Shown piece by piece: positions 1-64,000 of a stretch of DNA of 64,000 nucleotides. Source of the stretch: Methylocystis sp. SC2 (lineage in GTDB: Bacteria; Pseudomonadota; Alphaproteobacteria; Rhizobiales; Beijerinckiaceae); assembly GCF_000304315.1 (NCBI RefSeq), contig NC_018485.1, forward strand, positions 652,501-716,500, given 5' to 3'. Position numbers and translations under genes: made by a program. Below the pieces are notes generated by a model, which searched no databases, was not told where the DNA came from, and saw nothing but the letters and a program-made list of their open reading frames with translations. How positions within the stretch are numbered: the stretch's first letter is position 1; each line of letters starts with the position of its first letter.

Positions 1-743
1 GGATTTTGCAGAATATAGGCCTGCGCGCCGTCAAAGAGCTTGCGCAAAACGAGATGCGAGCCCTTCACCAGACGCACATGCTTGCGCGAAGGAATGCGCA
101 GCGCGTCTTCGATCACCTGCGACACCCAGGGCCCGGCGGCGTTGACGAGCGCGCGCGCCTCGATCGTCTCTCCGCCCGCGAGCGTCGCGCGCCAGCGCTC
201 GCCCTGTCGCGCTGCGTGAACGAGCTTGGCGCCGACGCTGATCGTCGCGCCGCGCTCCGCCGCGTCACGCGCGTTCAATACGACGAAGCGGGAATCATCC
301 ACCCAGCAGTCGGCGTAAGTGAATCCGACGCGGTAAGTCTCGCGCAGCGGCGCGCCGAGCGCATCCTGCGAAAGCCTCACCATATGTGAGCCTTCAAGGC
401 GCTTGCGGCGCGCAAGGTGGTCGTAAATGAAAAGTCCGAGACGCAGCAGCCAGACGGGCCGCAGCCCCTTCTCATAGGGCAGAACGAATTTCAGCGGCCA
501 GATGATGTGCGGCGCGGCGGCGAGCAGCAGTTCGCGTTCGGCGAGCGCTTCATGCACGAGGCGAAATTCGTAGAGTTCGAGATAGCGCAGACCGCCGTGG
601 ATCAGCTTCGTCGAGGCGGACGACGTGCCCTGCGCGAGATCGCCCTGCTCGACCAGCCTGACGGCGAGGCCGCGGCCGGCGGCGTCGCGGGCGATGGCGC
701 AGCCGTTGATCCCGCCGCCGACAATGAGAAGATCGTAGATCAT
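1..743 (-). CDS. glpD: Glycerol-3-phosphate dehydrogenase (N-terminal part)
   Basis: FAD-dependent enzyme that oxidises sn-glycerol 3-phosphate to dihydroxyacetone phosphate at the inner membrane and passes electrons to quinone. The reading frame begins with ATG at 743 and runs off the left edge, so about 247 residues are visible and the C-terminal half is missing. The N-terminus reads MIYDLLIVGGGINGCAIARD, the Rossmann dinucleotide-binding motif of the GlpD/DAO family. It is followed by the family segments GTSSASTKLIHGGLRYLE and, further on, VNAAGPW. The gene diverges from nothing visible; the next gene to the right is transcribed in the same direction 36 bases away. Family assignment is secure. 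Whether it sits in a glycerol operon cannot be seen. Confidence 0.93.
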   Translation of the reverse strand, partial: MIYDLLIVGGGINGCAIARDAAGRGLAVRLVEQGDLAQGTSSASTKLIHGGLRYLELYEFRLVHEALAERELLLAAAPHIIWPLKFVLPYEKGLRPVWLLRLGLFIYDHLARRKRLEGSHMVRLSQDALGAPLRETYRVGFTYADCWVDDSRFVVLNARDAAERGATISVGAKLVHAARQGERWRATLAGGETIEARALVNAAGPWVSQVIEDALRIPSRKHVRLVKGSHLVLRKLFDGAQAYILQN

Positions 744-779
744 GGCCGCCCTCGATTCGAAGCGGCCATGACTATAGCC

Positions 780-2111
780 TTATCCCTGCGGACGGTTCGC
801 CTGCTTGTGACGCGCGCCGCCATTTGCGGGGCGCTTCTGACCATTGAACGAGGCGCCCGGTCGCTTCGCGGCGGGACGCTGTCCATCGCGCCGTGGGTGC
901 TGCGCGCCGTTTCGATGCGGCGCCGGCGAATTCGCCCTCTTGGGCGCCGGGCGCGCGGAGTCGCCGTCATCCTGGCGGGCGCCTTCGGCGCGCCGGTCAG
1001 TGAATTCAAGCGTCTGACGCGTCAGCTTTTCAATGGCGCGCAGCAACGGCCGTTCGCCATTGTCGCAGAGCGAAATCGCCTGGCCGGTCGCGCCGGCCCG
1101 CGCCGTGCGGCCGATGCGATGCACATAGGCTTCGGCGACTTCCGGCAATTCGAAATTGACGACATGCGTCACGCCGTCGACGTCGATGCCGCGCGCGGCG
1201 ATATCGGTAGCGACAAGCACCCGCGTGCGGCCCTTGCGGAAGCCGTCGAGGGCGCGCAGCCGCTGGCTCTGGCTCTTGTTGCCGTGGATCGCGTCGGCGC
1301 CGACGCCGGCGCTCTCCAGATGCTGCGCGACGCGATCGGCGCCGCGCTTGGTGCGCGTAAACACGATCGCGCGCGAAATCTCGCGGTCGTTCAGCAGTTC
1401 CACCAGCAGGTCGCGCTTGGCGCCGCCCGACACCAGATAGACATGTTGCGCGACGCGCTCGGCGGTGGTCGCCGCCGGCGTCACCGAGACTTTCGCCGGA
1501 TCGCGCAGCATATCGTCGGCGAGCGCGGAGATCTCGCGCGGCATCGTCGCCGAGAACAGCAGCGTCTGGCGTTGCTTCGGCAGTTTCGCGACGATCTGGC
1601 GGATCGGAACGATAAATCCAAGATCGAGCATATGGTCGGCTTCGTCGAGAACGAGCACTTCGGTCGTCGCGAGCCTTAAACGGCCGCTGCCGAGATGGTC
1701 GAGCAGACGCCCGGGCGTCGCCACCAGAACGTCGAGGCCGCGCGCCAGCATTTCATTCTGCGGACGATGCGACACGCCGCCGACGATGACGCCGACGCTT
1801 GGACGAAAGAAATGGCCGTACGAGCGGAAACTATCGGCGATCTGCGCCGCGAGTTCCCGCGTCGGCGCGAGAATCAGCGCGCGCGCCGTGTTGGGCGCCG
1901 GGCGCCTTTTATCGGCGAGCAGCCGGTGCAGGATCGGCAGAGCGAAAGCCGCCGTCTTGCCGGTGCCGGTCTGGGCGACGCCGAGAAGGTCGCGACCTTG
2001 CAGGAGCGCAGGAATGGACTGCGCCTGAACCGGCGTCGGCGTGGTGTAGCCTTCGCGCTCAAGCGCGCGGAGCAGGATCTCGTTCAAGCCGAGATCGGAG
2101 AATGTCATCAC
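780..2111 (-). CDS. rhlE: DEAD-box ATP-dependent RNA helicase (RhlE-like)
   Basis: Predicted RNA helicase of 443 residues that unwinds structured RNA, probably in ribosome assembly or RNA decay. All family motifs are present in order: a Q motif (GYTTPTPVQAQSIP), Walker A AQTGTGKT, PTRELAAQI, TPGR, DEAD, SAT, ARGIDV and HRIGRTARAG. The basic, Ala/Pro/Arg-rich tail of roughly 80 residues resembles the variable RNA-binding extension of RhlE-type helicases. The first codon is GTG at 2111 with an ATG immediately after it, and no strong Shine-Dalgarno sequence decides between them. A terminator-like hairpin lies in its presumed leader (2180-2211). Related proteins often answer to cold; the exact RhlE/DeaD subgroup is inferred. 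Confidence 0.93.
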   Translation of the reverse strand: MMTFSDLGLNEILLRALEREGYTTPTPVQAQSIPALLQGRDLLGVAQTGTGKTAAFALPILHRLLADKRRPAPNTARALILAPTRELAAQIADSFRSYGHFFRPSVGVIVGGVSHRPQNEMLARGLDVLVATPGRLLDHLGSGRLRLATTEVLVLDEADHMLDLGFIVPIRQIVAKLPKQRQTLLFSATMPREISALADDMLRDPAKVSVTPAATTAERVAQHVYLVSGGAKRDLLVELLNDREISRAIVFTRTKRGADRVAQHLESAGVGADAIHGNKSQSQRLRALDGFRKGRTRVLVATDIAARGIDVDGVTHVVNFELPEVAEAYVHRIGRTARAGATGQAISLCDNGERPLLRAIEKLTRQTLEFTDRRAEGARQDDGDSARPAPKRANSPAPHRNGAQHPRRDGQRPAAKRPGASFNGQKRPANGGARHKQANRPQG

Positions 2112-2415
2112 TTCAGTTGTTGCTTTCAGTTGTCGATTCGAGCCACGAGGACCGGCGAGGAGAGCGCCAGCTCAGGACCAAAAAAGAGTCGGCCCCGCGT
2201 AACGGGCCTCGGCGTGGGAAAAGGGGGCGCTCGACAGCTCGTCGACGGAAACGTCGACCTACGCGGCTGGAGCGCCTCATGCTGCGGCGCAGCGCAGTCT
2301 TCATACAGGAGCGCCGCCTCAGGGTCAACAATTCCGCGAGACGGCGGCGTCGGCCGCGACAAGCTTCATCCGGGCTTCTATAAGCCGGGAAGCGGAACGC
2401 CGATGGATTTAGCCC
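2112..2415. other. Divergent intergenic region between helicase and mgtC genes
   Basis: These 304 bases hold no convincing gene. On the minus side they contain the terminator-like hairpin described at 2180-2211. On the plus side there is a seven-pair hairpin closed by a GAAA tetraloop at 2241-2258 and a smaller GGCTT/AAGCC hairpin near 2373-2386. Both promoters must lie here, but neither shows a clear -35/-10 pair. Confidence 0.6.
2180..2211 (-). terminator. Terminator-like hairpin in the helicase leader (possible attenuator)
   Basis: Read on the minus strand, a GC-rich stem (GGCCCG pairing with CGGG-G-CC, one bulge) is followed after five bases by six U residues (2185-2180). It lies 68 bases upstream of the helicase start. 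The only gene to the right is divergent, so no upstream minus-strand gene needs ending here. A leader attenuator is therefore the simplest reading; it is inference. Confidence 0.4.
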
Positions 2416-3129
2416 ATGAACGCCATTGCAAATTTCGACGGCGCGGAAATTCTCAATACGTTTGTGTCGCTGCTCGTGGCGTTCGTTCTCGGGACCGCGA
2501 TCGGCGCGGAGCGCCAGTATCGGCAGCGCAGCGCCGGGTTGCGGATTAACGCTCTCGTCGCGCTTGGCGCGTCCGCTTTCGTCGATCTCGGCATGCGGCT
2601 CATGGGCAATCAGGGCGCGACCCAGGTGCTGGCCTATGTGGCGTCGGGCGTCGGCTTTCTCGGCGCTGGCGTGATCATCAAGGAAGGCATGAATATCCGC
2701 GGACTGAGCACAGCGGCGACCGTCTGGTGCTCGGCGGTGACGGGCGGCTTCGCGGGGGCCGACCGTCCGGCGGAAGCCTTGTTGCTCACGGGTTTCGTGC
2801 TCGCCGGCAACACGCTCCTTCGACCACTCGTGCGTCTGATCGAACGTACGCCGATCGACGAAACTGCGACGGAAGCGGTCTATGACGTCCGCGTCGCGGC
2901 GAGCGGCGCCCGACGCGACGTCATTCGGGACACTTTGATCGAGCGGCTCGAAGCCGCCTCTTATCCGATCCAGGACATCACTGAGAACGCACGCGAAGAC
3001 GACGTCGAGATCGTCGCGACGCTCGCGACGTCGAGCGCGACGGGCGAACAGCTTGACGCCGTGGTCGAGGCGCTTGCCGCCCTCGACGGCGTCTCGCACG
3101 CGACCTGGTCCTCCCGCACAAGCGACTGA
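2416..3129 (+). CDS. MgtC/SapB family membrane protein
   Basis: Inner-membrane protein of 237 residues in the MgtC/SapB family, linked in other bacteria to growth at low magnesium and to control of membrane ATPase; it is not itself shown to be a transporter. The N-terminal ~130 residues form about four hydrophobic segments and carry the family signatures GTAIGAERQ, GLRINALVALGA and GFLGAGVI. The C-terminal ~90 residues form a soluble ACT-like domain, as in full-length MgtC homologues. The start is ATG at 2416. The leader upstream is GC-rich and can form hairpins, but I could not match it to a known magnesium riboswitch. The gene stands alone and diverges from the helicase gene. Confidence 0.88.
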   Translation: MNAIANFDGAEILNTFVSLLVAFVLGTAIGAERQYRQRSAGLRINALVALGASAFVDLGMRLMGNQGATQVLAYVASGVGFLGAGVIIKEGMNIRGLSTAATVWCSAVTGGFAGADRPAEALLLTGFVLAGNTLLRPLVRLIERTPIDETATEAVYDVRVAASGARRDVIRDTLIERLEAASYPIQDITENAREDDVEIVATLATSSATGEQLDAVVEALAALDGVSHATWSSRTSD

Positions 3130-3304
3130 AATCGCGCTGCGATGACGCAGCGCCGGCATCGCCCCGTGGTTCATGATTTTGACCCAGAGCGGATTATTCC
3201 GTCGAGGTTTCGGCAAGATCGCTTGCGGTTCCGAATGGTCTTTCGCCGGCGCGCCGCATGGCCTAATGGCTACGCAAACTTTCCCTCCCCGGTCCCCTGC
3301 ACAC

Positions 3305-4927
3305 ATGATTCGTCTCGAAAACATCAGCAAACAGAATGGTCATCAGATCCTCTTCATCGAAGCCTCCGCGACGCTCCTGAAGGGCGAGAGAGTCGGCCTC
3401 GTCGGCCCCAACGGCGCCGGCAAGACGACCCTCTTTCGGATGATTGCGGGACAGGAGCATCCCGACGAGGGCCAGGTGGCCGTCGATCGCGGCGTGACGA
3501 TCGGCTACTTCAATCAGGACGTCGGCGAGATGTCGGGCCGCAGCGCTGTGTCCGAGGTGATGGACGGCGCGGGTCCGGTCAGCGCCGTGGCTTCCGAGCT
3601 GAAGCAGCTGGAGGACGCCATGGTTGATCCTGACCGGGCGGGCGACATGGAAGAAATCATCGAGCGTTACGGCGAGGTGCAGGCGCGCTTCGAGGAACTG
3701 GACGGCTACGCCCTGGAAGGCCGCGCGCGCGAAATCCTCGCGGGCCTGAGCTTCACGCAGGAGATGATGGACGGCGACGTCGGCGCCCTGTCGGGCGGCT
3801 GGAAAATGCGCGTGGCGCTCGCCCGCATCCTCATCATGCGCCCCGACGCCATGCTTCTCGATGAGCCGAGCAACCATCTCGATTTGGAAAGCCTGATCTG
3901 GCTGGAGGAATTCCTGAAAGCCTATGAGGGCGGGCTGCTGATGACCTCGCATGACCGCGAGTTCATGAACCGCATCGTCACCAAGGTGGTGGAGATCGAC
4001 GGCGGCGCGCTGACGACCTATTCGGGCGATTACGCGTTCTACGAGCAACAACGCGCGCAGAACGAGAAGCAGGCGCAGGCGCAGTTTGAGCGTCAGCAGG
4101 CGATGCTCGCCAAGGAGATCAAGTTCATCGAGCGGTTCAAGGCGCGCGCATCGCACGCCGCGCAGGTGCAGAGCCGCGTGAAGAAGCTCGAGAAGATCGA
4201 CAGGGTGGAGCCGCCCAAGCGCCGCCAGACGATCTTGTTCGAATTCCCGCCGGCGCCGCGCTCCGGCGACGACGTGATCACCCTGAAGAACGTGCACAAG
4301 AGCTACGGCGCGCGGAGAATTTACGAGGGGCTGAACTTTCAAGTGCGCCGCAATGAGCGGTGGTGCGTCATGGGCGTCAACGGCGCGGGCAAGTCGACGC
4401 TGCTGAAATTGGCGGCGGGCGCCTCGCTGCCGGACGACGGCGCCGTCGCCCAGGGCGGCAGCGTCAAAATGGGCTATTTTGCGCAACACGCCATGGAGCT
4501 GCTGGACGGCGAGCGCACCGTGTTCCAGTCGCTGGAGGACTCGTTCCCTCAGGCGGGACAGGGCTCGCTGCGCACGCTGGCCGGCTGCTTCGGCTTCTCC
4601 GGTGACGATGTCGAGAAGAAATGCCGGGTGTTGTCGGGCGGCGAGAAAGCGCGACTCGTCATGGCGAAAATGCTTTACGACCCGCCGAACTTTCTCGTGC
4701 TGGACGAACCCACGAACCATTTGGATCTGGCGACCAAGGAGATGCTCATCACGGCGCTGTCGCACTATGAGGGCGCCATGCTGTTCGTCTCGCACGACCG
4801 GCGCTTTCTGGCGGCGCTATCCAATCGGGTGCTGGAACTGACGCCCGACGGCGTTCATGTTTACGGCGGCGGCTACACCGAATATGTGGCGCGCACCGGC
4901 CAGGAGGCGCCTGGTCTGCGTCGCTGA
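3305..4927 (+). CDS. ABC-F family ATPase (translation factor type)
   Basis: Soluble twin-ATPase protein of 540 residues with no membrane segments, so it is an ABC-F protein acting on the ribosome rather than a transporter. The first ATPase domain shows GPNGAGKTT, LSGGWKMRVALAR and LLDEPSNHLD. The second shows GVNGAGKST, LSGGEKARLVMAK and LVLDEPTNHLD. Between them lies the charged helical linker rich in Q, K and R that defines the family. An open frame extends 44 codons upstream, but ATG at 3305 gives the canonical MIRLENIS start and is preferred. The sequence resembles the YbiT/YheS subgroup; which ABC-F paralogue it is cannot be settled by eye. It is separated from mgtC by 175 bases with no visible terminator. 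Confidence 0.92.
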   Translation: MIRLENISKQNGHQILFIEASATLLKGERVGLVGPNGAGKTTLFRMIAGQEHPDEGQVAVDRGVTIGYFNQDVGEMSGRSAVSEVMDGAGPVSAVASELKQLEDAMVDPDRAGDMEEIIERYGEVQARFEELDGYALEGRAREILAGLSFTQEMMDGDVGALSGGWKMRVALARILIMRPDAMLLDEPSNHLDLESLIWLEEFLKAYEGGLLMTSHDREFMNRIVTKVVEIDGGALTTYSGDYAFYEQQRAQNEKQAQAQFERQQAMLAKEIKFIERFKARASHAAQVQSRVKKLEKIDRVEPPKRRQTILFEFPPAPRSGDDVITLKNVHKSYGARRIYEGLNFQVRRNERWCVMGVNGAGKSTLLKLAAGASLPDDGAVAQGGSVKMGYFAQHAMELLDGERTVFQSLEDSFPQAGQGSLRTLAGCFGFSGDDVEKKCRVLSGGEKARLVMAKMLYDPPNFLVLDEPTNHLDLATKEMLITALSHYEGAMLFVSHDRRFLAALSNRVLELTPDGVHVYGGGYTEYVARTGQEAPGLRR

Positions 4928-4986
4928 CCACAGCACGGCCGGCGACAGGACGCGCACGGCCAATCGCGACGCCCCGACTCATGCGC

Positions 4987-6564
4987 TCAGCTTGGCGACT
5001 CCGAGGCGAACAGATTTTCCAACTCTGAGATCTTGATCGGTTTGACAAAATGCCGGTCAAATCCAGCCTCGGCGCTTCGCTCGTAGTCCTCGGCCTGGCC
5101 CCAGCCCGACAGCGCTGCGATGAAGAGAGAATCTCCGCCGGGAAGCCGTCTGATCCTCCGGGCGGTCTCGTAACCATCAATCCCGGGCATGCCGAGATCG
5201 ACAAAGACGATGCTGGGATGGAATTTCGGGATGACGTCCAGCGCCTCGGCGCCGCCAGGAACGACCTGCACCTCCATCCCAAAGGAGGCGATCAGCTCGC
5301 CAGTCAGTTTGCCGACAAGCTGGTCATCGTCCACGACCAACACCCTTGTCCGGGACGCGCGCCGCTCCTTCGTATCTTGCGCGGGTTCAACACGCGCCGC
5401 AACGGGCGCTTCGCTCAATGGAAGCCGGACGATGAACTCGCTGCCCTTATCCGCGCCGTCGCTTCGCGCTTCGATTGCGCCTCCGTGCAGCGTTACAAGA
5501 CTGCGGGTGAGCGATAGACCGACGCCAATTCCGCCTTGCGCCCTTCCGAGATTGCGATCGACCTGGGTGAAGATGTCGAAAACCCGCGTGATCATTTCGG
5601 GCGGAATGCCGACGCCCGTATCCTTCACGATGACCACCGCGGAGCCGCCGTCCCGCGTCACCGTTACGTCGATCGCGCCGGCGTCCGCCGTATATTTTGC
5701 GGCGTTGTTGAGAAGATTTACAAAAACCTGACCCAGACGAATGGGGTCGCCCTCGATGAAAAGCTCCGTGGAGGGCGCGTAAAAATGTTTGCGATGTTTC
5801 CCTGCCTGAAGTTTGTCGGCCCCATGTTCAAACACGTCGCGCACGAGCGAGACAAGATCCAGGCGCTCCTTGTGGAGCTCCAACTTGCCGCGGCTGATTC
5901 GCGAAACTTCCAGAAGGTCGTCGACGATACGCGTGAGCTGTTGCGTTTGCCTCTCGATCGCCGAGAGCATGTCGTCGCCGTCGCCGTCGGCTGAGCGCCG
6001 CCTCTTGATGTGAATCGCCGCGCAAATCACAGCGAGAGGATTGCGCAACTCGTGGGCCAGCACGGCGAGGAACTCGTCCTTGCGGCGATTGGCGGTCTGC
6101 AGCGCGTCCAGCGCATCGCGAACGGCGTATTGCAGACGGCGGGCTTCAATCGCGTTCTTGAGCGCGCTGATCAGCGCGCGCTTTTGCGCAGGACGTTCGA
6201 TGAAACCTATGCTCGGGCGCTTTTCGATCGTTCGCAGGAAAGCTAAATCCTTTTGAGCGTGGCCGCGGGCGAGAAGCAACACCATGGGCAACTGGGACCA
6301 CGCCGGTTCAGGACCGAACAGCTCGTCCCAGGTCGCCGCGCGATCGTGCGGCAACGCCTCCTCGGCCATAAGAACGCAGCCTGCGCCTTTCGCAATCTCC
6401 CGACGCAGCTCTTCTTCGTTGCTGCAAACGCAGCTGGAAAGACCGCTACGATTGAGCGCGTCCTCAGCGAGGGCGGCGTCGCGTCCCGTTGGCGTCATGA
6501 TCAGAACGCGCAGACTATCCTCGGCTCCGGGCGCGACTTCGGCTGCGCTGCTTTCCACCATCAT
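4987..6564 (-). CDS. Hybrid sensor histidine kinase with C-terminal receiver
   Basis: Cytoplasmic hybrid kinase of 525 residues with no membrane segment. The first ~140 residues look like a degenerate receiver. They are followed by a coiled linker, a HisKA dimerisation domain with the phospho-acceptor His171 (LAHELRNPL), and a HATPase_c domain (N-box NLLNNAAKYT, G1 DTGVGIP, G2 GGIGVGLSL). A C-terminal receiver starts near residue 408 with the acidic patch VVDDD and the acceptor Asp in FVDLGMPG. The gene overlaps the upstream kaiC-like gene by 4 bases, so translational coupling is likely and it probably signals the state of that ATPase. No DNA-binding output is fused to it; a separate regulator is expected elsewhere. 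Confidence 0.9.
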   Translation of the reverse strand: MMVESSAAEVAPGAEDSLRVLIMTPTGRDAALAEDALNRSGLSSCVCSNEEELRREIAKGAGCVLMAEEALPHDRAATWDELFGPEPAWSQLPMVLLLARGHAQKDLAFLRTIEKRPSIGFIERPAQKRALISALKNAIEARRLQYAVRDALDALQTANRRKDEFLAVLAHELRNPLAVICAAIHIKRRRSADGDGDDMLSAIERQTQQLTRIVDDLLEVSRISRGKLELHKERLDLVSLVRDVFEHGADKLQAGKHRKHFYAPSTELFIEGDPIRLGQVFVNLLNNAAKYTADAGAIDVTVTRDGGSAVVIVKDTGVGIPPEMITRVFDIFTQVDRNLGRAQGGIGVGLSLTRSLVTLHGGAIEARSDGADKGSEFIVRLPLSEAPVAARVEPAQDTKERRASRTRVLVVDDDQLVGKLTGELIASFGMEVQVVPGGAEALDVIPKFHPSIVFVDLGMPGIDGYETARRIRRLPGGDSLFIAALSGWGQAEDYERSAEAGFDRHFVKPIKISELENLFASESPS

Positions 6565-8069
6565 TTGATCGAAACGATGGGCTCGGGATGATACACGGGC
6601 GTCCCCGTCAGGACCCCCGTAAAGCCTGTAAGCGGTTCGCTGACGTCGACGCCTCCCGTTCTCATCGTCAGCTTCCGGATCGTATGCTCATGTTGGCCGC
6701 TACGCTTTTTGACGATCGACAAGGCCTTGTGCAGCGCGCCGTTCAGCTCGAAAAAACGAAGCAGGAATACATTGTCGGCCAGGAAGCTGAAGTCCATGGG
6801 CGAAGAGAGCTCCGTTCCGAAAATTCCGTGCTGCGTCAGCGTCATGATGGTGACAATCTGACGGCGGCTCAGATAGGAGAGCAATTCCCTGATGTGAAGA
6901 AAAACGCTCGGTTCTTCCATGGCGGACTGCATATAGCCGTTCAGCGTGTCGATCACGACGAGCTTCACGCCCTGCTTCTCGACTCGATCCAAGACCAGGG
7001 CGGCGATTTCGCCAACGCTCAGTTCGGCCGGATCGAGATGCCTGAGTTCAATGCGGCCGGCTTCGACTTCAGCGCGCATGTCCAAGCCCAATCCCTCGCC
7101 GCGACCGATATAGCTCTCCCTGGTCTCGTCGAACAGAAAAAGCGCGCAGTTCTCGCCGCGCTTCGCCGCGGCCATCGCGTAGAGCGATGATATGGTTGAT
7201 TTTCCGACGCCTGCCGGCCCCGCGATGAGCGTGTTCGACCCCCGGGGCAGCCCGCCTCCGACAAGCGCGTCGATCTCTGCGTTGCCGGAGCCGAGCGCCG
7301 GCGCCGCCGCGAGGCTGGGAAAGTTCTGGGCGACGAGGCGAGGGTGAACGGTCAGCCCTCCGGTGGCGATCGTCACGTCGTGTGAGCCGCTCACATAGCT
7401 GCAGCCGCGCAGTTTGCTCACGCGCAACGGGCGTCGGTCCGCCCCATACGAAGATGGCTTTTGCCGCAATTCGATGATGCCGTCGGACAGCGTCTGGCTG
7501 CGAAGATCCTTTTCCGTCATCGACGCTTCATCCAGCATGACCGTCGTGCAGTCGCGCGCCGCCATGAAGTCGCGAATACGCTTCAGTTGACGCCGATGGA
7601 AGGCCGCCGTCGGGGCTAAAACGCGCAGACTCGAGATCGTATCGAGCACGAGCAGTTTGGGCTTCAACCGTTCGACTTCGGAAAAAAGATGGTCGAACGT
7701 CTCGCCGATCTCGACTTCCGCTTCCGGGAAAAGCGTGTAATCGAGTGCTTGGTCTTCCGCGCTGGATGGCTCCGACAGGCCCGTGATATTGATCCCGTCA
7801 AGACTCCATCCGTGCGACGCGGCGATCGACCGCAACTGTTGCGGCGATTCGGCGCTCGTCGCGAGCAGGCAGCTTTCCTCGGCGCGAACCGCCTGGATCA
7901 GGAGCTGGAGCGCCACGGTCGTCTTGCCGCTGCCGGGCGGACCTTCGACGAGAATGAGAGCGCAGCGCGGAAGTCCGCCGTGAAGAACCCTGTCGAGCCC
8001 CGGAACGCCTGTCGCAAAACGCGGGGTTGTCTTTATCGGCACGGACACTGTGGCGCTCCCGATCATCAT
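6561..8069 (-). CDS. KaiC-like double-ATPase protein
   Basis: RecA-superfamily ATPase of 502 residues made of two KaiC domains, the same layout as cyanobacterial circadian KaiC. Walker A motifs are GPPGSGKT (43-50) and GPAGVGKS (284-291), with Walker B-type strands LLVLDTISS and LVVIDTLNG. The second catalytic glutamate pair is kept as Asp-Glu (314-315); the first domain keeps one Glu (74). By hand alignment Ser428 falls at the KaiC Ser431 phosphosite, while the neighbouring Thr432 position is Phe429. The kinase gene downstream overlaps it by 4 bases. No kaiA or kaiB gene is present. Two ATGs in tandem (8069, 8066) begin the gene, without a Shine-Dalgarno sequence, behind a palindromic promoter. 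A signalling role is inferred; true clock function is unproven. Confidence 0.9.
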   Translation of the reverse strand: MMIGSATVSVPIKTTPRFATGVPGLDRVLHGGLPRCALILVEGPPGSGKTTVALQLLIQAVRAEESCLLATSAESPQQLRSIAASHGWSLDGINITGLSEPSSAEDQALDYTLFPEAEVEIGETFDHLFSEVERLKPKLLVLDTISSLRVLAPTAAFHRRQLKRIRDFMAARDCTTVMLDEASMTEKDLRSQTLSDGIIELRQKPSSYGADRRPLRVSKLRGCSYVSGSHDVTIATGGLTVHPRLVAQNFPSLAAAPALGSGNAEIDALVGGGLPRGSNTLIAGPAGVGKSTISSLYAMAAAKRGENCALFLFDETRESYIGRGEGLGLDMRAEVEAGRIELRHLDPAELSVGEIAALVLDRVEKQGVKLVVIDTLNGYMQSAMEEPSVFLHIRELLSYLSRRQIVTIMTLTQHGIFGTELSSPMDFSFLADNVFLLRFFELNGALHKALSIVKKRSGQHEHTIRKLTMRTGGVDVSEPLTGFTGVLTGTPVYHPEPIVSIK

Positions 8070-8077
8070 GAGTGTTC

Positions 8078-8105
8078 AGCTTACAATACGGCAAGTATTC
8101 GACAA
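8078..8105 (-). promoter_or_regulatory. Predicted kaiC-like promoter with a palindrome in the spacer
   Basis: On the minus strand TTGTCG (8105-8100) and TAAGCT (8083-8078) are 16 bases apart. The spacer holds the inverted repeat AATAC-N5-GTATT (8099-8085). A start site about 7 bases after the -10 would fall next to the ATG at 8069, so the transcript could be nearly leaderless. This agrees with the missing Shine-Dalgarno sequence. Prediction by eye only. Confidence 0.35.
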
Positions 8106-8328
8106 CATTGCTTTGCGCAGCGTCTTCCCTTCCGGGTCCAAGGGCTCCATCTTAGCCGTGGCCGCAGTGGCGTTGAATAGGTATTCGGAAGATAAAACAC
8201 GGCTTCGCGTCCTCAACCCGTCTTGCCCCCAAACATTTTCCCGCTTAGCCTCTTCGTCCGAGTTTCGGTCGATTCGTCGAGTCAGCTGTCGTGAACGCTG
8301 AAAGTTCACGCTTCCGAGGGATCAGAAC

Positions 8329-9402
8329 ATGGATCGGGACACGCTCAGCGATATCGCCGAATCCGCCCCGTTGCCGGACGCAGGGGCCGAATTGCGCGGC
8401 TCCTCCGCTTCCGCCGCCGGCACAACGACGATCAGCGCGCCGGCGCAACTCGTCTCCCAGGGCAAGCACCGCTTTTACGCGCTGGTGCTGCCGAGCAGTT
8501 TGCTCGCTGAAACCTGCACGGTCGAACCGCGGGTCGAAAATCCGGCGGAAGGCTTCCAGCGCCTGCTCGATGAAAAGCGCGCGAAGTCGATCGCCAAATA
8601 TATCGACGCCGGGTTCGGCACGGTTCCCGGCGCCGTGGTGCTCTCAGCGCAGTCGCGCGCGCATATGCATTATGACGGCGCCGCGAGAACTCTGACGTTC
8701 CGGCAGGACCCCCGCGCCTTCCTGATCATCGACGGGCAACATCGCATTTTCGGCTTCAAGCTGGCGAAACGCGCCGTCGACGTGCCGGTGGTGATCTACA
8801 ACAGGCTGAAGCGCTCGGAAGAATGCCGGCTGTTCATGGACATCAACACCAAGCAGCGGCCCGTGCCCAATGAGCTGTTGCTCGACATCCGCCGCCTCTC
8901 GGAAGTCGAGACCAAAGCCGACGCGCTGCTGCACGATGTCTTCGATCTTTTTCACACACGCGGCGACAGCGCGCTCAAGGACCTGCTAAGTCCGGCGGAA
9001 CGGCGCAAGGGCACGATTTCGCGCGTCACCTTCAACGCCGCGCTGCGCTCGATCAAGGGCGCATTCGTCGACGCGCGGGCGGAGGAAGTCTACGCGGTGC
9101 TCAACGCCTATTTGCGCGCCTGCCGACATGGTCTCGGATTGCACAACGCCGATGAGCAGATCACGCATCCGGCGCTGTTCAAGGCGCTGGCGCTGCTGTT
9201 CACGAATGTCGCCGAGCGGGTCGCCGATCGCCACGGCGGAAAATACACGGTGGCGAATTTCGAGGACGTGCTCATTCCCTTCTTCAAACGATTGAAGAAA
9301 TCGGATCTGCCGCGCGCCGGCATGAGCCATGTCGCGCTGCACGAGCATTACGGCAAGGCGCTAAGCGCCGGCTTCTTGATCAAACAGTGGCTCTTCTCTT
9401 GA
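8329..9402 (+). CDS. DGQHR-domain protein (DndB-like)
   Basis: Soluble protein of 357 residues carrying the DGQHR motif at 135-139 (IIDGQHRIFGF), followed by FMDINTKQRPVP, the hallmarks of the DGQHR/DndB group. That group is related to the ParB fold and is best known from DndB, the regulator of DNA phosphorothioation. The first ~40 residues are low in complexity. None of dndA, C, D or E is nearby, so this is an orphan member whose substrate is unknown. The start is ATG at 8329; a divergent region of about 260 bases separates it from the kaiC-like gene. Its last 42 bases overlap the convergent glycosyltransferase gene. Family assignment is firm; the function is not. Confidence 0.82.
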   Translation: MDRDTLSDIAESAPLPDAGAELRGSSASAAGTTTISAPAQLVSQGKHRFYALVLPSSLLAETCTVEPRVENPAEGFQRLLDEKRAKSIAKYIDAGFGTVPGAVVLSAQSRAHMHYDGAARTLTFRQDPRAFLIIDGQHRIFGFKLAKRAVDVPVVIYNRLKRSEECRLFMDINTKQRPVPNELLLDIRRLSEVETKADALLHDVFDLFHTRGDSALKDLLSPAERRKGTISRVTFNAALRSIKGAFVDARAEEVYAVLNAYLRACRHGLGLHNADEQITHPALFKALALLFTNVAERVADRHGGKYTVANFEDVLIPFFKRLKKSDLPRAGMSHVALHEHYGKALSAGFLIKQWLFS

Positions 9403-11373
9403 GACGAATGGATCGACTTCTATTTCCGCTTCGACAGCGCCGCGCATGGTCAGCCCATGCTCGGTCTTTTCCCAGTGGAAAGGGCGCCGCCAGAGTTCAT
9501 AAAGGGCGCGCCAGGCGGCGATGCTCAGCATCATCAGCCACATCGGCAGATAGATAAGCGCAGGGCGAAACCGCGTCAGGCGGCGCCGGCGCATTCCCAT
9601 CGCGAGCGGCAAGATCAGGGAGACCGCGCCGGCGATCGCCAGACAGCACCACAGCGTGCTCAAGGCGATTTCTAATGGCGCGACCGGCGCCAACAAAGCC
9701 CCAAAGATCGCGTCATAGATCATCCGCGCCGCCAAGAACGGGCCGAGCAAAGGACCAAACAATCCGCTGGCGAACATTGCGAGCACCGCGATCGCGCGCC
9801 GGGAGCCGAGATCGACGAAAAGCCGCATGGGCCGACGGCAGTGCACGATGAACGTCTGCATCCAGCCTTTGAACCAGCGCGTGCGCTGTTTCACCAGCGC
9901 GCCGAAGACCGCGGGAGCCTCTTCGAAGGTTTGCGAGGCGAATGTCCGCACCTCAAAGCCCGCGCGCGCGAGCCGCAGCCCCAGATCGGCGTCTTCGGTG
10001 ACGTTGAAGGCGTCCCAGAAGCCGATGTCGCGCAGAGCCTCGATGCGGAAATGGTTCGACGTGCCGCCGAGAAAGAGCGGCATTCGCATCGCTGCGAGGC
10101 CCTTGTTGTAAACGTCGAACAGCGCCGCATATTCAAGCGCGAACATCGCCGTCATCCAATTCAGCTCGCCGTTGTCGATGACAAGGCTCGCCTGCAGGCA
10201 CGCGACGCTCGGCGGCGAGGCGGCAAAGAGCGTCGCCGCGCGCCGCAATTGGCGCGGCTCGGGCAGATCTTCCGCGTCGAACACCGCGACGAGCGATCCC
10301 CGCGCGAGCGGCATGGCGACATTGAGGGCGCGCGGCTTGGTTCGCGGAGCGCCCTCGGGCGCAACCACGATCTCATGCGGCGCATGCGGCGGATGCGCCT
10401 TCAACGCCGCCGCCGTTGGTTCATCATCGGCTTCGATAATGAATTTGATGTCGAGCTTGGCTCTCGGATAGTCGAAGCGGTCGATCGCGCGCGCGAGCTG
10501 GCGCGCCACGGCGGCTTCCTGGTAGAGCGCAAGCACGATCGTGTAGATCGGCAGTCGCGCCTCGCTTTCGAGCGGTTCCGCGTCTGCGCAGCGTTGACGG
10601 CTCGCCACGCAGGCGAAAAGCCTCAGAAACACGCCGCAAAAGAACGCGCCTGCGAGGAGCAAGGACGATGCAAGGCGCAGAAAGAAGAAGGGAGCGTAAA
10701 GGCTCGCCGCCAGGACGATCAGCGCGACGAGCAGCAGTCCGACCTGTCCGCGCCGCAAGCCGCCGCGCGCGCATAAGTCCCGATCGACGCGCTCGACGAG
10801 AAAGGCCGCGTTGCGGGCGACGCCGGCGGGATCAGCGCGGCGCACAGCCTCCAAAAACCGCGTTCGAGTGGTGATCGCGAACAGCGGCCGCCCTCTTGCC
10901 GCGCGCCGCGCGCTCATCAATCGAAAGACGCCGCTGCCGCTTGGCGCGAACAGCCAAAGAAAGCCGCTCGAGGGGTCCCGTATCCGCGCATAGCCGCATT
11001 CGACCGCCGCAACGCCTGACGCGGAGACGTCGACAGGACCGTCAATGAACTCGACGTCGAGATGCTTCGCCAGGGCCCGATAGAAGACATCCTCGCCGAC
11101 GAGCCCTTCGGCGAGCAGCGCCTGGTCGGCGCAAACGCCCTGGCGGCGCGCCGTCGCAGCGGCGAATTGCAGCACCTGCTCCGGCACGCCGTAAGCCGAA
11201 AGAAAGGCGATTTCGACAGGAATGGATCTCGGCGCGGTCCCTCGCGGCGACGGCGACGCCCGGCGAACCGCCGAGGAGTCAGCGAACGTCCGGCGTCTGA
11301 AAGGCTGAGGAGGAAGTTCGTCCTTGATCTGCGAAGCAGAGGAAGCAACACTATCGATCGGCAGAAAATTCAT
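9361..11373 (-). CDS. Membrane glycosyltransferase (GT2) with N-terminal MshEN-like domain
   Basis: Processive-type family 2 glycosyltransferase of about 670 residues, probably making or exporting an exopolysaccharide. After a variable N-terminus, residues ~60-190 resemble the MshEN/T2SS-E N-terminal domain (pattern LLAEGLVGEDVFYRALAKHL), a fold that binds cyclic di-GMP in other proteins. Two hydrophobic segments follow. The catalytic domain comes next with Asp residues in EADDEP, FDAEDLPE and TEDADLGLRL, then QRTRWFKGW, the QxxRW motif of cellulose-synthase-like enzymes. Further membrane segments end the protein. The start chosen is ATG at 11373; the frame stays open to 11460, but this would overlap the divergent gene. 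The polymer made is unknown. The bacteriophage-N4 receptor partner NfrB combines the same two domains in another order. Confidence 0.82.
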   Translation of the reverse strand: MNFLPIDSVASSASQIKDELPPQPFRRRTFADSSAVRRASPSPRGTAPRSIPVEIAFLSAYGVPEQVLQFAAATARRQGVCADQALLAEGLVGEDVFYRALAKHLDVEFIDGPVDVSASGVAAVECGYARIRDPSSGFLWLFAPSGSGVFRLMSARRAARGRPLFAITTRTRFLEAVRRADPAGVARNAAFLVERVDRDLCARGGLRRGQVGLLLVALIVLAASLYAPFFFLRLASSLLLAGAFFCGVFLRLFACVASRQRCADAEPLESEARLPIYTIVLALYQEAAVARQLARAIDRFDYPRAKLDIKFIIEADDEPTAAALKAHPPHAPHEIVVAPEGAPRTKPRALNVAMPLARGSLVAVFDAEDLPEPRQLRRAATLFAASPPSVACLQASLVIDNGELNWMTAMFALEYAALFDVYNKGLAAMRMPLFLGGTSNHFRIEALRDIGFWDAFNVTEDADLGLRLARAGFEVRTFASQTFEEAPAVFGALVKQRTRWFKGWMQTFIVHCRRPMRLFVDLGSRRAIAVLAMFASGLFGPLLGPFLAARMIYDAIFGALLAPVAPLEIALSTLWCCLAIAGAVSLILPLAMGMRRRRLTRFRPALIYLPMWLMMLSIAAWRALYELWRRPFHWEKTEHGLTMRGAVEAEIEVDPFVSREEPLFDQEAGA

Positions 11374-11446
11374 GCAATACATCCGGCAAGCGCAAGCAGC
11401 CTTCGCGCGACTATCGACCTCCAGCAGGGGCCACGCAATTCTTATT

Positions 11447-12343
11447 ATGCGCCGTCTCACTCAGCCGCGCCGAACCGGTCTTCTCGCCTCCCTGGGCGCG
11501 GCGCTCGCCGCGCTGTTCCTGACGTCCTGCGTGACAGCTGCGGCGGCTGACGGGGCGCCCCCCGCGCCGGCGCCGCCGGCCCCGAATGCGCCCTCATTTT
11601 GGGACCCCAACCGCACGCCGGAAAAGCCGGACGTCTCCGGACTGCGCCAGATCCGCTTCCTGACCGAGGACGATTATCCGCCGTTCAATTTCCTGCTTTC
11701 GGATGGGCAGGTCGCGGGGTTCAACGTCGATCTCGCCAGGGCGATCTGCGTCGAACTCGACACCGCCTGCACGATCCAGCGGCGGCGGTGGGATCTACTC
11801 ATTCCCGCGCTCAACGACAATAGCGGCGACGCCATCATCGCTTCGCTGGCGATCAATGACGAGACTCGAAAACAGGTCGATTTTTCCGGACCTTACATGC
11901 TGACGCCCGGTCGTTTCGCGATGCAGGCCGATACGACCCTGACGTCGGCTTCTCCGGCCGCCCTCGCCGATCGCCCGATCGCGGTGGTCGCGGGCTCGCG
12001 ACACGAGGCGTTTCTGCAGGCCTTCTATCCGCGCTCGACTCTGGTGACGTTCGAAACGCCCGCCCTCGCCCGCAACGCGCTCAAGAAGGGCCGCGTTCAG
12101 GCGACGTTCGGCGACGCGATCGCCCTTTCCTACTGGCTGAACGGCGCAGAAGCGGCCGGCTGCTGCGTCTTTCGGGACGGGCCTTTCACCGATCCGAAAT
12201 ATTTCGGCGAAGGCGTCGGCATCGCCGTGAAAAAAGGCAATGCGCCGCTGCGCCGGGCGCTCGACTACGCGCTCTCCCGCCTCGCCCAGCGCGGCGTTTT
12301 CGCCGAGCTTTATCTGAAATATTTCCCGGTGGGGCCGTTCTGA
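11447..12343 (+). CDS. Lipoprotein solute-binding protein (SBP_bac_3 type)
   Basis: Periplasmic amino-acid-type solute-binding protein of 298 residues. The N-terminus is a lipoprotein signal: basic MRRLTQPRR, a hydrophobic stretch, and a lipobox ending LTSC, so the mature protein should be tethered by a lipidated Cys. A short Ala/Pro linker follows, then the family-3 fold with the opening FLTEDDYPPFNF, the ligand-loop segment GFNVDLARAICVEL and the closing QRGVFAELYLKYF. ATG at 11447 is chosen because it places the signal correctly; the frame is open further upstream. No permease or ATPase lies beside it, so the transporter is elsewhere or the protein acts as a sensor. Its last 34 bases overlap the convergent HPt gene. 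Confidence 0.87.
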   Translation: MRRLTQPRRTGLLASLGAALAALFLTSCVTAAAADGAPPAPAPPAPNAPSFWDPNRTPEKPDVSGLRQIRFLTEDDYPPFNFLLSDGQVAGFNVDLARAICVELDTACTIQRRRWDLLIPALNDNSGDAIIASLAINDETRKQVDFSGPYMLTPGRFAMQADTTLTSASPAALADRPIAVVAGSRHEAFLQAFYPRSTLVTFETPALARNALKKGRVQATFGDAIALSYWLNGAEAAGCCVFRDGPFTDPKYFGEGVGIAVKKGNAPLRRALDYALSRLAQRGVFAELYLKYFPVGPF

Positions 12344-12756
12344 GCCGCGCCGCCCAGCAATAGGGCGATGGCGCCGCGCGCCCGGCCGATGGCGGCGCCG
12401 AGGATCTCGGCCTTCTCGGCGGCGCTCGCATCCGCGCTGCGCAGCGCCTGTTCGTAGGCCTCGGCCGCCTGCCCCACCTCGAAGGCGCCGATCGCCCGCG
12501 CCGACCCCTTGATGGTGTGCGCAAGCCCGATGCGCCAGTCGTCGCCCCGCGCGGCGGGCGCGCGCAAGCGTTTCGTATATTGCGCCGCCTGCGCGTCGAA
12601 AAGCGCCAGCAACTCCCGTTCGAGATCATGATCGCCGAAGGTCTGTCGGGAGAGATGAACGAGGTCGATCGGCGACTGCGCGTCGGCCTCGGAAAACGGC
12701 TGCGGTTGAGCTTCGCAGTTTAGAAACGTGGAGTCCGCCAGTTTCGCCATCCCCAT
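12310..12756 (-). CDS. HPt phosphotransfer-domain protein
   Basis: Single-domain histidine phosphotransfer protein of 148 residues. The acceptor is His80 in the helix LAHTIKGSARAIGA, the canonical HTxKGSA pattern. The rest is a predicted four-helix bundle with a short N-terminal extension. Proteins of this type pass phosphate between hybrid kinases and response regulators. A hybrid kinase that could feed it lies at 4987-6564 in this window, but a link between them is only a guess. The gene is monocistronic and convergent with the solute-binding protein gene. Confidence 0.82.
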   Translation of the reverse strand: MGMAKLADSTFLNCEAQPQPFSEADAQSPIDLVHLSRQTFGDHDLERELLALFDAQAAQYTKRLRAPAARGDDWRIGLAHTIKGSARAIGAFEVGQAAEAYEQALRSADASAAEKAEILGAAIGRARGAIALLLGGAAQNGPTGKYFR

Positions 12757-13018
12757 TCCTGTTCCCCTTGATCTCTATCGCAAAGCGGCTCGCTTTGCAG
12801 CCCCGAGAAAGGCCTGCCAAAAGCGGCGCCCAGAGCGCAGACTGGCGCGTCGATCCTGAAGGGCGCGTTAACGAAGTTTCCCGATACGGTCCCGCCGGAT
12901 GTTTCAATTGCCGGGGATGGGCTGTAAAGTTTGGTTAATCTTTATTCACTGGCGGTCGCTGAGCGGCGGGCCATGAGATCGGGCCGGGCGACGCGTCTGC
13001 GCCGGCTGGAGAGGGCGA

Positions 13019-16000
13019 ATGGCGACATCGGGAAAGATCCAGGACGCGGCGTCCGCCGCTCTGACGGCGATCGAGGAGGCGCTCGATATCGGCGCGCCGC
13101 CGGACGCCGCGGGCGCCGCGGATGAGGCGAACAACCGGTCCGGCCCGGCCCAGAGCCGGAGAGCGGAAGCGCCCGCCGGGGAGAGAAGGCCGGCCTCGGC
13201 CTATGGCGAGCCGCAGAACCGTGTTCAACCGCAGCCCGGAGCGATCGCGCCCGCCCTTGCGCCCGCGAACGACGACCGCCGCACGGTCGGCGAGTTGCGG
13301 CAGGCGCTGCAGATCAAGCCCAACCGCTCGATCATGGCGCTCACCTTCGCCTCCATGGGGCTGTGGGCGGGCTGCTGGGCCCTGTACGTTTATTTCCATC
13401 AAGGCGAGATCATTGACTTCGACGGCTCGATGCTCGCGCCGAAACCGGTTTTGACGCTCGCGGCGCTGATCGCGCCTCTCGTCTTCCTCTTTCTCACCGG
13501 ATTGATGGCGCGTCGCGCCCATGAAATGCGGCTCATCGCCAACTCGATGACCGAAGTCGCCATTCGGCTCATCGAGCCCGAAACGGTCGCCACCGAACAG
13601 GTGGTCTCGCTCTCTCAGGCGATCCGGCGCGAAGCCGCCTCCATGGGAGACGGCATCGAACGCGCGCTGGCGCGGGCCGGCGAACTGGAAGTGATCGTGC
13701 GCACCGAGGTCACCAACCTCGAACGCTCCTACACGGAGAATGAACGGCGCATTCGGCTTCTCATCGACGAGCTGACGCGCGAACGCGAAGCCATCGTCGT
13801 CAACGCCGACAACGCCCGTGCGGCGCTTTTTGGCGCGCGCGAGGCGCTGTCTCAGGAGCTCGCCACGACCTCGGTCCATCTCGCGGAAGCTGTGAGCCAG
13901 GCGGGCGCGCGCGTCGCCTCCTCGCTCGGCTCCAAGGGCGAAGAGATCCGGCTCGCGCTTGACGAAGCGGGCGACGCCTTTGAATCGACCTTGGCCAGTC
14001 ACGGCGAAAGAGTGCTGATCGCCCTGACCCAGACCGGCGACGAAGTCGCGCAGAAAGTGACCGGCGCGAGCGACGACGTCAGCCGCCGTTTCGCCGATGG
14101 AGTCGAGGAAGTTGGCCGCAAGCTGGAAGCCGCGAGCGAAGCGATCGCCAGCGATTTCGGCGCGCGCGGCGCCGATGTGCTCGGACGGTTCGAAGAGCTC
14201 GGCGCGAGTTTTTCCGAGGCGATCGGCGGCCAGGGGGAGCGGATCGTCGCGCAGCTCACGGAGACCGGCGGCGCCATTCGCGACACGATCGAGACGCAGG
14301 GCGGAGCCTTTGAGCGCTCGCTCGCCGAGACTCAGGATCGGCTCACGACCCGCGTCGCCGAACATGTCGAAAACGCCAGGGCGACGTTCGAAACCGCGGA
14401 AACCCGGATCGTCGGCCTGCTCGAAGACACGCATCAGAAGGCGCAAAACGAATTTCAATTGCGCGGACAAGCGCTTCACGAGGCGATTGCGCGCAGCTTG
14501 AACCAGAGCTCAACGGCGCTTGTCGAACAGGTCGACGCCGTGCAGGCGCGTTTCGTCGCCGCCGCCAGCGAAGCGGTGTCGGCGATCGGCCAACATGGCG
14601 ATCGAGTCAATGAAACGCTCGCCGACAACTTCCAGGCCTTCGAACAGACCGTGCTCGGCCGCGGCGGCGAAGTGGCGGAACGGATCGCCGAACGCGGGCT
14701 GCAGATCGAGACCACTCTCGCCGAGCGGCTCGCCGCCTTCGAAGACGCCGTGGTGCGCAACAGCACGGAAGCGGCCATGCGCGTCGCTGAACATGGCAAC
14801 CGCGTCAGCTCCGTCATTTCGGATGGTCTTGCCGCCTTTGAAGACACATTCGCGCGCCACGGCGAGGAGGTCGTCTCGCGCGTCGCCGAACATAGTGAGC
14901 GGGCCGCGACGACTGTCGCAACGCAGCTCGCCGCCTTCGAGACCGCGGTCGCGCTGCGCAGCGAGGAACTTGCGCAGAGCGTCGGCGACCACAGCGCGCG
15001 CGCCGAGTCGGCGCTCGCCACGCAGCTCGCCGCATTCGAAGAGTCGGTCAATAGCCGCAGCGGCGAAATCGCCGAACGGCTCAGCGAACAGAACGAGCGC
15101 GCGACGGCGACATTGTCGGCTCAGCTCGCCGCATTCGAGGAAGCGGTCACGCAGCACAGCGACGACGTCGCGGCGCGCGTGAGCGAACATGGCGGACGCG
15201 CGACGGCCGCCATCGCAACCCAGCTCGCCGCCTTCGAGGACACGGTCGCCCGCCACAGCGGGGAAGTCGCGCAGCGCGTCAGCGAACATGGCGAGCGCGC
15301 CACCTCGACGCTGACGTCGCAGCTCGCCGCTTTCGAAGAGACCGTCGTTCGCCATAGCGACGACGTCGCCCTTCGGGTCAGCGAACAGAGCGAACGGGCG
15401 ACATCGACGCTCGCGGCGCAGCTGGCTTCGTTTGAAGACGCCGTCGCGCGCCACGGAGAACAGATCGCGCAGCGTGTCGGCGAGCAAGGCGAACGCGCGA
15501 CATCGACGCTCTCGGCGCAACTCGCCGCCTTTGAGAACTCCATCATCCGCCACGGCGATGAGGTCGCCGAGCGCGTCGGCGAGCGTGGAGAACGCGCCGC
15601 ATCGACGCTCTCCGCGCAACTCGCCGCCTTCGGAGAGGCTGTCGAGCGTCACAGCGAAGAAATCACCCAGCGCGTCAGCGAGCACGGCGAACGCGCAACG
15701 GCGGCCTTTTCGCAGGGCGTGTCGACGTTCGAAGACGTCGTCGCGCGCCAGGGCGAAGATTTGGCGGCCCGGGTAGCGGCCCGCACCGAGCGCGCCGCCG
15801 CGGAACTTGGCGACAAGCTCGCCGCCTTTGAAGACAGCGTCGCGCGCAACAGCGGACAGGTCAGCGACGCTGTCGCCCAGAGTCTCGAAGCGATCGAAAA
15901 CGTGCTTGTGCGCCAAGGCGGCGAGATCGCGCAGCGCCTGGCGGCGCGCGCCGACAGCGCCCAAATCGACATCGCCGAAAAGCTCGGCGCCTTCGAAGAG

Positions 16001-19000
16001 GCCGTCAGACGCCATAGCGAAAGCGTGGCGTCGGTCGTCGGCGAACATGCGACGCGCGTCGACGACTTGCTCGGCGAGCGGCTCAACGCGCTCGAGGCGG
16101 CGGGAATGCTCGTCGCCAAAACGATGGAGACGTCGCGCGAACTCGCGCTGCAGGAATTCGAGACGCACGGCGCGGCGTTGCGCGACAAGCTTCGCCAAAG
16201 CGTCGCCGAGGCCTCCTCGGCTCTCGCCGAAAACGCCGCGACGATGCATGAGCGCTTCGCAAATACGGCGAGCGACGCCGTTCTGGCGATCGCCACGCAG
16301 GGCGAGCGGCTGCATGAATTGGTGAACGATCGTTTCGGCGCCTTCGAGAACGCCGTCCTGTCCGAAAGCAAAGACGTCGTGGCGTCGCTGGCCGACCATG
16401 GCGAGCGCATCGCGGTCACGCTTGGCGAACAGCTCGCCCAATTCGAGAATGCGCTGCTGCGCGACGGCGGCGAACTCGCGGATCGGGTCGGCGCGCATGC
16501 CGAACGCCTCAGCGCCGAACTCACGCAGCGCTTCGCTGTCGTCGAAGACGTGATCGGCGGCCAGGGAACGCAGCTTGTCGACAGTCTGACGACGCGGACG
16601 GCGGACGCGGCCGCCCGACTCGACGCACAAGCGCAAGAGATCGCGCATCGGATCGACGACCGGCTGCAGTCGCTCGATGAGACCATCCGCATGCAGGGCG
16701 GCGCGCTCGTCGAAAGGCTCTCGGCGCAAGTCGAGCATTACAACGCCCGGATCGGCGACAATTCTCGCCATTTCGCCGATGAGATCGACGCGAGACTGGC
16801 CGAGATCGACGGCGCGATCGAGAGCAAAGGCGGCCATCTGGTCGAAAAGCTCGGCGCCCGCGCAATCGACATCGCGTCGACGATGTCCAACAAGATCGAA
16901 GCCTTCGAGAACGTCGCCAACGCCAGAACAATGGAGGCGGCGGACCGCATCGACGAACTGGTCGGCCGCGTTGATGCGGGCCTGGGCGTCGGCGGCCAGA
17001 TGCTGCAGGAGGCGCTCTCCAAACATGCGGCTGAAGTCGCGCGAGTGATGGAGGACGGCGGGCGCCAGGTCATGCAAACGCTCGACGCAAAGATCAAGGA
17101 CGTCGACTGGGTGCTGCTGTCGCGATCGAGCGAACTTGCCCATACGATCGCCTCCAGAACAGAGGAAATCAACGAAGCGCTGGGTGGACACGCGAAGGAG
17201 CTGGAGACGACCCTCGACGGACGCATCGCGCTGCTCGAGAACAATGTGATCAGCCGGCTCGGCGCCGTTTCCTCCGAGATCGACGAGGGCGGCCGACTGG
17301 TCGTGGACACGATCGGCGCCCGTCTGCAGGACATCAAAGACGTTCTGGCCGCGGCGCGGCGCGAATTCGATACGACGCTTCATGCGCGCGCCGGCGATCT
17401 CGGCCAGTCGCTCGCCGAACGCGTCGCAGAGATCAGCGACGCGCTGGATGCGCGCCTCACGCAAATGCAGACCGTGCTCGACGCCCGCGGCGGAGCCGTC
17501 GCCCAGGAATTGACGACGATCGGCGATTTGGTGACGACCGCCGTCGAAAATAGCAGCGCCGCCCTTGTCTCACGCCTCGGCGTCGAGCGCGACGAGCTGA
17601 CGAATGCGCTGGACGCCTCCCGCGAGGCGCTGGCGCTGACGCTGGAGACCAGCGTGCAGACTTCGATTGCGGCGCTGCTGGAGACAAACGAAAGAATTCG
17701 CGCCGAGCTGCCCGCCCTGCTCGACACGCTCGGCGAGACGAACGCCTCGCTTCATGCGGTCATCGACAAGACCGGCGGCAATCTGGTCACGCTCGAACAC
17801 GAACTTGGCAAGCGCCTCGCCGAGTTCCACGGCGCGCTGAACGAGGCCTCGACGCAAGTCGAACATATCAGCGCCGTCGCTGGCGGCACGATGCAGGACG
17901 CCAACGCCATCGTCGCGGCGCTCGACGAGAGACAGCACACGCTGGCGCAGAGCGCGCAAAAACTGGCGCAAAGCCAGGAGGCGCTCGACGCCGTGATGGC
18001 GGCCCGCCGCCGCTCGCTCGAGGAACTGGTGACGCTCATCGAAGGCCGGCGGGCCGAATTCGAAAGCGCCATGACGCAGTTCGGCGAATTGATGGACCGT
18101 TCGTTCCGCTCTATCGAGACGCGGTCGCGCGACCTTGGAGGCGAGCTGAGCGAAACCTCCAGGCAAACCGCCGATTTGATCGAGACGCGCTTTGCCGCGG
18201 TGCGCGCCGCCGCGGAAGGCGAACGCGAGCAGACTTCGGAAGCGCTGCGCGCCGCCTTCTCACAAGCCAATGAAGAGATCACCCGTCTGTTCGGCGACGC
18301 GCGCTCGAAATTCGACGCGGCGACAGACGAGATTCGCGGCCTCGCGCGCAACATCCATCGCGAGATCGAGGAGACCCGCGAGGAGGTGCGCCGCGGCGCG
18401 ACCGAAATTCCGCGCGAAACCGCGGAGCAGGCGGCGGCGCTGCGGCGGGTCGTCGGCGATCAGGTGAAGGCGCTGAACGAACTCACCGACATCGTGGCGC
18501 GCTCGGGCCACGTCTATGACATCGCCGAACAAAGCGCTCCGCTCCGTCAGGCGATCCCGGATCAGGCGGCGCGCGCAGCGCCGCAGGTCGCGCAGAATCG
18601 CGCGGCGGAGCCGACGCGCGAGCCGCAGGGCGGATGGCTGAGCAACCTGCTTGCGCGCGCCTCCTTCGACGACTCCGCGCCGCAGCCGCCGCGCCCGGCG
18701 CGGTCGCTGGCGACGGCGGGCGCCCTCGACAGCCTGACGCTCGACATTGCGCGTATGGTCGACAACGCCGCCGTGGCGGAGCTGTGGCGCCGCTATCAGC
18801 GCGGCGAGAAGGGCGGGCTATTCGGTCGCCGTCTCTACACCGCGCAAGGCCATCAGACCTTCGAGGAAATCCGTCGCCGCTATCGCGTCGATCAGGCGTT
18901 TCGCGCGACCGCCGATCGCTACGTCGCGCACTTCGAGGATCTGCTCGTTGAGACCAGCCGCGGCGATCACGACGGCTCGAAAGCGCTCGACCTGCTGACG

Positions 19001-19057
19001 GGCGACGCCGGCAAGGTTTACACCATGCTCAGCCACGCCTCCGGACGCTTCGAATAG
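13019..19057 (+). CDS. Giant membrane-anchored coiled-coil repeat protein (2012 aa)
   Basis: Protein of 2012 residues with no assignable enzyme domain. Residues 1-100 are Ala/Pro-rich and disordered. Two membrane segments lie at about 105-126 and 142-163. Almost all of the rest is charged helix. From residue ~571 to ~1020 it contains about 13 near-perfect 33-residue repeats with the core pattern LAAFE-x4-RHS-E-VAQRVSEHGERATSTL; 33 residues equal three hendecads, which suits a long coiled coil or amphipathic helix. Looser repeats continue on both sides. A compact C-terminal domain (about 1910-2012) breaks the pattern and includes LWRRYQRGEKGGLFGRRLY. The start ATG at 13019 has GGAGAGGG upstream. 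It recalls polar scaffolds or apolipoprotein-like helical proteins; its role is unknown. Confidence 0.85.
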   Translation: MATSGKIQDAASAALTAIEEALDIGAPPDAAGAADEANNRSGPAQSRRAEAPAGERRPASAYGEPQNRVQPQPGAIAPALAPANDDRRTVGELRQALQIKPNRSIMALTFASMGLWAGCWALYVYFHQGEIIDFDGSMLAPKPVLTLAALIAPLVFLFLTGLMARRAHEMRLIANSMTEVAIRLIEPETVATEQVVSLSQAIRREAASMGDGIERALARAGELEVIVRTEVTNLERSYTENERRIRLLIDELTREREAIVVNADNARAALFGAREALSQELATTSVHLAEAVSQAGARVASSLGSKGEEIRLALDEAGDAFESTLASHGERVLIALTQTGDEVAQKVTGASDDVSRRFADGVEEVGRKLEAASEAIASDFGARGADVLGRFEELGASFSEAIGGQGERIVAQLTETGGAIRDTIETQGGAFERSLAETQDRLTTRVAEHVENARATFETAETRIVGLLEDTHQKAQNEFQLRGQALHEAIARSLNQSSTALVEQVDAVQARFVAAASEAVSAIGQHGDRVNETLADNFQAFEQTVLGRGGEVAERIAERGLQIETTLAERLAAFEDAVVRNSTEAAMRVAEHGNRVSSVISDGLAAFEDTFARHGEEVVSRVAEHSERAATTVATQLAAFETAVALRSEELAQSVGDHSARAESALATQLAAFEESVNSRSGEIAERLSEQNERATATLSAQLAAFEEAVTQHSDDVAARVSEHGGRATAAIATQLAAFEDTVARHSGEVAQRVSEHGERATSTLTSQLAAFEETVVRHSDDVALRVSEQSERATSTLAAQLASFEDAVARHGEQIAQRVGEQGERATSTLSAQLAAFENSIIRHGDEVAERVGERGERAASTLSAQLAAFGEAVERHSEEITQRVSEHGERATAAFSQGVSTFEDVVARQGEDLAARVAARTERAAAELGDKLAAFEDSVARNSGQVSDAVAQSLEAIENVLVRQGGEIAQRLAARADSAQIDIAEKLGAFEEAVRRHSESVASVVGEHATRVDDLLGERLNALEAAGMLVAKTMETSRELALQEFETHGAALRDKLRQSVAEASSALAENAATMHERFANTASDAVLAIATQGERLHELVNDRFGAFENAVLSESKDVVASLADHGERIAVTLGEQLAQFENALLRDGGELADRVGAHAERLSAELTQRFAVVEDVIGGQGTQLVDSLTTRTADAAARLDAQAQEIAHRIDDRLQSLDETIRMQGGALVERLSAQVEHYNARIGDNSRHFADEIDARLAEIDGAIESKGGHLVEKLGARAIDIASTMSNKIEAFENVANARTMEAADRIDELVGRVDAGLGVGGQMLQEALSKHAAEVARVMEDGGRQVMQTLDAKIKDVDWVLLSRSSELAHTIASRTEEINEALGGHAKELETTLDGRIALLENNVISRLGAVSSEIDEGGRLVVDTIGARLQDIKDVLAAARREFDTTLHARAGDLGQSLAERVAEISDALDARLTQMQTVLDARGGAVAQELTTIGDLVTTAVENSSAALVSRLGVERDELTNALDASREALALTLETSVQTSIAALLETNERIRAELPALLDTLGETNASLHAVIDKTGGNLVTLEHELGKRLAEFHGALNEASTQVEHISAVAGGTMQDANAIVAALDERQHTLAQSAQKLAQSQEALDAVMAARRRSLEELVTLIEGRRAEFESAMTQFGELMDRSFRSIETRSRDLGGELSETSRQTADLIETRFAAVRAAAEGEREQTSEALRAAFSQANEEITRLFGDARSKFDAATDEIRGLARNIHREIEETREEVRRGATEIPRETAEQAAALRRVVGDQVKALNELTDIVARSGHVYDIAEQSAPLRQAIPDQAARAAPQVAQNRAAEPTREPQGGWLSNLLARASFDDSAPQPPRPARSLATAGALDSLTLDIARMVDNAAVAELWRRYQRGEKGGLFGRRLYTAQGHQTFEEIRRRYRVDQAFRATADRYVAHFEDLLVETSRGDHDGSKALDLLTGDAGKVYTMLSHASGRFE
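14630..16085 (+). repeat. In-frame 99-bp tandem repeats inside the giant coiled-coil gene
   Basis: About 14 consecutive 99-base units encode the 33-residue repeats; the best matched run from about 14729. Units share the codons for LAAFE and for the ARxSEHGERAT segment but differ at many silent positions, so this is an old, selected array rather than a fresh duplication. Confidence 0.8.
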
Positions 19058-19065
19058 CGCTCAAC

Positions 19066-20619
19066 CTATTCGATCGATTCCGGCGGCTCGGCGCCGATGC
19101 GCGCTTCAAAAGCGACTTCGGCGCGCAGATTGTCGAGGTCGCGGCCGATGGTCGCGACGGCCAGCAGCCGGTCGCCCTTGAAGTAGGAAACGGCGCAGTC
19201 GGCGGCGGCCGGATCGCCTGACATTTCCAGCCGGTCCCACGACGCGGCGTTTCCGATATAGGAAATCGCCTCATCGTAATGCTGGCTCCAGAAGAAGGGC
19301 GCGGCGTCGAACTTTTCCTTGCGGCCGAGAATGTTGCGCGCGGCCGTCTGTCCCTGACGCTCCGCGACAACCCAATGTTCGACGCGTATCCGCGCCCCCG
19401 TGATCTTGTCGGGCCAGCTGGCGATGTCGCCGGCGGCGTAGATATCGGGCGCGCTCGTCTGCAGATATTCATCGACGAGCACGCCGCGGTCCACCGCAAG
19501 GCCGGCTGATTGGGCGAGCGAGAGATCCGGCTTCACCCCGACGCCGATGACGACGATATCGGCGTCCAAGATCGCGCCGCTTTTCAAATTGACCGTGCGC
19601 TCGCCGATCTCCGTCGCCGTGTCCCCGAGATGGAAGACGACGCCATGGCTCTCGTGCAGCTTTCTCACATGCGCGCCGATTTCGGGGCCGAGAATGCGCG
19701 CCATCGGTATTTCCTCGGGCGCAATGACGCGCACGTCGAGACCGCGGCCGCGCAGCGACGCCGCCACCTCAAGGCCGATGAAGCTCGCGCCGATCACGGC
19801 CACGCGGCGCGCCCCGGCGCAGGCGGCGATGATCCGGTCGCAATCCGCGAGCGAGCGCAGATAATAAACATGGCTCCGTTCGGCTCCCGGCGTCGGCAGC
19901 TTGGTGGGGAATGCGCCCGTGGCGAGCAGCAGCGCGTCGTAGGACAGCGTCGTCCCGTCAGCGAGCGTCAGCCGCTTGTCCGCGGGGTCGAGCGACTCGA
20001 CGCGCCGTCCCAGACGCAGCTGGACGCCGTTGTCGCGATACCAGGCGGGATCGCGCAACGGCAGCCAGTCCGGCTGCGCGCTTCCGGCCAGATAATCCTT
20101 GGACAGATTGGGACGGTCGTAGGGCTCGGCGGGATCGGCGCTGACCAGCTCCAGAAGGCCGTCATAGCCTTCCGCCCTTAACACCTGCGCGGCGGCGAAG
20201 CCCGCGGCGCCGCCGCCGACGATGACGACGCCGCGCGATTCGGCAGCGCCCCTACGCGCAGGGCGCGCGGGGTCGGGCAGCCTTTCGCGCGCAAACGCCT
20301 TTCCGTCGACCTGCTCGACCCGCCACCGCGGCAGCGGATCGAAGGCGGGGGCGCGCAACGCGCGGCCGCTGCGCAAGCTGAAACAGGCATGGTGCCACGG
20401 GCACCGGATCGAGCCGCCGACCACGAGGCCCTCGGCCAAGGGCCCATGATAATGCGTGCAATGCGCGCCGATGACGAAGAACTCGTCGCCCTGTCGCGCC
20501 ATCACCGCGTCCTCGCCGGCCACATGGCCAAGCAACGGGCGGCCTTCGGAAACCTCGGCGGCGGCGACTCCCTGCGTGAAGTCGGGGCCCTCGGGTTGAT
20601 TGCGCCCTTCTTCCGTCAT
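19066..20619 (-). CDS. Rieske-ferredoxin reductase fusion (AIFM3-like)
   Basis: Soluble oxidoreductase of 517 residues. The N-terminal Rieske domain has Cys54-x-His56 and Cys73-x2-His76, ligands for a [2Fe-2S] cluster. From residue ~128 follows a two-Rossmann flavoprotein: FAD motif GGGAAGFAAA, NAD(P)H motif IGASFIGLEVA, and YAAGDIASWP near the end. This is the layout of AIFM3-type and ring-dioxygenase-type ferredoxin reductases. It should move electrons from NAD(P)H to a ferredoxin or oxygenase, though no partner is adjacent. The start ATG at 20619 has GGAGGGGGAGAG upstream. The stop lies 8 bases from that of the convergent giant gene. Confidence 0.9.
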   Translation of the reverse strand: MTEEGRNQPEGPDFTQGVAAAEVSEGRPLLGHVAGEDAVMARQGDEFFVIGAHCTHYHGPLAEGLVVGGSIRCPWHHACFSLRSGRALRAPAFDPLPRWRVEQVDGKAFARERLPDPARPARRGAAESRGVVIVGGGAAGFAAAQVLRAEGYDGLLELVSADPAEPYDRPNLSKDYLAGSAQPDWLPLRDPAWYRDNGVQLRLGRRVESLDPADKRLTLADGTTLSYDALLLATGAFPTKLPTPGAERSHVYYLRSLADCDRIIAACAGARRVAVIGASFIGLEVAASLRGRGLDVRVIAPEEIPMARILGPEIGAHVRKLHESHGVVFHLGDTATEIGERTVNLKSGAILDADIVVIGVGVKPDLSLAQSAGLAVDRGVLVDEYLQTSAPDIYAAGDIASWPDKITGARIRVEHWVVAERQGQTAARNILGRKEKFDAAPFFWSQHYDEAISYIGNAASWDRLEMSGDPAAADCAVSYFKGDRLLAVATIGRDLDNLRAEVAFEARIGAEPPESIE

Positions 20620-20972
20620 GTCGCTCTCTCCCCCTCCGCGCCGTCGCGCCCGTGCGCCAGCCTATTGCCACGCTTACTAAAGAGGGCGGCGCTTGAAGAG
20701 CGGCAAGCCTCGATCCGGACGGAAGCGATCGTGATTCGTCAAGAATCGAACACTTTGTCACCTTTTGTATTATGAGAGGCGTTATGAAATGCCCATCGGC
20801 GGCTCTGGAACCATGAAAAATTGTGACATTGCCGCCACACTAATTAGAACAAATTTTCGTCAGGGCTTTTTTTGCCTAACAATTGGGCAGATGCGCGGAC
20901 GTTGGGCTTGAACGGAACTTCGCTCGCGAGTGATATCAATCAGATCTCGCCTCCCAGACGGAGTTCCCAGCA
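20620..20972. other. Intergenic region upstream of the outer-membrane barrel gene
   Basis: These 353 bases contain no gene. They are clearly AT-richer than the surroundings, as expected for a strong promoter of an abundant envelope protein. A possible promoter is TTGTGA at about 20820 with TAGAAC 18 bases further on, on the plus strand; this is weak. A ribosome site (GGAG, 20960-20963) precedes the barrel gene's ATG. Confidence 0.5.
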
Positions 20973-22595
20973 ATGAAATGGCCCTATCTTTCGACCGTCG
21001 CTGCACTCTCGCTAGCAACCAGCGTCACGAGCGCTGCCCATGCTCAGTCGAAGCTGATGGAGGTCGACCCGACTCTGATCGAAGAGAATCAACCCGCGCC
21101 GCCCCCTGCGGCCAAGCCCGTCAAAAAAGGCAAGATCGTCAAGGGTCCGGCCGTGGCCCCGACGCCCGCCTGGATCGATACGCTGACCATCGACGGCTAC
21201 GTCGAAGGCGGCGTCGCCGTCAACTTCAATCAGCCGTTCAACAAGCTGAACTGGGGCCATCTCTACACCGACCGCGCCAATTGGCCAACCTTCAACGGCG
21301 CCCTCCTGACCGTGCAGCGTCCGCTCGATCCCAAGGCCGAAGGCTATGACTTCGGATTCAAGCTTCAGGGCATGGTCGGCGAGGACATGCGCTACAACCA
21401 CTACCTCGGCATTCTCGACTATGCGATCGCCTCGCGCACGCAGATCGGACCGATCGAGGCCAATGTCCTGGCGCATTTTCCGTGGATTAGCCCGATCAGC
21501 GAAGGCGGCGTCGACCTCAAGTTGGGCATGTTCGTCACCTACAACGGCGCGGAAGTGATCCCGGCGAAAGACAATCTGTTCTACAGCCACTCCTACATCT
21601 TCAACTTCGGTCCGTTTATCCACACCGGCGCGATGGTCACCACCCACGTCAAGCCCTGGCTCGACGTCTATACCGGCGTGACCAGCGGCGTGAACACGAG
21701 CCTCGGCTGGCCGGGTGACAACAACGCCGCCGCGTCCTTCCACGGCGGCTTCGGCTTCAACCTGCTCGACGGCAATCTGACCATTATGGCGATCACCCAC
21801 ACGGGTCCGGAGAACCAGAGACAGACCGATCCGCTCGGCGTCGGCTGGCCTGTCGGTTTCACCGGCGTCCCGTTCACTCCGGGGGGGTGGCCTCCGCCGA
21901 CGACGGCCGGCTGGCCGTTCAACCAGGGCGGCTTCGGCGCTCCTAGCCTCTGCGCCTGCGACGTCAACACGGCGATCCGTTCGTTCAACAACCTCACGAC
22001 GACCTGGAAGGCGACCGAGAATCTGACGTTCATCACCGACATCAGCTTCATGCTGGAAAGCGGCTGGAACAATAGCTCCTTCGGCCTGCCGCAAAAGGCT
22101 TGGGCCGCGGCCAACGCCATCACCGGCACGGGATTCTGGGGCACGGCCCCGGCCTATCCGATGGGCGCGCGCGCCTTCGGCATCGCGCAATATTTCTCCT
22201 ACAAGATCAACGATATCTTCAAGCTCAACGGGCGCGCCGAATTCTATCGCGACAACAACAACTTCTTCGTCAGCGCCTATCCGGGCTATTTCGACGCGGT
22301 CAATCTGGCGCATGGCTTCTGGTGTCCGTCCTGCATCAACCAGAACCTGGGAACGGGCCTTTATGCGAACAGGCCGGTCTATTCCGGCACGAGCTATCTG
22401 GCCTTCACGCTCGGTATGACGATTACGCCTGAACTGCCGGTCAAACTGCCCTACATCACCGGCCTGATCATCCGGCCGGAGCTGCGTTGGGACACGACGG
22501 TCAACGGCACCACGCCGTTCTTCAGCCGCAGCGGACTGAGCTCGAACCAGGGCATGTTCAATATGGACGTGATCGTTCCCTTCACGCTCCTTTAG
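20973..22595 (+). CDS. Outer-membrane beta-barrel protein (porin-like)
   Basis: Exported protein of 540 residues. A signal peptide ends at AHA-Q (about residue 25), followed by a Pro/Lys-rich spacer. The rest alternates aromatic and polar residues as in membrane beta-strands (for example WIDTLTIDGYVEGGVAVNFN near the start and PELRWDTTVNG near the end). A Gly/Pro/Trp-rich loop (PGGWPPPTTAGWPF) and two cysteine pairs probably lie outside. It resembles the BBP2-type barrels of methylotrophic alphaproteobacteria. The substrate is unknown. ATG at 20973 has GGAG ten bases upstream, and a strong terminator follows, so it is probably transcribed alone. Confidence 0.8.
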   Translation: MKWPYLSTVAALSLATSVTSAAHAQSKLMEVDPTLIEENQPAPPPAAKPVKKGKIVKGPAVAPTPAWIDTLTIDGYVEGGVAVNFNQPFNKLNWGHLYTDRANWPTFNGALLTVQRPLDPKAEGYDFGFKLQGMVGEDMRYNHYLGILDYAIASRTQIGPIEANVLAHFPWISPISEGGVDLKLGMFVTYNGAEVIPAKDNLFYSHSYIFNFGPFIHTGAMVTTHVKPWLDVYTGVTSGVNTSLGWPGDNNAAASFHGGFGFNLLDGNLTIMAITHTGPENQRQTDPLGVGWPVGFTGVPFTPGGWPPPTTAGWPFNQGGFGAPSLCACDVNTAIRSFNNLTTTWKATENLTFITDISFMLESGWNNSSFGLPQKAWAAANAITGTGFWGTAPAYPMGARAFGIAQYFSYKINDIFKLNGRAEFYRDNNNFFVSAYPGYFDAVNLAHGFWCPSCINQNLGTGLYANRPVYSGTSYLAFTLGMTITPELPVKLPYITGLIIRPELRWDTTVNGTTPFFSRSGLSSNQGMFNMDVIVPFTLL

Positions 22596-22623
22596 CCGCA
22601 GTTTGCGAGAGCATACGAAGCAA

Positions 22624-22650
22624 GCCGCCCGGTCCGCCGGGCGGTTTTTA
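22624..22650 (+). terminator. Intrinsic terminator after the barrel gene
   Basis: An eight-pair perfect stem, CCGCCCGG-TCCG-CCGGGCGG (22625-22644), is followed by five T residues. It lies 29 bases after the barrel gene's stop and reaches the stop codon of the convergent gene. Confidence 0.85.
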
Positions 22651-23640
22651 TTGCGGAAGTTCGTCGTTCGCGTGATTGCGCGGCTGATCGCGCATGAGAA
22701 TTTCGACGTCCGAGTCCTTGGTCGACTGCACGCGGAACGTGCCCTGGTAGGTTTTGCCCTCATGGCGCGCGATGGCGACATATTCGCCCTCGGCCAAAAC
22801 CAGCGACGGGAAAGCGCCGATCATCTCGCGGATGACGTCGCCGCCGGGCGTGAGCACCGAGAAGCTGGTATTGGCGAGCGCCTCGCCGCCCGGCTGCTTG
22901 ACGAGCTTCAAGGTCATGGTCGCCGCGCGATGGCGCAGGGTCGCTTCGATCAGTTTTCCGGCCGGTATTTTCAAATCCGCCGTAACCACGGAGTTGGTCT
23001 GGTTCGTCCCGCCCTGGGCGCCCTGCCCCGTGTCGAGCAAGGTGGAGACGACGTGATAGGCGCCCTCGGGGAGGCAGATCATTTGATCGGCGTTGGCGTT
23101 GGCGAGAATGAGCTTCGCTTCTGAATTGCCGCGTTCCGGCACATAGATCGAAATGGACAGCCGCTGCGCGGGAATTTGCGCGTCGCCCAGCTTGTCGATG
23201 AGCTTCAGCCCGCCGGCGTTCAGAACGATCCGCTCGGAGACATTGCCGCCCTCCATGGCGACGCGGCGCGTGACGCCGGCCAGCCCATAGGCGGCGTGGA
23301 CGATATAGGAGCCGTCCGGCAGCGGCAGCGTCGGGATCGCCTCTTCGGATTGCGCCACGAGCTTGTGCGATCCGTCCGGCTGGGCGCTCTCCTCAAAGAC
23401 GCGCCAGACGAGCCCTGAGTGGACCGGCTGCTGGTCACTGGCTGCAAGCGTCGCGCTCAGCCGCAGCGTGGCGCGTCTTTCGGTCGGCGGCGCGGCCGGC
23501 GCCGCCTCGCCGGCGCCATGCGGCGGATGGGTACGGCGCGGCGGCTGTTGCTGCGCTTGCGTCGGCGCGGGGAGAAGCGCTGCGCCGGCGAGCGCCGCCG
23601 CGGCGACCCGGCCAAGCGCGTCCAATCGGACTTTTTTCAT
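22648..23640 (-). CDS. Secreted protein of unknown function
   Basis: Protein of 330 residues with a clear signal peptide (MKKVRLDALGRVAAAALAGA, cleavage near TQAQ). A Pro/Ala/His linker follows, then a region rich in beta-strand that looks like two or three immunoglobulin-like or carboxypeptidase-regulatory-like repeats (for example LPDGSYIVHAAYG, LPEGAYHVVSTL and LAEGEYVAIARHEG, each a PxGxY turn). This suggests a periplasmic or surface adhesion or scaffold protein. No catalytic motif is visible. It lies 8 bases upstream of the CitE-like gene's stop on the same strand, so it is probably co-transcribed behind that gene. I do not recognise a named family. Confidence 0.75.
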   Translation of the reverse strand: MKKVRLDALGRVAAAALAGAALLPAPTQAQQQPPRRTHPPHGAGEAAPAAPPTERRATLRLSATLAASDQQPVHSGLVWRVFEESAQPDGSHKLVAQSEEAIPTLPLPDGSYIVHAAYGLAGVTRRVAMEGGNVSERIVLNAGGLKLIDKLGDAQIPAQRLSISIYVPERGNSEAKLILANANADQMICLPEGAYHVVSTLLDTGQGAQGGTNQTNSVVTADLKIPAGKLIEATLRHRAATMTLKLVKQPGGEALANTSFSVLTPGGDVIREMIGAFPSLVLAEGEYVAIARHEGKTYQGTFRVQSTKDSDVEILMRDQPRNHANDELPQ

Positions 23641-23648
23641 CGACCTGT

Positions 23649-24377
23649 CTATGCCGAGGATTGCGGTCTTTGTCGATTCTCGCTCCGCGGGAAGACCTCA
23701 TGGATGGCCGCGATCTCGCCGGGAAAAAGCGCCATCGCCCCTCGAAAACCGTCGCGGCGCGCCGCTGCATAGGCCTGCGTTTCCCCGGGTTGCGCGGGCG
23801 GCGCGAGCGCCGGAACGCCGGCCGAGGCCGCCGCGATCACGACCGCTCCGCGCGCCATTTGGACAGCGGCGCCGTTACCCTCGGCGAGCCCCAGCGCCGC
23901 GCGCAGCCCGGCTTCGTCGAAGGCCAGCGCCGCAAGACGCGGCGACGCGCCGGCAAGGGAATGCAACGCCAACACGGCGGCGGGATCGCCCCCCGCGAAG
24001 GCGCCGATCCTGGTCGCGCCGTCGGCGCGGCCGGCTTGCGCCTCGCGCACGGCGAGCTTCACGGCCATGCGCTGCAGGCTCGCGGCGCCGTCGCAGGATG
24101 GAAGAAAGACGCCGTCCGGCCCCGGGCCGAACAGCGCGTCGAGGTCGGCTTCGATGAGCTCGCTGTCGAGAGCGGCGACTTCCACGAAGAGCTTCGGCGC
24201 CGCGCTCTTGCCTCGCGCCTCATTGATCAGCGCGCAAGCGCGCGCGCGGACGCCGCGTCGCGCCGCGTCTTCCGCACAGGGGCCGAGCCGCAACAGGAGC
24301 GCATCGGCGCCGCACTCAAGCGCCGCTGCGACATCCTCATCGCTGGCGTCGGACTCAAGGATCAAACAAGAGCGCAT
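23649..24377 (-). CDS. HpcH/HpaI (CitE-like) aldolase family protein, degenerate active site
   Basis: Protein of 242 residues with the TIM-barrel pattern of the citrate-lyase beta/malyl-CoA lyase group: a GADALLLRLG strand, the ALDSELIEADLDALFGPGPDGVFLP stretch and a late GDPAAVLALHSL helix. Positions that bind metal and substrate in CitE look changed: the usual LDLEDA is LRLGPC, the substrate Arg before the NALD turn is Glu, and the metal Glu after LPK is replaced by Asp (LPSCDGA). Activity is therefore doubtful. ATG at 24377 gives the family's normal start; an upstream ATG at 24479 would add 34 unrelated residues. It diverges from the restriction-modification gene. Confidence 0.68.
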   Translation of the reverse strand: MRSCLILESDASDEDVAAALECGADALLLRLGPCAEDAARRGVRARACALINEARGKSAAPKLFVEVAALDSELIEADLDALFGPGPDGVFLPSCDGAASLQRMAVKLAVREAQAGRADGATRIGAFAGGDPAAVLALHSLAGASPRLAALAFDEAGLRAALGLAEGNGAAVQMARGAVVIAAASAGVPALAPPAQPGETQAYAAARRDGFRGAMALFPGEIAAIHEVFPRSENRQRPQSSA

Positions 24378-24489
24378 GCGAGCTGAGTGGCTTTTCTCGG
24401 GAGACCTCGGGCCACTTCTATCATGCTCAACGGCCAGCGTGGCGAGGGCTGCGTTGACGGCCCGCGGAGCGGCGCGCATAAGCGCCTCG

Positions 24490-27400
24490 ATGATCGATCG
24501 TTTTGAAACCTATCTATTGAAACTGCGCGAAACGCCGCTCGCGGAGCATACCGAGCATACGGGCCGCGCCGCCCTGGAATCTCTCTTGGGCCAATTCGCC
24601 AAGGACGCGCACACAGGTCTGCGGGTCCAGCACGAACCCAAGCGCGATAAAGACAAGGGCGCGCCTGACTTCAAGGTTTCCCGCCATGGCATGATCCTCG
24701 GCTATGTCGAGGTCAAGGAAATCGGCGCCAATCTCGACAAGATTCTCAAGTCCGACCAGATCAAGCGGTATCGCGAACTCTCAGCCAATATAATCCTTAC
24801 GGACTATTTGCAGTGGATATGGATCGATGGCGCGCATGTGAATGCGCGCGAAGCGCTCGCCTTCCCGACCGACCTCGACGCGCGCAAAATTCGCATCGCG
24901 CCGGAGCGTGCGGAGGCCGTCGGCAAACTGATATCGGCGTTCTTCTCCGAAGCGCCCGAGGGCATTGGCCGCGCTCAGCAATTGGCGCTGGCGCTCGCAA
25001 CGCGCAGCAAGTTGCTGCGCGAATTTTTAGGCGAAGAATTGGTACGACAGCAACGAGAACATCAAGAGGGCCGTTTGTTCGGCCTATTTCAGATTTTTCG
25101 CGACCAAGTCTTCCACGAACTCACGACTGCGGATTTCGCCGACGCCTTCGCGCAGATGCTGGCTTACGGTCTGTTTCTCGCGAAGCTCAACGCCGATACT
25201 GAACGCGTCACGCTGCATAATGCACGCGAGTTCGTGCCGGGCTCCTTCCGACTGATTCGCGAACTCGTCGACTTCCTGACCGTGCTCGATAGCGACGAAT
25301 ATCGCGAGGTGCGATGGGTCGTTGAAGAGGTGCTCTCCATCGTCAACGGGCTCGATCTGCCCGCGATTCACGAGGACTTATCCTTCCGGACCCGCAAGGC
25401 GATCAATCGCAAGGTCCGCGCGCAGGATGAAGAAGAGCATCGGCTTTTCGAGCGCGATCCCTTCATTTACTTCTACGAGGATTATCTGAAGGCCTACGAC
25501 GCCAAGATGCGCAAGAGCCGCGGCGTCTATTACACGCCGCCGCCGATCGTGAATTTCATCGTCCGCGCGGTAGACGATGTTCTGAAGGACAGTTTCGGCA
25601 TTCGCGAGGGGCTGGCGGATTCAAAGCGCGTCACCGTGCTCGATTTCGCCTGCGGCACGGGAACGTTTTTGCTCGAAGTGTTTCAGCGCATCTTCGACAA
25701 TATCGGCGGCGCCGACAAAGGGCGCGCCGACCCGATCGTACGCGAACACATTTTGAAGAACATCTACGGCTTCGAATATCTCATCGCGCCCTACACCATC
25801 GCGCATCTGAAGCTCTCACAATTTTTGAAGGACCGCGGCCATGCGCTGAAGGATGACGAGCGGCTTCAGGTCTTTCTCACGAACACGCTGGAACCGATCG
25901 AGCCGCAGAAGAACTTCCTGCTGCCGGCGATCTCGGCTGAGGTCGAGGCGGCGCAGGCCGTGAAGGACAAGCCGATATTGGTGATTTTGGGGAATCCACC
26001 CTATTCTGGTCATTCCAAGAATAAAGGCGCATGGATAACGACCGCAATCGATGGATACAAATACACGATCGAAAAAGACGATAAGGGCAAGGAATTCGTT
26101 AAGCCGCTCGGTGAACGCAATCCGAAGTGGCTCAATGACGACTACGTGAAGTTCATTCGCTTCGCGCAGTTGAAAATGGACGCAGTCGATGAAGGCGTCG
26201 TCGGAATCATCACCAATCATTCATGGCTCGACAATCCGACATTTCGCGGCATGCGCCAGTCGCTAATGCGCAGCTTCGATCGAATTTACGTAATCGACCT
26301 GCACGGAAACGCCAAGAAGAAGGAAGTCGCGCCAGACGGCTCGAAGGACGAAAATATTTTCGACATTGAGCAGGGTGTGGCGATCAGCATCTTCGTCAAA
26401 AAGCCCGGCTTGGAACGCGGGGTTTGGCGCGGCGACTGGTGGGGGAAAAGGCTGGAAAAATATAAGGCCGGGGCCGAGCAAACTCTCAAGTCGTCCAAGG
26501 TTGAGAGACTTGAGCTCAACGAGCGAGACTTTTACTTTATTCTTCGAAATAGAGAGCTAGAAAAAAGCTACGGAAGCGGATGGGCCCTCGCGGAAATCTA
26601 TTCCCTTGGAGGCGCGGGAATCGTGACTGCTCATGACGCGTTCTCGATTAGCTTTGAAAGTCGCGAGCTAATCGCTCGCTTCGAAAAATTCCGAAAGGCC
26701 AAAGGAGACGCCAAAGCTCTTCATCAGGAATTTGACGTCGAAGAAAAAACTGGCTGGGATATTTTAAGAGGATGGAAAGCTCTCTCACAAAGCCCGCGAA
26801 AGACCGCGGATTTTGTTCGAGAAATCGCTTATTCACCTTTTGACTCACGAAAAATTCTTTACGAAGATCATCTCGTTTGGCGTACCGTCAGAAAGCTCAT
26901 GGATGAAATTGACGACGAAAATTTCGTCTTGCTTTCCAGTCGCGTCACGAAGGACGAAATATCTGCGATCATTGTGTCTTCCGCATTTCGGCATAAATCG
27001 GCTACTCGCTATGACATAACCTATGGTTTCCCATTATATACACGCTCAGATTCCCGCAGAATAGAAAACTTCTCTCCCCCCTTCCGCAGCTTCCTCGACG
27101 CTCGATATGATGGCCATCATTTCGAAGCCGAAGAAATTCTCGGATACATTTACGCAGTCCTGCACGCGCCGACTTACCGGCGCCGCTACGCAGAATTTCT
27201 GCGCATAGATTTCCCCCGCATTCCCTTCGCGGAAAAACGCGAGGACTTCGAGACGCTGTCGCGCATGGGCACCGAACTGATCGAGGCGCATCTTCTGAAG
27301 GACTTCCCGCGTCGCGGTCTCGGCGACTATCATGGGCGCGGCGACAACAGCGTCGAAAAGCCCCGCTATGTCGAAGCCGAGGAACGCGTTTTCATCAATG

Positions 27401-27618
27401 ACGCGCAATCCTTCGCGCCCGTGCCGAAGGAGATTTGGGAATTCCACATCGGCGGTTATCAGGTGCTCGAGAAATATCTGAAGTCTCGAAAGGGGCGGAC
27501 GTTTTCTCTCGACGAGATCAATCATGTCGCCGCGGTCGCTGACGTTCTGGCCTTCACCATCGAGCAGATGGAGAAAATCGACGACGCCTGGCGCAAGGCT
27601 TTCCCGGACAGGGGATAA
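24490..27618 (+). CDS. Single-chain restriction-modification enzyme (type IIG / ISP-like, no helicase)
   Basis: Protein of 1042 residues combining nuclease, methyltransferase and specificity domains. A PD-ExK nuclease signature lies near the N-terminus (Asp60, then EVK at 74-76). Next is a helical connector and an N6-adenine methyltransferase with motif I FACGTGTF (about 386) and motif IV NPPY (502-505). The C-terminal 400 residues form the specificity region and end in a domain like that of type ISP enzymes. No helicase motifs occur between nuclease and methyltransferase, which argues for type IIG. ATG at 24490 is chosen because it starts the conserved region. Bases ~26,300-27,070 are visibly AT-richer than the genome, as expected for a transferred, fast-changing specificity domain. 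Confidence 0.87.
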   Translation: MIDRFETYLLKLRETPLAEHTEHTGRAALESLLGQFAKDAHTGLRVQHEPKRDKDKGAPDFKVSRHGMILGYVEVKEIGANLDKILKSDQIKRYRELSANIILTDYLQWIWIDGAHVNAREALAFPTDLDARKIRIAPERAEAVGKLISAFFSEAPEGIGRAQQLALALATRSKLLREFLGEELVRQQREHQEGRLFGLFQIFRDQVFHELTTADFADAFAQMLAYGLFLAKLNADTERVTLHNAREFVPGSFRLIRELVDFLTVLDSDEYREVRWVVEEVLSIVNGLDLPAIHEDLSFRTRKAINRKVRAQDEEEHRLFERDPFIYFYEDYLKAYDAKMRKSRGVYYTPPPIVNFIVRAVDDVLKDSFGIREGLADSKRVTVLDFACGTGTFLLEVFQRIFDNIGGADKGRADPIVREHILKNIYGFEYLIAPYTIAHLKLSQFLKDRGHALKDDERLQVFLTNTLEPIEPQKNFLLPAISAEVEAAQAVKDKPILVILGNPPYSGHSKNKGAWITTAIDGYKYTIEKDDKGKEFVKPLGERNPKWLNDDYVKFIRFAQLKMDAVDEGVVGIITNHSWLDNPTFRGMRQSLMRSFDRIYVIDLHGNAKKKEVAPDGSKDENIFDIEQGVAISIFVKKPGLERGVWRGDWWGKRLEKYKAGAEQTLKSSKVERLELNERDFYFILRNRELEKSYGSGWALAEIYSLGGAGIVTAHDAFSISFESRELIARFEKFRKAKGDAKALHQEFDVEEKTGWDILRGWKALSQSPRKTADFVREIAYSPFDSRKILYEDHLVWRTVRKLMDEIDDENFVLLSSRVTKDEISAIIVSSAFRHKSATRYDITYGFPLYTRSDSRRIENFSPPFRSFLDARYDGHHFEAEEILGYIYAVLHAPTYRRRYAEFLRIDFPRIPFAEKREDFETLSRMGTELIEAHLLKDFPRRGLGDYHGRGDNSVEKPRYVEAEERVFINDAQSFAPVPKEIWEFHIGGYQVLEKYLKSRKGRTFSLDEINHVAAVADVLAFTIEQMEKIDDAWRKAFPDRG

Positions 27619-27666
27619 CTCTCCAAGACGCGAGACCCGCGCTGCTCACAGCGCTATATTTCCTCC

Positions 27667-28074
27667 ATGTCGAGCCGCGCTGCGAAGCGATCATACGACC
27701 AGCCGGGACTGTTCCCGCCCGACCAGCCTGATCTCTTTGGCGAGGCGGCGCCGCCGCGCCGCGACGTCTATATCCCCAAGCCAGAGGCTGTGCGCAGCGG
27801 CGCCCTGGGGGCGCTCGAAAAATTAAGGGCCGTCAAGGCTTGGGCGGACGAGCGCGCCTGGGGCCGCGTCCGTCTCATCGAGAGCGCCGAATATTATTAC
27901 GGCATCACCGCCGATGACGCCGAGGCGGAAGAATGGCGCGTGCGCTACGAGGCCGAAATGGCGCGGCTCGATGCAACCGGCCCCCGCGCGCCCGAGGGCG
28001 AACGGGCCGAATATATCAACTATCCTACCCGCGAATTCGCCCCCCGCTGGGTCCGTCGGCCGCCCGGCCGCTGA
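27667..28074 (+). CDS. Conserved hypothetical protein
   Basis: Soluble protein of 135 residues with no recognised domain. The N-terminus has two short repeats, DQPGLF and DQPDLFGE, that resemble clamp- or partner-binding QxxLF peptides. The middle is an Arg/Trp/Tyr-rich helix (WADERAWGRVRLIESAEYYY). The C-terminus ends in a conserved-looking PTREFAPRWVRRP. It starts 48 bases after the restriction-modification gene and may be co-transcribed with it, though base composition is that of the chromosome. The QPGLF motif resembles the beta-clamp-binding consensus QLxLF, but this is only a resemblance. Confidence 0.65.
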   Translation: MSSRAAKRSYDQPGLFPPDQPDLFGEAAPPRRDVYIPKPEAVRSGALGALEKLRAVKAWADERAWGRVRLIESAEYYYGITADDAEAEEWRVRYEAEMARLDATGPRAPEGERAEYINYPTREFAPRWVRRPPGR

Positions 28075-28374
28075 TCAGTCCGGGGCCTCGATCGCCTCCA
28101 GCACAAAGCGGATCAGCTCGTCGGCCGACGCATAGCTGATCCATTTTCCGCCAGGATAGACGACCGCGACGGGGCCGTGCTCGCATTGGCCGAGGCAGCC
28201 CGACTGCGTCAGGCGCACGCCGTCGCGCTTGGCGAAGGGCAGCGCCTTGAGCGCTTCCTTCACCTTCGCCAGAGCCTCCTTTGCGCCGTGGTCCTCGCAG
28301 GCGGATCGGCCGTCGCGCGTGTTGACGCAGACGAAGACGTGGAGGCGGAACGGTTTGATCGCTGTTTCAGTCAT
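28075..28374 (-). CDS. Thioredoxin-like [2Fe-2S] ferredoxin
   Basis: Small electron carrier of 99 residues. Cysteines 16, 26, 60 and 64 have the C-x9-C ... C-x3-C spacing of the thioredoxin-like ferredoxins related to the NuoE subunit of complex I, and CLGQCEHGP is the family signature. It lies 5 bases after the NAD kinase gene and should share its transcript. The electron partner is unknown. The stop abuts that of the convergent hypothetical gene. Confidence 0.87.
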   Translation of the reverse strand: MTETAIKPFRLHVFVCVNTRDGRSACEDHGAKEALAKVKEALKALPFAKRDGVRLTQSGCLGQCEHGPVAVVYPGGKWISYASADELIRFVLEAIEAPD

Positions 28375-28379
28375 TGGGT

Positions 28380-29183
28380 CTAGTATCCGAACTGCTCGCG
28401 CAGGATTCGTTCTTCCAGCGAATGGCCCGCGTCATGGAGCAGGATCAGACTGGTGGCGTGGTCCATCACCACGTCCACATAAGCAAGGTCGCGGAATTCG
28501 TCATGATCGGCGACGACGGAGACCGGCCGCTTCGCCGCTTCGAGGACCTCGATCCGCACCTTGGCGAGGTCCGGCAGCAAAGCGCCATGCCAGCGGCGCG
28601 GGCGGAAAGCGGAGATGGGCGTTAGGGCCATGAGCGGCGCATCGAGCGGCAGGATCGGACCATTGGCGGAAAGATTGTAGGCGGTGGAGCCAGCGGGCGT
28701 CGACACCAGCACGCCGTCGGTGACGAGTTCCGGCAGACGCTCCTGGCCATTGACCAGAATGCGCAGCTTCGCGATCTGCGACGTCTGGCGCAACAGCGAC
28801 ACCTCATTAATGGCGTGCGCCGAAAACTCGTCGCCGCGCACATTGACGGCATGCATCAGCAAGGGGTGAATGATAGAAGGCTTGGCCTCGGCGATCCGCT
28901 TGCGCAGCCCCGTCTCGCGATATTGGTTCATCAGAAAGCCGACCGAGCCGCGGTTCATGCCGTAGATCGGCTTGCCGGCGTCCATGAACCGATGCAACGT
29001 GCGAAGCATGAGGCCGTCGCCCCCGAGCGCGACGATGCAATCGGCCTCCTCAGGCGGGCAGTCGCCGTATTTTTCGATGAGGCGCTGGCGCGACTCCTCC
29101 GCCTCCGGCGCGCCCGAGGCGAGAAAAGCCAGATGGGCGCACGGCTTCTTCGCGTGATTCTGCCGATCTCCGGCGGCGCCCAT
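28380..29183 (-). CDS. nadK: NAD kinase
   Basis: Phosphorylates NAD to NADP in the cytoplasm, the only route to NADP in most bacteria. The 267-residue protein has the catalytic GGDG motif ([17 protein letters not shown]), the NE-Vs segment (INEVSLLR) and the nucleotide-binding [21 protein letters not shown]. The first ~15 residues look non-conserved, so a later start is possible. It is the second-last gene of a minus-strand run and lies 128 bases after the ROK kinase gene. Confidence 0.94.
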
Positions 29184-29311
29184 CGCAAACTCCCCTCACG
29201 CTCGCCGCAGCCGCCGCGATTGCTTCCGCATACACCGGCGCGAGGCCGGAGGGAACGGCGCCGACGCGACCTCCGCGCGCGCCGCGCTTCGGCGGCCTCC
29301 AAATGAGCAAC

Positions 29312-30238
29312 TCATTGGTGGGCCTCGCCGGCGCCCCACAGCCAGGCGGCGCCGCGCACGCCCCCCGAGTCGCCATGCGCATTCGGCAGGATTTTCGTAT
29401 CGAAAGCGTCGGTGACGGCGTTCTCCCCCACGCGCGCCGCGAGTCCGTCATAGATCCGCGAGATGTTGGAAAGCCCGCCGCCGAGCACGATGACGTCAGG
29501 ATCGATGAGATCGACGACCACCGCCAGCGCCCGCGCCAGACGGTCCTGATAGCAATCGAGGCTTGCGCGCGCGGCGGGCGCGCCGGCATCCGCCAGCGCG
29601 GCGATTTCGGCCGCATGGCGGCGCGCGCCGGCGCGCTTCTCGTAGTCGCGCGATAGGCCGGCGCCGCAAAGAAACGTTTCGATGCAGCCGCTGTGCCCGC
29701 AAAAGCATAGGCTGCCGGGATATTCCTCCGCGGTCATCCACGGCAGCGGCGTATGGCCCCATTCGCCGGCGACGCGATTGCGCCCCTCGAGGATCTTTCC
29801 GTTGACGATGACGCCGCCGCCGACGCCGGTGCCAAGAATGACGCCGAACACCACGCCGGCGCCGCGGCCGGCGCCGTCGATCGCCTCCGACAGCGCGAAA
29901 CAATTGGCGTCATTGGCGACCCGCACCGGACGTTCGAGCGCCCGCGCGAGATCGACGTCGAGCGGCTTGCCGTTGACGGCGGCCGTGTTGGAGTTTTTCA
30001 CGAGGCCGGTATGCGTCGAGATCGCGCCAGGCGCCCCGACGCCGACGACGCCGCGCCGCCCGATATTCGATTCGATATCGCGCACGAGAGTCGCGACGGC
30101 GTCGACGATCGCCGCATAATCGTCGGCGGGCGTCGCGACGCGGCGACGCGCCAGCGTCTCGCCCGCGGCGTTGAGCGCGATCGCCTCGATTTTGGTGCCG
30201 CCGAGATCGACGCCGATGCGGATAATGTCGCGCGTCAT
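29312..30238 (-). CDS. ROK family sugar kinase (fructokinase/glucokinase type)
   Basis: Cytoplasmic kinase of 308 residues that phosphorylates a hexose with ATP. It has the phosphate loop GVDLGGTKIEAIAL, the catalytic-loop Asp in VANDANCFALSEA, GTGVGGGVI, and the ROK zinc site with CFCGHSGCIETF. No DNA-binding domain precedes it, so it is an enzyme and not a repressor. The closest known relatives by layout are Mak-type fructokinases. Its start overlaps the stop of the pentapeptide gene by 4 bases. Confidence 0.9.
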   Translation of the reverse strand: MTRDIIRIGVDLGGTKIEAIALNAAGETLARRRVATPADDYAAIVDAVATLVRDIESNIGRRGVVGVGAPGAISTHTGLVKNSNTAAVNGKPLDVDLARALERPVRVANDANCFALSEAIDGAGRGAGVVFGVILGTGVGGGVIVNGKILEGRNRVAGEWGHTPLPWMTAEEYPGSLCFCGHSGCIETFLCGAGLSRDYEKRAGARRHAAEIAALADAGAPAARASLDCYQDRLARALAVVVDLIDPDVIVLGGGLSNISRIYDGLAARVGENAVTDAFDTKILPNAHGDSGGVRGAAWLWGAGEAHQ

Positions 30239-31020
30239 TTCACGCGGGCGCGATCGATGTTTTGCGCGCCTGCGAGCGCGCTCCCGGCGGCGGCGTCGAT
30301 CTGCGCGGAATCGAGATCAAGACCGTCGGTCATGGCGCCGGTCCAGTTTACGCCGGTCAAATCCGCGCCGGCGGCGTCGGCGCCCTTCAGATTCGCCTCG
30401 GAAAAATCCGCGCCAGCGGCGCGCGCGAAGCGCAGGTCGGCGCTCGCGAGATTGGCCTTGTGAAAACGCGCGCCCTCGAGCGCGGCCGAGCGCAGCACGG
30501 CGCGCATCAATCCCATCGATTGGTTCTTCATGTCGGCGGAGAGATCCGCCTCGCTGAAATTGGCGCCGCGCGCCGATGCGCCGGTCAGATCGCCGGCGAG
30601 ACGCGCATGCGCGAAGTCCGCGCGGTCGGCCCGCATGCGCTGCATTTGCGCAGCGAAGGCGTGCGCCCCCTTCAGCGACGCGCCGGTGAGGTCGGCTTCG
30701 ATCAGCCAAGCCTGGTCAAGGATCGCGTCGTCCAGCCGTGCGCCGGCGAGCGATGTCTTGTTCATGCGGGCGGCGCGGAAATCGACGCCGTGCAGATCGA
30801 GTCCGGAAAGATCGAGTCCGTTGAGGCTCTTTTCCGAAAGATCGACCCTGTTCCCGCTCTTGCGATGCAGCAGCGCCGCTTCGACCTCGGCGCGCGTCAG
30901 TTCAGCCTTGGAATAGGCCGGCTGCGCAAGATCGACGCCTTGCAGCATATCCTGCGCGCGCAGGTCTTGGCTGGACAATGACGCGACGCAGATGAGGACG
31001 AAGCTCAGACCCATACGCAT
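30235..31020 (-). CDS. Secreted pentapeptide-repeat protein
   Basis: Exported protein of 261 residues. A signal peptide is followed by a run of A(D/N)Lxx pentapeptides from residue ~60 to ~245, for example LSGLDLHGVDFRAARMNKTSLAGA. These should fold into a right-handed quadrilateral beta-helix. It is coupled to the ROK kinase gene by a 4-base overlap and follows the HHH-protein gene by 28 bases. The family gives no specific function; periplasmic location is inferred from the signal. Confidence 0.82.
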   Translation of the reverse strand: MRMGLSFVLICVASLSSQDLRAQDMLQGVDLAQPAYSKAELTRAEVEAALLHRKSGNRVDLSEKSLNGLDLSGLDLHGVDFRAARMNKTSLAGARLDDAILDQAWLIEADLTGASLKGAHAFAAQMQRMRADRADFAHARLAGDLTGASARGANFSEADLSADMKNQSMGLMRAVLRSAALEGARFHKANLASADLRFARAAGADFSEANLKGADAAGADLTGVNWTGAMTDGLDLDSAQIDAAAGSALAGAQNIDRARVK

Positions 31021-31048
31021 GCGCGCGAACTCGTCCTTTTGCCGACGC

Positions 31049-31837
31049 TTACGCCGCGTCGGCGTTGCGATCGGCGCGGGCGCCGCCGCTCAGCGCTTGC
31101 GCCTGCGCGATCCATCCGTTGCGCTTCACCCGCCCCGCCGCGCCGATCGACGCCTCGATCCATTTGACGTTGTCGTCGCTCCAGCCGGCGATCTGATCAT
31201 AATGGAAAACCCCGAGCGCATGCAGCTTCTCGACGCTCTTTGGTCCGACGCCCTTTATCTTGGCAAGATCGTCCGCCGCGCCGTCACGCGGCGCGGACAG
31301 CGCGGCAGGACGCGCGCCCGGCGCCATTTTGCCGCCCGGCGCGCGCATTTGCGCGGCTTTTTCATTCAGCGCCTTGGCGGCTGAAGCCGCCGCCTCCAGC
31401 GCCGGCTCAACGCCCGTCGGCGTCCCTGGCTCCGCCGTCGCGAAAATCTCATCTAGCTCGTCTTGCGGTTCGGGCGACGGCGCGGCGGTCGGTTCGCAAA
31501 CGTCGCGCGTCGCGCCGCGCAGCACGACGATCGGCCGCTTGGCGGCGAAAGCCGGCGCGGACTGCGTCATCTTGAGCGCGCCGCCGACCGGCAGACCGAT
31601 GAGATAAGCGAGCGCCGCGATCAGCAGCACGTCCATCGTCAGCGCGGCGCGTCCGTCAAGGAGCCCCAGCCAGGAGGCGGCCGCGCCCGCGCCGAGCGTC
31701 GCGGCGATCGCGATGAGATTCCAGCCGGGCGCGGCGGGGGCGTCCTTCGCCCGCGAGGTCGTCACATAGCCGGCGAGCGCGCCAAGCGCACAGGCGGCGG
31801 CGAACCAAGGCCAGCCAAGCGTCAGCAAGTAGGACAT
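31049..31837 (-). CDS. Membrane protein with C-terminal helix-hairpin-helix domain
   Basis: Protein of 262 residues. Three hydrophobic segments occupy about 5-25, 40-60 and 68-90. A long Ala/Pro-rich linker follows. The C-terminal ~65 residues are a helix-hairpin-helix fold (LAKIKGVGPKSVEKLHALGV then an IAGWSDDNVKWIEASI segment) as found in predicted flap-endonuclease-like or NuoE-extension proteins of alphaproteobacteria. The start ATG at 31837 has GGAG upstream. It sits between the OmpA-like and pentapeptide genes in one transcript. Binding to nucleic acid is possible, but a protein-contact role is equally likely. Confidence 0.75.
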   Translation of the reverse strand: MSYLLTLGWPWFAAACALGALAGYVTTSRAKDAPAAPGWNLIAIAATLGAGAAASWLGLLDGRAALTMDVLLIAALAYLIGLPVGGALKMTQSAPAFAAKRPIVVLRGATRDVCEPTAAPSPEPQDELDEIFATAEPGTPTGVEPALEAAASAAKALNEKAAQMRAPGGKMAPGARPAALSAPRDGAADDLAKIKGVGPKSVEKLHALGVFHYDQIAGWSDDNVKWIEASIGAAGRVKRNGWIAQAQALSGGARADRNADAA

Positions 31838-31858
31838 CTTCCGTCTCCTTCTCTGGCG

Positions 31859-33607
31859 CTACTTGACGACGATTTCGACGCGGCGATTGCGCGCGCGATT
31901 TTCGTCGCTGTCATTGGAAGCGATTGGGCGCTCGCCGCCGTGGCCGACGGCGATTATTCTGAACGGGTCGACTCCGGCCTTCGCCAGCCGTTCGACGACC
32001 GCCTGCGCGCGGCGCTTGCTGCGCCCCAGATTCACTTCGGCGATGCCGATGTTGTCGGTGTGCGCCGCGATTTCGAGAGTGGCGCCCTGGCAGCGCAGCG
32101 CCGTCGCGGCGATCGCATCGACGAGAGGCGCGGATTCAGCGGCGATCGCCGAATCGTCGGACGCAAAAACGATCGGCGATTTGGCGAGAAGCTCGGAGAG
32201 CGCCGCGGCGCATCGGCTGGCGTCGAGCGGCGATCCGACGATGCGGGTCGACAGCTGCGCCTCGCCGCGGAAACTCTGCGGAAGCGCATCGGCGAAGCTC
32301 GCCGCGATTTCGGCGCGCGCGCTCTGATGACGCGCGACGCCCGCGAGCGAGATATTCGAGTCGCTGATCGCGAGCTTGCCTTCGTCGAGTCGCGCGAGCG
32401 CAGCAAGGGAATGATCCGTCGCTTCCGCGAAGTTCTGCGGGGCGCCTTTCGCGATCATGAGCCGATCGACGACCTTCGCGTCGAAGAAATTCCTGCGCGC
32501 GGTTTCGATGAGGCGATTACGGACGGCCTCGTCCGGCGCATAGCCGGTGAGCGTGACCTCTCCGCCGGCGCGCTGGGCGCTGAAAACATAGGGCGTCATC
32601 GGACCCGCCATGACGTCGAGCCGCGCGATCTCAAATCCGGAAGGCAACCGCGCTTTCGCATCGGCGCGGATCGTCTCGCCAAATATGTTCTGGCGCCCCT
32701 GCCCTTCGATGATGATCTTGCCATCCGATACGGCGACTTTGCCTTGCGACAATTTGCCGAGCTCGCCGACCGCGAACGCAAGCGCACCCGCGAAATCGCC
32801 AGCCGGCGCGCCGGCGCCGAGCTCGGTCGCATCGCTGACGGCGGCGCCGGCGCCGGCCGCGGCCGCCATGGCGACGACCTGTTTGCGCAGATCGTCGCTC
32901 GGCAAATGGCCGGAGAGGCTGATGACGCCGTCGCGCGCCGCCGCTGTAAACACATAGGGAGAAACGCGCGGCGGCGACACTTCCACTTTTACCGCGCTCT
33001 CAAACGGCGACGCCTTGAGCGCGGCGAGCGCCCGCTCGTAATCGGCCGCGCTGCGCGCTTCGCCGGAAACAGCCAGAGTCGCGTCGGTCATCGTCGTCGT
33101 CGCGGGATCAAGTTCGGCGAGGCGGCGCACGGCGAAGGAGGCGAGATCGGGGAAGGCGTGCGGCGCGCCGTCGGCGTAGGCGGCGGAGTCCGACACTTCC
33201 AAGCCTAAGGCGGCGATCTCGGCGCGCAGCCTTTCGCGCACGCCCGTCGGCGGGACGTTGCCCGAGATCATCGCCTTGCCGCCGCGGCGCTCGAGTCTCA
33301 GAACAAAGGGCGTCGCGCGCGAGAGCGGCTGCGTCGCGTCCATGATGCGCCGCGCTGGCGTCTCAACGCCTAAGGCCGTCAAAAGACTCGCTTTCGCTTC
33401 AGGCGACAGCGAAACGCCGGCAAGGACGACGTCGCGGCCGGAGACGCGGACCTCCGGCCTATCGATCGCGTCGGGAGAGCGTGCGACTCGCGACAAGACG
33501 GCGGCGCGCAGATCGTCCTCAAGACGAGGCGTCAACGCGCCCTGCGCAAAATAGCCCAGTCCTAAAAGGACCGGCAGTCCAATCCACCATTTTTTGGGAA
33601 GGTGCAT
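31859..33607 (-). CDS. OmpA-family envelope protein with BON-like repeats
   Basis: Protein of 582 residues anchored by an N-terminal membrane segment (residues 5-25). About four repeats of a BON-like fold follow (for example KAMISGNVPPTGVRERL, GVISLSGHLPSDDLRKQV and GEVTLTGYAPDEAVRNRL). The last ~115 residues are an OmpA C-terminal domain that binds peptidoglycan (LEIAAHTDNIG, LGRSKRRAQAVVERL and NRRVEIVV). ATG at 33607 is chosen because GGAGGG lies ten bases upstream; the frame is open to 33742. It heads a minus-strand operon reaching the ferredoxin gene. A role linking membrane and cell wall is inferred. Confidence 0.85.
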   Translation of the reverse strand: MHLPKKWWIGLPVLLGLGYFAQGALTPRLEDDLRAAVLSRVARSPDAIDRPEVRVSGRDVVLAGVSLSPEAKASLLTALGVETPARRIMDATQPLSRATPFVLRLERRGGKAMISGNVPPTGVRERLRAEIAALGLEVSDSAAYADGAPHAFPDLASFAVRRLAELDPATTTMTDATLAVSGEARSAADYERALAALKASPFESAVKVEVSPPRVSPYVFTAAARDGVISLSGHLPSDDLRKQVVAMAAAAGAGAAVSDATELGAGAPAGDFAGALAFAVGELGKLSQGKVAVSDGKIIIEGQGRQNIFGETIRADAKARLPSGFEIARLDVMAGPMTPYVFSAQRAGGEVTLTGYAPDEAVRNRLIETARRNFFDAKVVDRLMIAKGAPQNFAEATDHSLAALARLDEGKLAISDSNISLAGVARHQSARAEIAASFADALPQSFRGEAQLSTRIVGSPLDASRCAAALSELLAKSPIVFASDDSAIAAESAPLVDAIAATALRCQGATLEIAAHTDNIGIAEVNLGRSKRRAQAVVERLAKAGVDPFRIIAVGHGGERPIASNDSDENRARNRRVEIVVK

Positions 33608-33665
33608 CGACGTCTTGCCCTCCATCGAAGAGAGAATCAGCGAAGACGCGCTTAACTCAACCGCA

Positions 33666-33694
33666 CAAGGTCGTTTTGCGCGGCGACGTGTCAA
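33666..33694 (-). promoter_or_regulatory. Possible promoter of the OmpA/BON operon
   Basis: A perfect TTGACA (33694-33689) stands 17 bases before GACCTT (33671-33666), a poor -10. The position, just after the rnhA terminator and about 60 bases before the OmpA-like start, is right for the operon promoter. Confidence 0.3.
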
Positions 33695-33705
33695 TATGAT
33701 GGCAA

Positions 33706-33740
33706 AGAAAAATGGGGAACGCGGCCGCGCCGCGCTCCCC
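33706..33740 (-). terminator. Intrinsic terminator after the ispH-thrB-rnhA operon
   Basis: On the minus strand a long GC-rich stem-loop (33740-33714; arms start GGGGAGCGCGGC and end CGTTCCCC) is followed by ATTTTTCTTT. It lies 60 bases after the rnhA stop codon and before the next operon's promoter. Confidence 0.7.
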
Positions 33741-33799
33741 AAAGGCGAAGAAGAGTCCTGGTCGACTGTGAGATAGGCGTCGCCCGCTCTTCGACAAGT

Positions 33800-34276
33800 C
33801 TATCTGGAGGAAAAGCGCGCGCTTGCAGGCGGTCTGCCGGGGAGGAAAGGCGCCATGCCGGCCCGCGCCAGCTCGTCGGCGCGCTCGTTCATGTCATGGC
33901 CCGAATGGCCTTTGACCCAATGCCAGTCGACCTCATGCCGCTCCGCCGCCGCTTCGAGCCTTTGCCACAAATCGACGTTCTTGACCGGCTTTCGGTCGGC
34001 GGTGCGCCAGCCGCGCGCTTTCCAGCCGGCGATCCATGAGGTGACCCCGCTGCGCAAATATTGCGAATCGGTATGCAGATCGACCGCGCAAGGACGCGTC
34101 AGCGTTTCAAGCGCCATGATCGCCGCCATCAGCTCCATGCGATTATTGGTGGTGAGCGGCTCGCCGCCGTTGATCTCTCTTTCGCGATCGCCAAAACGGA
34201 GTATCGCGCCCCAGCCGCCCGGCCCCGGATTGCCCGAGCAGGCGCCGTCGGTCCAGATCTCGACGCCGAGCGTCAT
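33800..34276 (-). CDS. rnhA: Ribonuclease HI
   Basis: Endonuclease that cuts the RNA strand of RNA-DNA hybrids. The 158-residue protein has all four metal-binding acidic residues, Asp10 ([16 protein letters not shown]), Glu48 (NNRMELMA), Asp70 (HTDSQY) and the late Asp in NERADELAR, plus VKGHSGH. Length is normal. Its start overlaps the thrB stop by 4 bases, in the ispH-thrB-rnhA order common in Rhizobiales. Confidence 0.96.
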
Positions 34277-35238
34277 GAACCGACTCCATAGACGCGCGCA
34301 TCGGCGGCGGACTGGTGAAACCGGAGCTTGGCGAGATATTCGCGCGGATCCTTGGGACGCACCAGCGCGCCTGGCGGCACGTTGAGCCAGTCGACGTAGC
34401 GGGTGAGCAGAAAACGCAGCGCCGCGCCGCGCGCGAGCATGGGAAAGGCCTCGATCTCGGCGCGGGACAGCGGTCGAATCCGCTGATAGGCGTCGAGCAG
34501 CGCGGCGCCCTTGTCCGGTTGAAAGCGATGCTCAGCGTCAAAGCACCAGGCGTTGAGGCAGATCGCGAGATCGTACGCGTAGGCGTCGGTGCAGGCGAAA
34601 TAGAAGTCGATCAACCCCGAGATCCGCTCGCCGAGAAAGAAGACATTGTCGGGGAAAAGATCGGCGTGAATGACGCCGCTCGGCAATTCCCGCGGCCAGT
34701 TCCGCTCCAGATGATCGAGCTCCGCATCGACGAGCGCGCGCAATCCCGTCGCGACCTCTTCCGCACGGGACGCGCATGTCGAAAAAAGCGGCCGCCATCC
34801 CTCGACAGAAAGCGCGTTGCGGCGGCGCTGCGCGAAATCGGCGCCGGCGAGATGTAGTTGCGCGAGATTTGCGCCGAGCGCGGCGCAGTGCGCGGTTTCC
34901 GGATGGTGGATCGAATAGCCGTCCAGAAAAGTGACGATGACGGCGGGTCGGCCGGCGAGGCGCCCCAGCGCCAGCCCGGCGCGGTTTTTCACCGGCAGCG
35001 GACAGGTCACGCCCCGCGCCGCGAGATGTTCCATGAGGTTCAGGAAGAATGGCAGATCGGCTTCCGCGACGCGCTTCTCATAGAGCGTGAGGATGAAGCT
35101 GCCGGCGCCGGTATGGAGATAATAGTTGGAGTTTTCGACGCCCTCGGCGATGCCTTTGCAGGAGAGCAGCGGCCCGAGATCGTATGTCGCGAGAAAAGCG
35201 ATCAGCTCCTCGTCGTCAACCAGCGTGTAGACGGCCAT
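34273..35238 (-). CDS. thrB: Homoserine kinase (ThrB type II)
   Basis: Phosphorylates homoserine in threonine synthesis. The 321-residue protein has the choline-kinase-like fold of the alphaproteobacterial Thr[12 protein letters not shown] near the N-terminus, the catalytic loop [11 protein letters not shown] and the metal-binding [20 protein letters not shown]. It is coupled to rnhA by a 4-base overlap and lies 29 bases after ispH. Confidence 0.94.
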
Positions 35239-35267
35239 GGGCGCCGACCGTTCACTGCGGGCCGCCC

Positions 35268-36236
35268 TCAGGCGATCGCCCGCAGCTCCTTGGGCAGAGG
35301 GAAGGACACGTTCTCGTCGGCGCTGGAGATGGTTTCGACGACAATGTCGTAGCGTTCGGCGAATGCGTCCATGATCTCCTCGACCAGAACTTCGGGCGCG
35401 GACGCGCCGGCGGTGATGCCGAGCGACGGTATGTCGCCAAAAATCTCCCAGTCGATCTCGCCCCGGCCCTGCACGAGCTGCGCCGGCGCGCCAGCGCGTT
35501 CGGCCACCTCGCGCAGCCGCTGCGAGTTCGAGGAATTGGGCGAGCCGACCACGATCACGGCCGCGACATGCGGCGCGACCTCCTTCACCGCGGCCTGGCG
35601 GTTCGTGGTCGCGTAGCAGATATCTTCCTTGTGCGGGCCGATGATCTTTGGAAAGCGCCGCATCAGCGCGCTGACGATCTCCTGGGAGTCGTCGAGCGAC
35701 AGCGTCGTTTGCGTCACATAGGCCAGATTCGATTCGTCATCGAGTTTGAGCCGGTCGATGTCCTCCACGGACTCGACCAGCACCACCGCCCCGTCCGGCA
35801 GCTGTCCCATGGTGCCCACGACCTCAGGATGGCCGGAATGTCCGACGAGCAACACCCGGCGGCCGCGTCGCCTGTGAATTTCCGCCTCTCGATGCACTTT
35901 CGTGACGAGCGGGCAGGTCGCGTCGATGGCGAGGAGTCCGCGTCCCTCCGCTGCGGCCGAGACTGATTTCGCGACCCCGTGGGCCGAGAAGATCACCGGC
36001 GCGTTGGTGTCGGGGATTTCGTCGAGCTCCTCGACGAAGATCGCGCCCTTCGACTTAAGCGATTCGACGACGTAGCGATTGTGGACGATCTCATGGCGGA
36101 CATAAACGGGCGGGCCAAACTTGGCCAGCGCCCGCTCGACGGCGTCGATCGCGCGCACGACGCCTGCGCAAAATCCCCGCGGCGAGCAAAGCAGAATCTT
36201 GAGCGGCGGCTTTGTCGGTCGGGGGTGAACGTTCAT
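35268..36236 (-). CDS. ispH: 4-hydroxy-3-methylbut-2-enyl diphosphate reductase
   Basis: Last step of the MEP isoprenoid pathway, an iron-sulfur enzyme giving IPP and DMAPP. The 322-residue protein keeps the three cluster cysteines in [23 protein letters not shown] and [11 protein letters not shown], together with [12 protein letters not shown] and GSPNSSNS. It heads the ispH-thrB-rnhA operon. A promoter with a palindrome in its spacer is predicted about 90 bases upstream. Confidence 0.96.
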
Positions 36237-36326
36237 CTTCGCGCCTTTTGGCAGAGGCGGCGCCGAGCGGCGAGCCGCTCAAGCGCCAAACGCGGCCATC
36301 CGGATCACCCGGCTGAATGCCGGCAA

Positions 36327-36355
36327 GCAATGTCGCGCATGCGCGACGGTGTCAA
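36327..36355 (-). promoter_or_regulatory. Predicted ispH promoter with a perfect palindrome in the spacer
   Basis: On the minus strand TTGACA (36355-36350) is followed after 17 bases by CATTGC (36332-36327). The spacer is almost filled by the perfect 16-base palindrome GTCGCGCATGCGCGAC (36347-36332), which suggests a regulator that binds across the promoter. The regulator is unknown. Confidence 0.4.
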
Positions 36356-36533
36356 GCCGCGGCGCAGCGCGGATCCGCTGCGGGAGGCTCCTCGGCGAAC
36401 GCGGTCAATGCGTTGCTAACGCCGCCGCGGCGCAACACGTTTCCAGCTCCCCCGCCGATTGGCGCGACCGCCCGGACTGTGACACCATGACGGCGGGCTC
36501 GCCTTCCGGGCTCGCGTGAACGGAGCTGCGCGC

Positions 36534-37451
36534 ATGTCCTATCTCGACGAGATCTTGCAGTCCGCGCAAGGCGGCCAGCTGGTGTCCAATCTCGCTCAGC
36601 GCTTCGGCCTCTCCGACGAACAGATGGACCGCGCCATCAAAGCCCTTTCTCCCGCGCTCGAAGTCGGCCTGAGCAACGCCGCCGAACAGCCGTTGCTGTT
36701 CGAAAAGCTCTTGGGCGATATCGCGTCCCCGCTGCGCGCGGCGGCCTTCGACGATCCCGGCGCCGCGCAGGATGCAGATTCTCTCGCCCAGTCGCGACAG
36801 CTGCTCGAAGATCTCTTCGGCTCGCCGGCGGCCGCCGGGCGCGTCGTGCAGGTCGCCTCCCGCGAGTCGGGGCTGCGTCCGGACATTCTCTCGCAATTGC
36901 TGCCGGTGCTCGTTTCCGTGCTCATCGGCGGATTGTTCAAAAATGTGAGCAACCGGGGCCTCGGCGGCGTGCTCGGCCAGCTCGTCAGCTCCGGCGCGCT
37001 CGGCTCCATTTTGGAGCAGATGCTCGGCGGCGGGCGGGCCTCGCCGCCCGAACCCGCGCCGGCGCCGACGTCTCGAGGCGGCGCAGCTGGCGGCGCAACT
37101 CGCGGCGGCGGCCTTCTGGGCGGGCTTCTGGGGTCGATACTGGGCGCGTTGCTCGGCGGCCGCCGGCCCGCGCCCGATCCCTACGGCGGACCTGTCGGCG
37201 GACCCTTGGGCGGGCCCATGGGCGGGCCCATGGGCGGACCTGTCGGCGGGCCGATGGGCGGGCCGCTTGACCTCGACCGAGGCGCCGGGCGCTCTCAAGA
37301 CCTGCCCGATGATATGGATCAGGCGTCGATTCAGCAGGCGATCGAAGAGATCAAGCAGACGCTGCAGATCGGACGCGGCGGCGGCGGCGAAAACGCCGGC
37401 GCGCGCTCGGACTTTGAAAGCATTCTCGGCCAGATGTTCGGCAAGCGCTAG
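36534..37451 (+). CDS. DUF937 (YidB-like) family protein
   Basis: Protein of 305 residues. The N-terminal half is helical and carries the DUF937 pattern (LSDEQMDRAIKALSPALEVGL, then LRPDILSQLLPVLVSVLIGG and LGGVLGQLVSSGALGSILEQMLGG). A Gly-rich tail contains seven GGPx tetrapeptides (217-244) before a short helical end (IQQAIEEIKQTLQIG). No signal peptide is seen. GGAG at 36522 sits properly for ATG at 36534; an in-frame GTG at 36516 is less likely. The function of this family is unknown. Confidence 0.8.
   Translation: MSYLDEILQSAQGGQLVSNLAQRFGLSDEQMDRAIKALSPALEVGLSNAAEQPLLFEKLLGDIASPLRAAAFDDPGAAQDADSLAQSRQLLEDLFGSPAAAGRVVQVASRESGLRPDILSQLLPVLVSVLIGGLFKNVSNRGLGGVLGQLVSSGALGSILEQMLGGGRASPPEPAPAPTSRGGAAGGATRGGGLLGGLLGSILGALLGGRRPAPDPYGGPVGGPLGGPMGGPMGGPVGGPMGGPLDLDRGAGRSQDLPDDMDQASIQQAIEEIKQTLQIGRGGGGENAGARSDFESILGQMFGKR
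37185..37268 (+). repeat. 12-bp coding repeat (GGPx)7
   Basis: Seven in-frame units of 12 bases encode GGPV, GGPL, GGPM, GGPM, GGPV, GGPM and GGPL. Two adjacent units are identical in DNA (ggcgggcccatg), so copy number could vary by slippage. Confidence 0.85.
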
Positions 37452-37648
37452 GCGCCGGCCGCCTAGCTCGGGACGACCCGCGACGTTCCAAACCCGGGAC
37501 GCCCATCGGCGCGCCACGCCGGCGCCCGGCGCGGGGGTGCTTGCGCGACGCCCGCTTTCCTGCAATCCATCGGCGCGATTCATTCACCCGCGAGGCGCAT
37601 CCCGCGCCGCAATCGCGCGTCTCCTCTAGCACGGAAAATTCCCCGTAG

Positions 37649-39037
37649 ATGGCCCGCGACGTATCCGACACGACGCCGATCACGTCGCGCAACATGTTGG
37701 TCGAATGGCTCGAAGCCGGCTCCAAGACTGGCGGCGCCCCGCTGCTTATCGGCACGGAGCATGAGAAAATCCCCTTTTATGCGGCCGACGATGCGCCGGT
37801 CCCCTATGAGGGCGCCGGCGGCCGGGGCGGCGTGCGCGCGCTGCTTGAAGGCTTGCGCGACACGCTCGGCTGGGCCCCCATCCTCGACCGGGACGCGCTG
37901 ATCGGCCTCTATCAGTCCGATGGCGGCGGCGCGATCTCGCTCGAGCCCGGCGGACAGTTCGAACTCTCCGGGGCGCCTCTGGCCGACGTCCACGCCACGC
38001 ATGAGGAGCTCGACGCGCATTTCGCGGCGCTTGCGCCCCTGGCCCGCGCGCTCGGCGTGCGCTTCCTTGATCTTGGCTGCAGTCCGAAGTGGTCCCGCGC
38101 GGAGACGCCGTCGATGCCCAAGCAGCGCTACGCCATCATGCAGGCCTACATGCCGAAAGTCGGCGCGCTCGGGCTCGACATGATGTTTCGCACCGCGACC
38201 GTGCAGGTCAATCTCGACTTCGTCGACGAGGCCGACATGGTTCAAAAAATGCGTGTCGGCCTGGCTTTGCAGCCGCTCATCACCGCGATGTTCGCCAATT
38301 CGCCGTTTCTCGACGGCAAGCCGACCGGCCGGCTGTCGCAACGCTCCTATATCTGGCTCGACACCGATCCCGACCGAACCGGCATGCTGCCCTTCGCCTT
38401 CGAGGAGGGATTCGGCTTCGAACGCTATGTCGACTATGCGCTCGACGTGCCGATGTATTTCGTCAAACGTGGCGACGTCTACCACGACGTGGCGGGGGCG
38501 AGCTTTCGGGACTTGATGGAGGGCCGCCTTCAGCAACTGCCTGGCGAGCGCGCCACAATGTCCGACTGGGCCAATCACCTCTCGACGATCTTTCCGGAGG
38601 TGCGGTTAAAGACCTATCTCGAAATGCGCGGCGCGGACGCAGGCCCGCGCGCCCATTTCACCGCCCTTCCCGCGCTTTGCGCCGGCCTGTTCTATGACGC
38701 CGCCGGGCTCGATCAGGCGCGCGAACTGACGAAGGGGTGGAGCGCCGCCGCGCGTCAGGCGCTGCGCGCGGATGCGCCCGGTCTGGCGCTTGATGCGAGA
38801 ATCGAGGGCCGCAGCCTCCGCGACGTCGGGCGCGACGTTCTTGCGCTGGCGAAGGTCGGCTTGCGCCGACGCGCCCGCCTAGACGTCAAAGGACGCGATG
38901 AGAGCGTTTTTCTTGCGCCGCTGGAAGCAATTCTCGAAGACGGACGCACCCTGGCCCAGCGGCGCTTGGACGCCTATTACGGCGCGTGGGGGCGGTCGAT
39001 CGACGCCGCCTTCACCGACTGCGTGCTTCCGCAATAG
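37649..39037 (+). CDS. gshA: Glutamate-cysteine ligase
   Basis: First enzyme of glutathione synthesis, joining glutamate and cysteine with ATP. The 462-residue protein belongs to the plant/alphaproteobacterial class (GCS2-like): IGTEHEKIPF, SLEPGGQFELSG, RTATVQVNLDF and the substrate segment YLEMRGADAGPR. Length fits. ATG at 37649 follows a 197-base gap after the DUF937 gene; no clear Shine-Dalgarno sequence is seen. Confidence 0.95.
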   Translation: MARDVSDTTPITSRNMLVEWLEAGSKTGGAPLLIGTEHEKIPFYAADDAPVPYEGAGGRGGVRALLEGLRDTLGWAPILDRDALIGLYQSDGGGAISLEPGGQFELSGAPLADVHATHEELDAHFAALAPLARALGVRFLDLGCSPKWSRAETPSMPKQRYAIMQAYMPKVGALGLDMMFRTATVQVNLDFVDEADMVQKMRVGLALQPLITAMFANSPFLDGKPTGRLSQRSYIWLDTDPDRTGMLPFAFEEGFGFERYVDYALDVPMYFVKRGDVYHDVAGASFRDLMEGRLQQLPGERATMSDWANHLSTIFPEVRLKTYLEMRGADAGPRAHFTALPALCAGLFYDAAGLDQARELTKGWSAAARQALRADAPGLALDARIEGRSLRDVGRDVLALAKVGLRRRARLDVKGRDESVFLAPLEAILEDGRTLAQRRLDAYYGAWGRSIDAAFTDCVLPQ

Positions 39038-39076
39038 AAATCGCCGTGGAATTTGGAGCCTGCGCCGCCGCGACGG

Positions 39077-39400
39077 TCAGCGCGGGAAGAGGTCGTGCAA
39101 CCCGAAGGGCGCCATCGGCGGCAGCGAGGACCGCGCAGCGGCATGCTGCATGCCGTCCCGGCGCATATCCGTGTAACCCAATGGGGCGACGGGGGTGCGA
39201 GGCATGGAGACGCGGACGTGGCCGCCGAGCCGAACACAACCGTTTGACCCCGCGACTGCGACATAATCGGCGCCATATCGGGCGCATTGGCTGACATTAT
39301 CGGCATGCGCGGGCGCAACGGCGATGGCCGCGAGCGCGATGGCGCCGAAAAAGCCCGCCGGCAGAAGACGGTTACTGCGGCTGATGTTGCCTAGCGTCAT
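39077..39400 (-). CDS. Small exported protein with a porin N-terminal signature
   Basis: Protein of 107 residues with a signal peptide (cleavage near AHA-D, residue 33). The mature start CARYGADYVAVAGSNGC followed by VRLGGHVRV matches the first strand of alphaproteobacterial Porin_2-type porins, with both cysteines in place. The remaining ~45 residues are Pro/Arg-rich and contain no barrel. It is therefore either a stand-alone mini-protein of this family or the remnant of a porin gene. The convergent gshA gene ends 39 bases away. Confidence 0.65.
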   Translation of the reverse strand: MTLGNISRSNRLLPAGFFGAIALAAIAVAPAHADNVSQCARYGADYVAVAGSNGCVRLGGHVRVSMPRTPVAPLGYTDMRRDGMQHAAARSSLPPMAPFGLHDLFPR

Positions 39401-39659
39401 GAGTTTTGGGCCTCATTTCCGAAAGTTGCGCGCGCGTCGCGCGAGATTTCCGGAGCCTTGCGATCCCGACAATGTCTCGATACGCCGTAATCGCGCTGGC
39501 GGCGACGAGAACCTCCTCGCCTTCGAGCGGCGCATTCCGGCGCTGCAAATCCAACTAGAGCCAAACATCGTGGCAGGATCGTGTCTTGAACGCCCACGGG
39601 CGAAGCCAGTCGGCGCCACGTCAGAACTACCCTTTATTTTCTATTTATTTATTTTTGGT

Positions 39660-40421
39660 TTAGACGGCGTCCGTCCGAGAACGCCAATCGCCGATTGCGG
39701 CCTGGACGATCGCCAGAGCCGCGACGGCGGCGGTGTCGGCGCGCAGCACGCGCGGCCCGAGCGAAAGGCGCGCGACGTTCGGCAGACCGGCGACGGCGGC
39801 CCGTTCGGCCTCGTCGAAGCCGCCTTCCGGTCCGATGAGCACGCTCACGCCCTCCCGCGCCGTACGGCCCTCGAGCGCGTCCAAGGGGTTGGCGAGCGCG
39901 GCGCGTTCGTCACAAAACACGAGGAGCCGCCGCGCCGGCCAGCGCGCCAGAAACTCTGACAGGTCGACGGCGGCCGCGACTTCGGGCACGGCCAGCACGC
40001 CGCATTGCTCGGCGGCCTCGATCACATTGGACTCGAGCCGCCCCGAATTGAGCCGGCGGACCTGGGTTCGACGCGTGATCACCGGCAGGAGACGGCCGGC
40101 GCCCATCTCCGTGGCCTTCTGCGCCATGTAGTCGAGCCGCGCCTGCTTTAGCGGAGCGAAACAATAATCGAGGTCGGCGCGTTCGGTCTGGACGCGCAGC
40201 CGCTCGCCGACGCGCAATCTGGCGGAGCGCCGCGAGGCGTTTGCGAGCGTCGCGCGAAATTCGCCGTCGCGGCCATTGAACAGATGGATCGCGGCGCCCT
40301 CCCGCATGCGCAGGACATTGAGCAGATAGTTCGACGCCTCAGCTGAAGGCGCGAGTTCGACGTCCGGCGCGAGATCGTCACGAACGAACAGGCGCTGCGC
40401 AGAAAAATCATAAGCGGACAC
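39660..40421 (-). CDS. rsmE: 16S rRNA (uracil-1498-N3)-methyltransferase
   Basis: Methylates U1498 of 16S rRNA. The 253-residue SPOUT-family enzyme shows an N-terminal PUA-like domain with VLRMREGAAIHLFNGRDGE, then KATEMGAGRLLPVITRRTQ, and the cofactor knot IGPEGGFDEAE and LGPRVLRADTAAVAAL. GTG at 40421 is the start because GGGAG lies six bases upstream; the open frame to 40568 has no conserved sequence. An unusual AT-rich stretch (39632-39661) follows its stop. Confidence 0.93.
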   Translation of the reverse strand: MSAYDFSAQRLFVRDDLAPDVELAPSAEASNYLLNVLRMREGAAIHLFNGRDGEFRATLANASRRSARLRVGERLRVQTERADLDYCFAPLKQARLDYMAQKATEMGAGRLLPVITRRTQVRRLNSGRLESNVIEAAEQCGVLAVPEVAAAVDLSEFLARWPARRLLVFCDERAALANPLDALEGRTAREGVSVLIGPEGGFDEAERAAVAGLPNVARLSLGPRVLRADTAAVAALAIVQAAIGDWRSRTDAV

Positions 40422-40560
40422 GACGGCTCCCAAGCGGAGACGCGAGCGCAGGGACCGTTCGCCATGAAGCCGCCGCTTTGTTGCGTGCAGGTTCGCCAAA
40501 ACTTGCGTCGCCGGCAAGCCTGCTGGTAATGCTGCGAGCCTGATGAGCGGACCAAGACAC

Positions 40561-41004
40561 ATGATCATCGGCGCTGTCGATATTTCTCGCGCTGTCGCGC
40601 GACTTTCGCTGTTCGCGATGCTGCTCGCCTCTACCGGCGCGCATGCGCAAGCCTGTCAGGAAGACTTCAGGAAGCTCACCGAGAAGCGCATGGCGGGAAT
40701 CGAGGCGCTCAATACGCTCGGAAAGGCTGGCAAGGGCAAGATGGATCCCGAAGCCGCCTGCCCCGCGGCGAAACGTCTCGTCGCCGTCGAAACCGAGATG
40801 ATGAATTACATCACCAAGAACAAGGAATGGTGCAACATTCCTGACAATGTCGCCGACGGCTTCAAGGAAGCGCGCGCCAAAACTCAGGGCTTCGCGTCGC
40901 AGGCCTGCGCGGCCGCAGCGAAGATGAAAGAGATGCGCGATCAAGCGGCGGCCGGCGGCGGCGGCATGATGGCGCCGCCAAAGTTGCCCGCCGGACCGCT
41001 GTGA
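40561..41004 (+). CDS. Exported conserved hypothetical protein
   Basis: Protein of about 147 residues with a signal peptide ending AHAQ-A. The mature part is helical, with four cysteines (ACQEDF, EAACPAAKRL, EWCNIP and SQACAAAAKM) probably forming two disulfides, and a Gly/Pro tail. An ATG 18 bases upstream (40543) is an alternative start. Its stop overlaps the ubiA start, so the two are co-translated. The function is unknown. Confidence 0.72.
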   Translation: MIIGAVDISRAVARLSLFAMLLASTGAHAQACQEDFRKLTEKRMAGIEALNTLGKAGKGKMDPEAACPAAKRLVAVETEMMNYITKNKEWCNIPDNVADGFKEARAKTQGFASQACAAAAKMKEMRDQAAAGGGGMMAPPKLPAGPL

Positions 41005-41957
41005 ACTTACGGCGAAGCGGCGATTCGGCGGGAGCGACCGCGCTGCCCGACGCCATCGCGGATCATCCGGTACTGCGCCGCGCGCCGCCAGCATTCCTGC
41101 CTTACATCCAGCTTGCGCGCCTCGATCGGCCCATCGGCTGGTGGCTGCTGCTGCTTCCCTGCTGGGAAGCGAGCGCGCTCGCCTCCGCCTCGATGCGCGA
41201 AGGCCCCAACGTCTGGCACTTGACGCTCTTCTTTATCGGCGCCGTCGCCATGCGCGGCGCCGGCTCGACCTATAATGATTACGTTGATCGCGAGATCGAC
41301 GCCAAGGTCGAGCGCACGCGCCTGCGGCCGCTCGCCAGCGGGCGCCTCTCGCCTGCGGCGGCGGTGGGCTTCCTCGTCGCGCAATGCCTCGTCGGCCTCG
41401 CGGTGCTCTTGTCGTTCAACGGCCTCACGATCGGTCTTGGGCTGATATCTCCGCTGATCGTGCTGATTTATCCCTTCGCCAAGCGCTTCACCTCCTGGCC
41501 GCAGGCGATCCTCGGATTGGCCTTCGCCTATGGCGCGCTGCTCGGCTGGACGGCGCGCACGGGCGAACTCGGCGCGCCGGCGCTATTTCTTTACGCGGCG
41601 GCGATCTCATGGACGATCGGCTTCGACACGATTTACGCGCTCCAGGACATGCGCGACGACGCGATCGTCGGCGTGCGCTCGACGGCGAGATTGTTCGGAC
41701 GGCGCGTGCAATTGGCGGTCGGCGCGCTCTACGCCATGTCCGCCGCATGCGCGGCCTTCGCCGTTTATCTGGCGGGCGGCGGATGGTTCGCCTATGCCGG
41801 GGTCGCCGCCTATGCGACGCATCTCGCCTGGCAGACCGCGCAGACCCGGGAAGATGTCGCGCCGTTCACCGCCCTGCGCCTGTTCCGCTCAAATCGCGAC
41901 GCCGGTCTGCTGCTGTTCGCAGGCTTTTTTGCGCAGAGCGTCGCCTTCCTTTTCTAG
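41001..41957 (+). CDS. ubiA: 4-hydroxybenzoate polyprenyltransferase
   Basis: Integral membrane enzyme of ubiquinone synthesis, attaching the polyprenyl tail to 4-hydroxybenzoate. The 318-residue protein has eight to nine membrane segments and both Asp-rich motifs, NDYVDREIDAKVERTRLRPLASG and DTIYALQDMRDDA. Its start is GTG at 41001, within the stop codon of the preceding gene (GTGA), which indicates coupling. Confidence 0.94.
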   Translation: MNLRRSGDSAGATALPDAIADHPVLRRAPPAFLPYIQLARLDRPIGWWLLLLPCWEASALASASMREGPNVWHLTLFFIGAVAMRGAGSTYNDYVDREIDAKVERTRLRPLASGRLSPAAAVGFLVAQCLVGLAVLLSFNGLTIGLGLISPLIVLIYPFAKRFTSWPQAILGLAFAYGALLGWTARTGELGAPALFLYAAAISWTIGFDTIYALQDMRDDAIVGVRSTARLFGRRVQLAVGALYAMSAACAAFAVYLAGGGWFAYAGVAAYATHLAWQTAQTREDVAPFTALRLFRSNRDAGLLLFAGFFAQSVAFLF

Positions 41958-41990
41958 AGCGCCTCGGGCGATGCGCGATGCGGAACTGCG

Positions 41991-42194
41991 CTACTTCTCG
42001 AGTTCCTTTTTGCGATCGACGCAAGAATCGATTTGTTTCTTGTCGAGATCCCAATAGGAGCCGCCGCAGAGCGCCTCATAGCGACTGCTGACGAAAAAGG
42101 ACCAGATGTAATAGCCGGTCAGCACCACCGCGGCGACGGCGGCGATTTTCATGATGAAGTTGAATCGCGCTTCCGCGTCCTGGGTGTCCGACAT
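41991..42194 (-). CDS. Small single-span membrane protein
   Basis: Protein of 67 residues with one membrane helix (about 14-34, IMKIAAVAAVVLTGYYIWSFFV) and a short tail with two cysteines (EALCGGSYWDL, IDSCVDRKKELEK). ATG at 42194 has GGAG nine bases upstream. It follows the efflux permease gene on the same strand after 49 bases, so it may be an accessory of that system. No family is recognised. Confidence 0.65.
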   Translation of the reverse strand: MSDTQDAEARFNFIMKIAAVAAVVLTGYYIWSFFVSSRYEALCGGSYWDLDKKQIDSCVDRKKELEK

Positions 42195-42243
42195 TGTTTG
42201 TCTCCGCGCCAAAGTTAAGCCGCCGAAAATTGCGCCGTCAACG

Positions 42244-43431
42244 TCAGTCCAGCGTCTGCCGGAAACGCATCACCGCGACGCTCATCGCAACAAGCGTAAA
42301 GGCCGCAAGCGCGCCGGCGTCGACGGCGAGATCGCCGAAGTTAGAGCCCTTCAACATCACCGAGCGCACAATGCGCAGATAATGGGTGAGCGGCAGCGCC
42401 TCACCCGTATATTGCGCCCACATCGGCATGCCGTGGAAAGGAAAAAGGAACCCCGAAAGAAGCATGCTCGGCAGAAAAAAGAAGAAGGTCATCTGCATCG
42501 CCTGCAGCTGATTTACCGCGACCGTCGAGAAAGTGTAGCCCACCGACAGATTTGCGACGATAAAAAGCAGCGTCAGCACGGTGAGCGTAAAGAGCGAGCC
42601 GACCACCGGCACCTGAAACAACAGGGAAGCGACAATGAGAATCGTCGACATCTGCACGGCGCCGACGACCACATAGGGCGCGATCTTTCCGAGCATGATC
42701 TCGACCGGGAGTATCGGCATGGCGAGCAACGCCTCCATCGTTCCCCGCTCGATTTCCCGCGTCACCGACATCGCCGTATACATCAGCATCGTCATGGTCA
42801 AAATCGTGCCGATCAGTCCGGGCACGATATTGCGGCGCGTCTCTCCAGCCGGATTGTAGCGCCGATGCACGCGGATCTCGTAAGGCGGCGCATTCTGCGC
42901 AAGCGACGCCAGCGGTCCGGTCAGTTCACGGTCGAGCGCCTGATTCGCGGCGCCGAGCGCGGCGGCGACCGCGCCCGAGGTCGCCGTCGGGTCCGTGGCG
43001 TCGGCGATGAGTAGCAGCCCCGGTTTTTCGCCGCGGACGAGCTGGCGAGAGAAATCGGGCGGAATTTGAATGACGAACTGCACCTTGTTCGAGAGGATCA
43101 ATTTGTCGGCGTCGGCCTCGCCGCGCGCGACATATTTGATGTTGAAATAATCGGTGGCGCGCAAGGCGCCGATCAGCGCGCGCGCGATCGGGCTGTCGTC
43201 GCCCGTCAGCACCGCCGTCGGCAGATGTTTGGGATCGGTGTTGATCGCATATCCGAAAAGCATCAGCTGAATGATCGGAATGCCGACGATCATCGCGAAG
43301 GTCGGCCGGTCGCGCCGAAGCTGAATGAATTCCTTGACGAACATCGCGACGAAACGCTGCCAGGACTGCGCGAGCGCGCCGCGGCGCGCCGGACGCGAAA
43401 CGACGTTCGGCCGGCCTTCCTGCGCGCTCAC
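42244..43431 (-). CDS. ABC-2 type efflux permease (YbhR/YhhJ-like)
   Basis: Membrane subunit of an ABC exporter, about 395 residues. One N-terminal span (FVKEFIQLRRDRPTFAMIVG, then IIQLMLFGYAIN) is followed by a large periplasmic domain and five C-terminal spans, with the ABC-2 segment REIERGTMEALLAMPI. GTG at 43431 starts the gene and overlaps the ATPase stop (GTGA). A single permease suggests a homodimer, whereas E. coli YbhFSR uses two different ones. Confidence 0.88.
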   Translation of the reverse strand: MSAQEGRPNVVSRPARRGALAQSWQRFVAMFVKEFIQLRRDRPTFAMIVGIPIIQLMLFGYAINTDPKHLPTAVLTGDDSPIARALIGALRATDYFNIKYVARGEADADKLILSNKVQFVIQIPPDFSRQLVRGEKPGLLLIADATDPTATSGAVAAALGAANQALDRELTGPLASLAQNAPPYEIRVHRRYNPAGETRRNIVPGLIGTILTMTMLMYTAMSVTREIERGTMEALLAMPILPVEIMLGKIAPYVVVGAVQMSTILIVASLLFQVPVVGSLFTLTVLTLLFIVANLSVGYTFSTVAVNQLQAMQMTFFFFLPSMLLSGFLFPFHGMPMWAQYTGEALPLTHYLRIVRSVMLKGSNFGDLAVDAGALAAFTLVAMSVAVMRFRQTLD

Positions 43432-44357
43432 TGGTCGGCTCCAGCGCGAGTCATCAAATCGATGAACACATCTTCGAGCGATGGCTCGTCGCGCCTCCAA
43501 TCTTGGACGCCCTCGGCGCTGTAGCGGCGCGCGATGCGCTCCATCGCCGCCTCGTCACGCCCGCCGACGTGCAGCGCCGAGCCGAAGCGCGCGACCATGT
43601 CTACGCCGGGTTGACGTTTCAATTCGCCGCCGAGCGGATCGAGGCCTTCGCCCGTCACCACCCAGGTCGAGAGATTCGCGCCGGCGATGATCTCCGGAAT
43701 CGTGCCTGAAGCGAGCAGCCGCCCATTGGCGATATAGGCGATCCGGTGACAGCGCTCCGCTTCGTCCATGTAGTGCGTCGAGACGAGCACGGTTAAGCCT
43801 TGCGTCGCCAGATGATGGATCTCGTCCCAGAAGTCGCGTCGCGCCTTGGGATCGACGCCCGCGGTCGGTTCGTCGAGGAGGAGCAGCGACGGGCCAGGCA
43901 AAATGCATGCGCCAAGCGCCAGTCGTTGCTTCCAGCCGCCGGACAGTTCGCCGGCGAGTTGGTCGGCGCGCGCGACGAGGCCGAGCCGCTCGAGCGCGCC
44001 CTGAGCTGCTTTTTCCGGCGCTTCGAGGCCGTAGACGCGCGCGACGAACTCCAGATTTTCGCGAATGGTGAGGTCGCGATAGAGCGAAAAGCCCTGCGTC
44101 ATATAGCCGACATAGCGCTTGATCTGTTCCTGCTGCCGGCGAATGTCGTAGCCAAGACATTCGCCCTCGCCCGAATCGGGCGTCAGCAGGCCGCAGAGCA
44201 TGCGGATCGTCGTCGTCTTGCCGCTGCCGTTGGGGCCGAGAAAGCCCTGGATGTGGCCGCGCGCCACCTGCAGCGTGAAATCGTCGACGACTTTTTTGGC
44301 GCCAAAGGATTTGGTGAGCCCGCGCACATCGATCGCGATGTCGCTTGCAGCGCTCAC
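43428..44357 (-). CDS. ABC efflux ATP-binding protein (YbhF-like, single domain)
   Basis: ATPase of 309 residues powering the adjacent permease. Motifs are Walker A GPNGSGKTT, Q-loop YMTQGFSLY, signature LSGGWKQRLALG, Walker B LLLLDEPTAGVD and switch His in VSTHYMDEAERC. The C-terminal extension of DrrA/NatA-type exporters is present. The upstream membrane-fusion gene overlaps by 4 bases. Confidence 0.93.
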   Translation of the reverse strand: MSAASDIAIDVRGLTKSFGAKKVVDDFTLQVARGHIQGFLGPNGSGKTTTIRMLCGLLTPDSGEGECLGYDIRRQQEQIKRYVGYMTQGFSLYRDLTIRENLEFVARVYGLEAPEKAAQGALERLGLVARADQLAGELSGGWKQRLALGACILPGPSLLLLDEPTAGVDPKARRDFWDEIHHLATQGLTVLVSTHYMDEAERCHRIAYIANGRLLASGTIPEIIAGANLSTWVVTGEGLDPLGGELKRQPGVDMVARFGSALHVGGRDEAAMERIARRYSAEGVQDWRRDEPSLEDVFIDLMTRAGADQ

Positions 44358-45343
44358 GGCGCCGCTCCCGTCGACTCCGGCGCCGGCGCGACGGCGACCG
44401 GCATGCCAAGGGGCAACGCGCGCGCCGCGCCTTCGAGCCGCGCTTCGGCCTTAAAAACGAGTTTTGCGCGCTCCTTGTCGCTGAAGATCACAGGGGGCGT
44501 ATATTCCTGCCGGCTGGCGATATAGCTGACGCGCCCAAAGAGGTCGTCGGCGCAGCCGTCGCAGGTGACGCGCATCCGTTCGCCCAGCGAGATCTTCGGC
44601 AGCTCCGGCTCGGAAACGAAGAAGCGCACTTTGCGATTCTCCGGCGGCAACAGCGCAACGACCGGCTGACCCGCGTTGACGATCTCGCCTGGTCGGAAAA
44701 AGACGTCCTGCACGACGCCGTCGGCGGGCGCGACGACGCTCTGGCGCTTGATGCGGACGTTCAGCGCGTCGAGTTGCGCGCGCGCCTGTTTCAGGCTGGC
44801 TTCAGCGGCTTCGATCTCCTGCGAGCGACTCGCCATGCGCGAAGCCTGAACCTGCCGGCGCGCTTCCTGCACGCTCGCCTCATCGCGCGCGCGGGCCATT
44901 TCGGCGCGATCGAGCGCGGCCTTCGCGACATGACCTTTGGCGTATAGTTTTTTTTGCCGCTCATAATCAGCGCGGGACAATTCGAGAGCGGCCTCGGCGC
45001 GCTCCAGCGCGGCCTGCAGAACGGCGATCTGCTCCGGGCGATTCATCGCCGCCCGAAGATTTTCGACTTGCGCCTCAAGTTGGGCGATGCGCGCCGATGA
45101 TTCATCGCGGGCGCGATCGAGAAGCGTCGTCGATAAGGTGAACAGCGGATCGCCCTTTTTGACCTCGGCGCCGGCCGAAACCGCGAGGCTCGCGACCCTC
45201 TCGGTCTCGTAAGGGCCGATGTAGAGCATCTCTCCTTCGACATAGCCCAGAAAGACATCGGCGGGAGTCGCCGGACGATAGGCGACGCGCCAAACGACAG
45301 CGGCGAGGAGCGCCAGCGCAATGAAGACCGCGAGACGCTTCAT
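44354..45343 (-). CDS. Membrane fusion protein of the efflux system (YbhG/HlyD-like)
   Basis: Periplasmic adaptor of 329 residues. One N-terminal anchor (residues 5-20) is followed by a biotinyl-lipoyl half (VSAGAEVKKGDPLFTL), a long coiled-coil hairpin (about 75-200), the second half-lipoyl (VVAPADGVVQDVFFRPGEIV) and a beta-barrel domain. It heads the three-gene operon, whose members overlap by 4 bases at each junction. Together they should export hydrophobic or cationic compounds; no outer-membrane TolC partner is present here. Confidence 0.9.
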   Translation of the reverse strand: MKRLAVFIALALLAAVVWRVAYRPATPADVFLGYVEGEMLYIGPYETERVASLAVSAGAEVKKGDPLFTLSTTLLDRARDESSARIAQLEAQVENLRAAMNRPEQIAVLQAALERAEAALELSRADYERQKKLYAKGHVAKAALDRAEMARARDEASVQEARRQVQASRMASRSQEIEAAEASLKQARAQLDALNVRIKRQSVVAPADGVVQDVFFRPGEIVNAGQPVVALLPPENRKVRFFVSEPELPKISLGERMRVTCDGCADDLFGRVSYIASRQEYTPPVIFSDKERAKLVFKAEARLEGAARALPLGMPVAVAPAPESTGAAP

Positions 45344-45458
45344 GCGGCGGGGGCGGCGTAGAGCGGTTCGAGCATGGCCGGATTATGCACCTTCCCCGCC
45401 GCGCGACGAAACTTGCCGCGCGGCGCTGCCAACAAAGCCCCTCCCAAGGCGAAACTCC

Positions 45459-45490
45459 TTTTGCCGCAGCGGCGGCAAAAAGGCTAGAAT
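45459..45490 (+). promoter_or_regulatory. Predicted etfD promoter with overlapping inverted repeat
   Basis: TTGCCG (45461-45466) and TAGAAT (45485-45490) are 18 bases apart. The perfect inverted repeat TTTTGCCGC-agcg-GCGGCAAAA (45459-45480) covers the -35 and most of the spacer, the place for a repressor. No T-run follows, so it is not a terminator on the plus strand. Confidence 0.45.
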
Positions 45491-45520
45491 GCCTCCAAGA
45501 AAAGGCAAAAGGGATTGAAA

Positions 45521-47197
45521 ATGGCTGAAGAGACGGAGCTGCCGCCACGCGAATCTATGGAATATGACGTGGTCGTGGTCGGCGCGGGGCCGGCCGGCCT
45601 CGCCGCGGCGATTCGCCTGAAGCAAGTTGCGCCGGATCTCTCCGTCGTGGTCATCGAGAAAGGCTCCGAGCCCGGCGCGCATATTCTCTCCGGCGCGGTG
45701 ATCGATCCGATTGGCCTCGACCGGCTGCTGCCCGATTGGCGCACGCGCGACGACGCGCCGCTGAAGACGAAAGTGCATGAGGACCATTTCCTGTTGCTGT
45801 CGGAACAAGCCAGCATTCGCATTCCTAATATGTTGATGCCGCGGCTGATGAACAATCACGGCAATTTCATCGGTTCGCTCGGCAATGTCGTGCGCTTTCT
45901 CGCGTCGGAAGCGGAAAACCTTGACGTCGAGATCTATCCCGGTTTCGCCGGCGCCGAAGTTCTTTACGGCGACAAGGGCGAAGTCGTCGGCGTCGCGACC
46001 GGCGACATGGGCGTCGGCCGCGACGGCAAACCCAAGGACAGCTTCACCCGCGGGATGGAGCTCAAAGGCAAATATACGATCTTCGCCGAAGGCGCGCGCG
46101 GTTCGCTCACCAAGCAGTTGCTGGCGAAATACGACCTTTGCGCAAACAGCGAGCCGCAGAAATTCGGCATCGGCTTCAAAGAGCTTTGGCGCATTCCGAA
46201 GGAGAAGCACAAGGACGGACTTGTGCAGCATTCCTTCGGCTGGCCGCTTGCCGCCGACACCGGCGGCGGCTCTTTCCTCTATCATTTCGACGACGATCTC
46301 GTGTCGATCGGTTTCGTCGTGCATCTCAACTATTCCAATCCGACCCTTTCGCCTTTCGACGAGTTTCAGCGCTTCAAGACGCATCCGATGATCGCGCCGA
46401 CGCTCGAAGGCGGCGAACGTCTCTCCTATGGCGCGCGCGCGCTGACCGAGGGCGGGTGGCAGAGCGTGCCAAAGCTCGTCATGCCGGGCGGCGCGCTGGT
46501 CGGCTGCGCCGCGGGCTTCATGAACGTGCCGCGCATCAAAGGCTCCCACAACGCCATTGTTTCGGGCATTCTGTGCGCCGAACATATCGCGGCGGCGATC
46601 GGCGAAGGCCGCGCGCATGACGCGGTGGACGCCTATGACGCAGCCTGGCGCGCCTCCGAGATCGGCCGCGATTTGAAGCCCGTGCGCAACGTCAAACCGC
46701 TCTGGTCGAAATACGGCACCTATGTCGGCGCGCCGCTCTTTGGCCTCGACATGTGGACGAACGAACTTTTCGGCTTTTCCTTCTTCGGCACGCTCAAGCA
46801 CGGCAAGGCCGATTACGAGACCTTGAAGCCGCTCTCGGAAGTCACGCCGATCGTCTACCCGAAACGCGCAGGCAAACTCGTCTTCGACAAGCTGTCCTCG
46901 GTGTTCGTCTCGAACACCAATCATGAGGAGGATCAGCCGGTTCATCTGAAGCTTGCCGATCCCGCGATTCCGATCGCGCGCAATCTGCCGATCTACGGCG
47001 AGCCCGCGCGACTCTATTGCCCGGCCGGCGTCTACGAAGTCGTCTATGCCGACGAGGCGACGCGCCGCGATCCGCGCTTCGTGATCAACGCGCAGAATTG
47101 CGTGCACTGCAAGACCTGCGACATCAAGGACCCGGCGCAGAACATCACCTGGGTTCCGCCGGAAGGCGGCGGCGGGCCGAACTATCCGAATATGTGA
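45521..47197 (+). CDS. etfD: Electron-transfer flavoprotein-ubiquinone oxidoreductase
   Basis: Passes electrons from reduced ETF to ubiquinone at the inner membrane during fatty-acid or amino-acid oxidation. The 558-residue protein has the FAD motif VVVGAGPAGLAAAIRL, a hydrophobic quinone-binding middle, and the C-terminal [4Fe-4S] site NCVHCKTCDIKDPAQNITW. Full length. ATG at 45521 with an AAGGGA site is chosen over an in-frame TTG at 45515. EtfA and EtfB genes are not in the window. Confidence 0.95.
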   Translation: MAEETELPPRESMEYDVVVVGAGPAGLAAAIRLKQVAPDLSVVVIEKGSEPGAHILSGAVIDPIGLDRLLPDWRTRDDAPLKTKVHEDHFLLLSEQASIRIPNMLMPRLMNNHGNFIGSLGNVVRFLASEAENLDVEIYPGFAGAEVLYGDKGEVVGVATGDMGVGRDGKPKDSFTRGMELKGKYTIFAEGARGSLTKQLLAKYDLCANSEPQKFGIGFKELWRIPKEKHKDGLVQHSFGWPLAADTGGGSFLYHFDDDLVSIGFVVHLNYSNPTLSPFDEFQRFKTHPMIAPTLEGGERLSYGARALTEGGWQSVPKLVMPGGALVGCAAGFMNVPRIKGSHNAIVSGILCAEHIAAAIGEGRAHDAVDAYDAAWRASEIGRDLKPVRNVKPLWSKYGTYVGAPLFGLDMWTNELFGFSFFGTLKHGKADYETLKPLSEVTPIVYPKRAGKLVFDKLSSVFVSNTNHEEDQPVHLKLADPAIPIARNLPIYGEPARLYCPAGVYEVVYADEATRRDPRFVINAQNCVHCKTCDIKDPAQNITWVPPEGGGGPNYPNM

Positions 47198-47239
47198 TTG
47201 GCCGCCGCGCCATGACTCGCGAGGAGTTTGCGTGAACCG

Positions 47240-48031
47240 ATGTTCTTCATCGTCTCGAAAATTTTCGCGTTCTTTCTGGCGCCGGTCCATTTTTTCATTT
47301 TCCTCGCCGTCATCGGCGCAGTGCTGCTGTTCACGCGCTGGCGAACTTGGGGACGCGCGCTCTCGACGGTCAGCGCGTTCGCGCTGCTGCTGATGGCCTT
47401 CGGACCGCTCGGCGGTCTATTGGCGGGTCCGCTCGAGGCGCGTTTTCCTCCGCCGCCCGACGATATGCCGGCGCCCGACGGCATCATCGTTCTCGGCGGA
47501 ACGATCGACGAGCGGCTGAGCGCCAGCCGCGATCGTCCGACGCTGGTCGACGCCGCCGAGCGCCTCACGGCGCCAATTGCGCTCAAACGCAAATATCCCG
47601 ATGCGCGACTCGTCTTTACCGGCGGCTCCGCCGCGGTGCAGGCTTCGCCCTACGCCGAAGCCGACGCCGTGCAGCGCTTCTGGCGTGAGATGGGGCTCGA
47701 TCGTGGCGAAGTTCTCTACGAGCGCCGCTCGCGCAACAGTTACGAGAACGCCGTCTTCACGCGCGAACTGCTTGGCCCCAAGGCTGGCGCGCGTTGGTTG
47801 CTCGTCACCTCGGCGATTCACATGCCGCGCGCCGTCGGCGTGTTCCGTCAGGCGGGCTTCGACGTGATCGCCTATCCGGTCGACTATCGCACCAACGGCG
47901 ACGCTGGGCTCGAATTCCCGCGCTTTCCGACCAAGGCGCTCAGCCTTGTCGAATTCGCCGCACATGAATGGGCGGGACTGGTCGCCTATCGGCTGACCGG
48001 AAAAAGCGACGCGTTGTTTCCCGCGCCATAG
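47240..48031 (+). CDS. YdcF-like (DUF218) membrane protein
   Basis: Protein of 263 residues with two N-terminal membrane spans (about 5-30 and 38-62) and a DUF218 domain: DGIIVLGGTIDERLSASR, LVFTGGSAAV, ERRSRNSYENAVFT and LLVTSAIHMPRAVGVFRQAG. Family members of this shape (ElyC/SanA-like) take part in envelope metabolism, probably on polyprenyl-linked intermediates. It follows etfD by 42 bases on the same strand, perhaps in one transcript. GAGGAG at 47221 supports ATG at 47240. Confidence 0.85.
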   Translation: MFFIVSKIFAFFLAPVHFFIFLAVIGAVLLFTRWRTWGRALSTVSAFALLLMAFGPLGGLLAGPLEARFPPPPDDMPAPDGIIVLGGTIDERLSASRDRPTLVDAAERLTAPIALKRKYPDARLVFTGGSAAVQASPYAEADAVQRFWREMGLDRGEVLYERRSRNSYENAVFTRELLGPKAGARWLLVTSAIHMPRAVGVFRQAGFDVIAYPVDYRTNGDAGLEFPRFPTKALSLVEFAAHEWAGLVAYRLTGKSDALFPAP

Positions 48032-48119
48032 TCCGGCGATTGGGTAGAGCGGGCCGCCTATGCGCGTCCTGAGCGCGCTTATCTGCAATTTGGGCGATTC
48101 CGCCCGAATGCAGCGTGAT

Positions 48120-48905
48120 CTAATCGGAACGGTGCCGTCTTCCGCGCGACGCGCCCGCCGGCTCCATGCTGCGCCCGCCGGCCCCGCCCGGATATGCGCC
48201 GTGCTTCATCTCCAGAAAGAGCGCGATCGCCTGCGCCCGGTTGCGCACATCGAGCTTCTCGAAAAGATTGCGCAGATGGAATTTGATCGTGTTGATCGAG
48301 ACGCCGAAATCCTTGGCGAGCTGACTGTTGGTGTGGCCGGAGCCGAGCGCCGACAACAGGCTCCGCTCCCGCAGGGTTAGATTTTCCAGCGGGTCGCTGC
48401 GCATCTTGCGGATGTCGACGAAGGGAAACACCATGTCGCCCGCCGCCACCGCGGCCAACACATCCAGAAGCCGCTCCGGCGGCGCGCGCTTGGAGACGAA
48501 GCCTGCGCCGCCGAGCTGCAGAGTTTCGGCCGGCGCGGCTGGATCATTGGTGCCGCTGTAGACGACGATCTTGGGCGCCGCGACTTGCCGCGACAGCGCG
48601 CGCAAGACGTCGCGGGCGTGCAGCGTCGGCAATTGCCAGCCGATGACGGCGATGGTGAATTTCTGCTGACGCGCCGCTTCGAGAAACTCCTCGCCGTCCG
48701 TCAGCTTCGCCACAAGCGTGAACCGGCGGTCGTCCGACAGCAGCTTGTCCAGCCCCGCGAGGATCAGCGGGCTCTTATCGGCGATGGCGACGTCGATGCG
48801 GTCCGGCTCCGCCGCCGCGCGGGCGCCGTCGGCGCCATCGGGCCGAGCGGCGCGCGAGCCGTCCCTCTGGTCATTCGCGGCCCTGATCGAAGAGGTAGGA
48901 GCCAT
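48120..48905 (-). CDS. LuxR/NarL-type regulator with an atypical receiver
   Basis: DNA-binding regulator of 261 residues. After a ~35-residue disordered start comes a receiver-like fold (DVAIADKSPLILAGL to VVYSG and VSKRAPPERLL), then a LuxR helix-turn-helix (LTLRERSLLSALGSGHTNSQLAKDFGVS). The strand that normally holds the phospho-acceptor Asp reads VIGWQLP, so Asp is replaced and phosphorylation is unlikely. Other receiver landmarks (Ser/Thr, Lys) remain. GGAGG four bases before ATG at 48905 supports the start. No kinase gene is adjacent. The target genes are unknown. Confidence 0.85.
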   Translation of the reverse strand: MAPTSSIRAANDQRDGSRAARPDGADGARAAAEPDRIDVAIADKSPLILAGLDKLLSDDRRFTLVAKLTDGEEFLEAARQQKFTIAVIGWQLPTLHARDVLRALSRQVAAPKIVVYSGTNDPAAPAETLQLGGAGFVSKRAPPERLLDVLAAVAAGDMVFPFVDIRKMRSDPLENLTLRERSLLSALGSGHTNSQLAKDFGVSINTIKFHLRNLFEKLDVRNRAQAIALFLEMKHGAYPGGAGGRSMEPAGASRGRRHRSD

Positions 48906-49100
48906 TCAGCCTCCGCCGCTGCGCGAAGCGCAGCGTATTGGTCGAGATCGCCCCACACCGGCCTTGGACGCGCCCCAATCCTGGTGCCCGGCGGGTCGGC
49001 GCGCCCTGCCCGTTAGAGGTGGGGGCGTAAGTCACAATACCGCAGGCTCCCGCGGATGCAAGCCTCTTTGCGCGCGCCACATGCGGGCGAGCAGACAAAC

Positions 49101-49140
49101 AAAAACGGCGCGCTGACCCAAGGCCAGCGCGCCGCGTTTT
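49101..49140 (-). terminator. Terminator after the 37-residue membrane protein gene
   Basis: Ten-pair stem CGGCGCGCTG/CAGCGCGCCG (49106-49115 with 49125-49134). On the minus strand it is followed by five U residues (49105-49101); on the plus strand by CGTTTTG, so weak bidirectional action is possible. It lies 18 bases after the small gene's stop. Confidence 0.8.
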
Positions 49141-49157
49141 GAATGCTGAAACTTGTA

Positions 49158-49271
49158 TTAGTCGCTGAACACCCAGCGGGCGGCGAAATAAGCGGCCGCG
49201 CCGATGACGATGATCGCGATCATGCCGACCGGGGTCGCAGCATAGCTCGTCAGTTCAAGAATAGCGCCCAT
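49158..49271 (-). CDS. 37-residue single-span membrane protein
   Basis: Very short gene encoding MGAILELTSYAATPVGMIAI continuing to an ARWVFSD end. The predicted membrane helix spans about residues 14-32 and is rich in Ala, Ile and Gly. Support comes from a strong AGGAGG ribosome site seven bases before ATG at 49271 and a strong terminator 18 bases after the stop. Such a tidy expression cassette is unlikely by chance. No family is recognised; small proteins of this shape often adjust a larger membrane complex. Confidence 0.72.
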   Translation of the reverse strand: MGAILELTSYAATPVGMIAIIVIGAAAYFAARWVFSD

Positions 49272-49696
49272 AGTTTCCTCCTTCTGTCACACACACTGCC
49301 GGTTTCGCCACAAGCCGAGATTCAGGCTGCAATCCGCGATCGCGGCGTTGCTTTCTTCGTCGAATTGGTCAAGTGGAAAGCATGGCTGACGTCGGCCCGC
49401 CCCGGTTTTGGTTCAACGTTGACCTCACCTAGGCGGGAACGCGTCTGCATCGCTTATTCGGCCCTAGCCGCGTCCGGAGAGCCATAATGCTCGCAGCTCT
49501 CGGCCGCGGTTCCGAAATGCGGTGGTTTCGGAGTATTGCAGACGCAAAGCGCTGTCAAGCGATCGACAGGGCCGCCGCTGCGCTGCATCGCCGCATGAAA
49601 GCTCGTACAAGAGCTGAGTTTACGCTTGCCGCCGCTGCGCGCCGACTACTATCTATCGGAGCGCGGCAACAGTCCATCTCGCGAGCGTGAAGTCCG
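49272..49696. other. 425-base region without a convincing gene
   Basis: Lies between the divergent 37-residue gene and the DUF1190 gene. Apart from the small gene's ribosome site at its left end I see no conserved frame, tRNA or terminator. Both neighbouring promoters should be here. Confidence 0.5.
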
Positions 49697-50089
49697 ATGT
49701 TCAAGTTTTTCATCATCGCTGTCGCTGTCGCGGCCGCTGGATTTTCAGCCTACTACGCGTTCCGGCGCTCGCCCGTCTGTTCCGCCGACGGCAAGTATAT
49801 GGCGACGCAAAGCGACTGCGAGGCCTGGGGCTTCAACCCCGACGTCTGCAGGCAGGCGATCGAGAAAGCGCGCGCCGTCGTGGCGCGGGCGGCGCCAAAA
49901 AGCGAAACGATGTTTCAGTGCGAGGTGCGCTTCTCGGATTGCTTCGAGGCGCAGGACGGAGGCTTTTCGCCGCGCCCGTCATTCTGCCTGCGCCCGAATA
50001 AGGGCGCCGACCCTCTGGAAGTCAGATATCTCGAATATGAATCCGACCGCATGAACCGAAAAAAGACCAAGGAAGTTCGCGTCGAGTGA
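49697..50089 (+). CDS. DUF1190 (YgiB-like) exported protein
   Basis: Protein of 130 residues with an N-terminal hydrophobic segment (FKFFIIAVAVAAAGFSAYYA) acting as signal or anchor. The mature part has six cysteines in the DUF1190 pattern (SPVCSADGKY, SDCEAWGF, DVCRQA, FQCEVRFSDCFE and PSFCLRP). In enterobacteria YgiB pairs with YgiC, an ATP-grasp protein; no ygiC is present here. The function is unknown. Confidence 0.78.
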   Translation: MFKFFIIAVAVAAAGFSAYYAFRRSPVCSADGKYMATQSDCEAWGFNPDVCRQAIEKARAVVARAAPKSETMFQCEVRFSDCFEAQDGGFSPRPSFCLRPNKGADPLEVRYLEYESDRMNRKKTKEVRVE

Positions 50090-50105
50090 GATCGGCCGAC
50101 GCCGG

Positions 50106-50948
50106 TCAGCGCCTGAAATCGGCGCGGCGCTGCTCGATCTGGAACTCCGACGCATCGATGACGAGCTTGCCGGCGGCGGTGCCGATCGCGATGTGAATCG
50201 GCACCACCACCCGCGCGTCGGGAAGCGGCGCGAGCCAGACGCTGATGTCGCTGTTGTTCGCCATATAGCGCGTCGCGGAGCTGTCGGGGCGATGCCCGGC
50301 GATCGGGGTGTAACGCGCCGAACATATGGTGACGGGGCCGGCGTATCCTCGCGTTTGCGCCATGTGATCGCCGGCATAGGCAAGCTCCACGTCGAAACGC
50401 GTCACGCCGTCAAAAACGGAAATGGTTCGGTTGCACGCCGAAGGACCCGTCAGATCCTGTCCAGGCGGCACGCGCATGATCAGCGCGCTGACCGGATCCA
50501 CGATGTGGCGCTTGGCGCTTTCCGTCACGGGAACGCGCGCTTCGGCGTCCCAGGGCGCGGGCCTCACCTCCACCGCGCGCACCGCATTGCCGGCGAGCGA
50601 CATGCGCACCGTCCGCGTCTCGTCGCTGTTGGAGGTGGTGTTGGCGTAATTTGCCGGCGATGGGCCGCCGGCGGTCAGGCCGCCGCTCGCACTGGCGGCG
50701 CCCTTGGCGTTGTTGATGAGATTGGCGAGCCCTGTCGTCCGCATCGAGATCTCGACGCGATAATTCTGCGCGTCGACGATGCCGGACGCGGATGCGCTGC
50801 CGATGGAGAGCCCCATGAGACTCAAAGCGTAGTGCGCCCTGAGCACCTCCGCGGCGGCGGGCGCGCAGAGCGCCGCCGACAACGCTGCGGCGGCGCAGCC
50901 GCCGCGCGACGCGAGGCGGAAAAGCTGGGCGGCCGCTCTCATGGCCAT
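50106..50948 (-). CDS. DUF3108 exported protein
   Basis: Periplasmic protein of about 280 residues. A signal peptide precedes EVLRAHYALSLMGLSIGSASAS, the DUF3108 opening, in which the substrate-like half resembles outer-membrane assembly lipocalins. A beta-rich body ends in a PLPDARVVVPIHIAIGTAAG strand. Either ATG at 50948 or 50942 can serve as start; the frame is open to 51224 but that part includes two copies of a 24-base repeat and no conserved residues. The function is unknown. Confidence 0.78.
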   Translation of the reverse strand: MAMRAAAQLFRLASRGGCAAAALSAALCAPAAAEVLRAHYALSLMGLSIGSASASGIVDAQNYRVEISMRTTGLANLINNAKGAASASGGLTAGGPSPANYANTTSNSDETRTVRMSLAGNAVRAVEVRPAPWDAEARVPVTESAKRHIVDPVSALIMRVPPGQDLTGPSACNRTISVFDGVTRFDVELAYAGDHMAQTRGYAGPVTICSARYTPIAGHRPDSSATRYMANNSDISVWLAPLPDARVVVPIHIAIGTAAGKLVIDASEFQIEQRRADFRR

Positions 50949-50979
50949 GAAGCGTCGCTTGGCGCAGACAGTTCCTCGG

Positions 50980-51023
50980 AATTCTCGTTCGAATTCTTGA
51001 TCGAATTCTCGTTCGAATTCTTG
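50980..51023. repeat. 24-base direct repeat upstream of the DUF3108 gene
   Basis: AATTCTCGTTCGAATTCTTG occurs twice, at 50980 and 51004, 24 bases apart. Each copy includes the palindrome TTCGAA. It sits about 35-75 bases upstream of the DUF3108 start, so it could be a pair of regulator sites, or a simple duplication. Confidence 0.7.
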
Positions 51024-51042
51024 GCGCGCGCGGCTGTGAGGC

Positions 51043-51459
51043 TCAGGCCCATTCTTGCCACCGTCCGTCTTCGAAAATGCGCCATGCCCGCAACCCCGCC
51101 TTTGCGACGACGAGCCGTCCCGCCTTCGCCTCGGCGACAAGATGCCTAAATACGAGAGGATTGCGCCAGGAAAACGGCTTTTCCGGGTCGCAGACGGCGT
51201 GGTATTCGTCGCTGTCCGGGTCATCCATCAACAGCGTGCCGACCTTGTCGGGTCGCAGTTGCGACGAAAAGCTGCGCTCATCTTTCCATCGGCAGTAGTA
51301 GTCGCGACACACGTCCGGACGCGTGTCATAAACGCCGCAGCCGCCCGTCAGCACGCAATGCTCGCAGAGCTTGCCCGCCGGCTTCTTGAATTCGTCGATT
51401 TCAAGAACCTTGCAGCAGAAGAAGCAGGAGCCGCAGGCCTTGCCTGGAATGTCGAGCAT
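51043..51459 (-). CDS. YkgJ-family cysteine-cluster protein
   Basis: Protein of 138 residues with eight cysteines in the zinc/iron-chelating pattern (CGSCFFCCKVLEI, LCEHCVLTGGCGVYDTRPDVCRDYYCRW). ATG at 51459 begins directly before the pattern; the much longer open frame upstream is antisense to the sulfurtransferase gene and is not coding. These proteins are thought to bind a metal cluster, and the role here is unknown. It is followed by the DUF3108 gene on the same strand. Confidence 0.83.
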   Translation of the reverse strand: MLDIPGKACGSCFFCCKVLEIDEFKKPAGKLCEHCVLTGGCGVYDTRPDVCRDYYCRWKDERSFSSQLRPDKVGTLLMDDPDSDEYHAVCDPEKPFSWRNPLVFRHLVAEAKAGRLVVAKAGLRAWRIFEDGRWQEWA

Positions 51460-51552
51460 GTCGGTCAAGCGCCGATGGCGTGAGAATCGAATCGGCGTAT
51501 TGTGAACGCCGGATCGCCGGATGCAAGCAGCGTCGGGCGCAGCGAGCGGACG

Positions 51553-52431
51553 ATGTCGCCTAAAACTGATCCCGAAAGCCTTTTTGTCACCACGGCGTGG
51601 CTCGCAGAGCGTCTCGATGCGCCGGATCTCATTATCCTGGACGCGTCGTGGCACATGCCGGCGGCCGGCCGCGACGCCCACGCCGAGTTCCTTGCAGGGC
51701 ATGTTCCCGGCGCGCAATTCTTCGATATAGACGCGATCGCCGATCCGTCCACCGACCTGCCGCATATGTTGCCCGAGCCCGAAGTCTTCGCGGCCGAGAT
51801 GCGCCGGCTCGGATTTGGGGACGGCATGCAGGCCGTCGTCTACGACAGCCTCGGCATATTTTCCGCGCCGCGTCTCTGGTGGACGCTTACCGTCTTCGGC
51901 GTGGAACGCGTCTCGATCCTTGCGGGCGGACTTCCCGCGTGGCGGGAGGAAGGCCGTCCGCTCGAACAGGGCGAGGCGCGCAAGCGAGCGCCGGCGGTTT
52001 TTACGCCCCGTTTCGACGCAAGTCTGGTCGCCGACGCGCAGGCGGTGAGGCGCGCCCTTGATCTCGGCGGACCGCAAGTCGTCGACGCGCGCGGCGCGGC
52101 GCGTTTCCACGGCTGGGCGCCCGAGCCGCGCCCGGGCCTGCGCGCCGGCCACATGCCCGGCGCGCTGAACCTTCCGTTCGGCGATCTCCTCGAAGGCGGA
52201 AGACTAAAGGACAAGTCCGGCCTCGAAGCGGCCTTTTCCTCGGCGGGCGTCGATCCCGACGCGCCGGTCATCGCCACCTGCGGCTCCGGGCTCACGGCTT
52301 GTCTCATCAGCCTCGCGCTCGCAGCGGCGGGGCGTCCGCCGGCGACGGTGTATGACGGCTCCTGGTCGGAATGGGGCGCCCGGGAAGACCTGCCTGCGAT
52401 CGTCGACGAGCAGGTATCGCCTATAGATTAG
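51553..52431 (+). CDS. sseA: 3-mercaptopyruvate sulfurtransferase (two rhodanese domains)
   Basis: Cytoplasmic sulfurtransferase of 292 residues. The N-terminal rhodanese domain is non-catalytic (WHMPAAGRDAHAEFLAGHVPGA). The C-terminal one carries the active Cys in ATCGSGLTACLI, the CGSGxTAC form typical of mercaptopyruvate sulfurtransferase rather than thiosulfate sulfurtransferase. ATG at 51553 is preferred; an in-frame GTG at 51502 is possible. It diverges from the YkgJ gene. Confidence 0.9.
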   Translation: MSPKTDPESLFVTTAWLAERLDAPDLIILDASWHMPAAGRDAHAEFLAGHVPGAQFFDIDAIADPSTDLPHMLPEPEVFAAEMRRLGFGDGMQAVVYDSLGIFSAPRLWWTLTVFGVERVSILAGGLPAWREEGRPLEQGEARKRAPAVFTPRFDASLVADAQAVRRALDLGGPQVVDARGAARFHGWAPEPRPGLRAGHMPGALNLPFGDLLEGGRLKDKSGLEAAFSSAGVDPDAPVIATCGSGLTACLISLALAAAGRPPATVYDGSWSEWGAREDLPAIVDEQVSPID

Positions 52432-52584
52432 GCTTATCGCTGATAATATGTGCATACAGTATGTTTAATAGGCGCAAGACCTGGGTTGGCGCCGGAACTT
52501 TGGCCATGGCGCGACTAGGGCGGCAATGTTAGAAGCTCGGCGGCTCTTCAGCAGAGCCAAAGTCGCTAGCGGGCCGGGGCTTAA

Positions 52585-52944
<360 letters not shown>

Positions 52945-53054
52945 CACTGAGCCCCCGCCCCATGAGCTTTCTCGCCAACATCTTCAGACGCTCCGCCGCG
53001 CCCAACGCGAAAACAACGAAACAGCAAGATCAGCAAAGAGAGGCATCGAACCAC

Positions 53055-54464
53055 ATGACAACGGCCAAGGACGTTCTTAAGCAGATCAAGGATAACGACG
53101 TGAAATACGTCGATTTCCGGTTCACCGACCCGCGCGGCAAGTGGCAGCATGTGACGTTCGACGTTTCGATTGTCGATGAAGAAGCTCTGACCGAAGGCAT
53201 CATGTTCGACGGTTCGTCGATCGCCGGCTGGAAAGCGATCAACGAATCGGACATGACGCTCCTTCCGGATCTGAATTCCATCGCCATGGACCCCTTCTTT
53301 GCGGCGTCGACGCTCTCCGTCGTCTGCGACGTCGTCGAGCCCTCGACCGGCCAGCCCTACAACCGCGACCCGCGCGGCATGGCGAAGAAGGCGATGGAGC
53401 ATCTGAAATCGACCGGCGTCGGCGACACGGCGTTTTTCGGTCCTGAGGCCGAATTCTTCGTCTTTGACGACGTGCGCTTTTCGACCGAGCCCTACGACAC
53501 GGGCTTCACGCTCGACTCGACCGAGCTGCCCTCCAATAGCGGCACGGCCTATGAAGGCGGCAATCTCGGCCACCGCGTGCGCACCAAAGGCGGCTACTTC
53601 CCGGTGCCGCCGGTCGACGCCGGACAGGACATGCGCAGCGAGATGCTCGCCGCCATGGCGGCCATGGGCGTCAAGGTCGAGAAGCACCATCACGAGGTCG
53701 CCTCCGCCCAGCACGAACTCGGTCTGAAGTTCGAGACGCTCGTCACGGTCGCCGACCACCTGCAGATCTATAAGTACGCGATCCATCAGGTGGCGCATTC
53801 CTACGGCAAGTCGGCGACGTTCATGCCGAAGCCGGTGTATGGCGACAATGGTTCGGGCATGCATGTCCATCAGTCGATCTGGAAGGACGGCAAGCCGGTC
53901 TTCGCGGGCGACAAATACGCCGGCCTCTCTCAGGAGTGCCTGTGGTACATCGGCGGCATCATCAAGCATGCGAAGTCGCTGAACGCCTTCACCAACCCGT
54001 CCACCAACTCGTATAAGCGTCTGGTTCCGGGCTATGAGGCGCCGGTGCTGCTCGCTTATTCGTCGCGCAACCGCTCGGCGTCGTGCCGCATCCCCTTCAG
54101 CTCCAGCCCGAAGGCGAAGCGCGTCGAGGTTCGTTTCCCCGATCCGACGGCGAATCCCTATCTGGCCTTCGCCGCCATGCTGATGGCGGGCCTCGACGGC
54201 ATCGCCAACAAGATCGATCCGGGCGGACCGGCCGACAAGGATCTCTACGATCTGCCGCCTGAAGAGTTGAAGGCCATCCCGACGGTGTGCGGCAGCCTGC
54301 GCGAAGCGCTCGAGAATCTCAAAGCCGACCACGCCTATCTGACGGCCGGCGGCGTCTTCAACGAGGACTTCATCAACTCCTACATCGACCTCAAGATGCA
54401 GGACGTGATGCGCTTCGAAATGACGCCGCATCCGGTCGAATTCGACATGTATTACAGCTACTAA
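53055..54464 (+). CDS. glnA: Glutamine synthetase type I
   Basis: Makes glutamine from glutamate and ammonia as a dodecamer. The 469-residue protein has [14 protein letters not shown], the ATP site [19 protein letters not shown], and the adenylylation tyrosine in DLYDLPPEE, so it should be switched off by GlnE under nitrogen excess. ATG at 53055 gives the usual length; the frame is open to an ATG at 52962, which would add 31 non-conserved residues. A strong terminator follows. Confidence 0.96.
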
Positions 54465-54510
54465 AGAACAGACGCGGCCGCGCCTTCGCGCAGCCGCCGA
54501 TCACGTCAGA

Positions 54511-54544
54511 CCGGAAGGCGACGCCTCGCCTTCCGGTTTTTTTT
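54511..54544 (+). terminator. Terminator after glnA
   Basis: Perfect ten-pair stem CCGGAAGGCG/CGCCTTCCGG (54511-54520 with 54527-54536), followed by eight T residues. It ends the glnBA transcript 47 bases past the stop. Confidence 0.92.
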
Positions 54545-54578
54545 GCGCTTTTTTTGCGCTGCGCATTGCGCGGCCACG

Positions 54579-54607
54579 CCGTCGCACAAGCGTCATGCGC
54601 CTGTCAT
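54579..54607 (+). promoter_or_regulatory. Pho box upstream of pstS
   Basis: GCGTCAT (54590-54596) and CTGTCAT (54601-54607) stand 11 bases apart, the spacing of PhoB sites; a weaker third unit CCGTCGC begins 11 bases earlier. It lies about 145 bases before the pstS start, so induction by phosphate starvation is likely. Confidence 0.6.
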
Positions 54608-54752
54608 TTCGGCGAGCGAAATTGCGGCGAAAGCAAGAACGACTCACCGAATTCCGCCTAGAGGGCGATTCCCCAGCCGTTCCACGTCGATCGCGAGCTT
54701 GCCGCGGAGAGGTGGCTTCGGCCGCAATTATTTGATGCAACGGAGTAAAGCC

Positions 54753-55724
54753 ATGAAACTGCGAGCCCTCTCCGCCGCCGTCGCGGCTTTCGTGGTTATG
54801 GCCGCCGGGGCCGTCGCGCTCGATCTGGAGCTTTCTCCGTACAAGCGCATCGGCGCGCTGTCGGGAAATTTGAAGTCTGTCGGCTCCGACACCATGCTTC
54901 ACGAAATGGAGCTCTGGGCCGAGGGCTTCCAGTCGATATACCCGAATGTGAAGATCGACATTGAAGGCAAGGGATCCAACACGGCGCCGCCGGCGCTCCT
55001 TTCGGGAGAGTCCCAGCTTGGGCCGATGTCGCGGCAGATGAACCCCGACGAAATCGGAGCCTTCCAAGCGAAATTCGGCTACAAGCCAACGGCGGTTCTG
55101 GTCGCGATCGACGCCCTCGCGATTTATGTCCATAAGGACAATCCGCTCAAATGCATCAGCATGGAGCAGATGGAGCGGGTTTTTGCGGCCGATCCGAAAA
55201 GCGGCGGCGGAAAAAGCATCCGCACCTGGGGCGAACTTGGCTTGACCGGCGAGTGGGCGGCCAAGCCAATCGCCATGTATAGCCGCAACACGCTTTCCGG
55301 CACGTACAAATTCTTCAAACAGCATGTCTTGAGCGGCGCCGATTTCAAGGACGACATCAAGATGCAGGTCGGATCGGAAGCCGTCGTGAGCGCCGTCGGC
55401 GCCGACAAATATGCGATGGGCTATTCCGGCATAGGCTACAAGACCGCCGAGGTTCGCGCGGTTCCACTGTCGTCGGGCAAGAGCTGCTATGACGCCTCCT
55501 TCGACAACACCTATTCGCGAAAATATCCGCTGGCGCGAGGTCTCTACATCTACCTGTTGAAAGATCCCAAGAAGCCGATCGACACGCTGAGCGGCGAATT
55601 CGTCACATATGTGCTTTCGAGAGATGGCCAGACCCAGGCGAAAAAAGGCGGCTACTATCCGATCACCCGCAATATTCGCGAGCACGAGCTGACGCGCCTC
55701 GGCCTCCTCGCATCGGCGAATTGA
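54753..55724 (+). CDS. pstS: Phosphate-binding protein PstS-like
   Basis: Periplasmic phosphate-binding protein of 323 residues. A signal peptide (cleavage near AVAL-D) precedes KSVGSDTMLHEMELWAEGF, and the ligand segments SRQMNPDEIGAF and SRNTLSGTYKFF. These match the PstS/PBP-like group (the PstS2 subtype). ATG at 54753 has GGAG eight bases upstream. The pstC, A and B genes are not adjacent. A Pho box lies upstream. Confidence 0.88.
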   Translation: MKLRALSAAVAAFVVMAAGAVALDLELSPYKRIGALSGNLKSVGSDTMLHEMELWAEGFQSIYPNVKIDIEGKGSNTAPPALLSGESQLGPMSRQMNPDEIGAFQAKFGYKPTAVLVAIDALAIYVHKDNPLKCISMEQMERVFAADPKSGGGKSIRTWGELGLTGEWAAKPIAMYSRNTLSGTYKFFKQHVLSGADFKDDIKMQVGSEAVVSAVGADKYAMGYSGIGYKTAEVRAVPLSSGKSCYDASFDNTYSRKYPLARGLYIYLLKDPKKPIDTLSGEFVTYVLSRDGQTQAKKGGYYPITRNIREHELTRLGLLASAN

Positions 55725-55753
55725 CCGCGCGCAGAGTTGAACGCGCGGCCCGC

Positions 55754-56527
55754 TTACTGACAAATGCGGTAGTCGTCATTCGATCCATGGCGCGCGATGT
55801 CGAAATGCAGATGGCTTGCGTGATAGGGATCTGACCCAGGGCCAAGGACCGTGGTGAACCAGCCGCACGCCGCCCTTCTCAGCGTCTTGACGTAAGCTGT
55901 CGATTGAGGATCCGGCTGAGCGTCGACGCCGACTGTTCGACCGTTCGAGAAGTCAAATCCGGCGATGTCGAGAGCGAGCCCTTTGGCGTGCGCGCTCAGC
56001 TTGCCCCCGTTATCGCGATTGCGGCCGCGGCATTCATATCCCGAACCTGTGTCGATCGCGACGAGCGACGCGCCTATCGTCCCCGCGCCGAGCGGCGCCA
56101 ACAGATTTTTCACGTAATCCGAAAACTGCAGCGCGAAACCACAAGCCAGCAGCGGCTTTGCATTGAGCGCAACGCGCCGTACGCCGACCGTGACCGAAAG
56201 GAGACGGACCGGCGCCTCGATCGCGCAACCGTCAAGCGCGCCGGCTGGCGCTTCGGCGGGTCCGAAGGCGACGCCGGCCGCGCGCAGTTTCGCCATGCAA
56301 TCCTCGGCGGACTCGGTCTCCCCGCGCGGCGCCTCGTCCACGACCGAGGGCTTTGCCTCGGGCAAGGGCGCAGTTTGAACCGCCGGACGTCGTGGAGGCG
56401 ACGGCGCGTCGCGCGCCCCAACGGAAGTGGCGACGACGTTGAGCGCCAGAGCGAGCGCAACCTCGACTGCGCAGCTTACAAGCTCGCGCGACATGCTCGT
56501 CCTCGTCATCGCCTTTAGCCGCGCCAT
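55754..56527 (-). CDS. Extensin-like family protein
   Basis: Exported protein of up to 257 residues, with a signal segment (about 13-38) and a Pro-rich spacer. The extensin-like C-terminal domain shows CAIEAPVRL, LNAKPLLACGFALQF, GSGYECRGRN, LSAHAKGLALDIAGF and the ending DPYHASHLHFDIARHG. The His and Asp positions recall the LAS/D-Ala-D-Ala peptidase fold, so cell-wall hydrolysis is possible but unproven. ATG at 56494 is an alternative start. Confidence 0.83.
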   Translation of the reverse strand: MARLKAMTRTSMSRELVSCAVEVALALALNVVATSVGARDAPSPPRRPAVQTAPLPEAKPSVVDEAPRGETESAEDCMAKLRAAGVAFGPAEAPAGALDGCAIEAPVRLLSVTVGVRRVALNAKPLLACGFALQFSDYVKNLLAPLGAGTIGASLVAIDTGSGYECRGRNRDNGGKLSAHAKGLALDIAGFDFSNGRTVGVDAQPDPQSTAYVKTLRRAACGWFTTVLGPGSDPYHASHLHFDIARHGSNDDYRICQ

Positions 56528-56577
56528 TCTTCTAATCCCGCGGAGGGCGCCTACATTGGGGCAAGTGGAGGAAGCCT

Positions 56578-56931
56578 ATGTCCAACGCCATCACCGTCAC
56601 AGTGCCGCATGATCTCGGCGTCGAAACGGCGAAAGCCCGAGTCTCCGAACAGCTGGCAAGGATGCAGCGCGAATATGTGGACAAGGTCGCGCATTCCGAA
56701 GTCACCTGGGCCGGCGATGTCGGAACGGTTCGCGTGACGGCGCTAGGCCAGACGGCGACGGCGCAGATCACGGTGCTGAAAGATTTGCTGCGCATCGACG
56801 TTCAGCTGCCCTGGGTGTTGGCGGCCATTTCAGGCAAGCTGCAGCAAGTCATCTCGCGCAACGCCGGCGACGCCTTGCGCATCGGCCACGCGCCGCAAAA
56901 CGACTCTAGCGCCGGGCGTAAAACACCGTAA
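56578..56931 (+). CDS. Polyhydroxyalkanoic acid system family protein
   Basis: Small soluble protein of 117 residues matching the PHA-system family (ITVTVPHDLGVETAKARV and LPWVLAAISGKLQQVI). Members occur in polyhydroxybutyrate producers, where their role is unclear. GGAGGAAG ends just before ATG at 56578. Its last 26 bases overlap the convergent methyltransferase gene. Confidence 0.8.
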   Translation: MSNAITVTVPHDLGVETAKARVSEQLARMQREYVDKVAHSEVTWAGDVGTVRVTALGQTATAQITVLKDLLRIDVQLPWVLAAISGKLQQVISRNAGDALRIGHAPQNDSSAGRKTP

Positions 56932-57601
56932 AGCGATGGCGCTTCCAGCCGATGTCGGCGTCGCGGAATCCCGCGTCTTCGAGCCAGGCGATCTGATCGG
57001 CGAAGGTCGCGCTGCGGTCGAGCTCCGCGCGCTTTCTCGCCGCCGCGAAATCATCGGCGGCGATTCCCGAAGCTCGGACATCCGCTTCCCAGCGGCGCTG
57101 ATAGGCGTCCTCGATCTCGCGCGTCGCGCCGAGCGATTGGTCGGCGTTGATGAAGACGCCGCCGGGTCGCAGCGCGTCATGAATCCGCCGGAAGAGGCGG
57201 CGTTTCGCCTCGTGATCGAGATGGTGGATGGAGAGCGCCGAGACGACGGCGTCGAGCGGCCCGATGAGCGGCGCGGTTGCATAATCGGCGAGCGACAGGC
57301 GCAGGCGCGCGCCGTAACTCGCGAGCCGTTCGCGCGCCGCATCGAGCATTTTCGGCGCGAGATCGACGCCTTCGACCTGCGCGCCGGGAAGCCGCTCGAG
57401 AATCATTTCCGATAAGAGACCGGTGCCGACGCCAAGGTCGACGCATCGACATTCTCCCGCGCCCACGGCCTCTTCGAGAAGGTCGAGCGCGGTCCCGTAG
57501 AAGGCGTCGAAGTGCGGAATGAGTTTGCGTCGCAGCGCGTCATAGCCGGGAACGGCGTTTTCGAAAGCGGCGCGCAGCGCGTCGAGATTCGATTCGGTCA
57601 T
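56906..57601 (-). CDS. Class I SAM-dependent methyltransferase
   Basis: Methyltransferase of 231 residues. Motif I is VDLGVGTGLLSEMIL, followed by EGVDLAPKMLDAARERL, the acidic motif II and SALSIHHLDHEAKRRLFRRIHDALRPGG. This resembles the small-molecule group that includes CmoA- and UbiE-like enzymes; the substrate cannot be told. It lies 36 bases after tyrC on the same strand and may be the last gene of that operon. Confidence 0.85.
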   Translation of the reverse strand: MTESNLDALRAAFENAVPGYDALRRKLIPHFDAFYGTALDLLEEAVGAGECRCVDLGVGTGLLSEMILERLPGAQVEGVDLAPKMLDAARERLASYGARLRLSLADYATAPLIGPLDAVVSALSIHHLDHEAKRRLFRRIHDALRPGGVFINADQSLGATREIEDAYQRRWEADVRASGIAADDFAAARKRAELDRSATFADQIAWLEDAGFRDADIGWKRHRFTVFYARR

Positions 57602-57637
57602 ATGTGATTCCCGTGAAGACCGCCCCGGCGAGACGGT

Positions 57638-58561
57638 TCACCGCCCTTCCGCCCGCCTTCCGAAGTCGGGCGCAGCCGTGTCCTGACCTTGCTCGACAAT
57701 CGAGCGGCGGATGTCGCGGGTGCGCGAGAAAAATTCCAGCAGCCCCTGCCCGTCATTGCGCCTGATCATCCGCTGCAGCGCGCTGAGATCCTCGTTGAAG
57801 CGTCCGAGCATCTGCAGGACGGCGTCCTTATTGGCGAGGAAGATGTCTCGCCACATGATGGGATCCGACGCGGCGATGCGCGTGAAATCGCGAAAGCCGG
57901 ACGCCGAGAATTTGATGACCTCGGAACGGGTCTCGTCGCCGAAATCATCCGCCGTGCCGACGATGTTATAAGCGATGAGATGCGGCAAATGGCTCGTGAG
58001 CGCGAGCACGGCGTCATGATGCGCGACGCTCATCGTCTCGACGTTGGCCCCCAAGCCCAACCAAAATTTCGTCAGCATTTCCACGGCTGCGGCGTCGGCG
58101 TTTTCCGGCGGCGTGAGAATGCACCAGCGGTTCTGAAACAGCGTGGCGAATCCTGCGTCCGGTCCGGAGAACTCCGTGCCGGCGATCGGATGGGCGGGAA
58201 TGAAACGCGCCGGTTCGGCAAGATGCGGCGTCATCTGCGCGACGACGGCGCCTTTCACCGAGCCGACGTCGGAAAGAACGGCGCCTCTTTCAAGATGCGG
58301 CGCGAGCCTTTGTGCGACGTCGCCGCAAGCCCCGACAGGCGTGCACACGATGACGAGATCGGCTCCGCCAACCGCCTGCGCATAATCTTGCGTCGCGACG
58401 TCCGCGAGGCGGAGTTCGCCGGCGCGGCCGACGACCTGCGGCGATGAATCCATCACGGCGATATGCCGCGCCGCGCCGAATTCGCGCGCCGCGCGCGCGA
58501 TCGACGAGCCGATGAGCCCGACGCCGATCAGCGCCAGGCGTTCGCACGCAGGATCAGCCAT
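57638..58561 (-). CDS. tyrC: Prephenate/arogenate dehydrogenase
   Basis: NAD(P)-dependent enzyme of tyrosine synthesis, 307 residues. It begins with the nucleotide motif LALIGVGLIGSSIARAAREF, then VIVCTPVG, DVGSVKG, AHPIAGTEFSGPD and the helical domain FSASGFRDFTRIAASDP. ATG at 58561 overlaps the hisC stop by 8 bases, so the two are coupled. Whether it prefers prephenate or arogenate is not visible. Confidence 0.92.
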   Translation of the reverse strand: MADPACERLALIGVGLIGSSIARAAREFGAARHIAVMDSSPQVVGRAGELRLADVATQDYAQAVGGADLVIVCTPVGACGDVAQRLAPHLERGAVLSDVGSVKGAVVAQMTPHLAEPARFIPAHPIAGTEFSGPDAGFATLFQNRWCILTPPENADAAAVEMLTKFWLGLGANVETMSVAHHDAVLALTSHLPHLIAYNIVGTADDFGDETRSEVIKFSASGFRDFTRIAASDPIMWRDIFLANKDAVLQMLGRFNEDLSALQRMIRRNDGQGLLEFFSRTRDIRRSIVEQGQDTAAPDFGRRAEGR

Positions 58562-59684
58562 GAACGTCTGCTTGCGCGTCTTGCGGCGCCCCGGCGCCCT
58601 GCATGAATTCGGCAAGCGCTTCGACGACGCGCTCATTCGCCTCCTGCGCGCCGACGGTGAGCCGCAGGAACTCCCCCATGCCATAGGCGCCGATGGCGCG
58701 CAGCACCAGGCCGCGCGACATGAGGAAGCGGTCGGCGTCGATAGCCGTCAATCCCGGCGCGTCGGGAAAACGTATGGCGACGAAATTGGCGACGCTCGGC
58801 AGAACGTCGAGACCGAGCGCGGAAATTTCTCGCGAGAGCCACGGCAGCCAGCGGTCGTTATGGGCGATCGCCGCGTCGAGATGGGCGCGATCCGACAGGG
58901 CGGCGATCGCCGCTGCTGAACCCGCGCTCGAGACATTGAACGGCGAGCGGATTCGATTCAGCGCGTCGATCACATGCGCGGGCCCGTAGGCCCAGCCGAC
59001 GCGCAGCCCCGCAAGGCCGTAGATTTTCGAGAAGGTGCGGGTCATCACGACATTTTCATGCGCATCCACCAGCGCGACGCCCGCCTCGTAATCCTCGCGT
59101 AGGACATATTCGGCATAGGCGGCGTCGAGCACGAGCAGCACATGCGCGGGCAGCGAACGCGCCAGCCGCGAGACTTCATTCGCGGGCAGGAAAGTGCCGG
59201 TCGGATTGTTCGGATTGGCGAGAAAAACGATCTTCGTTCTCTCGCTCACACAGGCGAGCAGCGCATCAACTTCCGCCGTGTAGTTCGTCTCGGGAGCGAC
59301 GACGGGCGTTCCCCCCGCGGCGAGCGTGACGATCTTGTATTCAAGGAACCCATGCTGGCTGTAGACGCCCTCGTCTCCGGGCCCGATGTAGGCGAGCGCA
59401 AGCAGCTCCAGAAGATTGTCCGAGCCGGCGCCGGCGATGATCCGGTCCGGGTTCAGCGCGTAACGCGCGCCGATCGCCTCGCGCAGGGCGCGCGACGAGC
59501 CTTCGGGATAAAGCGCAATATGGTCCGCCATTCCGCGCAGGGCCTCTATCGCGCGCGGAGATGGCCCGAGCGGCGTCTCATTGGCCGACAATTTGAACAC
59601 GCGCGCAGCGCCCGGCGCGGCGCTCCTGCCGGGCACGTAAGCGTCGATCGCGAGAACGGTTGAACGGGGGCTGGGCTTGGTCAT
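58554..59684 (-). CDS. hisC: Histidinol-phosphate aminotransferase
   Basis: PLP-dependent aminotransferase of 376 residues. It has FKLSANETPLGPSP, GAGSDNLLELLA, FLANPNNPTGTF, DAAYAEYV, and the PLP-binding Lys in TRTFSKIYGLAGLRVGWAYG. Next to tyrC it probably serves phenylalanine and tyrosine synthesis as well as histidine synthesis. ATG at 59684 is chosen by homology; the frame is open further to 59807 without conserved sequence. Confidence 0.92.
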   Translation of the reverse strand: MTKPSPRSTVLAIDAYVPGRSAAPGAARVFKLSANETPLGPSPRAIEALRGMADHIALYPEGSSRALREAIGARYALNPDRIIAGAGSDNLLELLALAYIGPGDEGVYSQHGFLEYKIVTLAAGGTPVVAPETNYTAEVDALLACVSERTKIVFLANPNNPTGTFLPANEVSRLARSLPAHVLLVLDAAYAEYVLREDYEAGVALVDAHENVVMTRTFSKIYGLAGLRVGWAYGPAHVIDALNRIRSPFNVSSAGSAAAIAALSDRAHLDAAIAHNDRWLPWLSREISALGLDVLPSVANFVAIRFPDAPGLTAIDADRFLMSRGLVLRAIGAYGMGEFLRLTVGAQEANERVVEALAEFMQGAGAPQDAQADVHG

Positions 59685-59780
59685 CTCGTCTTTTTTCGGC
59701 GGCGCAACGCAGGGCGATCTCTCATAATCCTTGGCGCATCGCGCGCAAAGCCTTTCGAGGACGGGCTGAGAGTCTTTACA

Positions 59781-59813
59781 AACAGTGTGTGTGTATATTA
59801 AACACATACTGTT
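59781..59813 (+). promoter_or_regulatory. Palindromic operator upstream of the antitoxin-toxin pair
   Basis: An imperfect 33-base inverted repeat starts AACAGTGTGTGTG and ends ACACATACTGTT, centred on TATATT. It lies 15 bases before the antitoxin ATG, and AAGGAGG follows it. This is the expected place for autorepression by the antitoxin. Confidence 0.6.
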
Positions 59814-59827
59814 CGAAGGAGGAAGCC

Positions 59828-60337
59828 ATGTCCAAATACGAATCCCTGACCGTCTATTTGCGCAAGCAGCCTTATCGCGAGGTCAGCTGCAGTTTTCGCG
59901 ATCTCGAGAAGATTCTCGGCTTCGAGCTTCCCTCCTCAGCGCGCCAGCATCGGGCTTGGTGGTCGAACAACGGCTCGAATAATGTGATGACGAAGGCGTG
60001 GCTGAGCGCCGGTTACCGCACGCGCGACGTGGATATGGAAAGCGAGCGCCTGACATTCGAACGCACAGGCGCCGCCGCGCCCGATCCCGACACGCCGCCG
60101 ACGGCTCCTTCGCCGCAACCGCCGGACGATCTCGCGCTCGTCCAGCGAGTGCTGGAAGTTCTGCGCGGCGATGACGAACATCAAGCGCAGAAGCTTCGCC
60201 GCGCGATCATCGCCGCGCTAGCGACGCCAAAGACCGAATCCGTTCTCGATATTTTTGCGTCCGACCTGCCAGACGACACGTTCGAAGGAGTCTTCCCGCA
60301 GAGACGTGAAAGCGGCTGGCGCGAGATCGATCTATGA
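59828..60337 (+). CDS. Probable antitoxin with DUF7662-like N-terminal domain
   Basis: Protein of 169 residues. Residues 1-80 form a compact domain (SKYESLTVYLRKQPYREVSC, ILGFELPSSARQHRAWWSNN and KAWLSAGYRTRDVDMESERL) of the DUF7662 type, which is not one of the classical VapB folds. A Pro-rich linker (85-100) leads to a C-terminal region with helices (LALVQRVLEVL) and an extended end, LDIFASDLPDDTFEG, that resembles the toxin-neutralising tails of antitoxins. It overlaps the vapC start by 4 bases (ATGA) and has a palindrome and strong AAGGAGG site upstream. Toxin neutralisation is inferred from this arrangement. Confidence 0.75.
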   Translation: MSKYESLTVYLRKQPYREVSCSFRDLEKILGFELPSSARQHRAWWSNNGSNNVMTKAWLSAGYRTRDVDMESERLTFERTGAAAPDPDTPPTAPSPQPPDDLALVQRVLEVLRGDDEHQAQKLRRAIIAALATPKTESVLDIFASDLPDDTFEGVFPQRRESGWREIDL

Positions 60338-60759
60338 AATTTCTGCTCGACACGAACGTCATCTCGGAACTGCGGAAAGGAACGCGCGCGCATCCCAACG
60401 TCGTCGCCTGGGCGCAGTCCATCGACCCGCGCGATCTTGCAACGAGCGTCCTCGTGCTCGCCGAGATTCGCCGTGGCGTCGAGTTGAAGCGACTGAAAGA
60501 CCCGGCGCAGGCGGAGAGGCTCGACGCGTGGTTCGCACGCATGCGCGATAAATTGGAAGACCGCGTCCTTCCGGTCGACGAAGCCGTCGCTGATTGCTGG
60601 GCGCGGCTGAACATTCCCAATCCCCTGCCCTTCGTCGACGGCCTGATGGCGGCGACGGCTCTGGCGCGCGGACTCGTTCTCGTGACGCGCAATATACGCG
60701 ACGTCGCGGTCACGGGCGCACAGGTCCTGGATCCTTTCGCCGGTCCAGGCGAGGCCTAG
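60334..60759 (+). CDS. vapC: PIN-domain toxin (VapC/FitB-like RNase)
   Basis: Ribonuclease toxin of 141 residues. It keeps the PIN acidic residues: Asp6 (FLLDTNVISELRKG), Glu in LAEIRRGVELKRL, and Asp in PFVDGLMAATAL, followed by VTRNIRDV. These should hold metal for cleaving RNA. Its ATG overlaps the stop of the antitoxin gene by 4 bases. The next gene, on the other strand, ends 6 bases away, so the module is inserted tightly. Confidence 0.92.
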   Translation: MKFLLDTNVISELRKGTRAHPNVVAWAQSIDPRDLATSVLVLAEIRRGVELKRLKDPAQAERLDAWFARMRDKLEDRVLPVDEAVADCWARLNIPNPLPFVDGLMAATALARGLVLVTRNIRDVAVTGAQVLDPFAGPGEA

Positions 60760-60765
60760 GCCGAG

Positions 60766-61638
60766 TTAGGGCGCGAAGACGCCGCTGCGCGCGTCGTTAA
60801 GCTGGAAGCGCATCGCATGGCTGCCGATCACGTCGACGCGCGCGCCCTCCACCCCCGCCTCGGCCAATGCTTTGGCGAAGGACTGGGCGTCGGCGTCGCC
60901 GGCGGCGGCGACAAGCAGCGCGAGCCCTTCCGGATGGGGCGCGCTCGCGAGGATTTCGCCTTTGAGCGTCTGGAAAGCGGCGGGCAGCGCATGCGTCCAG
61001 CGCGCGAGGCCGACCGCATAAAGCGTCACGCCATGCGCCATGGCCTCGGCCGGGAGCCGCGCGACGACGAACATCGGCAGACCCGCGGGATGATTGGGCC
61101 GCTCGACGAAAGGCAGGCGCGCGATGATCTTGGGGGCGCCTTCGCCAACGAGGCGCATCCACCAGGCGCCATCCGACAGCCCGCCGGTCGCGCGCAAGAT
61201 CCCCAGATCGCCGGTCGACGCGGCGACCGCGTCGATCACCGCGCCGGCGCCGTGATGCGCGACATAGGGAACGGTGAAGCCGAAGTGGAAGCGCGCCGAA
61301 TCGCGCATCTGCGCGTCGCCGCCGGAATCATCGGCATGCACCGAATAATTCGCCTGCACATAGGTGAAGGTCGAGACGATGACGCGCCAAACGCCTTCGA
61401 CGGCGTCGAGCGGCAGGAGCCCCTGATGACGCTCGACCAGCGCGCGCATCATCTGCGCCTCGCGATCGGGCCTGAAGGCGCAGCCGACGCCCTGCGCGCG
61501 CTTCACGGCGATCAGCCGGTCGATGATCTCGCCGCGCTCCATCAACAGCCGATGCATGTCGCGATCGATCCGATCGATCTCGTCGCGCAATTCGGCAAGC
61601 GTGTCCGCGGCGGGCATGAGCAAAGGCGCATTCTGCAT
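60766..61638 (-). CDS. Chorismate mutase with a degenerate prephenate-dehydratase-like domain
   Basis: Enzyme of 290 residues converting chorismate to prephenate. The AroQ-type helices carry the substrate-binding basic residues in ELRDEIDRIDRDMHRLLMER, LIAVKRAQG and FRPDREAQMMRAL. The C-terminal ~190 residues form an alpha/beta region that recalls a decayed prephenate dehydratase domain, as in other alphaproteobacterial chorismate mutases. ATG at 61638 is chosen by homology. It should belong with hisC and tyrC, but two toxin-antitoxin modules now flank it. Confidence 0.86.
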   Translation of the reverse strand: MQNAPLLMPAADTLAELRDEIDRIDRDMHRLLMERGEIIDRLIAVKRAQGVGCAFRPDREAQMMRALVERHQGLLPLDAVEGVWRVIVSTFTYVQANYSVHADDSGGDAQMRDSARFHFGFTVPYVAHHGAGAVIDAVAASTGDLGILRATGGLSDGAWWMRLVGEGAPKIIARLPFVERPNHPAGLPMFVVARLPAEAMAHGVTLYAVGLARWTHALPAAFQTLKGEILASAPHPEGLALLVAAAGDADAQSFAKALAEAGVEGARVDVIGSHAMRFQLNDARSGVFAP

Positions 61639-61752
61639 GGCGCACTCTCTTAGGCCAGCGCGGGACGGGAGGCAACGAAAGGCGATCCGCCGTCCTCCCG
61701 GATATTGCTGAACGACGATTGTCGCCGACAGGCGGTGTATTATGCTGTGTAC

Positions 61753-62049
61753 ATGCAATCACCGGCTGCAAAGATCAAGCGCACAAAGCGCGAAACATCC
61801 GAGACCTTCACCGTGCGGGTCGGTCCCGAGATCAAGAAACGGCTCGCCAGCCTCGCGGCGAGCACGGGCCGCCGCCGCTCCTTTCTCACGGCCGAGGCCA
61901 TCGCCGAATGTGTCGACGCCAACGAGTGGCAAGTCGCCGGAATTCGCCAAGCCCTGGGCTCTCTCGATCGCGGCGGCGGCGTTGAACATGAAGACGTGCG
62001 CCATTGGATCGAGAGCTGGGAAACGCCTGACGAAACGCGTCGACCTTGA
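61753..62049 (+). CDS. parD: Ribbon-helix-helix antitoxin (ParD/CopG-like)
   Basis: DNA-binding antitoxin of 98 residues. The N-terminal ribbon-helix-helix is TFTVRVGPEIKKRLASLAAS and GRRRSFLTAEAIAECV; the C-terminal half (EHEDVRHWIESWETPDE) is the toxin-binding tail. ATG at 61753 gives the normal start. Its stop TGA overlaps a TTG that would start the toxin gene, which is broken (next entry). Without a working toxin it may persist as an orphan or cross-reacting antitoxin. Confidence 0.85.
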   Translation: MQSPAAKIKRTKRETSETFTVRVGPEIKKRLASLAASTGRRRSFLTAEAIAECVDANEWQVAGIRQALGSLDRGGGVEHEDVRHWIESWETPDETRRP

Positions 62050-62331
62050 AGATAATCTGGGCGCCGAGGCGATCGACGATCTCGCCGCCCTACGCGCACA
62101 AATTTCACGGGACAATCCCGCGGCTGCGCGACGCGTCGCCCTTCACCTTCTCGAAATGATCGGGACGCCTCTTGCGGAGAATCCGCCTATCGGCCGCCCC
62201 GGCCGCGTGCCTGGAACGCGCGAATTCGTCATCGACAAGACGCCTTACATCGTTCCTTATCGCGTCAAGGAAACGCGCTTCAGATATTGCGCATCTATCA
62301 TGGGGCGCGTCGCTGGCCGGAGTCGCTGTGA
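62046..62331 (+). pseudogene. parE: parE-like toxin gene with two single-base deletions
   Basis: The pieces of a ParE/RelE-family toxin can be read in three frames. The start TTG at 62046 gives MKIIWAP, which then needs one extra base near 62065 to continue as EAIDDLAALRAQISRDNPAA and on through GRPGRVPGTREFVIDKTPYI. One more base near 62277 is needed to reach the proper C-terminus, LQILRIYHGARRWPESL and the stop TGA at 62329-62331. Both changes are losses of one base, so the intact product is not made from this sequence. A sequencing error is possible but would have to occur twice. It lies directly after parD with the usual stop-start overlap. Confidence 0.82.
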
Positions 62332-62588
62332 GGTCAGCCTGCGCCTTCCAAAAGGCGGTGGGTCATCGGTTTGAATTTCGGCTTGCGGCCCGCAGCAGTC
62401 GCCCCGCTGAGCGGATGATGAAGGGCTTGATTTGACCCTTGACGGACCTTCCTGTCTTCACTGTGCTCTCGGCCAGCTGAGCGCAAACCGCGACTTGCGG
62501 ACGTTAATTGGTTTTCCAGCAAACCCAGACTTCCCGGATCGGCTACAAAGCCATACAGTTACTTAAAACAAGATTTGTGAGACCTCGA
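62332..62588 (+). other. Spacer between broken parE and the DUF262 gene
   Basis: These 257 bases contain no conserved frame and look like mixed sequence at the border of an accessory region. Base composition falls from about 62,500 onward. A promoter for the following operon must be near 62,500-62,580, but none is clear. Confidence 0.4.
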
Positions 62589-63689
62589 ATGCTCAAAGAC
62601 GAAATCGATGCAGCAAAGCGCGCGGTGAATACAGACACCGTTCAGATCACCATCGGAGAAGTGAGCAACATGTACACTTCCAGTGAACTGAATATTTTGC
62701 CTGACTTTCAAAGACTGTTCCGGTGGACAAACGAACGCAAGTCCAGTTTTGTCGAATCCATATTAATAGGCATACCCATCCCTCCGGTATTTGTTTACGA
62801 AAAAGAGGATGGCACTTGGGAGCTGATCGATGGGCTTCAGCGGATCTCCACGTTGCTAGAGTTCATGGGAGTTTTGAGGGATGTCGACTCTGGCGAAATT
62901 CTTCGATCCCGGCTTCAAAAGACTAAGTATCTGAGGTCACTCCAAGGCATGGTTTGGGAGCAGAAGGCAGAAGGCGAGATACAGATCGACAAGGCCCTCC
63001 AGCTGTTCTTCCGCAGAGCGCGACTGGATTTCCAGATACTCAAGCACCCCAGCGACCCAAAGACCAAGTTCGATCTTTTCCAGCGCCTCAATCGGGGCGG
63101 AGCGTACGCAAACGAGCAGGAAGTGAGGACCTGCTCGATGGTCTTGGCGAATGCCGAGTTCACTCAGGCCATCCGTCAAGTCGCCCAGCGGAACGACGTG
63201 GCTGGCATCTTTCAGATCACCTCCGAACAGAAGGCGGTTCAGCGGGACGTCGAGTACATTGTGCGAATGATTGTACATACGTTCGTCGACTATGACCGCA
63301 GCTTGGACGTGCAGGAGTTTCTTGACGCCGCAATAGTTGAAATCCTGACGGATAGAGATTGCGACGAAGTGATGCAAACAATCACTTGGACCCTAGAAAC
63401 TCTTCATAGGATTCTTGGCGACAGAGCTTTGATGCCCCCGCAAGGCGCTGAGGAGGGCATTGCTAGGCGGTTCTCGCTGCGAGCGCTCGAGGCAATCGCA
63501 GTGGGGGTCGCGAGAAATAAGGCTGCGATAGTGGTTCACGCGAACCCTGACCAGTTTGTAAAGGACAGGATCGAAGGCTTCTGGCGGGAGCGCCAGGTCG
63601 CCGAGATGAGTGCATCCGGGCTCCGAGGGACCGTCAGATTGCAGCGGACAATTCCGTTCGGGGCGCAGTGGTTCAATCCCAATGCCTAA
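62589..63689 (+). CDS. DUF262 (GmrS-like) protein
   Basis: Protein of 366 residues with a DUF262 domain, related to the ParB/GmrS fold: LPDFQRLFRW (37-46), ESILIGIPIPPVF, and DGLQRISTLL (81-90), where DGxQR is the nucleotide- and catalysis-linked motif. The DUF1524 HNH nuclease domain of full GmrSD is not present; the rest is helical with FQRLNRGGAYANEQEVR. ATG at 62589 starts the conserved region. The next gene begins inside its last codons. Codon use is less GC-rich than the chromosome, which suggests transfer. Anti-phage function is inferred. Confidence 0.85.
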   Translation: MLKDEIDAAKRAVNTDTVQITIGEVSNMYTSSELNILPDFQRLFRWTNERKSSFVESILIGIPIPPVFVYEKEDGTWELIDGLQRISTLLEFMGVLRDVDSGEILRSRLQKTKYLRSLQGMVWEQKAEGEIQIDKALQLFFRRARLDFQILKHPSDPKTKFDLFQRLNRGGAYANEQEVRTCSMVLANAEFTQAIRQVAQRNDVAGIFQITSEQKAVQRDVEYIVRMIVHTFVDYDRSLDVQEFLDAAIVEILTDRDCDEVMQTITWTLETLHRILGDRALMPPQGAEEGIARRFSLRALEAIAVGVARNKAAIVVHANPDQFVKDRIEGFWRERQVAEMSASGLRGTVRLQRTIPFGAQWFNPNA

Positions 63690-64000
63690 ACCGGACGAAT
63701 TTTTTGACGAGATCGACACCGCCAGGGTGCGCCGCGCGAAGGAGCTGTCCGAGATCAAGAGATCATTCGGACAGCTGGTCACGAACGACGTCTACGGAGT
63801 TGCATCGAAGGCCGTGGTCGTTCTCGCTTACGCCAACTGGGAAGGCTTCTACAACGAATGCGCTCGCGCGTACATCAGGTTTCTTACCCAGAAAGGAGGA
63901 AAGGTACGCGACCGAGACTGGATGCTATTGGTCGGCGCGTTTGATACCGATTTCGAAAGCCTACGAGACCGAAACCATTCGCTTGAGTCCCGTCTATCCT
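63682..64000 (+). CDS. MAE_28990-like HEPN protein (partial)
   Basis: The start ATG at 63682 overlaps the DUF262 gene by 8 bases, and the frame stays open to the window edge (106 residues). The opening (TARVRRAKELSEIKRSFGQL, then KAVVVLAYANWEGFYNECAR and YIRFLTQKGGKV) matches the MAE_28990/MAE_18760-like HEPN family, a group of predicted RNases often found beside DUF262 proteins. The catalytic RxxxxH region would lie beyond the edge, so activity cannot be judged. The coupling to DUF262 is direct sequence evidence for a two-protein system. Confidence 0.75.
   Translation, partial: MPKPDEFFDEIDTARVRRAKELSEIKRSFGQLVTNDVYGVASKAVVVLAYANWEGFYNECARAYIRFLTQKGGKVRDRDWMLLVGAFDTDFESLRDRNHSLESRLS

Follow-up and report, generated by a model that had tools for sequence, protein, structure and literature searches.

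A DUF262 gene and an overlapping HEPN gene of Methylocystis sp. SC2 constitute a mobile cassette that moves as a unit. They lie at the 3' end of the window, the 64,000-nucleotide stretch of DNA analysed here (bases 652501-716500 of a 3,773,444-base single-contig genome). We consider it reasonably probable that the pair is a two-gene anti-phage cassette, in which an NTP-gated sensor would release a HEPN RNase and the cell would be halted.

Both genes are on the forward strand. The DUF262 gene (GmrSD_N, ParB/Srx-like NTPase fold; 62589..63689) runs from an ATG at 62589, the very base at which the preliminary description began the finding, to a stop codon at 63687-63689, and encodes 366 aa without a DUF1524/HNH nuclease domain. 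The HEPN gene, of MAE_28990 / RiboL-PSP type, starts at 63682, inside the DUF262 gene; the HEPN start and the DUF262 stop share ATGCCTAA (63682..63689, forward strand), the 8-base overlap reported earlier. Occupying 63682..64000 of the window, the HEPN frame is indeed cut by its edge and runs on to 64311 (4183-4812 of the extended locus L005). It had been left open whether this frame would end without a HEPN motif, and an extension past 64000 had been proposed: the complete frame has 209 aa and contains an intact RHAVAHG, and it is followed by recN (64484-66196), with no further operon gene. Because recN, on the opposite strand, comes next after HEPN, the operon has two genes; for the same reason, a DUF1524 gene farther downstream is ruled out. 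The pair lies in AT-richer sequence, as first described, with 53.4% GC against 64.2% for the window, and 9 of 623 pair-sized sliding windows (step 100) are equally low.

The DUF262 protein matches the Pfam family GmrSD_N (PF03235) at 8.5e-23 and 81.9 bits (cutoff 33.2). Neither it nor the HEPN protein has a DUF1524/HNH match in Pfam at E ≤ 1. Its NTP-pocket motif DGLQR spans residues 81-85, and D81, G82, Q84 and R85 are among the 16 residues that are invariant in an alignment of 19 sequences; in a set of 48 DUF262-HEPN pairs, defined below, DGxQR is kept in all 48 DUF262 proteins. The AlphaFold model (pLDDT 88.8) finds its best solved-structure match in BrxU, and single-sequence searches of solved structures gave nothing useful. 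The protein is thus predicted, from this model, to be a BrxU/SspE/ParB-like sensor minus the HNH nuclease.

The HEPN protein scores above cutoff with two Pfam families, higher with PF18735 (HEPN_RiboL-PSP; 1.4e-20, 74.5 bits) than with PF18737 (HEPN_MAE_28990; 2.9e-18, 67.3 bits, cutoff 26.8). Its Rx4H motif is complete (R167-HAVA-H172-G173). Residues Y50, E54, R167, H172 and G173 are invariant in all 16 aligned sequences, and Rx4HG is kept in 48 of the 48 HEPN proteins of the pair set. The AlphaFold model predicts an all-helical fold; a comparison of the HEPN profile with solved structures returned 21 rows, all of them DNA polymerase IV with E about 0.4. In PADLOC there is no match for the window HEPN at E ≤ 10, and none of the PADLOC and NCBIfam models matches the HEPN proteins convincingly (best E 0.02). 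Judged by its motif, the protein is probably an RNase. The ParB/GmrS-like sensor beside a probable RNase, proposed in the preliminary description, is supported as a gene pair.

The two genes are inherited together. With the window HEPN (P0002) as query, six of 298 genomes of the family have a match, its own included, and DUF262 adjoins it in five; the sixth match lies in a 63-aa frame, and no DUF262 was found there. The HEPN profile A1 matches 12 of 398 genomes of the phylum, with an adjacent DUF262 in 11 (own genome included), a survey that leans towards pairing, since the HEPNs that went into A1 were neighbours of DUF262; the one genome without it gave the weakest match (E=6.6e-4). Among 72,556 plasmid records, P0002 alone found no HEPN relative, and the HEPN of the relative L034 found nine records, all nine with an adjacent DUF262 match by coordinates and six of them with the region read; this survey leans likewise, because its query was itself found via pairing, and the family survey used the window protein alone. 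The DUF262 profile A3 gave 29 loci on viral contigs, several of them near-duplicates, with HEPN directly downstream in 27; of the remaining two, one contig ends first and one has none. Across the 48 pairs, the DUF262 and HEPN trees correlate with r=0.843 (maximum of 2000 permutations, 0.339), which is support and not proof, because relatedness alone inflates the value. The co-inheritance on which the preliminary description had suggested a survey is therefore upheld, and the counts rule out chance adjacency of DUF262 and HEPN.

The commonest junctions among the 48 pairs are overlaps of 4 bp (13 pairs) and 8 bp (5 pairs), the HEPN start of the viral loci being the one chosen nearest the DUF262 end. 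Outside the set are L035 (split by its record), L036 (DUF262 in two annotated pieces), L042 (partner without a HEPN match), L147 (contig ends before HEPN), L011 and L170 (no HEPN), L020 and L024 (weak HEPN) and the other DUF262 loci with other partners, as well as duplicates and near-duplicates (L028-L031, L046-L055, L057, L092, L102-L105, L144/L145, L157, L162, L163, L172, L173). The MAE_28990 branch is found on chromosomes, on plasmids of Actinomycetota, Spirochaetota and Pseudomonadota, and on viral contigs. A DUF262 relative is also present in 20 phage records, with HEPN in both of the two regions read. This context of plasmids, phage records and viral contigs, partly beside restriction-modification genes, agrees with the earlier label of a candidate defence pair. 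In L035, a 5.7-kb mobilizable Enterobacter plasmid (CP056768.1), the pair runs across the position where the circular record begins, and a RelE/HTH pair is also aboard. At a coverage of at least 80%, 3 of 5426 E. coli genomes contain the pair of the P2-like phage P2_4B2 (L045), which adjoins a cytosine methyltransferase (any match, 7), and 8 of 5426 contain another version, carried on plasmids (L039; any match, 9).

Transfer of the pair is seen in a comparison with Nitrobacter winogradskyi (contig NZ_BJNF01000089.1), whose DUF262 is 89% identical to that of the window. The DNA is 85% identical over 1,794 bp, a span that opens 70 bp 5' of the DUF262 start and closes with the HEPN stop codon; the compared stretches (19 kb and 7.3 kb) have no match outside it. 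The upstream border rests on little sequence, because the Nitrobacter contig extends only 120 bases further in that direction; downstream of its cassette are frames like the conjugation proteins TraG/VirD4, TrbB and TrbC, named by reading. The stretch at 62519..62588 (forward strand), where the Nitrobacter identity begins, moves with the cassette and is its probable promoter region. Between the two copies dN/dS is 0.105 for DUF262 and 0.089 for HEPN, and both genes are therefore under purifying selection. The repeats that flank the cassette are solely short and chance-like.

The place beside recN is a small variable site, because six close relatives differ there and all of them are without the pair. 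These six, with RecN 95-97% identical and a flanking backbone of 90-97% DNA identity, come from a comparison of eight of the 18 same-genus genomes; in the two more distant ones, G017 and G241, the flanks are rearranged or not aligned. The flanks abut in G190 and are about 0.65 kb apart in G234 and G226, and other sequence fills the site in G215 (3.2 kb), G261 (1.8 kb) and G247 (2.3 kb). The site corresponds to window 62452-64483, and the cargo of these last three (L095, L096, L098) differs: a patatin-like phospholipase with an inactive-HKD domain and a 295-aa protein in G215, two proteins of 279 and 201 aa without a Pfam match in G261, and an oxidoreductase-like protein, by reading of the sequence, in G247. 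It resembles a small hotspot for cassettes of the defence type. The term defence island, used in the preliminary description, is no more than weakly true here, as the cassette sits alone at this site.

The pair had also been placed directly after toxin-antitoxin genes, which is right in outline. The neighbours, outside the cassette and on the forward strand, are a ribbon-helix-helix antitoxin-like gene (61753..62049; HicB PF05534 at 6.3e-4 and 20 bits, cutoff 21) and a frame read as ParE/RelE-like (62047..62374), which looks frameshifted at both ends against 95-aa frames in three relatives. The ribbon-helix-helix stretch occurs without the DUF262-HEPN pair in G215, G261 and G247. Farther upstream, window 59834-60759 encodes a DUF7662 protein and then a PIN-domain protein; the two genes overlap by 4 bp and may form a toxin-antitoxin pair. 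Four of the six close relatives are without the surrounding stretch, 59684-60770. Just 5' of the cassette, the approximately 73 bp at 62366-62438 resemble three further stretches of the genome, some of them shorter, at 78-88% identity.

The reverse pairing does not hold, as DUF262 is often found with other partners. Among 36 proteins directly 3' of other DUF262 genes, 16 match HEPN_RiboL-PSP and 13 match AAA_15/DUF3696; thus, DUF262 recurs with two effector kinds, RNase-like or ATPase-like. Left out of these 36 are the MAE_28990-type pairs L007-L010, L012, L121, L133, L134, L139 and L140, together with L122 (no downstream frame), L021 and L142 (cut) and L014 (DUF262 in two pieces). The 36 include a second DUF262-HEPN module of the same genome (G000:C1, about 2893722-2895772; L093 9723-11773), in which the genes are 14 bp apart and the HEPN is different (HEPN_RiboL-PSP at 3.3e-8, motif RHSAAHD). 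A DUF262 relative occurs in 115 plasmid records, and the 11 regions read have a HEPN in eight cases, an ATPase/DUF3696 in two and an unrecognised 203-aa protein in one. The latter, on a 705-kb Cetobacterium plasmid (L042 3968-7169), is a protein without a HEPN match that stands between DUF262 and an Eco57I-type methylase, and perhaps represents another effector family.

We propose the following mechanism for the cassette. DUF262 would be both sensor and gate, through a ParB/sulfiredoxin-type NTP-binding domain and a helical domain; it resembles the front part of GmrSD/BrxU/SspE, minus the DNA-cutting half. The HEPN protein, from the overlapping gene, would be the effector, a metal-independent RNase kept silent in a physical complex with its DUF262 partner. 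A phage cue would act on DUF262; the likeliest cues are a property of the incoming DNA, its modification for example, and an altered nucleotide pool. On binding or hydrolysing NTP, DUF262 would then change its shape and free the HEPN RNase, which would cut RNA and stop the growth of the infected cell, as in abortive defence. Protection against phages is the most likely role of the cassette. What we observe and build upon is the gene structure, the motifs, the co-inheritance, the transfer as a unit, the purifying selection, the predicted folds and, in other branches, the frequent methyltransferase neighbours.

These neighbours bear on the main rival, a PrrC-like guard: the pair would watch a DNA methyltransferase or restriction-modification (R-M) system, and its HEPN RNase would fire once a phage has put that target out of action or the host DNA has lost its methylation. 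At least 17 of the 48 pairs have a DNA methyltransferase or R-M gene no more than 1.3 kb away (methyltransferase results, METHYLTRANSFERASES), a figure that stands without a background rate and is a lower bound, because the search for candidates used six query proteins and catalytic motifs and some flanks are short. Methyltransferases are, moreover, common in phage genomes. The 17 were recognised by annotation (L033, L034, L037, L040, L045) or by Pfam (L038, L091, L106, L107, L112, L152, L156, L160, L161, L164, L167, L169, of which L160 and L161 are barely above cutoff). A few lie very close, separated or overlapping by 4-8 bp: the gene of a type IIG enzyme stops 8 bp short of DUF262 in L106, and in L112 a cytosine methyltransferase overlaps it. 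Guarding by analogy with PrrC is also what Anantharaman et al. (2013; PMC3710099) propose, in the part at hand, for HEPN proteins beside R-M systems. Against it, the other 31 pairs showed no such neighbour, several of their contigs being short, and the motifs and six queries revealed none beside the window pair, the Nitrobacter pair, L146 and the family pairs L102-L105. We favour guarding for the methyltransferase-linked branches and not for the window branch; as an account of the pair it appears rather unlikely.

Overlapping genes, and an occurrence on plasmids, viral contigs and the 5.7-kb mobilizable plasmid, would also suit a toxin-antitoxin module that mainly keeps plasmids or prophages, with HEPN as toxin, DUF262 as antitoxin and defence as a secondary effect. 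The sensor gene comes first, however, and a partner of 366 aa that resembles an enzyme and keeps 16 residues unchanged across 19 sequences, the D, G, Q and R of the NTP pocket included, exceeds what a neutraliser would seem to need; DUF262 also pairs with AAA_15 ATPases in 13 of 36 neighbours. We regard such a module as improbable. Some HEPN domains are inactive (PMC3710099, in part) and ParB/Srx proteins can nick DNA (PMC12839542, in part), yet the full Rx4HG of all 48 pairs makes it highly improbable that HEPN binds RNA or nucleotides without being catalytic and that the work falls to DUF262, for example as DNA nicking through its ParB fold.

It is conceivable, and we suggest it tentatively, that DUF262 is a general plug-in sensor whose DNA nuclease has been swapped for trans effectors, either OLD-like AAA_15 ATPases or HEPN RNases from at least two subfamilies. 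The window cassette might then act as a 'type IV restriction' that senses modification or nucleotides and, by destroying RNA rather than DNA, brings the infected cell to a halt, and the methyltransferase-linked version might read self DNA. A sensor domain common to GmrSD, BrxU, SspE, Menshen, PD-T4-2 and the window pair, with swappable effectors, makes two questions testable: which cue does DUF262 recognise, and does one sensor logic serve effectors that cut DNA, effectors that cut RNA and ATPases? Such tests are eased by the copies that occur naturally on E. coli plasmids and in a P2-like phage of E. coli. The MAE_28990 branch is widespread, yet none of the PADLOC models used convincingly matches its HEPN.

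Altogether, the preliminary reading holds for the coupled genes, the motif and the co-inheritance; its statement that no characterised system combines a HEPN protein with a DUF262 lacking DUF1524 has to be corrected. Pairs of this type were known earlier, and the window pair is a further member. The available part of PMC3710099 lists operons that combine the MAE_28990 HEPN with genes for a ParB nuclease and a DNA methylase: the same family, PF18737, stands there beside a ParB-type (DUF262) gene, but with a methylase, which was not seen beside the window pair. In the open-licence literature we found no experiment or phage test on the DUF262-MAE_28990 HEPN branch, and the portions of PMC12839542 and PMC13092281 at hand describe other HEPN defence systems and no DUF262-HEPN pair.

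PD-T4-2 joins DUF262 to another HEPN, and its protection against T4 is validated by deletion in ECOR65 and transfer to K-12 (Vassallo et al. 2022, PMC9519451, in part). According to the accessible part of PMC10952713, DUF262 without DUF1524 occurs in PD-T4-2, Menshen and Dazbog, and a PF18735 HEPN in PD-T4-2. Three loci taken as PD-T4-2 members from their PD-T4-2_A scores (L114-L116) likewise have two tightly coupled genes, a DUF262 of 362-377 aa and then a small Rx4H protein (RDNAAH, RNRLAH, RCSFAH). Their partner has 165-169 aa, in contrast to 209 aa for the window HEPN, and is not recognisably of the same HEPN subfamily: a profile comparison aligned 27 columns at the motif, with a probability of 0.5% (E 0.12). 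The window DUF262 matches PD-T4-2_A at 1.5e-28 and 97.9 bits, against 448-557 bits for the three best loci, the PADLOC library giving no cutoff for this model. Its partner gene, with that profile result and no PADLOC match, rules out the window pair as PD-T4-2.

The best PADLOC model for the window DUF262 is NsnA (3.2e-50); NsnA, NsnB and NsnC are names that we take to belong to Menshen, and a literature search on NsnA/NsnB returned unrelated papers with nothing pertinent. NsnB is an AAA_15/DUF3696-type ATPase (its model matches the DUF3696 protein of L044 at 2.8e-113), whereas the window has a HEPN in that place and then recN, so that Menshen is ruled out as well. With the type IV-like enzymes GmrSD, BrxU and SspE, finally, the window pair has in common the N-terminal DUF262 domain and its NTP-pocket motif; it differs from them in being without DUF1524/HNH, its effector being a separate HEPN protein.
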